Source: an uncultured Legionellales bacterium (GTDB taxonomy: Bacteria > Pseudomonadota > Gammaproteobacteria > Eutrophobiales > Eutrophobiaceae). From it: 43,005 nt of DNA. The stretch is taken from assembly GCA_913045195.1 (NCBI GenBank), contig CAJWQR010000007.1, positions 1 through 43,005 of the forward strand. The letters are read 5' to 3'. The position numbers and the translations under genes were made by a program. Shown in pieces: positions 1 to 43,005 of the stretch. How positions within the stretch are numbered: the stretch's first letter is position 1; every line of letters starts with the position of its first letter. The notes beneath the pieces were generated by a model. It was not told the DNA's origin, searched no databases, and saw only the letters and a list, made by a program, of their open reading frames with translations.

Positions 1-53
1 CTACATAACGAACCTGCAGCACCGCCTATTGCTATAGATATTATACTCATCAT
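1..53 (-). CDS. crcB: CrcB/FluC fluoride channel, N-terminal fragment
   Basis: Only the first 17 codons are inside the window; the rest lies beyond the left edge. They read MMSIISIAIGGAAGSLC, which fits the start of CrcB/Fluc, a small dimeric membrane channel that exports fluoride: a short hydrophobic stretch followed by a Gly-Gly-x-x-Gly turn. Two consecutive ATG codons (51-53 and 48-50) could each be the start. It begins 5 bases after the rarA stop on the same strand, so the two are probably co-transcribed, and crcB next to rarA is a common gammaproteobacterial order. The call rests on a short fragment plus synteny. Confidence 0.6.
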   Translation of the reverse strand, partial: MMSIISIAIGGAAGSLC

Positions 54-58
54 AATTT

Positions 59-1360
59 TTATTTATTGGCTAGCTTATCTCGATCTCTTAAAATCGCTAG
101 CTTTTCCGCAATTTTAATCTCTAATCCTCTATTAACGGGATGATAATACTCTCTTGGTTTCATATCATCTGGAAAATAATTTTCGCCTGCTGCGTAAGCA
201 TCAGTTTCATTATGCGCATATCGATAATCCTTACCATAGTCCAGCTCTTTCATTAGTTTTGTTGGAGCGTTACGTAAATGGAGAGGTACATCCAACGATC
301 CTAATTCTTTAGCGTCTTTCATTGCTAAATTAAATGCCTTATAAACAGCGTTACTTTTAGCAGCACAGGCAAGATATACGATGGCTTGTGCGATAGCTAG
401 CTCGCCCTCTGGCGAGCCTAAACGTTCCTGTGTTTCCCATGCATCTAATGCCAGTCTGACACCTCTGGGGTCAGCATTACCAATATCTTCGGATGCCATT
501 CGAACAACACGTCGAATAATATAAAAAGGGTCGCAGCCTCCGTCAATCATTCTCACAAACCAATAAAGTGATGCGTCTGGATTTGAGCCTCTTACAGCTT
601 TATGTAAAGCAGAGATTTGATCATAGAATGCTTCACCACTTTTATCAAAACGCCTTAACGATCCATCTTTTAATACATTATTAATTAGCTCTTGCGTGAC
701 TATTTTATTTTCAGCAAAATCGGATACAATCTCTAATAAATTAAGTGCTCGTCGTGCATCGCCATCAGCAACTTTTGATAATTTCAACAATGCATTCTCA
801 TCTATTTTCAATTCATGTTTTGATAATCCATTCACATTATCAGTTAAGGCTTGAATAAGAATCTCATTTATTTCTTTTTCCGATAATGGTTTTAGAACAT
901 AAACTCGTAATCTGGATAATAGTGCGTTATTAAGTTCAAACGATGGATTTTCTGTTGTCGCACCAATAAATACAATCGTACCATCTTCAACATAAGGTAA
1001 AAATGCGTCTTGTTGTGTTTTATTAAATCGATGTGCTTCGTCGACGAACAGTATTGTATCTTTATTGTAAACATCTCTGTATTGATGTGCTTTGTCAATA
1101 GCTGTTCGTATATCTTTTACACCACTTAAAACAGCAGAAAGAGTAAGAAATTGAGCATTACATGATTTAGAAATTAATCTTGCTAATGTTGTTTTTCCAG
1201 TACCAGGAGGACCCCAAAAGATCATTGAGTGCAAACTCCCTTGTTCAATAGCTTGTCTCAGAGGTTTTCCGATATCTAAAATATGTTTTTGCCCAATATA
1301 TGATTCAATTGATTCGGGACGCATTCTATCGGCAAGTGGTCGATAATCATTTATTTTCAT
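59..1360 (-). CDS. rarA: Replication-associated recombination protein A (RarA/MgsA), AAA+ ATPase
   Basis: A 433-residue AAA+ ATPase of the RarA/MgsA/WRNIP1 family, which works at stalled replication forks with single-strand-binding protein and RecA. It shows Walker A GPPGTGKT at about residues 50-57, Walker B VDEAH at about 106-110, the sensor-1 stretch ATTENPSFE, and an arginine-finger segment LLSRLRVY. The C-terminal half carries the RarA tetramerisation features (DGGCDPFYIIRR, ASEDIGNADPR). Length is normal for the family. The gene lies between lolA and crcB on the same strand, as in many gammaproteobacteria. The start codon is ATG and no residues appear to be missing. Confidence 0.96.
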   Translation of the reverse strand: MKINDYRPLADRMRPESIESYIGQKHILDIGKPLRQAIEQGSLHSMIFWGPPGTGKTTLARLISKSCNAQFLTLSAVLSGVKDIRTAIDKAHQYRDVYNKDTILFVDEAHRFNKTQQDAFLPYVEDGTIVFIGATTENPSFELNNALLSRLRVYVLKPLSEKEINEILIQALTDNVNGLSKHELKIDENALLKLSKVADGDARRALNLLEIVSDFAENKIVTQELINNVLKDGSLRRFDKSGEAFYDQISALHKAVRGSNPDASLYWFVRMIDGGCDPFYIIRRVVRMASEDIGNADPRGVRLALDAWETQERLGSPEGELAIAQAIVYLACAAKSNAVYKAFNLAMKDAKELGSLDVPLHLRNAPTKLMKELDYGKDYRYAHNETDAYAAGENYFPDDMKPREYYHPVNRGLEIKIAEKLAILRDRDKLANK

Positions 1361-1397
1361 GATGAATTAATAGATTATATTTTGGTGGTTAAAATAA

Positions 1398-2036
1398 TTA
1401 TTTTCTTTCATCATAAATATCAACATTATTTGGAACTTCAAAATTGAAAATGCTTGATGATAAAGTAATATTTTTTTTAAAATCACTAAAATCAATACGG
1501 GTAGTTTGCTCCAGATTATCAGTTATTATCATCATTCCTAATTTATCTCCATCAAAACCCATTTTTATGTTTTTATATTGAGCCTCAAGATTTCTTGGTG
1601 TTAATTCCACCCAATCATAACCGTCTATTACACCCATATTTAGATGAACAAAATGTTCTTGAATAGATTTATTCCCTAATATAATTCCAGCAGGTGTTTC
1701 ATCAATTCTATTATCGATATTTTTTACTGTAACTTGCTCTAAATCTTCATCGAAGATCCATAGTATGTTGCCATTAGAGATTATTTTTTGAGAGTATGGT
1801 TTTTGATAATGCCAATAAAATTTTTCTGGGGGTTGAAGGTATAATACTCCTTCTGTTTTTTCTAATTCCTCACCATTTTCATTCACTAATTTTTGAATGA
1901 ATCTAACTTCTAATGATTCGAGGTTTTTTAAAAAATTTTGTAATGGATCATTTAAGCTCTCAGCATTGCTTAGTGTTGCAGAAAAAAAATATATAAAGAT
2001 AAATAATATTAATTTTAGCTTAGCCATATTATTCAT
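1398..2036 (-). CDS. lolA: Outer-membrane lipoprotein carrier protein LolA
   Basis: A 212-residue periplasmic chaperone that carries lipoproteins from the LolCD(E) complex to LolB. A signal peptide covers about residues 1-25 (basic KLK, then a hydrophobic core, cleavage after SNA). The mature part has LolA hallmarks: an early VRFIQKL strand, [18 protein letters not shown], then [15 protein letters not shown]. The start codon overlaps the end of ftsK by 8 bases, so translation is probably coupled. A second ATG three codons in (2025-2027) also leaves an intact signal peptide. lolD and lolC lie about 13 kb away in the window. Confidence 0.93.
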
Positions 2037-4347
2037 TTGTTGGTGGAATTAGTATTTCTCGACTGCCATTTGACTCAAGAGGCCCCACTAAACCGCTTTT
2101 TTCCATTTCTTCAACTATTCTTGCTGCGCGATTATAACCAACCTTTAGTCTTCTCTGTATATAAGAAATTGATGGTTTGCGTGTTTCTATAACAATGCGA
2201 ACAGCTTCATCATATAGGGGATCCATCTCTTCGCTTGGAACATCTAATCCTGGTATTGCGTCAGCACCACCCTCATTAGGTCCGCGAAGTATATCCTCGT
2301 TATATTCAGGCCTACCAAGTGATTTTAAATTATCAACAACCTTGTGCACTTCTTCGTCAGAAACAAATGCGCCATGAATACGCTCAGGATTACTGGTCCC
2401 GGCCGGCAAGAATAACATGTCACCATGACCTAGTAATTGTTCCGCTCCCATTTGGTCGATGATTGTTCTTGAATCAACTTTTGATGAAACTTGAAATGCA
2501 ATACGACATGGTATATTAGCTTTAATTAAACCTGTAATCACATCAACTGAAGGGCGTTGTGTAGCTAAGATTAAATGAATTCCAGCTGCTCTAGCTTTTT
2601 GAGCTAGTCGAGCAATTAATTCCTCTACTTTCTTTCCTGTAGTCATCATCATGTCTGCTAACTCATCAATAACAACAACTATGAAAGATAATTTTTCTAA
2701 ATAAGGAATTTCATCTTCATCAGTTACGGGAATATAAAATGGATCAGAAATTGGCTGTCCTTTATCTATTGCTTCGGTAACTTTACGGTTATAGCCGCTT
2801 ATGTTTCGCACACCAAGTTTTGCCATAAGTTTATAACGTCTTTCCATCTCGGCAACACACCAACGTAAGGCGTTTGCCGCTTCCTTCATATCCGTAACCA
2901 CAGGTGATAATAAATTAGGAATACCTTCGTATACTGATAATTCAAGCATTTTAGGATCAATCATTATCATCCGCACTTCTGATGCGGTTGATTTGTAAAG
3001 CAAGCTTAGTATCATTGCATTTAATGCAACTGATTTTCCTGATCCCGTCGTGCCAGCAACCAATAAGTGAGGCATCTTATCTAAATCTGTTACAACAGGT
3101 ACTCCGCTTATATTTTTTCCTAAAGCTAGAGCTAATGGTGAACTAATTGATTCATACTGATTGGTGTTTAAGATTTCACCCAAGGTAACTAATTCACGAT
3201 TTTCATTTGGAATTTCAAGCCCTATATATGGCTTACCTGGTATTACGTCAACAATACGCACACTTACAACCGCAAGTGAACGAGCCAAATCTTTTGAAAG
3301 ATTAATAATTTGATTGCCTTTTATTCCGGGAGCAGGATCTAATTCAAAACGTGTGATAACTGGCCCGGGGTGGACTGCTACAACTTTCACATCTACACCA
3401 AAATCTTTTAATTTTAATTCAACTTGCCTTGACATTGCTTCAAGCGTTTCCTTTGAATATTGTCCTATTGAAGTTGCAGGTTCATCTAATAAATTTAATG
3501 GCGGAAGAACTGTTTCCATTGCAGGTTCAAATAAATTCTCCTGCTTTTCCATAACAGAACGAATACTAGGTTTTAAATCTGAAATAATAGGCTCAATTTT
3601 AAGTGGATCACGTTGCTCAATAATGTCCTGCTCAATTTTAAAAATAGTACTTCTATCTTTACGAGCACGTCGCCCTTCAATAAAATCATTGAGTGAAGAT
3701 AAATTATTACGTAATTTGGTAATTGCATTTAAAGCAAACTTCCCGATCGAGTCTACTACCAAAAGCCAAGAAAGACCTGTGTATAGAGTTAGCCCTATCA
3801 TAAACAGTGCTAACATTATTAATGTACTACCATCAAACCCTGTTAATTTTAATAATACAGGTCCTACCGTATAACCTACGATACCCCCCGCCCCTCTAAT
3901 TTCGGAAGGTAGCCAGGTATTTGCGTTAAAGTGCATCCATAAAATTCCACACCCCCCAACGAATAACACTAATACGCCTATTAAATGAATTGAAAATATA
4001 AAATGATCAAAAGTTTTTTGATTTAAACGCGTCTGATACAGTCTCCATCCGCTCATTAAGAAAAGAAAGGGAATTAAATAACCGAAGTAGCCAAATACTG
4101 ATAACAAAAAATCAGCAATATATGCACCCACAGCTCCTGCATGATTTTGAATGTCGCCATTACTGACGGAAGAAGACCATGCCGAATCATCTGCATTGAA
4201 TGAAAATAGTGAAATTAACAAATATAAGGCAAAAATAAGTGACGCAAAGACCAATACTTCTCTGATATTTTTCACTACTTTATCAGATATAGGTTGTACA
4301 ATTTTTGATTTACGAGTTGCCTGTTTCACATTAAACCTTTTTATCAA
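2029..4347 (-). CDS. ftsK: DNA translocase FtsK
   Basis: A 772-residue septal DNA translocase that pumps chromosome ends through the closing septum and activates XerCD recombination. The N-terminus holds about four to five membrane segments (roughly residues 31-50, 75-98, 118-138 and 163-198). The motor domain has Walker A GTTGSGKS at 432-439 and Walker [10 protein letters not shown] around 557-564. The last 65 or so residues form a winged-helix gamma domain of the kind that reads KOPS sites. The linker between membrane part and motor is short, which makes the protein much smaller than the 1329-residue E. coli FtsK but similar to many short FtsK/SpoIIIE proteins. It overlaps lolA by 8 bases and is divergent from trxB. 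Confidence 0.96.
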
Positions 4348-4493
4348 TATAAGTATTTAATTATATGATTAATATAGAATTATTTAAACATTTATTTTTT
4401 TAAAACAAACCTTTTCTAAGTTTTTTTGCTGATAATACTGCGATAACGTACCATATCGCATTCTCAAATATATCAGTTCATACCCACATTTAG

Positions 4494-5450
<957 letters not shown>

Positions 5451-5474
5451 AGTCATTCAATCGCTATAATTATA

Positions 5475-6470
5475 ATGAAAGTAATCTCAATAAAATCAAT
5501 TGGGAATCCAAAAACATTACAAATCCAAAATATAAAAAAACCTCATATCCATAATGATTTTGATGTACTTGTTAGCATTAAAGCGGCAGGCGTTAACCCT
5601 ATTGATTCTAAACTCAGATCGGGGAGTTATCCTTTAACTAAATTTCCAGCAATTTTAGGTTGTGATGGATCTGGGATTGTCGAGGGAATAGGCGCAAAAG
5701 TTACTAAAGTAAAAAAAGGTGATGCTGTTTATTTCTTTCATGGTGGGCTTGATGGAATACAGGGCAACTATGCTGAATACAAAGTACTGAATCAACGGTT
5801 TTTAGCTCATAAACCTGAATCGCTTAGTTTTGTCGAAGCGGCGGCGGCACCCTTAGTCCTTATTACTGCATGGGAAGCCTTATTTAACCATGCGCAACTT
5901 ACAAAAAATAAAACTATATTTATAAATGCTGGTGCTGGTGGTGTTGGTCATATAGCAATTCAGTTAGCAAAATATAAGGAATCAATAGTATTTACCAGTA
6001 TTAGTAACAAGCATAAGGCAGATTTTGTAAAAAAATTGGGTGCAGATTATATACTTAATTATAAAAAACAAAATGTTATGAAAGAAATATTAAACTTAAC
6101 AAATAATCGGGGGGTAGATATAGCACTAGACAATGTTGGCGGAAAAGAAATACAAAATATTCTTTTAGCAATTACTCATTATGGTCAAATAACAACACTT
6201 TTACAGCCAGACGAAACAATTGATTGGTCGATGGCGCGATTTAAAAATATAAATTTAAATTTCGAAGTTATGCTATCCCCATTAATATATGACTTAAAAA
6301 ATAAACAAATTCAACAAACCAAAATACTAGATAAATGTGCAAAACTCTTTGATAGTGGAAGACTAAAAATTCACACAAGTCATATTAAACCTCTAGAAGA
6401 AGCAGCTAATGCCCACGCTTTAATTGAAGAAGGTCATACAATGGGGAAAATTGTTTTAGAAATAAAATAA
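5475..6470 (+). CDS. Zinc-less medium-chain dehydrogenase/reductase (quinone oxidoreductase-like)
   Basis: A 331-residue NADPH-dependent reductase of the MDR superfamily. The N-terminal GroES-like domain contains AAGVNPIDSKLRSG and PAILGCDGSG; the Rossmann fold has NAGAGGVGHIA at about residues 155-165. The usual catalytic zinc Cys/His ligands and the four-Cys structural zinc loop are absent, which points to quinone or enone reductases (zinc-binding-like but zinc-free) rather than alcohol dehydrogenases. It starts 24 bases after trxB and ends 5 bases before the hydrolase gene. The substrate cannot be read from sequence. Confidence 0.83.
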   Translation: MKVISIKSIGNPKTLQIQNIKKPHIHNDFDVLVSIKAAGVNPIDSKLRSGSYPLTKFPAILGCDGSGIVEGIGAKVTKVKKGDAVYFFHGGLDGIQGNYAEYKVLNQRFLAHKPESLSFVEAAAAPLVLITAWEALFNHAQLTKNKTIFINAGAGGVGHIAIQLAKYKESIVFTSISNKHKADFVKKLGADYILNYKKQNVMKEILNLTNNRGVDIALDNVGGKEIQNILLAITHYGQITTLLQPDETIDWSMARFKNINLNFEVMLSPLIYDLKNKQIQQTKILDKCAKLFDSGRLKIHTSHIKPLEEAANAHALIEEGHTMGKIVLEIK

Positions 6471-6475
6471 AAATA

Positions 6476-7309
6476 GTGAAATTCTCATACCGGCATTTAA
6501 TAAAATCAACGCTATCTATAGTAGCGCTTACTTGGTTTATATTTTCACTGATAATTTATTTTAATCAAAAAAATCTAATTTATGTCCCTAGCAAAGAATA
6601 TATATCAACACCTGAATTTTATAATTTAGATTATGAAAGTCATCTGCTTTTAACAAATGATGGTGAAAGAATAAATTCATGGTGGATACCTCATGAGAGT
6701 TCACGGGCAACATTACTCTTCCTTCATGGTAATGGAGGAAACATTTCAACAAGAATAGATAGTATAAATATTTTTCACCAACTCAGATTATCTGTTTTTA
6801 TTGTTGATTATCGTGGCTATGGTAATAGCTCTGGCTATCCCTCTGAAGAAGGAACATACATTGACGCCGAAACAGCCTTGAATTTTCTTAAAAATAAAAA
6901 ACATATCGATGAGAATGAAATTATTATTTTTGGTCGGTCGTTGGGTGGGGCAATTGCTATCTGGCTTGCGCAAAAATATAAAACGTGTGCATTAATAGTT
7001 GAATCTAGTTTTACATCAATAATAGATATGGGTAACTATAACTATCCTTATCTTCCTATCAATTTACTAACAAAAATTTATTACCCGTCAATCAAAAGAA
7101 TACCTGATGTAAAATCTCCAATACTTTTTATTCATAGCAAAAATGATGATATTGTTCCTTATAAGTTTGGTGAAAAACTATTTAAATTTGCTAATTCGCC
7201 GAAAATCTTTCTAGAGATCGATGGACTTCATAATGATGGTTTTCTTACTAGCGGAGATAAATACATTAATGGCATCGATAATTTTATAAAATATACTTTA
7301 AAAAAATGA
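6476..7309 (+). CDS. Membrane-anchored alpha/beta hydrolase (BEM46/ABHD13-like)
   Basis: A 277-residue serine hydrolase of the BEM46/ABHD13/YfhR type. One N-terminal membrane segment (about residues 12-30) would anchor it with the catalytic domain in the periplasm. The fold is marked by LLFLHGNGGN (oxyanion region), DYRGYGNSSG, the nucleophile elbow GRSLGG (Ser about 160), an acidic residue in HSKNDDIVP and a late His in GLHNDG. The start is GTG at 6476, five bases after the previous stop. The stop overlaps the abgT-like start in an ATGA junction, so the two are translationally coupled. Natural substrates of this family are poorly known. Confidence 0.82.
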   Translation: MKFSYRHLIKSTLSIVALTWFIFSLIIYFNQKNLIYVPSKEYISTPEFYNLDYESHLLLTNDGERINSWWIPHESSRATLLFLHGNGGNISTRIDSINIFHQLRLSVFIVDYRGYGNSSGYPSEEGTYIDAETALNFLKNKKHIDENEIIIFGRSLGGAIAIWLAQKYKTCALIVESSFTSIIDMGNYNYPYLPINLLTKIYYPSIKRIPDVKSPILFIHSKNDDIVPYKFGEKLFKFANSPKIFLEIDGLHNDGFLTSGDKYINGIDNFIKYTLKK

Positions 7310-8787
7310 AATTACTATCATTGATTGAAAAAACTGGTAACAAATTACCAGACCCATCAATTTTATTTTTTATGGGCACACTTCTTATATTTGCTTTATC
7401 GATGATAATTTCAAAGCTTAATTTTTCTATAACCGACCATAATAATAATTTGGTTATCGTCAAAAATCTTTTATCTTCAGACGGGGTATGGTGGTTATTA
7501 TCGTCAATGGTTAATAACTTTATACTCTTCCCCCCATTAGGTATTGTCTTGGTTGGTATGCTTGGTATTGGTTTTGCTGAAAAGACTGGCTTTCTTCCAG
7601 CATTATTGCATTTCGTGATTACACGAATTCGTAAAAATTTACTGACACCGATAACTATGCTTCTAGGGATTCTTTCGTCTATTGCTTTAGATGCAGGTTA
7701 TGTCGTTCTCATTCCTATTGCAGCAGCACTCTATTCTTCGGCTGGCCGATCTCCTTTACTTGGTATCGCGGTTTCTTTTGCCGGTGTATCGGCAGGCTTT
7801 AGTGCCAATATATTTATCACTGCCCTGGATCCGCTTCTTGCAGGATTTACACAAATTGGAGCAAGAATTATTGATCCACACTATGTTGTAGCTGTTACTA
7901 GTAACTGGTGGTTTATGATTGCATCAACAATTACATTAACTTTAATAGGCTGGTATGTAACAGAAAGAATTGTTGAGCCTTCAGTAAAAAAAATTGCTAT
8001 AAAAAAATATGAAAATACTAATAGTTTCATGCAAAGGGAAAATTCAGCATTATTTTATTCATCGCTCTCCCTTGTAACGCTATTAATTATTTTTTATCTT
8101 TTTACCGTATATGAAAATGCTCCGTTATATGGAAACGGAGAGCATTTCCAAAGATGGGTTGAAGTAACAGTACCGCTACTTTTCATTATCTTTTTTATTC
8201 CCGGCCTCCTCTACGGTATATTGAATCAGAAAATTAATAATAATCATGATATTGCAAAAATTTTAGGCCAAGTTTTAAGTAAATTAGGCCCTTACATTGT
8301 ATTAGCATTCTTTGCGGCACAATTTATTGCTGCTTTTAATTATTCAGGATTGGGTCATGTGCTAGCAATAGCTGGCGGGGGTTTTTTAAAGGGTTTAGAA
8401 ATTGAAAATTCGCTTTTGTTGAGTTGCTTTATTTTGATGGCTGTTTTCATAAATCTTTTTATTGGTTCTTCTTCGGCAAAGTATGCATTTTTTGCGCCTG
8501 TATTTGTCCCAATGCTTATGCAAATTGGAATAAGCCCTGAATTAACTCAAGCAAGTTACCGAATAGGTGACTCGGTAAGTAATGTTATTACACCGATGAA
8601 TCCATATATGATTATTATTTTAATGGAAGTTAAAAAATATGTTCGTGGTTCAGGGCTTGGTACTGTGATTGCTATGATGTTACCGTATACTATATCATTC
8701 CTAATTACATGGTTATTATTGTTATTATTTTGGATTGAAATGAGTTGGCCGCTAGGCCCTAGCGGTACACTAGTATATCAGTTATAG
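7306..8787 (+). CDS. AbgT-family transporter (aminobenzoyl-glutamate / antimetabolite exporter)
   Basis: A 493-residue polytopic membrane protein of the AbgT family. The N-terminus (LIEKTGNKLPDPSILFF) and the C-terminal motif GDSVSNVITPMNPYM are characteristic. E. coli AbgT takes up p-aminobenzoyl-glutamate, while YdaH and MtrF have been shown to export sulfonamides and p-aminobenzoate. Sequence alone does not separate these roles. About a dozen hydrophobic segments plus re-entrant hairpins are visible. Its ATG overlaps the hydrolase stop by 4 bases. The last codons lie over a perfect inverted repeat described separately. A folate-related gene, folE2, is elsewhere in the window but not linked. 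Confidence 0.9.
   Translation: MKLLSLIEKTGNKLPDPSILFFMGTLLIFALSMIISKLNFSITDHNNNLVIVKNLLSSDGVWWLLSSMVNNFILFPPLGIVLVGMLGIGFAEKTGFLPALLHFVITRIRKNLLTPITMLLGILSSIALDAGYVVLIPIAAALYSSAGRSPLLGIAVSFAGVSAGFSANIFITALDPLLAGFTQIGARIIDPHYVVAVTSNWWFMIASTITLTLIGWYVTERIVEPSVKKIAIKKYENTNSFMQRENSALFYSSLSLVTLLIIFYLFTVYENAPLYGNGEHFQRWVEVTVPLLFIIFFIPGLLYGILNQKINNNHDIAKILGQVLSKLGPYIVLAFFAAQFIAAFNYSGLGHVLAIAGGGFLKGLEIENSLLLSCFILMAVFINLFIGSSSAKYAFFAPVFVPMLMQIGISPELTQASYRIGDSVSNVITPMNPYMIIILMEVKKYVRGSGLGTVIAMMLPYTISFLITWLLLLLFWIEMSWPLGPSGTLVYQL
8749..8765. repeat. Perfect 7-bp inverted repeat in the 3' end of the AbgT gene
   Basis: CCGCTAG (8749-8755) is separated by GCC from CTAGCGG (8759-8765). The repeat is G+C-rich against an AT-rich background and lies inside the last 13 codons of the transporter gene. 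No T run follows, so it is not a standard Rho-independent terminator, but it could form a stable hairpin near the 3' end of the mRNA and protect the transcript from exonucleases. Confidence 0.5.
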
Positions 8788-8863
8788 TCCTCTTAGTAAT
8801 TTATGATACGATGTTATATAAATACAAAAAGACTTAACTACCCATAGGATCTAAACACTTAAT

Positions 8864-9205
8864 ATGTCTGAAAATCAAATCTATAAAATATTATTTCATA
8901 ATCAAGGTAAAGTTTATGAAATATATGCTAAGAATGTTCACCATAGCGCCATGTTTGGTTTTATTGAAATCGAAAAACTTCTGTTTGGCGAAAAAACATC
9001 AGTTGTAATTGATCCAGCCGAAGAAAATCTAAAAAATGAATTCAATGATGTTGAGAGAACATATATTCCAATGCATTCAATTATAAGAATTGATGAAGTT
9101 AAAAGACAAGGCACTGCAAAAATTTCAGATGCTAATGGTAAAAGTGAAAATATTATGCCTTTTCCCATTTACACAAAATCAAATACTGATGCTGATTCCC
9201 AATAG
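8864..9205 (+). CDS. DUF1820 family protein
   Basis: A 113-residue soluble protein matching the DUF1820 family, which is widespread in gammaproteobacteria and has no established function. Recognisable parts are YKILFHNQGKVYEIYA at the N-terminus, the middle GFIEIEKLLFG, the stretch IDPAEE, and ERTYIPMHSIIRIDEV. No signal peptide, membrane segment or metal motif is visible. It starts 76 bases after the transporter stop, has a weak purine-rich site (AGGAT) upstream, and converges with the deacetylase gene. Confidence 0.85.
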   Translation: MSENQIYKILFHNQGKVYEIYAKNVHHSAMFGFIEIEKLLFGEKTSVVIDPAEENLKNEFNDVERTYIPMHSIIRIDEVKRQGTAKISDANGKSENIMPFPIYTKSNTDADSQ

Positions 9206-9228
9206 TCACGAAACATCAAATTATTATT

Positions 9229-10296
9229 TTATTGACATCCAGAAGGACTTACAGCAACATCAGAAAAAATATTTTTCTCTAATGTTGAAGCGTGAATAGC
9301 TACAGCTTTTGCATTACCTTCCAGGTTATAGCCGCCCTCTAGAATTGAAACTAAACGATCATCACAATATTCGTTTGCAATATTCATTACAATTTTTGTT
9401 AATGCAATAAAACCATTATCTGTTATGTCAAAACACCCAAGCAAATCATTTGTGCGGCTATCAAATCCTGCGGAGATTAAAACTAAATCAGGTTGAAACT
9501 TTTTTGCTGCAGGTACCAATATATTATTAAATTCATCTATTATCATTTTGTCAGTTGCGCCACATGGTAGATGAATATTTATATTATAACCTACCCCATC
9601 ACCCTTTCCCTTTTTTGATGGATCACCAGTTCCGGGATAGGCAAACTGATCATGGGTCGAAAAAAATAAGACGCTTGGATCATTGTAAAATATTGCTTCA
9701 GTCGAATTTCCATGATGATAATCCCAGTCAACGATCAGTATTTTCTCTAGCTTATATTTTTTTTGCGCATATTTAGCTGCAATTGCAATATTATTATAAT
9801 AGCAAAAACCCTCTTCTCTTCCCGTATTTAATGCGTGGTGGCCTGGAGGTCTGGTTGCACAAAATACATTAGTGTTTTCTTTGGATGCAACCCTATCAAC
9901 ACCTATAAGACATGCGCTTACGCCTGCAGCAGCAACTTTATGAGCTATAGGGAATCTTTTTTTAATTGCCTGAATATGTTCATCGGTATGGACTTTCCTT
10001 GTCCATTTTAGCGCTTCAGTATCTGGACTGATTTGTCGTGTTATACGATATAAATCACACTCAATTATGGCTTTTTGAATGTGCTCCATTCTTTTTGGTG
10101 TCTCAGGATGATTCGGGCTAATGTGATGCTGCAAAAATATAGGGTCCATCAGTATAACAGTGTTATTCTTGATTAAATCAGATGACCTGAAAAAATCAGC
10201 TATTGGATTATTTGTTTTTTCTGCCGCTCCAAATCGTATCTGAAAAAAGAATAAAAGAGCTGAAATTATGCTGTTGATAAACTGTCTACGGTTCAT
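9229..10296 (-). CDS. Histone-deacetylase-family amidohydrolase with Tat-like signal peptide
   Basis: A 355-residue zinc deacetylase of the arginase/HDAC fold, closest in look to bacterial class II HDAC-like and acetylpolyamine amidohydrolases. The active site is complete: H153-H154 in RPPGHHA, zinc ligands D192 and H194 in DWDYHHG, D279 in SAGFDSR, and the transition-state Tyr Y323 in EGGYNLEG. The N-terminus NRRQFI followed by a hydrophobic stretch to about residue 24 (FGAA-E) resembles a twin-arginine signal peptide, so the enzyme may fold in the cytoplasm and then be exported. The substrate is unknown. It is convergent with DUF1820 and divergent from the next gene. Confidence 0.88.
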   Translation of the reverse strand: MNRRQFINSIISALLFFFQIRFGAAEKTNNPIADFFRSSDLIKNNTVILMDPIFLQHHISPNHPETPKRMEHIQKAIIECDLYRITRQISPDTEALKWTRKVHTDEHIQAIKKRFPIAHKVAAAGVSACLIGVDRVASKENTNVFCATRPPGHHALNTGREEGFCYYNNIAIAAKYAQKKYKLEKILIVDWDYHHGNSTEAIFYNDPSVLFFSTHDQFAYPGTGDPSKKGKGDGVGYNINIHLPCGATDKMIIDEFNNILVPAAKKFQPDLVLISAGFDSRTNDLLGCFDITDNGFIALTKIVMNIANEYCDDRLVSILEGGYNLEGNAKAVAIHASTLEKNIFSDVAVSPSGCQ

Positions 10297-10370
10297 TTTT
10301 TTATAAAAAATTGTTAATTTAAGATAAACTAGCTCTAAATTTGCTTATTGTAGAGGATTTTTATTCGTTC

Positions 10371-10922
10371 ATGAACATAAAATTAAATAGCATGAAGAAA
10401 TCTATCAAGAAGAAAAGTTCTTACCTATGTGTAAAAATTTTACTTTTTATTTTCTGCGCGCCCTCACTAGCTATTGCAGAATGGCACATTGTTTCTCACG
10501 CCAATCTAAATAGCGATAAAAAGACACAAGTTGCGTACACTGAAAATAGAAGTGGCCATAGCTTAGAAATTTATAGAGATAGTGTTGGCGCTGTTAGAGC
10601 GCGCTTTACACTTAATTCAAAACTTAATCTTTTTTTAAATGGAATATGTCCCACGTATCAAGTTGATTTGACATTAGTAAGAAATACTTCCTTCAATGAT
10701 GCTCCATGCATATCTAATTTAAACTGGAGTGAATTTGTATTAGGATATATTACAAATAATAACATTAATTCATTATCGCTAGATGCATTGCTAAATGGTA
10801 ATATAATAAAATTCCGTTACGTATTAGATAATGGAAACTACAAAGAAACAAGCTTTTCATTGGTCGGCTCAAAAAGAGCGGCATTAAAAGTTATCGGAAA
10901 GAAGACTATTATTAATCCATAA
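10371..10922 (+). CDS. Secreted protein of unknown function, possibly IalB-like
   Basis: I do not firmly recognise this protein. A signal peptide is clear (MKKSIKKKSS, hydrophobic core, cleavage after SLAIA), followed by about 147 mature residues beginning EWHIVSH. Two cysteines (in NGICP and DAPC) could form a disulfide. The layout of a central Cys pair and a C-terminal KETSFSLVGSKRAAL loosely resembles the invasion-associated locus B (IalB) fold, but that is a weak match. The frame is open from TTG at 10341; ATG at 10371 or 10392 gives a more normal signal peptide. The next gene, aat, starts 27 bases downstream. Confidence 0.6.
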   Translation: MNIKLNSMKKSIKKKSSYLCVKILLFIFCAPSLAIAEWHIVSHANLNSDKKTQVAYTENRSGHSLEIYRDSVGAVRARFTLNSKLNLFLNGICPTYQVDLTLVRNTSFNDAPCISNLNWSEFVLGYITNNNINSLSLDALLNGNIIKFRYVLDNGNYKETSFSLVGSKRAALKVIGKKTIINP

Positions 10923-10949
10923 TTTTATTAATTAAATAAATGTTTTTTA

Positions 10950-11666
10950 ATGGATACTCATAAATATAATAGTAATAAAAAAAAATTATTATATCTCGTC
11001 AAAAATAAAAAAATGGCGATTGATTTTCCTGATATTACTGATGCCTTAAAAAATCCAAACGGTTTACTTGCGATTGGGGGTGATCTCGCCGAAACAAGAC
11101 TACTTAGTGCTTATCAAAAAGGAATATTCCCATGGTATAATGAGGGCGAACCTATATTATGGTGGGCTCCAAATCCACGATGTATATTAAAGCCAAATAA
11201 AATCCATATTTCCCATAGCCTCAAAAAATGTCTCCGAAAAAACCAATTTCAGATTACATATAATAGAAATTTTGCAAAAGTTATTAGTCAATGTTCAATT
11301 AACAGAAATAAAGATAATGATACGTGGATAACTGCTGATATTAAAAAAGCATTTATCAATTTACATAAAATAGGTTATGCCCATTCAGTTGAATGTTGGC
11401 ATAAGAAGGAACTTGTTGGCGGATTATACGGAATAGCTATGGGTAAAATTTTTTTTGGCGAATCTATGTTTAGTCTAATGACCAATACGTCTAAGATAAC
11501 TCTTGTTCATCTTGCGAAACGGCTTGAAGAAATGAACTTTCAATTAATTGATTGCCAAATAAATTCAAAACATTTGCAAACTCTCGGTGCACAACTGATT
11601 ACAAGAAATCAATTTACTAAATTCCTAAAAGATTTCTGTAATTTTAAAAAAATTTTATTGCATTAG
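10950..11666 (+). CDS. aat: Leucyl/phenylalanyl-tRNA--protein transferase
   Basis: Adds Leu or Phe from charged tRNA to N-terminal Lys/Arg of proteins, creating destabilising N-termini for ClpAP/ClpS. Family signatures are PNGLLAIGGDL, AYQKGIFPWYNEGEPILWWAPNPR, and GGLYGIAMGKIFFGESMFS. At 238 residues it is near the usual size, with a basic N-terminal extension of about 12 residues over the E. coli protein; no alternative start fits better and no clear ribosome-binding site is visible. It is followed by infA, as in E. coli. The frequent partner ate/bpt is not here, nor are clpS and clpA. Confidence 0.95.
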   Translation: MDTHKYNSNKKKLLYLVKNKKMAIDFPDITDALKNPNGLLAIGGDLAETRLLSAYQKGIFPWYNEGEPILWWAPNPRCILKPNKIHISHSLKKCLRKNQFQITYNRNFAKVISQCSINRNKDNDTWITADIKKAFINLHKIGYAHSVECWHKKELVGGLYGIAMGKIFFGESMFSLMTNTSKITLVHLAKRLEEMNFQLIDCQINSKHLQTLGAQLITRNQFTKFLKDFCNFKKILLH

Positions 11667-11740
11667 AAACACTTAAAATAACTATGCAGGCGCATAAAAT
11701 TAGTGCAAAATCCCAACCTTTTTAACTAAGGTATATATAT

Positions 11741-11959
11741 ATGGCAAAAGAAGATCAAATTGAAATGGAAGGTACAGTCGTCGAAACATTGCCGAATACA
11801 ATGTTTCGGGTTGAACTAGAAAATGGCCATCTTATAACTGCTCATATTTCAGGAAAAATGCGTAAACATTACATACGGATCCTCACTGGTGACCAGGTTA
11901 CCGTTGAAATGACGCCATATGACCTTTCTAAAGGTAGAATTACCTACAGAGCTAAATAA
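11741..11959 (+). CDS. infA: Translation initiation factor IF-1
   Basis: A 72-residue single OB-fold protein that occupies the ribosomal A site during initiation. The sequence is close to canonical, with [18 protein letters not shown] at the start, FRVELENGH in the middle and KGRITYRAK at the C-terminus; length is exactly typical. An AAGG site about 9 bases before the ATG serves as ribosome-binding site. It converges on kdsB with a 13-base gap and no visible terminator. Confidence 0.98.
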
Positions 11960-11972
11960 GTCTATTGCCGCA

Positions 11973-12716
11973 TTATTTATTTTTCACTTGTAGACGAGCC
12001 GCATTTAAATCTTCGCTCGTATCAATTCCAATCGCTTTATTATTTGCTACAACATCCAAATGAATCTTACCGCCATTATAAAGTATACGTAGTTGCTCTA
12101 ACTGTTCTACCTTTTCTAACTTACATTTTTTTAATTGAGTAAATTTTTTTAAGTACCCAGCGCGGTACGCATAAAGACCAATATGTTTATAAGCTTCTTC
12201 AGGCAATTTACCAGATCTGTCTGATGGTATTGGGGAACGGCTAAAATAAATGGCGCTATTTTTCGCGTCAAAAATAACTTTAACTACATTCGGATTTGTA
12301 TATTCATTCATGCTTTGAATTCGAACACATAACGTTGCAACATCGAAATTAGTATTTTTTGATAAATTTGATGCCAGTTTGTTTATTAATTGTGCTGGCA
12401 AATCAAATTCATCCCCCTGAAGATTTATTATTATTTCTTCATCATTGATATTAAGTTTTTCAACTACCTCAGCAATTCTATCAGTACCAGATTGATGTTC
12501 AGATGATGTTAATATTGCTGTTCCACCAAATGATGTAACAGTATCTATAATCTCGCTATTATCAGTAGCAATTAGAATTTTCTCAGCTTGTGTGCTAGAA
12601 GCTGTTTCAAAGATATGCTGAATTAAGGGTTTATCTTTTATCAATAATAAGGGTTTTCCAGGAAGCCTAGAGGAATTATAACGTGCTGGTATAATTATAG
12701 AAAAATTTGTTGGCAC
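11973..12716 (-). CDS. kdsB: 3-deoxy-manno-octulosonate cytidylyltransferase
   Basis: Activates Kdo with CTP to give CMP-Kdo for LPS inner-core synthesis. The 247-residue protein starts with IIPARYNSSRLPGKPL, the nucleotide-binding signature of the family, and has INLQGDEFDLP and an ATLCVRI segment; length is normal. The start is GTG at 12714-12716, and its G is shared with the TAG stop of the upstream gene, so translation is probably coupled. It is the last gene of an exbB-exbD-lpxK-Trm112-kdsB run that supplies the outer membrane. Confidence 0.96.
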   Translation of the reverse strand: MPTNFSIIIPARYNSSRLPGKPLLLIKDKPLIQHIFETASSTQAEKILIATDNSEIIDTVTSFGGTAILTSSEHQSGTDRIAEVVEKLNINDEEIIINLQGDEFDLPAQLINKLASNLSKNTNFDVATLCVRIQSMNEYTNPNVVKVIFDAKNSAIYFSRSPIPSDRSGKLPEEAYKHIGLYAYRAGYLKKFTQLKKCKLEKVEQLEQLRILYNGGKIHLDVVANNKAIGIDTSEDLNAARLQVKNK

Positions 12717-12904
12717 TAGTTAAATTTTTCCATTTCTTCTTCGCTAATTTGTCTAGCCTCCTCTTCAAGCATGATTGGTATATTATTACGTATAGGATAA
12801 GCTAGAAGAGCTGACTTAGAAATTAATTCTTGATTTTCTTTATCATATATCAAAGGTCCTTTTGTAACAGGACAAACCATAATTTCGAGTAATTTTTTAT
12901 CCAT
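12716..12904 (-). CDS. Trm112-like zinc-ribbon-type protein (YcaR family)
   Basis: A 62-residue protein of the Trm112/YcaR family. It opens with [17 protein letters not shown] and contains [19 protein letters not shown], both hallmarks. Only one cysteine of the usual zinc-ribbon remains (C11), as in many proteobacterial members found between lpxK and kdsB. It overlaps lpxK by 8 bases and kdsB by 1 base, which places it firmly in this operon. Its exact role in bacteria is not settled; the archaeal and eukaryotic relatives activate methyltransferases. Confidence 0.92.
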
Positions 12905-13901
12905 TAATGATTTTCTCCATAAGTTTATCTAGATCGTAAATAAATGATTTTGGCAATTCAGCCGAAATTGGTACATACCAATGTTTGTCGCTTGAGTAAT
13001 TTAAGCATTTTACCGCATCTTTCTCAGTCATAACTACTGGAAAATTATCATCAAATCTTACGTCATCTTTAGTAAATGAGTAATGGTCGGGGAATTTATG
13101 AATAATTAGCTCTAATTTATGACTACGAAGATATGAAAAAAAATGATCTGGATTATTTATTCCTGCTATTGCATGTACAGTCATGCCATGCAAATCTGAC
13201 ACAGGAATAGTCTTAGGCAGTTCATTTAATGATACTAATTGGTTATAGGTATAATCCATTTTATGCTCACACGTTCTGGCATTATACTTACTTACAATTA
13301 AATCAGCCTTAAATATTCTGTTTTTGGGTTCTCGTAGAGGGCCAGCAGGGAAACAATAATTGTTACCAAAACGGCGCTGGCCATCAATAACGGCGATTTC
13401 TATATCTCTAGCAAGTGAATAATGCTGCATACCGTCATCGCATAGAATTATATTACAATTATATTTTTCAACTAATTCCTTTGCTCCTTTTGCTCGTTTT
13501 TTTGCAACAACAACAGGGCAATTAGTATTTCTTGCAATTATTACTGGCTCATCCCCTACTAATAGAGGGTTGCTAGTTGGTTTAACTAATTCTATATTTG
13601 ATAAATATGTGCCACCATAACCTCTACTAACAATACCTGGTAAAAACCCCTTGCCCTTAAAATACTTAGCCAACCAAATAACAAGAGGTGTTTTACCTGT
13701 ACCGCCCGCAACTATATTTCCAACAACAATTGTTGGAGCATTAATTTTAGTTATAGAAATTAAACCTAACTGATAAAGCGTGCGTCTAAGATAAATAATA
13801 GATATGTATATCAAACTTAACGGGAAAAGAAGTAAACTAAATATATTCTTAGAATGCCAGACTTTTTCAATAAGATTTTCTAAAAAAAAGAATTTCCTCA
13901 T
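12897..13901 (-). CDS. lpxK: Tetraacyldisaccharide 4'-kinase
   Basis: Phosphorylates the 4' position of the lipid A disaccharide precursor at the inner face of the cytoplasmic membrane. An N-terminal membrane helix lies at about residues 20-37. The P-loop is [16 protein letters not shown], with the core GGTGKT at about 66-71. Other family blocks are [35 protein letters not shown] and [10 protein letters not shown] near the C-terminus. At 334 residues it is a normal LpxK. It lies 18 bases after exbD and overlaps the Trm112-like gene, so all are probably on one mRNA. Confidence 0.96.
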
Positions 13902-13919
13902 AAAATTTATATTAGATAT

Positions 13920-14345
13920 CTAATTTTTTTCGTCTTTTAGTATTTGAGTAGCATATGTTATTTTAACTAACTCTAATTGACGAAGTATATCTAATAAACG
14001 TACAACTGATTGATATTTAACATTAGCATCTGCACTAATAATTACAGGTGGTTTGTCTGAATATTCAATTTTATCAAGTAACGCAGTTTTTATTGTTTTA
14101 AATTCTGAATTAATTAATACAGTTCCATTGATGTAAATATTACCTGCTAAATCCAAGCCTATATTGATTGCGTCTGGCTTTGCATCCACAATCTTATTAG
14201 ATGCGCTTGGTAACGTAATATTAATTTCAGATTCATGTTTAAATGTTGTTGATACCATAAAAAAAATCAACAGTAAAAATACAACATCGATTAATGGTGT
14301 TATATCTAGATTAAATTCATCTTTGTTTTTTGATTTAAAATTCAT
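13920..14345 (-). CDS. exbD: ExbD/TolR-family energy-transducing protein
   Basis: A 141-residue inner-membrane protein of the ExbD/TolR family. After a short cytoplasmic tail comes DITPLIDVVFLLLIFFMV, one membrane helix whose Asp (about residue 20) is the conserved proton-carrying residue. The periplasmic domain contains the typical PVIISADANVKYQSVV block. It is 14 bases downstream of exbB. Because the pair lies next to lpxK and no tonB, tolA or tolB is present, its partner (TonB-like or other) cannot be read here. Confidence 0.93.
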   Translation of the reverse strand: MNFKSKNKDEFNLDITPLIDVVFLLLIFFMVSTTFKHESEINITLPSASNKIVDAKPDAINIGLDLAGNIYINGTVLINSEFKTIKTALLDKIEYSDKPPVIISADANVKYQSVVRLLDILRQLELVKITYATQILKDEKN

Positions 14346-14359
14346 TAATTCTATATTTA

Positions 14360-14980
14360 TTACGAATTATCCTTTTCTCGAATACCATGCATAACTTCGA
14401 CCATCTTCAAAGCTTCTTGCTCCATAGTTACAACTAGATCATCAACTTTACCTCGAAAGTACCTATAAAACATCAAGCTTGGAATTGCTACTGAGAGCCC
14501 AGCTGCTGTTGTAAGTAATGCTTCTGAAATACCTTCAGAGAGAACACTTGGGTCACCAATTCCCTGAGAAGTTATAACAGTAAAAACTTTTATCATACCA
14601 ATGACGGTTCCCAACAATCCCAGTAATGGAGTAATCGATGATATTGTTCCCAGTGTATTAAGAAAACGTTCTAAACCATGCGCTACAAGCCGCCCAACTT
14701 CCTCAATACTTTCTTTCATGATTTCGCGAGAATGTTTTCGATTTAACAGTCCTGCCGCTAAAATCATTCCCAATGGTGAATTTGTGCGTAAGGCTTGAAT
14801 ACGTTTTGCATCAAGCTGATCTGATTTATGCCATTGCCATACATTAGCAACTAAATTAGTCGGTACTATCTTAGTCTCTCTCAGCGACCAAAAACGTTCG
14901 GCAATGATAGCCATAGAAATTATAGAACATGCCAAAATAGGCCACATTAAAAAACCACCGGCACGAATTAGTTCAAACAA
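14360..14980 (-). CDS. exbB: ExbB/TolQ/MotA-family proton channel protein
   Basis: A 206-residue three-helix membrane protein that forms the proton channel with ExbD. Segments lie at about residues 8-28, 110-135 and 150-175. Family motifs are the N-terminal GGFLMWPIL, then LNTLGTISSITPLLGLLGTV and ISEALLTTAAGLSVAIPS. The start is TTG at 14978-14980, supported by a GAGG site eight to nine bases upstream; an ATG just upstream is out of frame. It heads the minus-strand operon running to kdsB. In Pseudomonas the neighbour on this side is comEC, which is absent here. Confidence 0.93.
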   Translation of the reverse strand: MFELIRAGGFLMWPILACSIISMAIIAERFWSLRETKIVPTNLVANVWQWHKSDQLDAKRIQALRTNSPLGMILAAGLLNRKHSREIMKESIEEVGRLVAHGLERFLNTLGTISSITPLLGLLGTVIGMIKVFTVITSQGIGDPSVLSEGISEALLTTAAGLSVAIPSLMFYRYFRGKVDDLVVTMEQEALKMVEVMHGIREKDNS

Positions 14981-15087
14981 ATCATCTTACCTCTAAAATT
15001 TTCGCTGTTATTCTACCAAGAAAATGAAGAAGCACCTATATTCCCACAGAGAACTATTTAATTTGCTCTTATTACTAAATATTAGGC

Positions 15088-15093
15088 TATAAT
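15088..15093 (+). promoter_or_regulatory. Candidate -10 box for the DUF2062 gene
   Basis: A perfect TATAAT lies 35 bases before the ATG of the DUF2062 gene in the divergent exbB intergenic region. The best -35 candidate, TTGCTC at 15063-15068, has a long 19-base spacer, so promoter strength is uncertain. A start of transcription near 15100 would give a leader of about 29 bases. Confidence 0.35.
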
Positions 15094-15128
15094 AGCGCGC
15101 TTTTTATACGTTAGAAATTCTAAAATAA

Positions 15129-15656
15129 ATGACTTTCCGAGATCTTGTTAAGCATTATATACCGCATAAGAAAAGCATAGAAGATAATAAGATCCTGCGG
15201 CTACTTGCTGAATATCTGCATGACCCAAATATCTGGCATATCCATAGGCGCTCTTCTGCCGGCGGAGCCGCAATTGGAATATTTTGTGCATTTATACCGT
15301 TCCCTATTCAAACATTTAGCGCGGCAATCCTTGCAATTTACCTTAGAATGAATCTACCTATTTCAATACTTTTCTCATTTTTTACTAATCCAATTACAAT
15401 TCCATTTATCTTTTTTTATTGCTATAAATTGGGCTCAATTATCTTATTGATTGATGAACAAAAAATTGAAAATATTAGCCTAAATAACACAACTTTATAC
15501 GAGTGGTTTAATACTATATTTCTAAATATTTGGGAGCCTTTGCTGGTTGGTTGTTTTATTTTGGGGTTAATTGCTTCTGCTATAACATATTCCCTTGTAA
15601 GGTTGATGTGGCGTTTCGGAGCTATAATAAAATGGGGGCGTAGACATAAATTATAG
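15129..15656 (+). CDS. DUF2062 family membrane protein
   Basis: A 175-residue inner-membrane protein with the DUF2062 signature: IWHIHRRSSAGGAAIGIFCAF, then PFPIQTFSAAILAIYLRMNLPIS and TNPITIPFIF. Three hydrophobic segments lie at about residues 55-75, 85-110 and 138-160. The function is unknown; the gene is often found near lolCDE and comEC in gammaproteobacteria, and here it faces lolD with a 10-base gap. The start is ATG at 15129. Confidence 0.87.
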   Translation: MTFRDLVKHYIPHKKSIEDNKILRLLAEYLHDPNIWHIHRRSSAGGAAIGIFCAFIPFPIQTFSAAILAIYLRMNLPISILFSFFTNPITIPFIFFYCYKLGSIILLIDEQKIENISLNNTTLYEWFNTIFLNIWEPLLVGCFILGLIASAITYSLVRLMWRFGAIIKWGRRHKL

Positions 15657-15666
15657 TAAATGAATT

Positions 15667-16347
15667 TTATTTATCTATAAGGACTCCATCTCTTAATTCG
15701 CAAATTTTATCTGCTCTTTTAGAAAGTTCTACATTATGCGTAACCATTATCAAGCTACTATTATGATTTTGATTGAGCTCTAAGATTAATTCAAAAACCT
15801 CATTAGCTGATTTTTCATCTAGATTACCAGTTGGTTCATCGGCAAGTATACATGAGGGATTAGTGACTAGTGCCCTAGCAATTGCAGTACGTTGACGTTC
15901 TCCCCCTGACAGTTCCCCTGGTTTATGCGTCATGCGTTCTGATAACCCAACTTCAGATAGTATAACTTCTGCTTTTTCATAGGCAGCACGCTTAGCGCAT
16001 CGTCTAATTAATAATGGCATAGCGACATTTTCTTTTGCAGTAAATTCTGGCAATAAATGATGAAATTGATAGATAAAGCCAAGATATTCATTACGTAATT
16101 GACCTCGCTCTTCATTATTTAATTCATTTATGCTTTTTTTGTTAATAAAAATGCTTCCGCTGTCTGGTATATCTAAACCAGCAAGTAAATGCAGTAATGT
16201 GCTTTTACCTGATCCAGAGGTACCAATAATAGCGATGCTTTGATTTTTCTGAATACTAAATTCAATACCCTTTAAAACATCGACAGATAAATCCCCATCA
16301 TTAAATGATTTTCTAATATTTTGAGCTGCAATCAATATATTACTCAT
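15667..16347 (-). CDS. lolD: Lipoprotein-releasing system ATP-binding protein LolD
   Basis: ABC ATPase that powers release of lipoproteins from the inner membrane to LolA. It has Walker A GTSGSGKST at about residues 42-50, the Q-loop region FIYQFHHLLPEFTAKENVAMP typical of LolD/MacB, signature LSGGERQR, Walker B ILADEPTGNLD and an H-loop in MVTHN. The 226-residue length is standard. Its start overlaps the end of lolC by 8 bases. The first gene of the Lol route, lolA, is elsewhere in the window. Confidence 0.96.
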   Translation of the reverse strand: MSNILIAAQNIRKSFNDGDLSVDVLKGIEFSIQKNQSIAIIGTSGSGKSTLLHLLAGLDIPDSGSIFINKKSINELNNEERGQLRNEYLGFIYQFHHLLPEFTAKENVAMPLLIRRCAKRAAYEKAEVILSEVGLSERMTHKPGELSGGERQRTAIARALVTNPSCILADEPTGNLDEKSANEVFELILELNQNHNSSLIMVTHNVELSKRADKICELRDGVLIDK

Positions 16348-17587
16348 AACGTAATGCTTCGGCTGGTAAGGTGTTAGCGGCCCGAAATGCAGGATAGATT
16401 GTCGCTAATAAACATAACACAAAAGAAACAACGCTTATAAGTATAACATCGCTCCAATGCATATCTGAGGGAAGATCGCTTATATAATACACGTCAGGAG
16501 AAAGAAATTTGTACCCAAGGATATTTTCTAAAGCGGGCACTAAAGTTTCTATGTTTGATGCTAGCCAGACGCCTCCAATAACCCCTAATAAAATACCAAT
16601 AGCGCCAATAATTGTGCCTTGTATTATAAATATTTTTAAAATACTTTTCGGGCTTGCGCCAAGTGTTCTTAATACTGCAATATCAGATTGCTTGTCTGAC
16701 ACTGCCATCACAAGTGTTGATATAATATTAAATGCAGCAACTGCAACGATTAACGTTAATATAACAAACATTACCGTCTTCTCAGTTTTTAGTGCACGAA
16801 AAAAATTCGAATGCCGTTGTGTCCAGTCTATCACCCAATACTTACTCGATAATTGACTCGCAATTTCTCTGCTGATAGTGGGTGCTTTTAGTATATTATT
16901 CGTTTTTAACCGTATTCCAGTAGGATTTGATTTACGAAATAATCGCAATGCATCATTCATATGGATTAATGCTAAACCACTATCAAATTCATGCATACCA
17001 ACTTCAAAAATACCAATTAATGTAAATCGTTTTAACCTTGGCAAAATACCGGCAGGAGTAAAATTTACTTGAGGGGCTACTAATGTTACTTTATCTCCAA
17101 TTTTTAAATTGAGTTTTCTCGCAAGTTCAGAGCCCAATATAATATTAAATTCAGTAGATTTTAAATCATTTAAATCGCCTTCAATCATTTTCTCAGCAAC
17201 AATTGCAACATTCTTTTCTTCATGCGGTAAAATTCCGCGTATTATTACCCCATTAACAATTTTATCTTTAGTTAGCATACCTTCTGCGTGAAAATATGGG
17301 GCGGCACCGACAATTTCTGGGTGATCTTTTATATTGTTTATTACTAATTGCCAGTCCTTTAAACCATTCAATTCTTCAATGACAGCATGGGATGCCATAC
17401 CAAGTATTCGATCCTTGAGTTCTTTTTCAAAGCCATTCATAACAGAAATTACAGTAATTAATGCCATGACACCAAGAGCAACGCCAATCATGGATGACAT
17501 TGAAATAAAGGAAATAAAATGATTGCGTCTTCGAGCACGTACATAACGTAGCCCAATCATAGTCTCAAACGAGTTATACATAGTCAT
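16340..17587 (-). CDS. lolC: Lipoprotein-releasing ABC transporter permease LolC/LolE
   Basis: A 415-residue permease with four membrane helices (about 28-50, 272-298, 317-342, 378-402) around a large periplasmic domain, the FtsX/MacB layout. LolC/E-specific stretches are GLRYVRARRRNHFISFIS, ALGVMALITVISVMNGFEKEL and TLGASPKSILKIF. The partner lolD follows with an 8-base overlap. Many gammaproteobacteria have a second permease (lolE) after lolD; here lolD is followed by a convergent gene, so this may be a single LolF-like permease acting as a homodimer, unless lolE is elsewhere. Confidence 0.93.
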   Translation of the reverse strand: MTMYNSFETMIGLRYVRARRRNHFISFISMSSMIGVALGVMALITVISVMNGFEKELKDRILGMASHAVIEELNGLKDWQLVINNIKDHPEIVGAAPYFHAEGMLTKDKIVNGVIIRGILPHEEKNVAIVAEKMIEGDLNDLKSTEFNIILGSELARKLNLKIGDKVTLVAPQVNFTPAGILPRLKRFTLIGIFEVGMHEFDSGLALIHMNDALRLFRKSNPTGIRLKTNNILKAPTISREIASQLSSKYWVIDWTQRHSNFFRALKTEKTVMFVILTLIVAVAAFNIISTLVMAVSDKQSDIAVLRTLGASPKSILKIFIIQGTIIGAIGILLGVIGGVWLASNIETLVPALENILGYKFLSPDVYYISDLPSDMHWSDVILISVVSFVLCLLATIYPAFRAANTLPAEALRYE

Positions 17588-17708
17588 CTATTATAAGGGG
17601 GTTATATAAACGTTGAAACTAAAATAAAATGAGAGATTGATTATGATTTATCTTTTTGATATTAAATTTAAGTTATAGTGAATCCTATTACCAATAATTA
17701 ATTAAATT

Positions 17709-18386
17709 ATGAAAATTCTAGCTATTGAAACAGCAACCGAGGCATGCTCAGCAGCACTCGAAATCGACAATTCATGTGTGTATCGTCATAAAATAGCGCC
17801 AAGGAAACATACAGAATTAATCCTTCCTATGATTGATTCTCTTCTTAAAGAAGCAGACATAAGGGTGAATTCTTTGGATGTGATTGCTTTAGGGTGCGGT
17901 CCGGGAGCATTTACTGGCGTACGTATAGCAATTGGAATAGCTCAGGGGCTTGCCTTTCCTTTTGATATTCCTGTAATACCAGTTTCGACATTAGCTGCAT
18001 TAGCGCAGCAATTTTCAAAAGATTACAATTATATTGCAACTGCAATAGATGCGCGTATGAAAGAAATTTATTGGGGGCTTTATAAAAAAAATAGCTCTAA
18101 CATAATGGAAGAAGTCATAAAAGAAAGCGTATGCCTGCCTAGTAATATTTCATCTCCCACTAAAAATGAATGGTTTGGTGCTGGAACTGGATGGAAAACC
18201 TACTCCGAAGAAATTAGATCAAAATTCAAATGTAATATTATAGATTTTAAGGATGATGTTTATCCGCACGCAAAAGATGTAATTGAATTAGCAAAACCAG
18301 CTTATCGAGATGGTAAGTTTATTTCTGCCGAACAGATATCGCCAATTTATTTGAGAAATAATGTTGTGAATCAGAAAAATCGTTAA
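17709..18386 (+). CDS. tsaB: tRNA threonylcarbamoyladenosine biosynthesis protein TsaB
   Basis: Partner of TsaD and TsaE in making the universal t6A37 modification of ANN-decoding tRNAs. The 225-residue ASKHA-fold protein begins KILAIETATEACSAAL, followed by RKHTELILPMIDSLL and ALGCGPGAFTGVRIAIG, all diagnostic of TsaB (YeaZ). Length is normal. It is divergent from lolC and converges on efp with a 16-base gap. No clear ribosome-binding site is visible before its ATG. Confidence 0.94.
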   Translation: MKILAIETATEACSAALEIDNSCVYRHKIAPRKHTELILPMIDSLLKEADIRVNSLDVIALGCGPGAFTGVRIAIGIAQGLAFPFDIPVIPVSTLAALAQQFSKDYNYIATAIDARMKEIYWGLYKKNSSNIMEEVIKESVCLPSNISSPTKNEWFGAGTGWKTYSEEIRSKFKCNIIDFKDDVYPHAKDVIELAKPAYRDGKFISAEQISPIYLRNNVVNQKNR

Positions 18387-18402
18387 TTAAATATTAATTT
18401 AC

Positions 18403-18969
18403 TTATTCTTTGGCGCGGCTTACGTATTCGCCCGTTCGTGTATCAATCTTTAAAGAGTCCCCAGCATCAATAAATAGTGGCACTTTAACTATAGTACCAG
18501 TTTCGAGTGTTGCAGGTTTTGAGCCACCTTGAGCAGTATCGCCACGCACACCCGGATCTGTATCTTTAATTTTTAAAATGACAAAATTAGGCGGTGCAAT
18601 TGTAAGCGGTACTTCATTCCAAAGAGTAACAAAACAGATCTCTTCGCCTGTGATCCATTGTTTAGCGTCAGCGATTACATTTTCATTGGCAGCATACTGC
18701 TCAAAAGTATTTTGATCCATAAAATACCAATTTTCACCATCGTTATATAGATATTGCATTTCTATTTCAACAACATCTGCAGCTTCTAGCGAATCACCAG
18801 ATTTATATGTTTTTTCTAAGACCCTACTTGTTTTTAAGTTACGTATTTTAATACGATTAAATGCTTGTCCTTTGCCGGGTTTGACAAACTCATTATCAAT
18901 AATAGTGCAGGGATCCCCATCAACGATAATTTTAAGTCCCGGTTTAAATTCACTAGTACTATAGGCCAC
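18403..18969 (-). CDS. efp: Elongation factor P
   Basis: A 188-residue three-domain factor that relieves ribosome stalling at polyproline stretches. The modification loop [10 protein letters not shown] is present, with Lys33 equivalent to E. coli Lys34, the site of beta-lysylation by EpmA/EpmB. The C-terminal domain carries the family signature block ending [15 protein letters not shown]. Neither epmA nor epmB is in the window. It lies 43 bases upstream of the end of parC and has a good ribosome-binding site (AGGAGAA) before its ATG. Confidence 0.97.
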
Positions 18970-19012
18970 TAAGGCTTCTCCTAATTATAATATTTATCTT
19001 TTATTATTCTAT

Positions 19013-21268
19013 TTATGAGATTTCAGACGAAATTCTTACAACATTTCGGAAGCCACGTTTCAACATGCTCCCCCTACGCCCTCTCTCACCAATATAATGC
19101 TCTTGCTCATCAACTTTCATTATCGTGCGTCTTTTATCTGTATAAATGATGAGGTTATCCATTTCACTCATTGCAGTCATTGCAACAACATATTCTTCTC
19201 TTGTTTTAAGTTTAGCAGGAGGGATTTGAATTATCTTTAGGCCTTTTCCTTTTGGTAATAATGTCAATTCAGATATAGGAAACATCAATAATCTCCCAAT
19301 AGAACTTACTGCCGCGACCCAATCATTTTTAATATTATTTACTCTTGTGGGAAGTAAAACCTTGGAGTTGTTTGGTACTTTTATTATTGATTTGCCATTT
19401 CTGTTTTTCGTATACGTATCCTCTAATTTTACCATAAACCCGTAACCACTATCTGTTCCTACAAGATAAATAGTTGATGGATCACCTGTCATAACGCCTT
19501 CAAAACTAACGCCATCTGGCGGAGTTAGTCTTGCGGAAATTGGCTCGCCAAAACTACGAGCAGATGGTAGTGAATAGGAAGGTAATGAGTAACAACGGCC
19601 GCTTGAGTCAAGGAAAACAGCAAGTTGATTGGTTTTTCCCAAACCTATCTGTTTAAAATCATCGCCGCTTTTATAATTTAATGAAACTGGATCAACATCA
19701 TGCCCTTTTGCAGCACGCACCCATCCTTTTTTTGACAGAATAATACTAACTGCTTCAGAACTAATAAGGCTATTCTCATCAATTACCTTTGCATCTTCCA
19801 CCTCCTTAATAGGAGATTGACGTTCATCACTAAATAGTTTTGCATCGTTTTCAAGCTCTCGTCTGACTAATGTTTTCAGACGTGATTTCGATCCTAATAT
19901 AGTTTCTAGCTGTTTCTTCTCTTTTTTTAGATTACTTAATTCAATCTTGATCTTTTGTTCTTCAAGTTTTGCTAATTTTCGTAATCTTAAATCTAAAATA
20001 GCATTGGCTTGTATATCGCTTAATTTAAAGTTTTTTATTAAAACACTTTTTGGATTTTCTTCTTTCCTAATTATCTTAATAATTTTATCTATATTTAAAT
20101 AAGCAATCATTAGGCCATTTAAAATGTGAATTAAAGAAATAATATTATCTAATCTAAACTGTAGTCTCTTGCGGGAAGTTTCAATTCTATATTCTAGCCA
20201 CTCTTTTAAAATAGTTTTTAAGTCTTTGACTTGTGGGCGACCATTGAGACCAATTATATTTAAATTAACTCGATAACTACGCTCAAGATCAGTTGTTGCA
20301 AATAAATGTAACATTAGTTCCTCTATATCTATACGGTTTGAACGTGGCACTAAAATTAATCTGGTTGGGTTCTCATGGTCTGATTCATCCCGAAGATCAT
20401 CGATCATAGGTAATTTTTTTGACTGCATTTGAGATGCAATCTGCTCTAAAACTTTATTTCCAGAACTTTGATATGGTAACGACGTTATCACAATATTTTC
20501 GTCTTCTTTTTCCCAGACTGCGCGCATTTTTATCGAACCATTTCCTGTTTTATAAATTTCATGTATTGATGATTTAGAACTAATAATTTCAGCGTTCGTT
20601 GGAAAATCCGGGCCTTTAATATGCTTGCATAATTCAAGCACAGAGCTTTTTGGCGCTTCTAGTAATCTAATGCATGCGCTGATAACTTCTTTTAAATTAT
20701 GCGGGGGGATATCGGTTGCCATTCCTACTGCAATTCCGGTTGTCCCGTTTAATAAGATATTAGGTAATCTTGCTGGTAATAATTTTGGTTCCTCGAGAGT
20801 TCCATCGAAATTAGGGAGCCAATCAACCGTCCCCTGTTCTACCTCATTAAGTAATATGTCAGCATAAGCAGTCAATTTTGATTCGGTATATCGCATTGCT
20901 GCAAAGGACTTTGGATCATCCATTGAGCCCCAGTTTCCCTGTCCATCAATTAAGGGATAGCGATAAGAAAAATCTTGTGCCATCAATACCATGGCTTCAT
21001 AACAAGCTGAATCACCATGGGGATGAAATTTACCAATAACATCACCCACGGTTCTTGCTGATTTTTTGTATTTTGAGGTAGCTTTTAACCCTAATTCAGA
21101 CATTGCATAGATAATACGACGTTGCACAGGCTTTAGTCCGTCACCAATATGAGGTAAGGCACGGTCCAGAATGACGTACATGGAATAATCTAAATAGGCT
21201 TTTTCAGTATATTCCTCTAGCGGCCGTTTCTCATTTTGCTCAAAGTCGAAACTCATCGAATCTGACAT
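19013..21268 (-). CDS. parC: DNA topoisomerase IV subunit A
   Basis: A 751-residue DNA-cleaving subunit of topoisomerase IV, which unlinks daughter chromosomes together with ParE. The catalytic tyrosine is Y127 in [10 protein letters not shown]. The quinolone-resistance region reads [10 protein letters not shown] with S87 and E91, the unmutated states of E. coli ParC S80 and E84. The C-terminus has the shorter ParC-type beta-pinwheel, without the GyrA box, and length matches ParC rather than GyrA. An ATG with GAGGT seven bases upstream sets the start. It follows parE by 71 bases. Confidence 0.96.
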
Positions 21269-21299
21269 ATTAATAACCTCTATTATAGATTAAGTATAT

Positions 21300-21324
21300 A
21301 TTATAATATATTGAATATTATAAT
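21300..21324. repeat. AT-only inverted repeat between parE and parC
   Basis: ATTATAATAT (21300-21309) and ATATTATAAT (21315-21324) form a perfect 10-bp inverted repeat with a five-base loop. It contains no G or C in the arms and has no T run after it on the minus strand, so it would be a weak hairpin and not a terminator. It may simply reflect the AT-rich spacer. Confidence 0.35.
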
Positions 21325-21339
21325 AATTCTTAGTAAAAA

Positions 21340-23235
<1,896 letters not shown>

Positions 23236-23324
23236 TTATCCCGCTTATGAATATACAAGTCTCATAGAATAAGACAACGCAGGTAAAATATCTAATTATG
23301 TGTAAATCTTAGGTTGAGCTGATG

Positions 23325-23909
23325 TTAGTCTAAATCAGAAATAAGTGATTCACTGATATTTTGCGCTATTGGATTAACCGTGTATTCATATTCAGGATGA
23401 TTAATGCCCGCAGATAACTCGCATCCGTCTTTCAAGCCATTAATCATTTCGTGATCTAACTGAAACCTTAGGAAGTGTACCGCAGATGTTTTATCCTCAT
23501 CACTGCGCTCAAGGTCTTCATCTGAGATAGGGTAAATCTCACTGAAACCCTGAATCTTTAACCATAGATTATTTTCAATACCCAGCATCTTTTTTAAAGC
23601 AACTCTACGTTCTTCTTCATCGGTGAATTCAATCATAAGAGTTGCTTTCCAGTTATTTCCATCTGGTATCATTGCATTATAAACAGCTAACTCTTCATCA
23701 ATAGCGCTTGATTCAAAAATTTTTTCCGCTCTTAACATTTCCTGTATTTGATAATGCATAGTTAAATTATCTTCAAAATACAATGTTATATTTGGTCCGA
23801 TAGCCAAATGACGATTCTTCTTGTGCGACATAATTTTTAGACGAAAATCATTACGAATTTCAGAATATTTTTCTAAAGAAAATAAATCTCCTCGAGTTAA
23901 TTTTTTCAT
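23325..23909 (-). CDS. DUF3501 family protein
   Basis: A 194-residue soluble protein of the DUF3501 family, function unknown. It shows LTRGDLFSLEKYSEIR at the N-terminus, KKNRHLAIGPNITLYFED, then TMHYQIQEMLRAEKIF, typical of the family. The protein is acidic and has few cysteines, so it is unlikely to bind an iron-sulfur cluster itself. It starts 3 bases after the CCG-domain iron-sulfur gene, a very tight link. The family commonly sits with a rubrerythrin and a GlpC-like iron-sulfur protein, which suggests a shared role in redox stress, but the biochemical function is not established. Confidence 0.85.
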   Translation of the reverse strand: MKKLTRGDLFSLEKYSEIRNDFRLKIMSHKKNRHLAIGPNITLYFEDNLTMHYQIQEMLRAEKIFESSAIDEELAVYNAMIPDGNNWKATLMIEFTDEEERRVALKKMLGIENNLWLKIQGFSEIYPISDEDLERSDEDKTSAVHFLRFQLDHEMINGLKDGCELSAGINHPEYEYTVNPIAQNISESLISDLD

Positions 23910-23912
23910 AAA

Positions 23913-25247
23913 TTATATGCCATAAGCTTCCCTTAATAATGCAAAAGGACTTTCAGATCTAATTTTAATATTTTCAACACCATTATCAATTTGATGGCCA
24001 GCCATAGGACAATCACTGATATAGTGATCAATTTTACTTTTTTCAATTTTATTTATAATTGGCCTACAAATTTTCATTGATGTCTCGTGATATTCAGTTT
24101 TTACTGCGTATGTTCCGTCATGACCTGAACAACGTTCTATTACCGATATATTTGTGTTTGGAATAAGCTCCAAAACTTCTTTTGTTTTTGGGCCAATATT
24201 CTGAACACGTTGATGACAAGGAATATGATAAGCAATCTCTCCGAGTGATTCGGTAAAATCTGTATTTAGATTCCCATTTTTTTTTAAAGCCATCAAGAAT
24301 TCAAAAGGATCGTAAAAAGCATTTTTAACTTTCTGAACATCATTATCTTCTGCAAACAATAACGGAAGTTCTTTTTTAAACATTAAAACACATGAAGGGA
24401 TTGGCGCAATAATACTCCAATCATCATTCGCTAATTTTAGTAATTCAGGAATATTATAGTCTTTTAAGCGTTCAACCGATTCAAGATCGCCCAACTCCAT
24501 CTTTGGCATACCACAACATTTTTCTTGTTTTACTAATCTAACTTCGAGTTGATTATGTTTTAATATAGCTATTAAATCTTCAACGACATCTGGTTCATTG
24601 CGATTGCCATAACATGTAACAAATACAGCAACTTTAGCTTTATGATTATCATTTATCACTTCATTAACAATCTTTTTATTTTTAAATCTTTTTCTTAGTG
24701 AATTACTATAAAATTTAGGTAAAACGGCCTCTGAATGTATTCCAATTGTTTTTTCCATTATTTTACGCATGGGTTTAATGGTGTTTGCGATATTTGCTGT
24801 TTGTGCAACAATAGGAATACCAACAAATGAGCCAACTTTGTCCGTTGAAGTTAATATTTTATCCCGTACACCAACATTACCATTACGAAAATTTTGTGCC
24901 TTCGCTCGTAACATTAAATGTGGAAAATCTACATTCCATTCATGAGGAGGAACATAGGGGCACTTAGTCATATAACAAAGGTCGCAGAGATAGCAATGTT
25001 CTACTACATCCCAGTAATTATCTTTTTTAACGCCGTCAACTTCAAATGTTTCAGATTCATCAATTAAATCAAATAATGTTGGAAATGCATTACAAAGATT
25101 AACGCAGCGCCGACACCCATGACAAATATCATAAACTCGTTCTAGTTCATCAAATAATGAACCTTCATCATTAAATTCTCCTGTTTTCCAGTTTATAGGA
25201 TGGCGAGTTGGAGCTTCTACACCGCCTTCGCGAGTTATATCATTCAT
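23913..25247 (-). CDS. GlpC-like iron-sulfur protein with two CCG domains (heterodisulfide-reductase-related)
   Basis: A 444-residue electron-transfer protein. Two N-terminal [4Fe-4S] sites are seen: C42-x2-C45-x2-C48-x3-C52 and C85-x2-C88-x2-C91-x4-C96. Two CCG domains, of the type found in HdrB, GlpC and LutA/LutE proteins, follow: C212, C244-C245-G, C286; and C344, C373-S-G, C413. The second has Ser in place of the middle cysteine (C-S-G), so its cluster would be altered. No membrane segment is visible. The partner flavoprotein of GlpABC is absent. It lies 71 bases downstream of the rubrerythrin, separated by an intrinsic terminator, and 3 bases upstream of DUF3501. It may feed electrons to the rubrerythrin, which lacks its own rubredoxin domain; this is inference. 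Confidence 0.85.
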   Translation of the reverse strand: MNDITREGGVEAPTRHPINWKTGEFNDEGSLFDELERVYDICHGCRRCVNLCNAFPTLFDLIDESETFEVDGVKKDNYWDVVEHCYLCDLCYMTKCPYVPPHEWNVDFPHLMLRAKAQNFRNGNVGVRDKILTSTDKVGSFVGIPIVAQTANIANTIKPMRKIMEKTIGIHSEAVLPKFYSNSLRKRFKNKKIVNEVINDNHKAKVAVFVTCYGNRNEPDVVEDLIAILKHNQLEVRLVKQEKCCGMPKMELGDLESVERLKDYNIPELLKLANDDWSIIAPIPSCVLMFKKELPLLFAEDNDVQKVKNAFYDPFEFLMALKKNGNLNTDFTESLGEIAYHIPCHQRVQNIGPKTKEVLELIPNTNISVIERCSGHDGTYAVKTEYHETSMKICRPIINKIEKSKIDHYISDCPMAGHQIDNGVENIKIRSESPFALLREAYGI

Positions 25248-25262
25248 GATTTTTTATTTGTT

Positions 25263-25305
25263 ACAAAAAAATAGTTGAGCCTGTTTTCTTGCCGACTCAA
25301 CTATT
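25263..25305 (-). terminator. Intrinsic terminator / attenuator after the rubrerythrin gene
   Basis: Read on the minus strand, AATAGTTGAG (complement of 25296-25305) pairs perfectly with CTCAACTATT (complement of 25270-25279) and is followed directly by a run of Ts, the layout of a Rho-independent terminator. It begins 14 bases after the rubrerythrin stop. Only 15 bases separate its end from the iron-sulfur gene start, too few for a complete new promoter, so the downstream pair must depend on readthrough or on a promoter inside the rubrerythrin gene. Confidence 0.75.
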
Positions 25306-25318
25306 CTATGAAAGATTC

Positions 25319-25738
25319 TTATGAAGATAAATTATCTAATGCTTTTTGAAAGCGATTAGCATGAGAACGCTCAGCCTTGGCTAATGTTTCAAACCAGTCA
25401 GCTATTTCATCGAAACCTTCTTCACGAGCAGATTTAGCCATTCCTGGATACATATCTGTGTACTCGTAAGTTTCACCAGCAATTGCAGCCTTAAGATTAA
25501 GATCTGTGGAGCCAATTGGTTCGCCTGTTGCTGGATCTCCGACTGATTCTAAGTACTCTAGATGTCCATGAGCATGTCCTGTCTCGCCTTCAGCAGTTGA
25601 ACGAAACACTGCGGACACATCATTGTAACCCTCAACATCTGCTTTTTGTGCAAAATAGAGATATCGACGATTTGCTTGAGATTCGCCAGCAAATGCCGCT
25701 TTAAGATTTTCCTCTGTTTTTGAGTCTTTTAAGTCCAT
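25319..25738 (-). CDS. Rubrerythrin (erythrin type, no rubredoxin domain)
   Basis: A 139-residue four-helix diiron protein that reduces hydrogen peroxide. Both half-sites are intact: E19 in AGESQA, E52-x-x-H55, then E89 in AGETYEY and E123-x-x-H126 near the C-terminus. The usual C-terminal rubredoxin domain with its FeS4 cysteines is missing, so electrons must come from another protein, perhaps the iron-sulfur protein encoded next. A strong ribosome-binding site (AGGAG, about 8 bases before ATG) suggests high expression. Upstream lie a perfect FNR-type box and a 17-bp palindrome; downstream lies an intrinsic terminator. Confidence 0.93.
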
Positions 25739-25786
25739 TCTATGTCTCCTAATGATGTAATTTTATTAATATTTAATATAATTATG

Positions 25787-25803
25787 TTTAGACTTAGTCT
25801 AAA
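25787..25803. promoter_or_regulatory. 17-bp palindrome upstream of rubrerythrin, candidate operator
   Basis: TTTAGACTTAGTCTAAA is a perfect 7-3-7 inverted repeat 48 bases before the rubrerythrin start codon. If transcription is driven from the FNR-type box, it would fall at about +16 to +32 of the mRNA, suitable for a repressor or a small leader hairpin. The GACT/AGTC core recalls sites of Rrf2-family regulators such as IscR but does not match the published IscR spacing, so the regulator is unknown. Confidence 0.5.
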
Positions 25804-25852
25804 TTAGAAAGTCTATTGAATACAGCTATAACTGTCAAATTATGGCTGTTTC

Positions 25853-25866
25853 TTGATCTGAATCAA
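25853..25866. promoter_or_regulatory. FNR/Anr-type binding site (TTGAT-N4-ATCAA)
   Basis: TTGATCTGAATCAA is a perfect match to the FNR/Anr consensus TTGAT-N4-ATCAA. On the minus strand a -10-like TATAGC (complement of 25825-25830) lies at the spacing expected for a class II FNR promoter, with the box centred about 41.5 bases before a start near 25818. That points to low-oxygen activation of rubrerythrin. On the plus strand the corresponding position (25889-25894) is a poorer -10, so control of xseB is less likely but not excluded. Confidence 0.65.
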
Positions 25867-25928
25867 TTTGTTAATAAATCTAAAGATCTTAATTAACAAA
25901 GAAAATGAGTGCCACTGAAGATATAATC

Positions 25929-25945
25929 ATCAATTAAAAATTGAT
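25929..25945. repeat. 17-bp palindrome just upstream of xseB
   Basis: ATCAATT (25929-25935) and AATTGAT (25939-25945) form a perfect inverted repeat with spacer AAA, 20 bases before the xseB start. The half-sites look like FNR halves in reversed order, which is not an FNR site. No T run follows on the plus strand, so it is not a terminator for either gene. Confidence 0.4.
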
Positions 25946-25965
25946 TAAAAAAAATAGGGATACCT

Positions 25966-26208
25966 GTGCCAAAAAAAACTAACGTAATTAATTTTGAAAA
26001 AACATTTATCGAGCTTGAAGATCTTGTCAAGAAAATGGAAGGCGGCGATCTATCGCTAGAAGAATCCCTTAAATATTTCGAACGCGGCATGCTGTTAACA
26101 AAAAATTGCCAACAAGCCCTAAATAAAGCCGAACAAAAAGTCAGAATACTACTAGAAAAAAACAATAAGAATAATCTTGAGAGTTTCGACTCTGATAATA
26201 GCGATTAA
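25966..26208 (+). CDS. xseB: Exodeoxyribonuclease VII small subunit
   Basis: An 80-residue helical protein that binds XseA several times to form exonuclease VII. The family pattern is clear: NFEKTFIELEDLVKKMEGGDLSLEESLKYFERGM and then QQALNKAEQKV. The start is GTG at 25966 with AGGG (25956-25959) six bases upstream. It ends directly against the ATG of ispA with no gap, the standard xseB-ispA arrangement. xseA is not in the window. Confidence 0.93.
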   Translation: MPKKTNVINFEKTFIELEDLVKKMEGGDLSLEESLKYFERGMLLTKNCQQALNKAEQKVRILLEKNNKNNLESFDSDNSD

Positions 26209-27102
26209 ATGGTCGATTTCTCAAAACAAATACAGGTTTATCAAAAATCTGTTGAGATGGCGCTTGATTTCTGGCTACCTAAGCCTAGTGTAGATCCAAA
26301 AAACTTGCATGAAGCTATGCGATATTCAGTATTAGCTGAAGGTAAACGGATTCGTCCAATTTTACTTTATGCCACCGGTCAGGCATTTGATGTTGAGCTA
26401 AATAATCTAAATGGCCCAGCTTGTGCTGTCGAAATTATACATGCTTATTCACTTATTCATGATGATTTACCATCAATGGATAATGATGACTTAAGGCGCG
26501 GCAAGCCTACTTGTCATAAAGCTTTTGGTGAAGCAACAGCAATACTAGCTGGAGATGCATTACAAACACTCGCATTTCAAATATTAGCGTCTGATCCAGA
26601 AATTAAAACTAATAATGCTCAACGATTAAAAATGATCGAAACTCTCGCTCTCGCAAGTGGCTCAAATGGTATGGCTGGTGGTCAAGCTATCGATCTAGCA
26701 TCCGTTGGCATAAAGCTAAATATAGAAGAACTTGAAAATATGCATAGCCATAAAACAGGAGCATTAATTAGAGCAAGCGCCGAAATGGGGGCCCTATCGG
26801 CCAAACATATAAACTCCGAATTATTTGCATGCATTTCAGATTATGCAAAATACATAGGTATTGCATTTCAAATAAAAGATGACATTCTAGATATTGAAAG
26901 TGATACATCGACCTTAGGCAAACCACAAGGTTCTGATCTAGCATTAAATAAACCTACCTACCCCAACCTACTTGGCCTTGATGGGTCAAAAGAAATGGCA
27001 AATAAACTACATCAAAAAGCAATAAAATGCCTTGATGTATTTGATGAAAAAGCTAAGATGTTGAGGGAAATCGCTAATTACATAATCAATCGAAGCAAAT
27101 AA
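26209..27102 (+). CDS. ispA: Farnesyl diphosphate synthase (polyprenyl synthetase)
   Basis: A 297-residue trans-prenyltransferase making farnesyl diphosphate for undecaprenyl phosphate, quinones and haem side chains. First Asp-rich motif D85-D86-x4-D91 (HDDLPSMD) with the two-residue insertion typical of bacterial type II FPP synthases; second motif D223-D224-x2-D227 (FQIKDDILD). GGQAIDLAS, HKTGALI and the N-terminal EGKRIRP are also conserved. It abuts xseB. dxs, the usual next gene, is missing here and folE2 follows instead. Confidence 0.95.
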   Translation: MVDFSKQIQVYQKSVEMALDFWLPKPSVDPKNLHEAMRYSVLAEGKRIRPILLYATGQAFDVELNNLNGPACAVEIIHAYSLIHDDLPSMDNDDLRRGKPTCHKAFGEATAILAGDALQTLAFQILASDPEIKTNNAQRLKMIETLALASGSNGMAGGQAIDLASVGIKLNIEELENMHSHKTGALIRASAEMGALSAKHINSELFACISDYAKYIGIAFQIKDDILDIESDTSTLGKPQGSDLALNKPTYPNLLGLDGSKEMANKLHQKAIKCLDVFDEKAKMLREIANYIINRSK

Positions 27103-27154
27103 GAATAAAATTAATTAGTTTATATTCTATGATAATTACTAAAAGATAAAATCA

Positions 27155-27970
27155 ATGAATAGAACAGCACCCCTTATTTCAAATATACCTGATATTCAAA
27201 GTAGTAAAGATACCAGGCATATTCCTATTGATAAGGTAGGAATTAAAGATATCAAGCATCCTATTGTTGTTAAAGATCGATCTGGTCGAGAACAGCACAC
27301 GGTTGCAAATTTTAACATGTATGTAAACTTGCCCGATCATTATAAAGGCACACACATGTCTCGATTTGTCGAAATTCTTAATAATCATGAATATGAAATT
27401 ACTGTTAAATCATTTAAACGTATGATTGAGGAAATGACTGAATTACTTAATGCAGAATCCGGTAATATCGAGATGACATTCCCTTATTTTATTAATAAAG
27501 CCGCACCAGTTTCAGGTGTAACAAGCTTAATGGATTATATCGTATCATTTATTGGAAAAATTGAAGAAGGAAAATCTAAAGTTATCGTCAAAGTCCAGGT
27601 ACCTGTCACTTCGTTATGCCCCTGTTCTAAAAAAATCTCAGATTATGGGGCTCATAATCAACGTTCGTGTATCACAGCGTCTGTTAAAATGCGTGACTTT
27701 ATCTGGATTGAAGAATTAATTGAGGTAATTGAAAAAGTTGCTTCTTGCGAGCTCTACGGGTTACTAAAGCGCCCAGATGAAAAATATGTTACTGAAAAGG
27801 CTTACGATAACCCAAAATTCGTTGAGGATCTTGTCCGTGACATAGCTATTGAATTTAACAATGACGACCGCATTGCTGCCTATATTGTTGAATCAGAAAA
27901 TTTCGAATCTATACATAATCACTCTGCCTATGCGATGCTTCAATTTGATAAGGACAAAAAAGCTAAATAA
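27155..27970 (+). CDS. folE2: GTP cyclohydrolase FolE2 (type IB)
   Basis: Converts GTP to dihydroneopterin triphosphate, the first step of folate synthesis. The 271-residue protein belongs to the type IB (COG1469) family: [19 protein letters not shown] at the N-terminus, [14 protein letters not shown] with C155 and C157 (the active-site cysteine pair region), and AHNQRSCI. Type IB enzymes can use manganese or other metals instead of zinc and are induced by zinc limitation in some bacteria; no Zur-like palindrome is visible in the 52-base gap after ispA. Confidence 0.94.
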
Positions 27971-28087
27971 GATTTTAAGTACGCCATATAACTAACTATT
28001 ATTATTTAATAATTCACTTCTTAAACCTAACAAAAATAAATTATTATGTGAATAGATGCTTTGTCTAGATATTATGAACTTTATATT

Positions 28088-28101
28088 TAGATTTAAATCT
28101 A
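28088..28101. promoter_or_regulatory. 14-bp perfect palindrome before the BamE-like gene
   Basis: TAGATTTAAATCTA reads the same on both strands and lies 27 bases before the start of the downstream small gene. A TATATT (28082-28087) borders it, with TTGTCT at 28061-28066 as a -35-like box at a short 15-base spacing. It could be an operator overlapping a transcription start; no regulator is indicated. Confidence 0.35.
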
Positions 28102-28128
28102 TATAACCATGTAGTTATAGTTGGAATA

Positions 28129-28425
28129 ATGATGAAAAAAATTATGCTCCTCCTTGTTTTTTCTGTATATAGCTCATCTCTTATAGCTGATGCTATTGAA
28201 ATGCGTGATTATATAACAATAAGAACTGGTATGAGTGAAGGAGAGATTCTTTATAAGTTTGGTCCCTCAGATCATGAAACAATAAGAAGCGATCGTTTAA
28301 ATTTTGTTCTAAGTAAGACTTGGTTTTACATACCGGTTCGAAGCAGTAATGATAAATGGATTACAGAAATAAAATTTGATTCAAATGGCAAATTAATAAA
28401 ACGAGACCGTTACCGCGTCAAATAG
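28129..28425 (+). CDS. Small secreted protein with BamE/DUF2845-like fold
   Basis: A 98-residue protein with a signal peptide (MMKKIMLLLVFSVYSSSLIA, cleavage before DA). The mature part has the BamE/SmpA-OmlA/DUF2845 pattern: TIRTGMSEGEILYKFGPSD, in which a short helix after a Gly-Met turn is followed by Lys/Gly-x-Pro, then a Trp-x-Tyr strand and ITEIKFDSNGKL. There is no lipobox cysteine, so it would be periplasmic rather than a lipoprotein. It is too short and unlike BamE for the gene name. Its end overlaps the convergent mazG-like gene by 8 bases. Confidence 0.6.
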   Translation: MMKKIMLLLVFSVYSSSLIADAIEMRDYITIRTGMSEGEILYKFGPSDHETIRSDRLNFVLSKTWFYIPVRSSNDKWITEIKFDSNGKLIKRDRYRVK

Positions 28426-28822
28426 TATCTTTTTTAGCCTCTTCCCAAAGCCTATCCATTTCTTCGAGGCTTATATCTAATATTAATTTATTTCTTTTTC
28501 TTAAACTATGCTCGATGTAATTAAAACGCTTAATGAACTTATTGTTAGTTTTATTTAAAGCTGCTTCTGGATCAATCTGATAATGTCTCGCTAAATTGAT
28601 ACAGCAAAACATAAGATCTCCTAATTCTTCTGATAAATTGTCTGAAGATAGCTTATTATTTAAAACATCTTGAATTTCAGTTAATTCCTCTTCAATTTTT
28701 TTTATAATATCTTCACTGTTTTTCCAATCAAAACCAACGCTAGCCGCCTTTTTCTGTAGTTTTAGAGCTCTCTCAATTGCTGCTATATCATTAGTAATGT
28801 CATCTAGTAGATTTTTTATCAT
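28418..28822 (-). CDS. MazG-type nucleotide pyrophosphohydrolase, C-terminal domain only
   Basis: A 134-residue protein matching the second half of gammaproteobacterial MazG (263 residues in E. coli). LKLQKKAASVGFDW aligns with the linker into domain 2, and catalytic acids E45-E46-x2-E49 and E66-x2-D69 are intact, as are NLARH and NKFIKRF. The N-terminal domain is absent, and the 132 bases upstream hold no remnant of it. The catalytic half of MazG is the C-terminal one, so a compact active enzyme clearing non-canonical NTPs is plausible. An ATG start is used. Confidence 0.82.
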   Translation of the reverse strand: MIKNLLDDITNDIAAIERALKLQKKAASVGFDWKNSEDIIKKIEEELTEIQDVLNNKLSSDNLSEELGDLMFCCINLARHYQIDPEAALNKTNNKFIKRFNYIEHSLRKRNKLILDISLEEMDRLWEEAKKDTI

Positions 28823-28862
28823 ATTCTATCTGTATTTATTTTATTAAAATTTATATTCAGAC

Positions 28863-28891
28863 TTGACCTCAGTGCTAGTTTCACATAAAAC
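28863..28891 (+). promoter_or_regulatory. Candidate promoter for the HNH gene
   Basis: TTGACC (28863-28868) and TAAAAC (28886-28891) are separated by 17 bases, matching five of six and four of six consensus positions. A perfect TATAAT at 28909-28914 is a second possible -10 without a good -35. Both would give short leaders before the ATG at 28955 in this divergent region. Confidence 0.35.
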
Positions 28892-28954
28892 ATATCTTTA
28901 ATTAGAATTATAATATGAACTTTAATAAAATTTCATAAATATCAAAAGTAAATT

Positions 28955-29527
28955 ATGGCGCCACTTATATTAAGACTTGATATTGCAGGTTCACCAATAA
29001 GGTGGATTCCGTGGCAACTTGCAGTAAGTCTGTATAGCCGCGAGATGATTGCATGGACCGCTGGCGATAGTATTTTTACTTTTCGTGGTGGTATAAGTCG
29101 TTCAACGGGGTGCCGTTCAATTGTGGAGATCAACTCTATAATCGCGGTTAAACGTTCAAGCCCATCGAAATATAATGGGCGAGGTACCCCCCCTTTAACA
29201 AATAGAGAATTATTTCTCAGAGATGCTAATTTATGCATGTACTGTGGAAACAAAAATCACACCACATTATTAACTCGAGACCATGTAGTGCCTTTATCTA
29301 AAGGCGGAAAAGATTTATGGTCAAATGTTGTAACTGCGTGCCGAAATTGTAATATACGAAAAGGAAATCGAACTCCTGAAAATGCGCATATGCCATTACT
29401 AGCTATCCCATACATTCCAAATTGGGCTGAGTACCTTGCTCTATCAAACAGAAAAATTTTAGCAGATCAAATGGATTTTTTAAAAACACAATTCTCAGGT
29501 AGAAAAATATCTTTTATTGGTAATTAA
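28955..29527 (+). CDS. HNH endonuclease family protein
   Basis: A 190-residue protein. The C-terminal half is an HNH nuclease domain with a structural zinc: C94-x2-C97, D109-H110, N124 and C129-x2-C132 (motif DHVVPLSKGG, then NVVTACRNCN). The N-terminal 80 residues (IPWQLAVSLYSREMIAW) are typical of a conserved proteobacterial/cyanobacterial HNH family that is chromosomal and not obviously linked to mobile elements. Its function is unknown; no methyltransferase or restriction partner is nearby. It is divergent from the mazG-like gene. Confidence 0.85.
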   Translation: MAPLILRLDIAGSPIRWIPWQLAVSLYSREMIAWTAGDSIFTFRGGISRSTGCRSIVEINSIIAVKRSSPSKYNGRGTPPLTNRELFLRDANLCMYCGNKNHTTLLTRDHVVPLSKGGKDLWSNVVTACRNCNIRKGNRTPENAHMPLLAIPYIPNWAEYLALSNRKILADQMDFLKTQFSGRKISFIGN

Positions 29528-29579
29528 GATAGATTGTAAAAACTCATTTATCAGGTATTACTTAATTTCTGTTTAAACC

Positions 29580-30758
29580 ATGTCGATTAAATTATTCAAT
29601 ACTAGTCAGCGCATGAGTAATGTTCAGTTACCTATAATTCCAATTATTTCGAATTTAATTAAAAAAAATCCTGGTACAGTCTCGCTTGGGCAAGGAGTTG
29701 TTTACTACGGGCCGCCACAAAAAGTATTTGACGCAATTACACAATTAAATTATTCACCAGACTACCATGTATATTCAGAAGTCGAAGGAATATCTAACTT
29801 AAGATCTATAATAATAGAAAAATTATTATGCGAAAATAAAATAAATTTAAATAATAAATCAGACCTTATTGTGTCGGCCGGTTCAAATATGGCATTTATG
29901 AATGCTGTAATGGCAATAACAGATCCTGGCGATGAAATCATCCTATTACGCCCTTATTATTTTAATCACGAAATGGCTATAAATATGATTAGCTGCAATG
30001 CAATAATCGTTGATACTAAATCAAATTATCAACCTTGCTTAGATAAAATAATGAACGCTATAACACCTCTAACAAAGGCTATTGTTACAGTATCACCAAA
30101 TAATCCATCTGGAGCTGTATACACTGCAACAGTTTTACAAGAAATAAATAAATTGTGCAAAGAAAAAGGAATATATCATATCTCTGATGAAGCGTACGAA
30201 TACTTCACTTATGGTGAAATTGAGCATTTCTCGCCAGGTAGCATATCAAACTCTAACGAATACACTATTTCATTATACTCTCTATCAAAAGCTTATGGTT
30301 TTGCAAGTTGGCGTATCGGCTATATGGTAATTCCAGAACATCTATCTCTCTCTGTAAAAAAAGCTCAAGATACTTATCTTATTTGTCCAACGCGTATCGC
30401 ACAGGAAGCTGCAATAACAGCATTAAAAATTGGGCGTGATTACACGAAATCTCATTTAAATCAAATTGAAAATGCTCGGAACAAGCTTTATGCTGAATTA
30501 CAAAGTATTAACAATATTTGCGTAGTTCCGCTTACAATGGGTGCTTTTTATTTTTTAATAAAACTCAATACAACATTAACCGGTATGGAGCTTGTAGATA
30601 GATTAATTAATAAACATAAAATAGCTGTTATTCCAGGTGAAACATTTGGAATGAATGATGGATGTTATTTGCGTCTGAGCTATGGCGCATTAAATAAAGA
30701 AAAATCTGAAATGGGAACTCAACGACTAATTAGAGGTCTTAAAGAAATTATCGCTTAA
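29580..30758 (+). CDS. Class I/II pyridoxal-phosphate aminotransferase
   Basis: A 392-residue fold-type I aminotransferase. PLP site residues are visible: N174-N-P-S-G, D203 in ISDEAYE, the Schiff-base lysine K237 in SLSKAYGFASWRIGY, and an arginine in YLRLSYG for the substrate carboxylate. It resembles the aspartate/methionine/kynurenine aminotransferase branch (subgroup I-gamma). The amino-acid substrate cannot be assigned. It starts 52 bases after the HNH gene and ends 33 bases before a secreted protein gene, all on the plus strand. Confidence 0.88.
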   Translation: MSIKLFNTSQRMSNVQLPIIPIISNLIKKNPGTVSLGQGVVYYGPPQKVFDAITQLNYSPDYHVYSEVEGISNLRSIIIEKLLCENKINLNNKSDLIVSAGSNMAFMNAVMAITDPGDEIILLRPYYFNHEMAINMISCNAIIVDTKSNYQPCLDKIMNAITPLTKAIVTVSPNNPSGAVYTATVLQEINKLCKEKGIYHISDEAYEYFTYGEIEHFSPGSISNSNEYTISLYSLSKAYGFASWRIGYMVIPEHLSLSVKKAQDTYLICPTRIAQEAAITALKIGRDYTKSHLNQIENARNKLYAELQSINNICVVPLTMGAFYFLIKLNTTLTGMELVDRLINKHKIAVIPGETFGMNDGCYLRLSYGALNKEKSEMGTQRLIRGLKEIIA

Positions 30759-30791
30759 AACTGTTTTTTATATTTTAAAGAGAGGACATAA

Positions 30792-31259
30792 ATGAAATTA
30801 TTATTAATAACTCTTGGTATTTTTATCGCGCCTATCTCAGCAGTAGCTGTTGATATAACTGGGAATTATGCTGTATGGGGTATCGGCACAAAATCTTGTT
30901 ATGCTTTCAATCTGGTAACCGTAAATTATCTTAATTCGGATAATTCTACTCAAAAAAAAGATGAAAGCTTAATATCTAAATTGAAGTTTTGGGAAGATAA
31001 GAAGAATAATGAAGATGAAGTTGAAAATTTCGATGCCTATCGGAACTATATTAAAGGTTTTCTTACGGCTTACAATATTTTCACAGAAAAAACATTCAGT
31101 ATCACCGGCAGTATGAAAGAAAAACAAATCGTTGAATGGCTGAATAATTACTGTAAAGAAGAGCCAATGTCGACTGTAGAAAATGCGCTGACAAGCTTCA
31201 CCTTTGAGCATTATGACAATCGCTTGAAAACATCGTCACGTACTAGAAGAGGTCGTTAA
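30792..31259 (+). CDS. Secreted protein of unknown function, HdeA/Rap1a-like pattern
   Basis: A 155-residue protein with a signal peptide (MKLLLITLGIFIAPISAVA). The mature half has a helical pattern YRNYIKGFLTAYN, then IVEWLNNYCKEEP and a final AL-x-SF, with cysteines in KSCYAF and NNYCKE that could pair. This recalls HdeA acid chaperones and Rap1a/Tai secreted proteins, but I cannot assign either. A charged, probably disordered loop (residues 50-80) and a basic tail (SSRTRRGR) flank it. A weak AGAGGA site lies six to seven bases before the ATG. Confidence 0.6.
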   Translation: MKLLLITLGIFIAPISAVAVDITGNYAVWGIGTKSCYAFNLVTVNYLNSDNSTQKKDESLISKLKFWEDKKNNEDEVENFDAYRNYIKGFLTAYNIFTEKTFSITGSMKEKQIVEWLNNYCKEEPMSTVENALTSFTFEHYDNRLKTSSRTRRGR

Positions 31260-31340
31260 GATTTAGTCACTTTCAGCTTATTATAAGCTCAATCAGAGTT
31301 ATTTTGCCCTGTTATTTCGTCTCTTTTTTAAGTAGAAAAA

Positions 31341-31369
31341 TTGATTAACCACCTGAAATAGGTCATGAT
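31341..31369 (+). promoter_or_regulatory. Candidate promoter of the Lpp-like gene
   Basis: TTGATT (31341-31346) and CATGAT (31364-31369) are spaced by 17 bases, each with four of six consensus matches, in an AT-rich region. A transcript starting near 31376 would carry a leader of about 56 bases with the palindromes at 31393-31411. Lpp-type genes are normally very highly expressed. Confidence 0.4.
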
Positions 31370-31392
31370 ATGCGAACATTTTTGGAGAATCG

Positions 31393-31411
31393 GGGTTAAC
31401 CCTAGTACTAG
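31393..31411. repeat. Two adjoining 10-bp palindromes in the Lpp leader
   Basis: GGGTTAACCC (31393-31402) and CTAGTACTAG (31402-31411) are both perfect palindromes and share one base. They lie between the candidate promoter and the ribosome-binding site (GGGAGAA at about 31420-31426). Either could be a protein-binding site or influence mRNA folding. Confidence 0.4.
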
Positions 31412-31431
31412 ATTTAACGGGAGAACAAGCT

Positions 31432-31704
31432 ATGCAATCGAAAATAATCAAAATTTCCATACTCGCACTCTCATTAGGAATGCTTGGTGGATGTGCTGCG
31501 CCAGCTGTGGACAATGGCGTTGCTGAGGCTGCTTTAGCTAAGGCGCAGGATGCTTATAATCTTGCAACTGACGCAAGACAAATGGCATCTGAAGCTTCTT
31601 ATGCTGCTGAACAAGCGCAAAACACTGCGGATTCTGCTATGGAGTGCTGTAACCAAAACTCACAGAAGCTTGATCGCATGTTTGAAAAAGCAATGATGAA
31701 ATAA
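31432..31704 (+). CDS. Lpp/OprI-type outer-membrane lipoprotein
   Basis: A 90-residue lipoprotein. The signal peptide ends in a lipobox MLGGC with C21 as the lipidated residue, followed by an Ala-rich helical repeat (AAxAxxAAxxA pattern) of the coiled-coil type seen in Pseudomonas OprI and E. coli Lpp. The C-terminus DRMFEKAMMK ends in lysine (K90), the residue cross-linked to peptidoglycan in Lpp. Two neighbouring cysteines (C72-C73) in the coiled coil are unusual. A strong ribosome-binding site precedes the ATG and an intrinsic terminator follows. It converges with an L,D-transpeptidase gene, the enzyme class that attaches Lpp. Confidence 0.85.
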   Translation: MQSKIIKISILALSLGMLGGCAAPAVDNGVAEAALAKAQDAYNLATDARQMASEASYAAEQAQNTADSAMECCNQNSQKLDRMFEKAMMK

Positions 31705-31728
31705 AAAGCACTAAAAATTAAGCATTAT

Positions 31729-31765
31729 AAAAACCCTAGCTAGTATTTTTAGTTGGGGTTTTTTT
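31729..31765. terminator. Bidirectional intrinsic terminator between Lpp-like and Ldt genes
   Basis: AAAAACCCTAGCTA (31729-31742) pairs with TAGTTGGGGTTTTT (31750-31763), allowing two G-T pairs, around a short loop. T runs flank the hairpin on both strands, so it can stop transcription of both convergent genes. Confidence 0.85.
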
Positions 31766-31776
31766 ATAAGCAATAT

Positions 31777-32766
31777 TTACTTTGCTTTATATACTAGATT
31801 CTCTTCGTTGCCCATATCTAATCTGTTTAAATATATTCCTACGGCTATGGGTAATCCAGTTGGATTTTTAATTGCTTCGTAGGCTGTTCGCATATCAATT
31901 TGATATTTACGATTGTTTGAAATTTTTATAATCAAAGCAATAACGCTTGTTAAATTATTCTCGTATTCTTCTTTATCCTCATCTAAAAAAGGATGTGCTT
32001 CTAAATATATAACATCATTTTTAACGCCAATTTTATAAGGCTGATTAATTATATTGACCGGTGTCTTTAAAGAAATCTTTGAGAATAATTCTTTAATATC
32101 TTCCGGATACAATCGAATACAACCATGACTGATTCTCATACCTATACCATTTGGTTTGTTAGTTCCATGAATTAAATAATCTCGTTTTCCTAAGCGCATG
32201 GCATAATTACCTAATGGATTTTCTGGTCCTGGTTTAACTATTTTTGGCAATGGATCTCCTGCTTCTTCATGCTCTTTTAAAATAGATTTTGGCGGATACC
32301 AATTTGGATTTACTTTTTTCTCAACTATTATTGTTTTAATATAAGGCGTATTCCATCCTGCTCTTCCCACACCCAATGGATAAGTGAAAACCTCTTGCAA
32401 TTTACCTTTCTCTTTTGGGGGATAATAGTAGAGACGCATCTCAGGGACATTTAGTACAATACCGTCCATAGATGCTACAGGAAGAATGAACTGTGACGGC
32501 AGTACAATTTTCTCACCATCATCTGGCAACCAAGTATCGACATCAATATTAGCGAGTTTCATGTCTTGATAACCGAAACCATGATTACGCGCTATGTCTA
32601 ATAATGTATCGCGTTCATCGGCATAAATAATCTTAGTACTACCAATAACAGTATTACGATTGGAATCCTCTATAAAATAACGAGAGGCATAAGTATTGGT
32701 CGTACTTAAAAAATGCAAAAATATAATGCAAATAGTTAAAAATATTTTTTTCATATCAAAAATCAT
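31777..32766 (-). CDS. L,D-transpeptidase (YkuD domain; ErfK/YbiS-type)
   Basis: A 329-residue periplasmic enzyme. A signal peptide follows MKKIFLTICIIF (ATG codon 5 at 32754 may be the true start). Next comes a LysM-like segment (about 44-90) and the YkuD catalytic domain with HGTNKPNGIGMRISHGCIR; the catalytic cysteine is C216 and its partner histidines H200 and H214. The C-terminal extension after about residue 235 matches the ErfK/YbiS/YcfS group, whose E. coli members attach Braun lipoprotein to meso-diaminopimelate. With an Lpp/OprI-like gene as convergent neighbour, this role is likely, but 3-3 cross-linking is also possible. Confidence 0.9.
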   Translation of the reverse strand: MIFDMKKIFLTICIIFLHFLSTTNTYASRYFIEDSNRNTVIGSTKIIYADERDTLLDIARNHGFGYQDMKLANIDVDTWLPDDGEKIVLPSQFILPVASMDGIVLNVPEMRLYYYPPKEKGKLQEVFTYPLGVGRAGWNTPYIKTIIVEKKVNPNWYPPKSILKEHEEAGDPLPKIVKPGPENPLGNYAMRLGKRDYLIHGTNKPNGIGMRISHGCIRLYPEDIKELFSKISLKTPVNIINQPYKIGVKNDVIYLEAHPFLDEDKEEYENNLTSVIALIIKISNNRKYQIDMRTAYEAIKNPTGLPIAVGIYLNRLDMGNEENLVYKAK

Positions 32767-32830
32767 TAAATTTAGTTATACCCATATTGCACTTATTAAA
32801 ATAATATTCCATAAATATTAGAAATGACTC

Positions 32831-35800
32831 TTATTGTGCGGTTGCTTTATCTTCTCCGATACGTAAAAGACTTGGTAATAGAATCAATGTAAATAATGTA
32901 CTTACGATCATTCCCCCGACAATTACTCCAGCTAACCCACGATATAACTCAGTTCCTGCGCCGGGAATAATGATTAATGGCAACATCCCAAAGATACTGG
33001 TTAACGTGCTCATCATTATTGGCCTTAATCTCAAAAGTACTGCTTCTTCAACGGCATTTTTTCTTGAGCGCCCTTCTCTCTCTGCGATACGCGCTTGATA
33101 AACTAGTAAAATTGCATTATTAACAACTAAACCCAATAAAATGATAAATCCAATCATAGTTAACAAATCCATAGGTTGAAAGCCTAATAAATTCATTAAA
33201 TTTAATGCCAAAATACCTCCAAATGTGGCTAAAGGAATTGCTAACATTACAAGCAAACTATCCTTAAATGACCGGAACATTGCACTCATTAATAAATAAA
33301 GAATTGTAATTGCTAATAAAAAACTCCCTTTCATATTTTTTAATGCAGTAGTTAATTTGTCAGCTGTGCCTGCATAATAAATATTACCATTATCTGGTAA
33401 TTGTTCTAAAATTTTTGGCTCAACATCTCTCTTTATAACTGTTAATGCTTCTTCCAATGAAACATTAGGCGGAGGTGATACCTCAAGAGTAACAGTACGT
33501 CTTCGATTTACCCTCCTAATTTCTTCCGGGCCTGCTGTACGAACAACATCAAGCAATTCGCTTAATGGTAGCACTTGATTGTCTGACGTTACTATAGGGA
33601 TGCTTGCTAATGATTCTGGTGTATTCCAAGAGATTGCCCGTAAAATTACATCAAGCGTTTCTTCTCCATTAAAGTAGTCTCCAACAAATTTACCATCACC
33701 AAAAGTTTGTGTTAATGAAGAAACAATTGATCGGTCCCATCCAATTTCAGCGATTCTTCTTTCGTTAGGAACTAATCTTAATTCTGGTTGCGCTAATTCA
33801 AGGCCTGGGCGTGGTCTTGTATTTGGATATATTGATGATATTTGAATAAATGCCTGTAAGGCAACATTCATTAACGATGGCAGATCTTTTGACTGAATAT
33901 TAATATCAATTGTCCTGCCTGATCCAAAACCACGAAATAATGAAGATCTTTTTGCAAACGCTATTGTATCTGGAAAGCCCTGAATTACAGAATTGACTAA
34001 TGTAACTAATTCATCTGTCTCAGATTCATTTTTTGCACTTGCCCCCATAAATACTCCTTTTGAGAAAGCAACAAAAAAATAATGCTTAATAAAAGGTTCT
34101 TTTATTTCATCGATATGTGGTTGCATACGATTTGCAACAATTTCTCCCATTTCCTTTTCAATAGTTTCAATATTTATGCCTGGAGGAGGGAGAATAAATG
34201 CAAAAGCAAGATTTCTATTCCCATCGGGCAAATAATCTGCTTTCGGTTTTAAAGTATGCATAACTAATATAGGGATTGTAATTAATAATATAATCCAAGA
34301 GACTCTTCTAGTGGGGGTGTCCGTCAATTTCATTATTAAAAAACTAAGTTTTATCCATATTCTTTTATAGGGATCAATAAATGTTTCTTTTGCTAAAAAT
34401 ATTTTAGCGGCTGTAGGGACGACTGTTATTGCTGTTAACAACGACAATAAAATAGCCGACGTAATAGTAATGGCAAGGTCCGAAAATAATTGTCCTACTT
34501 CATCACCAAGAAAAGCTACAGGTAAAAATATTGCTACAGTTGTAGCTGTTGACGCAACTAATGCCCCCCATACTTGAGTCGTGCCCTGATTCGATGCTAC
34601 ATCAGGTGGCGAGCCACTTTCTCTAAGGCGTATGATGTTTTCAAGAATTACTATTGATGCATCGAGCACCATACCTACAGAAAACGCTAAGCCTGCAAGT
34701 GATATAACATTTAACGTTCTTCCTGTTATATCCATAATACTAAAGCTTGTAATAAGACATAGCGGTATAGACATTGCTACAATCAATGTAGCTGGAAATT
34801 TCAGGATAAATAAAAATAATATGGCGATTGAAAGAGAAATACCTAAACCAAGATTATTGCGGAGCATTCTAATTGACCGATCTATATAAAGTGTTTCATC
34901 ATAAACCTGCTCAATACTTAGATTTGCTCTTTTTAAAGGCCCATTATTTAGTTCCTCAACGGCATTTTTTAACCCAGACATAACTCTAAGCACATTAATC
35001 CCTGTTTCGCGTTGCGCATTTATTGCAATTGATAGGGTGCCTTTTGTTAGAACAAAACTATTTTTATCTGTAAGTCGTTCTTCAATAGTTGCTACATCGC
35101 GTAAATATATTGGACGATCATCACGCCATGCCAAAATCATCTCTCCTAATTCCTCGGCATTATACTTGCCAACAAATCGTAGGCTGTATTTACGTTTTCC
35201 AATATCGACAAAGCCGCCCGAGATATCTCTGCTAGTACCAGCCAATTTAATAACTTTGCTTATTTCGATACCAAGATTTGCAGCTTTATAAGGGTCATAT
35301 GTAATTCTTAACTCTTTTTCTCTGCCGCCATATATTTCAGAACGTGCTACTCCAGGAATTCTTTCGAATTTTGATTGAATGATTTCTTCTACAAAATCTC
35401 CATATGATTCAATTGATCTTTCATTTTGTTTGTCTGTTTTAATAATAAACCATGCGATTGCACGGGCATCCTGACCAACAGTACTTATTGATGGTTCCTC
35501 TGCATCAGCTGGATAGTCGGAAACTTGATTTAAACGATTCATAACTTCGATAAGAGCTCTTCGCATATCCATATCAACAGCAAATGTTAAATTAATTTCA
35601 CCTCTACTCTCGAAGGCTTTAGCACGAATTTCAGTTAACCCAGGCAAACCTCTCAATACGTCTTCCTGAGGTTCGAGTATTTCTGTCTCTACTTCATTTG
35701 GGGATGCGGAGCGCCAATTAGTTGAAATAGTTATTTCTGGCTCTTCCAATTCGGGGGTTAATTGAATTGGCAGACGTGAAAGACTAATCGTACCAAATAT

Positions 35801-35866
35801 AAATAATAAAATAGCACCAACAAATAATGCTATTGGGTTAGCTAGACATGCGCGTGTTAAGTACAC
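32831..35866 (-). CDS. RND-family efflux permease
   Basis: A 1011-residue inner-membrane pump of the AcrB/HAE type with 12 membrane helices and two large periplasmic loops. In helix 4, GMVLDASIVILEN keeps D402 (AcrB D407) but has A403 where AcrB has D408. In helix 10, GLVVNNAILLV has N916 where AcrB has K940. The usual salt-bridge network is therefore changed at both ends. Substrates are unknown. The start is GTG, and its G is shared with the TAG stop of the adaptor gene, so the two are coupled. No outer-membrane factor gene follows. Confidence 0.93.
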   Translation of the reverse strand: MYLTRACLANPIALFVGAILLFIFGTISLSRLPIQLTPELEEPEITISTNWRSASPNEVETEILEPQEDVLRGLPGLTEIRAKAFESRGEINLTFAVDMDMRRALIEVMNRLNQVSDYPADAEEPSISTVGQDARAIAWFIIKTDKQNERSIESYGDFVEEIIQSKFERIPGVARSEIYGGREKELRITYDPYKAANLGIEISKVIKLAGTSRDISGGFVDIGKRKYSLRFVGKYNAEELGEMILAWRDDRPIYLRDVATIEERLTDKNSFVLTKGTLSIAINAQRETGINVLRVMSGLKNAVEELNNGPLKRANLSIEQVYDETLYIDRSIRMLRNNLGLGISLSIAILFLFILKFPATLIVAMSIPLCLITSFSIMDITGRTLNVISLAGLAFSVGMVLDASIVILENIIRLRESGSPPDVASNQGTTQVWGALVASTATTVAIFLPVAFLGDEVGQLFSDLAITITSAILLSLLTAITVVPTAAKIFLAKETFIDPYKRIWIKLSFLIMKLTDTPTRRVSWIILLITIPILVMHTLKPKADYLPDGNRNLAFAFILPPPGINIETIEKEMGEIVANRMQPHIDEIKEPFIKHYFFVAFSKGVFMGASAKNESETDELVTLVNSVIQGFPDTIAFAKRSSLFRGFGSGRTIDINIQSKDLPSLMNVALQAFIQISSIYPNTRPRPGLELAQPELRLVPNERRIAEIGWDRSIVSSLTQTFGDGKFVGDYFNGEETLDVILRAISWNTPESLASIPIVTSDNQVLPLSELLDVVRTAGPEEIRRVNRRRTVTLEVSPPPNVSLEEALTVIKRDVEPKILEQLPDNGNIYYAGTADKLTTALKNMKGSFLLAITILYLLMSAMFRSFKDSLLVMLAIPLATFGGILALNLMNLLGFQPMDLLTMIGFIILLGLVVNNAILLVYQARIAEREGRSRKNAVEEAVLLRLRPIMMSTLTSIFGMLPLIIIPGAGTELYRGLAGVIVGGMIVSTLFTLILLPSLLRIGEDKATAQ

Positions 35867-36921
35867 TAGTAATCCAAATCGTTAATTACTTTTACTGATT
35901 GATTTGGCCGTAATCGCTCATTTCCCCTTACCACTATTTTGTCGTTTAAATTAATGTTACCAATCACTTGGATGTGAGTAGCATTTGATATACCAGTATT
36001 TACTGGAATAAGCTCAGCCCTATTTTGTTGATTAATTCTATAAATAACTACGCCTGACTGCCTTATTACAAGTGCATCACGCGAAACGGCAAGAACATTT
36101 TGTCTTTTATTGATTGGTGATGCTACCTTTACTGCTGTTCCGACAGGCCAAATTTGATCATCAAATTGTATTCGTATTTCATAAAGCTTCGATACACTAT
36201 CTGCTACGGGTATGACTTTACTAACGACACCATTAACTATTGAGGAATCAACTTTAATTTCTAAATTATTGCCAGTTTTCATGTATGCAAGCGATTCCTG
36301 TTGGATATAAGATTGAATTTCTAGGCTTTGTGTATTAACTAATCTGACTATTTCATCATTAAGATTAACTCTTTCACCTATAGATTTATACCGATCTGTA
36401 ATAACTCCATCAAAAGGAGCCTTAATAATTGCTCTATTAATTAAATCATAAGCTGTTGCCATTTTTGATTTAATTAATTTAATTTTCGCGATTGCCTCAT
36501 CTTTATTTGCTTGGATCTGCTCAAGTTGATTTTTTGCTGCATTATTCTTTTTAGTGAGTTTGTTTAGTCTCTCCGCTTCACTTGTATAGAATTGAAGTAA
36601 GGATTCTATTGGCTGAATTTCAGCTTGAATTTCAGCATAATTAAGTTGGTATCTTGTGTTTTCAATTCTACCGATAATATCTCCTGTTTTAACATAGTCT
36701 CCAATTTCAAGTATATTGATGATTCTCCCTTCTACTTCAGAAGAAATCTTTGAATCATATTGACTAATTACATTTCCAGAAACCCATACACTTGGAGAGA
36801 TTTCAATATTAATGACTTCTTCAATCTGAACAATGGCTTGAAATGGCTTATTTTCAGCAATAACATTTTCCAATAAAAATATAAATTGGAATATAAATAT
36901 AGATATTAATTTATTTATCAT
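35866..36921 (-). CDS. RND periplasmic adaptor (membrane fusion protein)
   Basis: A 351-residue HlyD/AcrA-type adaptor with an N-terminal signal peptide (MINKLISIFIFQFIFLLENVIA) and no lipobox, so it is anchored only by interaction or an uncleaved signal. The lipoyl-type half-motifs VEGRIINILEIGDYVKTGDIIGRIE and IIKAPFDGVITDRY enclose a short coiled coil (about residues 95-145). Beta-barrel and membrane-proximal segments follow (PVGTAVKVASPI; LNDKIVVRGNERLRPNQSV). It precedes the permease with a 1-base overlap and follows moaB by 31 bases. Confidence 0.92.
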   Translation of the reverse strand: MINKLISIFIFQFIFLLENVIAENKPFQAIVQIEEVINIEISPSVWVSGNVISQYDSKISSEVEGRIINILEIGDYVKTGDIIGRIENTRYQLNYAEIQAEIQPIESLLQFYTSEAERLNKLTKKNNAAKNQLEQIQANKDEAIAKIKLIKSKMATAYDLINRAIIKAPFDGVITDRYKSIGERVNLNDEIVRLVNTQSLEIQSYIQQESLAYMKTGNNLEIKVDSSIVNGVVSKVIPVADSVSKLYEIRIQFDDQIWPVGTAVKVASPINKRQNVLAVSRDALVIRQSGVVIYRINQQNRAELIPVNTGISNATHIQVIGNINLNDKIVVRGNERLRPNQSVKVINDLDY

Positions 36922-36952
36922 AATTGAATATTAGAATGGTAAAAATTGATTG

Positions 36953-37483
36953 CTACTTTTCTTTTAATCTGGGCATTAATTCAACTAAATTACATGGGCG
37001 TGTTCGATAGTCCAATTGAAATTTTATTATTTCATCCCATGCTGTAACACAAGCATTTACAGATCCTGGTAGACAGAATATATATGTGCCATTCGCAACT
37101 CCTGCGATAGACCGTGATTGGATAGTTGAAGTTTTAATTTGTTGAAAAGATAAATGGCGGAACACTTCACCAAACCCATCGATTACTTTATCAAATAGAA
37201 TCTCAACAGCTTCAGGAGTACCATCACGACCTGTAACACCAGTTCCGCCTGTTGTCAAAATAACATCAACCGTTGAATTAGAAATCCACTTTGATACCCC
37301 TGCGCGAATCTGATAGATATCATCCGGTACAATGACTTTTTCATGTAAAGTATGTCCGTTAGTTACTAGTAGTTCTGTTAAACGCTTACCAGATATATCG
37401 GACTTCTCCGTCCTAGTGTCAGATACAGTTAATACGGCTATATTAAGCGCAATAAAATCTCTTTTTGATTTATTTTTATCCAT
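36953..37483 (-). CDS. moaB: Molybdenum cofactor biosynthesis protein MoaB
   Basis: A 176-residue MoaB/MogA-fold protein, thought to adenylylate molybdopterin before molybdenum insertion. It has NIAVLTVSDTR at the N-terminus and ILTTGGTGVTGRDGTPEAV, the molybdopterin-binding signature, plus FCLPGSVNACVTAWDEII. No other molybdenum cofactor gene is in the window. It lies 12 bases after the nitroreductase and 31 bases before the efflux adaptor. Confidence 0.93.
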   Translation of the reverse strand: MDKNKSKRDFIALNIAVLTVSDTRTEKSDISGKRLTELLVTNGHTLHEKVIVPDDIYQIRAGVSKWISNSTVDVILTTGGTGVTGRDGTPEAVEILFDKVIDGFGEVFRHLSFQQIKTSTIQSRSIAGVANGTYIFCLPGSVNACVTAWDEIIKFQLDYRTRPCNLVELMPRLKEK

Positions 37484-37495
37484 TCGTTATTTTAT

Positions 37496-38104
37496 TTACC
37501 TAGAAAGAAGAATGGGTGCATCCCATGTCCCTTCAAAAAAATTCATATCAAGTGAATTGCGCACTCTATCACTATATTCCCTCTCCTTCATATTCTTGGG
37601 AATTTTATTTTCAACCAATTGATAGCCAACAGTAATTATGGCCATTGGGATAAAGCGCTTTGGTATATTAAAATAATTTATAGAATTTTCTACGCTAAAA
37701 CCACCCATTTGATGCGCCATTAGTCCTAAAGCCGTGGCCTGCAAACATAAATTCTCTGACGCAGAACCTGTATCATATACTCCCCAACGATTTTCATCAT
37801 TATTTCTATTTTTTGAATCAGCGCATGCCAAAAGCAATAAAGAAGCATTTTTTGCCCACACTTGATTCCCTTCTGCTAAACATTCAAGAGCTTTAGACCA
37901 TGATGATTCATTAGAAAGCTTATCACAGACAATATATCGCCAAGGTTGATAGCCGTAGCAAGATGGTGCCCATCTTGCAGCTTCCAGCAATGAAATTATT
38001 TGTTGTCGTGATAACATTCTATTTGGATCGTACGCGCGACCACTCCAGCGAGTACTAATTAATTTGTGGATCGGCGCATTCGTATCAATACTTTTATTAA
38101 ACAT
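37496..38104 (-). CDS. Nitroreductase-family FMN oxidoreductase
   Basis: A 202-residue FMN enzyme. The N-terminal RWSGRAYDP supplies phosphate-binding residues, and AARWAPSCYGYQPWRYIV and the central GLMAHQMGGFSVE are typical of nitroreductases that use NAD(P)H to reduce nitro or quinone compounds. The substrate cannot be fixed from sequence. It starts 45 bases after the antiporter stop and runs into moaB with a 12-base gap. Confidence 0.88.
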   Translation of the reverse strand: MFNKSIDTNAPIHKLISTRWSGRAYDPNRMLSRQQIISLLEAARWAPSCYGYQPWRYIVCDKLSNESSWSKALECLAEGNQVWAKNASLLLLACADSKNRNNDENRWGVYDTGSASENLCLQATALGLMAHQMGGFSVENSINYFNIPKRFIPMAIITVGYQLVENKIPKNMKEREYSDRVRNSLDMNFFEGTWDAPILLSR

Positions 38105-38149
38105 AACCTTCCCCTAATTCCTATTTTAAAAATCTTAAAAATGAAATAT

Positions 38150-39319
38150 TCAATCGCGTCGTAATGAATCATTAGATGATATTGGTGTTGGATACTTTAA
38201 AACAATAATATATGAAGATAATATAAATGATATTAATACGGAGAACTGTATTAATGATGAAATATGCTCTCCAACGAAACCCGATTTAACTGCAAGCACA
38301 GAAATTAATAATGAAAATTCACTAATTTGGCCTAATCTAATACCCGATTCGTCTGAAATATTTTTTTTCTCACCCTCAAAACAAAGCAAACGAGAAAAGA
38401 CTAAAGGTTTAAATATTAATGCCATTAAAGCAAGAGTTATAGCAGGCAAATAAATTTCTGAAACTATTGAAATATTGAATCCCGCTCCAAGTGAAAAGAA
38501 AAAAATAATAAGAAAAAAATCACGTAATGGTTTTAATCTTTCTGTTATAAATAACGCAATTGGACTTGAAGCTAATGTAACGCCTGCTATGAATGCTCCG
38601 ATTTCATGAGATAGGCCAATTAAATTTGCAAATTCAGCGACGCCTAAACACCAGGCGATTGCTAACAGAAATATATACTCGTGAATTTGCTCAAACCGAA
38701 TGATTAATTTAAATAATATATAACGTTCAAATAGATAAACTAATATAACTAAAAACGGCAAGTATAATAGTTGACTTGCAATATCTAAAATAAGATTTCC
38801 ACCCTTACCATACCCCTGCAGTAATAATAAAACTATTATTGCTAGTAAATCTTGTATCAGCAATACACTGATAATAATTTGACCAGTATGTTTATGGTGT
38901 AATATTGACGTTGGTAATAACTTCAACCCGATTATTGTGCTGGAAAACATCATGATTGCGCCAATCAAAACTGACATTAATAACTCGTATCCAAAGAAAA
39001 TCCCCACGATAAAACCTAATGCAAAGAAAATAATAGAACTTACTAACGTTACAATTAATGCTTCTCTTAGCATTTTCCATAATTGCTGCGGTAATAAATC
39101 TAGACCTAATAGATATAAAAGGAAAATAATTCCTATATTAGAAATTTCAGAGATAAGTTTAGGATCTGAAATAAGTCCAACCCCCCACGGGCCCAATATA
39201 AGACCCAAGAGTATATAAGCAACTATCATTGCTTGTTTTGCATATAGCGCAACAGTTGCAAAAATAGCGGCGCTTGTAAAAATTAGAAAAATAGTAAATT
39301 CTATTGATTGTTCTATCAT
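38150..39319 (-). CDS. CPA2-type cation:proton antiporter without a regulatory domain
   Basis: A 389-residue membrane protein of the Kef/Na-H exchanger (CPA2) family with about 12 helices. It shows AYILLGLILGPWGVGLI near residue 35, LIGLSHEIGAFIAGVTLASS and the helix LLIQDLLAIIVLLLL with its Gln-Asp pair, typical of KefB/KefC. The cytosolic RCK/TrkA-N domain that lengthens KefB/KefC to about 600 residues is missing. The ion (K+ or Na+) cannot be told. It is divergent from the kinase gene across 298 bases. Confidence 0.85.
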   Translation of the reverse strand: MIEQSIEFTIFLIFTSAAIFATVALYAKQAMIVAYILLGLILGPWGVGLISDPKLISEISNIGIIFLLYLLGLDLLPQQLWKMLREALIVTLVSSIIFFALGFIVGIFFGYELLMSVLIGAIMMFSSTIIGLKLLPTSILHHKHTGQIIISVLLIQDLLAIIVLLLLQGYGKGGNLILDIASQLLYLPFLVILVYLFERYILFKLIIRFEQIHEYIFLLAIAWCLGVAEFANLIGLSHEIGAFIAGVTLASSPIALFITERLKPLRDFFLIIFFFSLGAGFNISIVSEIYLPAITLALMALIFKPLVFSRLLCFEGEKKNISDESGIRLGQISEFSLLISVLAVKSGFVGEHISSLIQFSVLISFILSSYIIVLKYPTPISSNDSLRRD

Positions 39320-39623
39320 TATTTTGTTGCTTTAATTTATATATTGATTAAAAAAGATATGATTTCCTATAATCACAATAATTCACTAAACGCTCATATT
39401 TATTAATCACCACCATCTTCTTTGATACGTCAAGTAACAATTAAAAAATTAAGAAATTTATCATAACCAATCTAGTAAAATTCAAAACGACTGGTATTAT
39501 TGAGAATATATACGGATTTATAATGCTTGGCCAAATTAAATTTAGATATAAAGATAATAAATAATATAATAATCAATTACTTATAAAAATATTCTTATAA
39601 TAAAATTATAAAGGAATGTGCTC
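39320..39623. other. Divergent intergenic region, antiporter and kinase
   Basis: About 300 bases, very AT-rich, between two divergent genes. I find no open reading frame worth calling, no tRNA and no strong palindrome. Several -10-like AT hexamers are present (such as TATAAT at 39521-39526) but none has a convincing -35. The ribosome-binding site of the kinase, AAGGA, is at 39611-39615. Confidence 0.5.
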
Positions 39624-41438
39624 TTGAGCGATAAAAATATAGATAATGATTTTGATGTCGGTTCTGTTATCAGAGGACGCTTCAAACTTGAAAAAGTTCT
39701 TGGTGTCGGGGGTATGGGTAAGGTTTATAAGGCATTAGATTTATTAAAAGCTGAAGCAAAAGATAGAAAACCCTATGTTGCAATAAAATTATTAAATGAT
39801 AATTTCAGAGATCATCCTGAGTCATTTATTGCGCTTCAACGTGAAGCAAGTCGACAACAAAAATTATCACATCCAAATATAGCGACAGTACATGATTTTG
39901 ACCGTGTTGGAGGGGTAGGAACAGCTGTCTACATTACTATGGAATTGATGGAAGGAGTCGAAATTAAAGACTTCATAAGAAAGAAAGTGCGGCCAAAAAA
40001 TGGACTACCATTTAAACAGGCCTATGCAATAATCAAACAAATCGGCAATGGTTTGACTTATGCCCACGAACATAACCTAGTGCACTCTGATTTTAAACCA
40101 TCAAATGCTTTTCTATGTAATGACGGTAAAGTAAAAACTCTTGATTTTGGTATTGCTCGTGCAGTCGAAAATCCAATTACTGGAGATTTAACAAAAACTT
40201 TATTTGATCCAGGCAAACTTGGTGCGTTAACACCTGCATATGCAAGTCACGAGCAACTCGAAGGAAAAAAGCCAGATATTCGTGATGATATCTATGCTTT
40301 AGGTTGTGTTGCATATGAACTATTAACCGGGGAACACCCGTTTAAGAAAGTACCTGCCAATATAGCGAGAGAAAAACGTCTGGTTCCTCCATATATAAAA
40401 TCATTAAACAAAATACAAAATATGGCATTAAGAGGTGCGATTGCATTTTTTCGTGCTGATAGAAGTCCATCAGTAGCGCATTTCATAAAAGAACTTGAGG
40501 GAAAAGAACTCTTACCTAAACCAAAATATAAGAAGAAAACAAAGTCTAATATGAATCTCTATGTTGGCTCTGCTATTGCGATTGCCCTTGTCTTGGGATT
40601 GGGTGTTTTTTTTAGTATAGATAAAAGTGCTAAAAAGCAAAAAAAATTATTAGATGAAGAGGAAATACATGTTCTTACGGATGATGTGCAAGCAGAAAAA
40701 AAAGTGCCTATAAAAACTTTACAAGATAAATTACGATCAGGAAAGAAAGGGCCAGTTATGGTAATCATTGGCTCTGGAACATTTGATATGGGAATAACTA
40801 GTTCTATAAGAAAAGATGAGGGTCCTCGTCATACTGTTAAAATTAAAAAATTTGCTGTAAGTCAAAATGAAATTTCTTTAGAAGAATATGATATTTTTGC
40901 GAAAGCATTACAAAAAAATATACCTAACTCAAAAGAAAATGATAGAAAAAAATACCCAGTTAATTTTGTATCTTGGGCTGATGCAAATGACTATACAAAA
41001 TGGCTATCAAAAGAAACTGGAGAAAAATATAGACTACTTAGTGAGGCTGAATGGGAGTACATTGCCTCTACAGGTAGGAAATCAACATTCTGGTGGGGTT
41101 ATGATGAAGAACCTAACCGCGCGCACTGTTTCACTTGTGAAACAAATCTCGATACTAGTAAACCAACAAAAATAGCTAGTTTCAAAGCAAATTTATTTGG
41201 CGTTTATGATACAGCTGGCAATGTTAGTGAGTGGGTGCATGATTGCTGGCATGAAAATTATAAAAATGCACCAAATGACGGCACTGTCTGGCCTGATGGT
41301 GATTGTACTATCCGTGTCGCAAGAGGTGGTTCGTTTGCGTCACCTCAACGATCTATTAGAAATACAAAAAGAGAACAATTTAAAGCTGGTGAAAAACTTA
41401 GTCAAATCGGTATACGAATTGCTAGAGAACTACCTTAA
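39624..41438 (+). CDS. Transmembrane Ser/Thr protein kinase with FGE-sulfatase-type sensor domain
   Basis: A 604-residue receptor-like kinase. The cytoplasmic Hanks-type domain (about 15-295) has the glycine loop GVGGMGKV (27-34), VAIK with K55, the catalytic loop HSDFKPSN (D156; Arg of HRD replaced by Ser), DFG at 174-176, and an APE position changed to SHE at 208-210. A membrane helix lies at about 312-331. The C-terminal 230 residues form a formylglycine-generating-enzyme (FGE/SUMF1) domain: MGITSS, FVSWADANDYTKWLS, YRLLSEAEWEYIA, NVSEWVHDC and VARGGSF. The active-site cysteines of FGE are not at their usual C-terminal place, so it is probably a ligand-binding domain. TTG at 39624 is chosen over GTG at 39618 because AAGGA lies eight bases upstream of it. 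Confidence 0.88.
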   Translation: MSDKNIDNDFDVGSVIRGRFKLEKVLGVGGMGKVYKALDLLKAEAKDRKPYVAIKLLNDNFRDHPESFIALQREASRQQKLSHPNIATVHDFDRVGGVGTAVYITMELMEGVEIKDFIRKKVRPKNGLPFKQAYAIIKQIGNGLTYAHEHNLVHSDFKPSNAFLCNDGKVKTLDFGIARAVENPITGDLTKTLFDPGKLGALTPAYASHEQLEGKKPDIRDDIYALGCVAYELLTGEHPFKKVPANIAREKRLVPPYIKSLNKIQNMALRGAIAFFRADRSPSVAHFIKELEGKELLPKPKYKKKTKSNMNLYVGSAIAIALVLGLGVFFSIDKSAKKQKKLLDEEEIHVLTDDVQAEKKVPIKTLQDKLRSGKKGPVMVIIGSGTFDMGITSSIRKDEGPRHTVKIKKFAVSQNEISLEEYDIFAKALQKNIPNSKENDRKKYPVNFVSWADANDYTKWLSKETGEKYRLLSEAEWEYIASTGRKSTFWWGYDEEPNRAHCFTCETNLDTSKPTKIASFKANLFGVYDTAGNVSEWVHDCWHENYKNAPNDGTVWPDGDCTIRVARGGSFASPQRSIRNTKREQFKAGEKLSQIGIRIARELP

Positions 41439-41490
41439 GAACTGCGGTTAACTCATGAAAAATTCTCTACACATAATAAAAATAAAACCA

Positions 41491-41784
41491 CTAGCTATCG
41501 CTATCATCGCTATGCCCGAGTGAATAATCAGGATCGATTCTATCTCGAATCATTTGCTTCAATTCCTTTGATTCTGGAAATCTACCCTCTTCTCTACGAG
41601 AAAAGATTTTTATATCATCACAAATAATTGTAAATTCACCACCAGAAGTTGGTATCAAAGCAAGTTCACTAATTTTATCGCCAAACGTCATTAATAATTC
41701 CTGAGCAATCCAATTGGCTCTCAGAATAAATCTGCATTGCGTGCAATAATGAATTTCTATTCTTGGTGTGCGGCTTTTTTCCAT
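41491..41784 (-). CDS. Rdx/SelW-family thioredoxin-like protein (Cys form)
   Basis: A 97-residue thioredoxin-fold protein of the Rdx (SelW/SelT/SelH) family. The redox motif C14-x-x-C17 (HYCTQC) replaces the CxxU of selenoprotein W. IEIHYCTQCRFILRANWIAQE, TSGGEFTI and the acidic C-terminus are typical of bacterial members. The role is unknown beyond general redox regulation. It converges with the kinase gene and is divergent from ampG across 175 bases. Confidence 0.9.
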   Translation of the reverse strand: MEKSRTPRIEIHYCTQCRFILRANWIAQELLMTFGDKISELALIPTSGGEFTIICDDIKIFSRREEGRFPESKELKQMIRDRIDPDYSLGHSDDSDS

Positions 41785-41920
41785 TTTTAAATATCCCAGT
41801 GTAACTCGAAGTCATAATAAATAAGATGATATATGTATTTTTTATAAACCTTAAAAATTAACTGTACTATATTTTTATTGTGTTTTAGCAGATATTAAAC
41901 TTTATATTGGGTAAACTGCA

Positions 41921-41937
41921 ATTTTTACAGTAAAAAT
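41921..41937. promoter_or_regulatory. 17-bp palindrome upstream of ampG
   Basis: ATTTTTAC-A-GTAAAAAT is a perfect inverted repeat centred on one base, 22 bases before the ampG start codon. A site overlapping the leader or transcription start would suit a repressor. No T run follows, and the AT-rich arms make a hairpin weak. The cognate regulator is unknown. Confidence 0.4.
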
Positions 41938-41959
41938 CTAACAATTTAAATATTCAAAA

Positions 41960-43005
41960 ATGATAAATTGGCAGCAAAGTATTCGTGCTTTTTTACATCC
42001 GCGTGTAATTACTATGTTATTTTTTGGTTTTTCTGCGGGCATTCCTCTTGCGCTTGTATTTGGAACATTAGGAATTTGGCTGCGTGAAGCAGGTATTGAT
42101 CGAGTGGCTGTCACATTCTTTAGTTGGGCTGCGTTAGGATATTCATTTAAATTTGTATGGGCACCAATAGTAGATTTTTTGCCGTTACCATTCCTTGATA
42201 AATATTTAGGTAGACGTAGATCCTGGATATTAGTCTCTCAAATTTCTATTATTTTATCTATTCTTCTAATGTGCATAATAGATCCAGCAGCTGGAAATAC
42301 TCAATTAACAATTATGGCGTTAGCTGCAGTTGCGCTAGGGTTCTCATCTGCTACACAAGATATTGTTATTGATGCTTACAGAATTGAATCTGCTTCAATA
42401 AAATTTCAGGCACTTATGTCATCAACATATATTGCTGGATATAGAATTGGCATGATAATTTCAGGGGCCGGAAGTCTTCTCATTGCGAGTTATTTTGGTT
42501 CAGAAATGAATTCTTACGATTACGAGGCATGGCAAATCACATACTTTATTATGAGCTTTTTTATGTTAATAGGTGTTGCAACAACATTAATTATTAATGA
42601 GCCTAAAGAAAACAAAATAATTAAAAGAAAATATACTAACTATACATATATAAAATTTTTTATAATATTTTTAATAGCAATATTTTGCTTTATTGGGGTT
42701 TTCCTATCTAGTTCCGATATCTCGACATACTTAAAAAATATTCTGACTGAAATCCTGAATAACAGGAATTTTTCAAATTTCTTAATTGAATTATTAAGGC
42801 TGTTTTTTGCATTATTGATAGCTTCATTGATAACTACACTATCTATAAAAATAAAATTTATAGAAAAGAAAGTTTTTGTAGAAAGCTATGTCTCCCCTAT
42901 TGTTGATTTTTTTCAAAGATACGGGATAAAACTTGCCCTATTTCTACTAATCCTAATTGGGCTTTATCGGATATCAGATATTGTACTCGGGGTTATATCA
43001 AATAT
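41960..43005 (+). CDS. ampG: AmpG-type muropeptide MFS permease, 3' end outside window
   Basis: The reading frame is open from ATG at 41960 to the right edge (about 348 codons) and lacks its C-terminus. It is a multi-helix major-facilitator protein of the AmpG family, which imports anhydro-muropeptides for peptidoglycan recycling. Markers are LFFGFSAGIPLALVFGTLG, TLGIWLREAGI, FSWAALGYSFKFVWAPIVD and LGRRRSWILVSQ, followed by ATQDIVIDAYRIE. A long loop after helix 6 (about residues 215-300) is hydrophobic and Asn/Ile-rich. It starts 175 bases from the divergent Rdx gene. Confidence 0.9.
   Translation, partial: MINWQQSIRAFLHPRVITMLFFGFSAGIPLALVFGTLGIWLREAGIDRVAVTFFSWAALGYSFKFVWAPIVDFLPLPFLDKYLGRRRSWILVSQISIILSILLMCIIDPAAGNTQLTIMALAAVALGFSSATQDIVIDAYRIESASIKFQALMSSTYIAGYRIGMIISGAGSLLIASYFGSEMNSYDYEAWQITYFIMSFFMLIGVATTLIINEPKENKIIKRKYTNYTYIKFFIIFLIAIFCFIGVFLSSSDISTYLKNILTEILNNRNFSNFLIELLRLFFALLIASLITTLSIKIKFIEKKVFVESYVSPIVDFFQRYGIKLALFLLILIGLYRISDIVLGVISN

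Follow-up and report, generated by a model that had tools for sequence, protein, structure and literature searches.

The window, that is, the whole 43,005-nucleotide stretch of DNA analysed here, carries on its minus strand three adjacent genes, rbr, rfo and a DUF3501 gene (Table 1), which are identical in kind and order to those of the aerobic-type rubrerythrin cluster RBR-RFO-DUF3501 as it was defined (PMC5114695), the rubrerythrin lacking a rubredoxin domain. The strong hairpin in the rbr-rfo gap (-16.6 kcal/mol, z -5.4) has counterparts 3' of rbr in relatives, where bases have changed yet pairing is maintained. It is a probable attenuator or partial terminator, and these counterparts suggest attenuation that would keep rbr at a higher level than rfo and DUF3501. 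One genome of the same genus (G003; L169, G003:C41:1100-1900) encodes a second rubrerythrin (71% identical) on a short contig, beside a different Fur-family gene; the two could represent either a PerR-type pair or contamination.

Table 1. Features of the rbr operon and its upstream region (window coordinates).
Feature	Position	Strand	Basis or remark
Perfect FNR-type box, TTGATCTGAATCAA	25853..25866		Motif scan, chance model, comparison of relatives
-35 of conserved rbr promoter, TTGACA	25833..25838	-	Promoter scan, conservation
-10-like hexamer, TATAGC	25825..25830	-	Class II spacing from FNR box; inside spacer of conserved promoter
-10 of conserved rbr promoter, TAGACT	25810..25815	-	Promoter scan, conservation; 17-bp spacer
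17-bp palindrome, TTTAGACTNAGTCTAAA, predicted Irr-like operator	25787..25803		+1 to +17; 7-1-7 core 25788-25802
RBS of rbr, AGGAG	25746..25750	-	Sequence
rbr, aerobic-type rubrerythrin, 139 aa, without rubredoxin domain	25319..25738	-
Hairpin followed by T run, between rbr and rfo	25268..25307	-	Folding
rfo, Fe-S oxidoreductase	23913..25247	-
DUF3501 gene	23325..23909	-

A promoter scan identifies TTGACA-17-TAGACT on the minus strand before rbr, from which transcription is predicted to start near 25803, 7 bp past the -10 and at the first base of the palindrome (read on the minus strand, TTTAGACTAAGTCTAAA, 25803-25787). The 7-1-7 inverted repeat is a layout bound by several Fur-family proteins. 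This palindrome is the sole perfect match in its own genome, and its core has an expectation of about 1e-6 per upstream region under a dinucleotide model, for which, here and in the genome-wide expectations below, composition was taken from the window only. When rbr upstream regions of the genus are aligned, TTGACA and the half-sites TTAGAC and GTCTAA are invariant and the -10 begins with TA, while the FNR region varies. The palindrome resembles the Irr (ICE) box, having the form TTTAGA-N5-TCTAAA of ICE-type operators, a consensus that draws on the general description of ICE and on the alphaproteobacterial sequences compared here. Only two other TTAGA-N5-TCTAA sites occur in the genome, both of them lacking the GACTNAGTC core, and sites with 3 mismatches are rarer than in a reversed-pattern control; a wider Irr regulon was accordingly considered and rejected for this genome. 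Separately, several relatives without an Irr-like gene (G013, G016, G020, G026, G028, G031, G034, and G036) have a AAATACAAT-like stretch ~20-30 bp before the -35 of rbr, possibly a divergent promoter or a site of another regulator.

The FNR-type box begins 115 bp before the start codon of rbr (ATG, 25738), and the window holds no other perfect FNR match. The initial annotation had described a full-consensus FNR/Anr box at 25853-25866, and this observation is confirmed: TTGATCTGAATCAA is exact, a TTGATNNNNATCAA box as in FNR class II promoters. Perfect boxes are expected ~0.0009 times in the rbr spacer, 0.25 times in the window, and about 8 times in the genome (dinucleotide model). The genome scan that the annotation had called for reveals 24, against the ~8 expected, and 11 of these lie between genes, where ~0.4 are expected; the intergenic boxes include sites before fnr, before a truncated globin, and before the thiO-irr operon. 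Judged by these counts, TTGATCTGAATCAA is probably a real FNR-type site, beyond chance, and the excess between genes is such that Fnr may well bind it. The fnr/anr homologue on which the proposal also depended is present: the genome encodes an Fnr (264.6 bits vs. an NCBIfam cut-off of 228) that has the cluster cysteines Cys 32, 35, and 41 plus a fourth cysteine, and CRP is encoded separately. The box before thiO-irr (L178 1923-1936; G000:C28:11422-11435) lies 46 bp upstream of that operon, has TACAAT at exact class II spacing, and is not kept elsewhere in the genus.

The comparison of relatives goes the other way. Absence of the box from close relatives had been named beforehand as an outcome that would count against FNR control, and the box is missing before rbr in all four same-genus genomes examined (G001, G003, G004, and G005). 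It is missing, too, before rbr in the many same-family genomes examined, and no perfect FNR box stands upstream of rbr in 80 named loci or in any other rbr upstream region examined. Such footprinting across relatives rules out FNR as a conserved regulator of rbr, and leaves the box as, at most, a recent, species-specific second input. Its position depends on the promoter chosen: the box centre is at -41.5 if TATAGC serves as the -10, but at -56.5 if transcription starts near 25803 from the conserved promoter. Usual activating positions for FNR are -41.5, -61.5, and -71.5.

It is possible, though short of probable, that Fnr has a modulating effect on the conserved, Irr-controlled promoter from its site at about -56.5, either activating it weakly or repressing it under anoxia, or that it contributes a minor second promoter, as a species-specific addition perhaps acquired together with the thiO-irr box. 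The surplus of intergenic boxes and the like arrangement at thiO-irr speak for this, although -56.5 is not among the usual activating positions and both boxes lack conservation in the genus; if both work, the circuit in this species would have two points of oxygen input. We consider it unlikely that Fnr activates rbr as a class II regulator at low oxygen, with TATAGC as the -10 and a start near 25818. Beyond the perfect box, the encoded Fnr, and the excess of intergenic sites, this explanation has in its favour that the distance from the box centre to the start of TATAGC (25830-25825, minus strand) is 29.5 bp and does fit the class II spacing that had been claimed. The hexamer, however, agrees with TATAAT at four of six positions, the final T not among them, and is located within the spacer between the perfect -35 and the -10 of the conserved promoter; a match to TATAAT at ≥4/6 is found in 15% of intergenic hexamers, and ~39% of FNR boxes are expected to have such a hexamer within 1 bp of the class II place on a given strand. 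By these frequencies TATAGC is unremarkable beside the box, occurring no more than chance would predict, and the box is absent from the genus, family, and named loci compared. Thus, the initial proposal of low-oxygen control over rubrerythrin and its iron-sulfur partner draws support from the Fnr protein and the box surplus, but not from conservation or from the spacing to the conserved promoter; as an interpretation it is weak and supported in part.

An Irr-like protein of 146 aa (L020) is encoded outside the window (G000:C28:12634-13074). It belongs to a distinct Fur-family class and has its best scores against the IrrA and Irr models (110 and 109 bits, vs. 43 bits against Fur), although it falls below the NCBIfam Irr cut-offs (110 of 150 bits and 109 of 170 bits). 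Fur-family genes, listed across 58 genomes, occur in 55 of them, and the Irr-like class in 28 of the 58 relatives. Residues H46, D94, H100, H102, and D113 do not vary among the aligned proteins and align with H37, D85, H91, H93, and D104 of B. subtilis PerR, the regulatory metal ligands of that protein; H100 and H102, invariant in all aligned proteins, form the HxH heme-binding motif. The own-genome Irr-like sequence contains no CxxC, the motif whose pairs hold structural zinc in PerR. In a rough tree, which includes two Fur rows only, an unsettled bootstrap, and a long-branched Leptospira reference inside the gammaproteobacterial group, the gammaproteobacterial Irr-like proteins form one supported group (97/100) next to alphaproteobacterial Irr rather than with Fur.

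The operator, counted when it lies upstream of rbr with at most one mismatch in its two half-sites, tracks the Irr-like gene. Among the rbr-bearing relatives of the first genome set, after which the half-site definition was picked, it is present in 25 of 25 with an Irr-like gene vs. 5 of 16 without (Fisher p 1.4e-6), and three of these five genomes are <85% complete. In a second set of 50 named genomes the counts are 33/35 vs. 4/15 (p 2.3e-6), with shuffled upstream regions reaching the operator score in <1% of cases; both tests ignore phylogeny, and the sets overlap by at least one genome (G037 = G098). Within a single genus, G011 has both operator and Irr-like gene and G025 has neither, and an operator is found where no Irr-like gene was detected in G047 (97% complete) and at L224, L227, and L250. 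This distribution bears on whether the resident Fur, or another Fur-family member, reads the palindrome in place of the Irr-like protein, which we judge quite unlikely: the 7-1-7 layout suits several Fur-family proteins and such genes are found in 55/58 genomes, but Fur is present almost throughout the set, whereas the presence of the operator goes with that of the Irr-like gene, and irr adjoins rbr in alphaproteobacteria. Resident Fur and Zur were both rejected as operator-binders because their distribution does not match that of the operator. Very unlikely, and dismissed here, is that the FNR box acts for the divergent xseB-ispA operon, for although it lies 100 bp before xseB, which is preceded by a perfect TATAAT (25922-25927), plus-strand class II spacing offers only TTAATT (3/6), with the TATAAT as -10 the box would fall near -74.5, and relatives have not kept it.

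We prefer Irr-like control, which is favoured by the conservation across the genus of operator and promoter, but not of the FNR region, by the rarity expected of the operator core, by the co-occurrence of operator and Irr-like gene, and by two observations described below, the adjacency of irr and rbr in alphaproteobacteria and the operator before a katG-type peroxidase in G008. It is likely that the main control of the rbr operon is exerted by an Irr-like Fur-family repressor at the palindrome, and an Irr/PerR-type regulator is most likely the main regulator of rbr; this is close to the peroxide control that the initial annotation had raised as an alternative. We infer binding, repressing sign, transcription start, and signal from what is seen in the sequence: promoter, operator, conservation, regulator gene, and co-occurrence. 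The Irr-like repressor would bind at about +1 to +17 of TTGACA-17-TAGACT and, since the operator covers these positions, its binding there would obstruct RNA polymerase. Derepression would be brought about by iron or heme, as for alphaproteobacterial Irr, or by iron-dependent oxidation, as for PerR, after which rbr, rfo, and DUF3501 would be made. The PerR-ligand residues and the operator targets favour peroxide or iron-peroxide as the signal; heme sensing via HxH is possible. Among these targets, the operator precedes a katG-type peroxidase in G008, which has an Irr-like gene and no rbr. More than one operator-like copy is present there (L109, about 200-260). Operators also stand before monothiol glutaredoxin genes in two unrelated families (G046 and G050; L152 and L154) and before a MarR-type regulator in G019. 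An unexpected possible target is a HAMP-domain sensor protein (G027, G030, and G035; L098, L101, and L155).

In alphaproteobacterial loci, the next gene upstream of rbr, in the same orientation, is irr (L188, L190, L194, L204, L213, L231, L256, and L254, the last grouped here despite a record title of Gammaproteobacteria), and a TTAGAATNATTCTAA-type site is located between the two genes; three of the encoded Irr proteins were scanned and are above the Irr cut-offs. With promoters grouped by Irr type and record titles, the operator begins +35 to +46 downstream of the -35 in 40 of 48 gamma-type promoters, and all 13 alpha-type promoters have it 19 to 22 bp upstream of that element. As a general rule, a site on the transcription start represses, and one just upstream of the -35 can activate. 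Opposite placement, read by this rule, suggests opposite signs of control in gammaproteobacteria and alphaproteobacteria. A wider proposal, tentative and rather doubtful as a whole, is that an Irr/PerR hybrid serves peroxide defence in many gammaproteobacteria, that the same regulator-operator pair would repress from +1 in these and activate from upstream of the -35 in alphaproteobacteria, where irr and rbr are neighbours, and that Fnr has been newly wired to the irr operon and to rbr in the present species.

Irr has been described as restricted to alphaproteobacteria, with few exceptions (PMC7762939), yet the Irr-like gene and its probable operator span many gammaproteobacterial families and are tied to one peroxide-reducing operon. 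The regulation of that operon is not treated in its defining paper, the main text of which contains none of "regulat", Irr, or PerR (PMC5114695), and our literature search, which is not proof of absence, found no Irr homologue controlling a gammaproteobacterial rubrerythrin. The fixed but opposite operator placement in the two classes offers a testable case of a possible sign change by a regulator in evolution, and the locus illustrates that a perfect consensus box found in a single genome can be misleading unless relatives are considered.

Compared with an FNR class II promoter, the rbr upstream region is alike in its perfect box and in the spacing to a -10-like hexamer, but differs in that the box is unconserved, the -10 is weak, and the arrangement conflicts with the conserved promoter. 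The gammaproteobacterial protein shares all five regulatory metal-ligand positions with PerR (B. subtilis 2fe3; Leptospira PerRA-like 5nl9), and the target genes in relatives include, as for PerR, a katG-type peroxidase and rubrerythrin; however, it scores lower to PerR than to Irr, lacks the structural-zinc CxxC, and has a different operator sequence. To alphaproteobacterial Irr it is a related Fur-family protein with an invariant HxH and no CxxC after it, although it remains under the curated Irr cut-offs and apparently has one target in its own genome. Its operator shares TTTAGA-N5-TCTAAA with the ICE box, but the core is GACTNAGTC rather than GAATNATTC, and in most gammaproteobacteria it lies 3' of the -10 of rbr, in contrast to 5' of the -35 in alphaproteobacteria. 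A matching arrangement is that of Rhodobacter sphaeroides mbfA, where an Irr box covering the 5' end was taken to be consistent with repression (PMC3413700); the gammaproteobacterial operator, over the predicted transcription start, has the same repressing arrangement.
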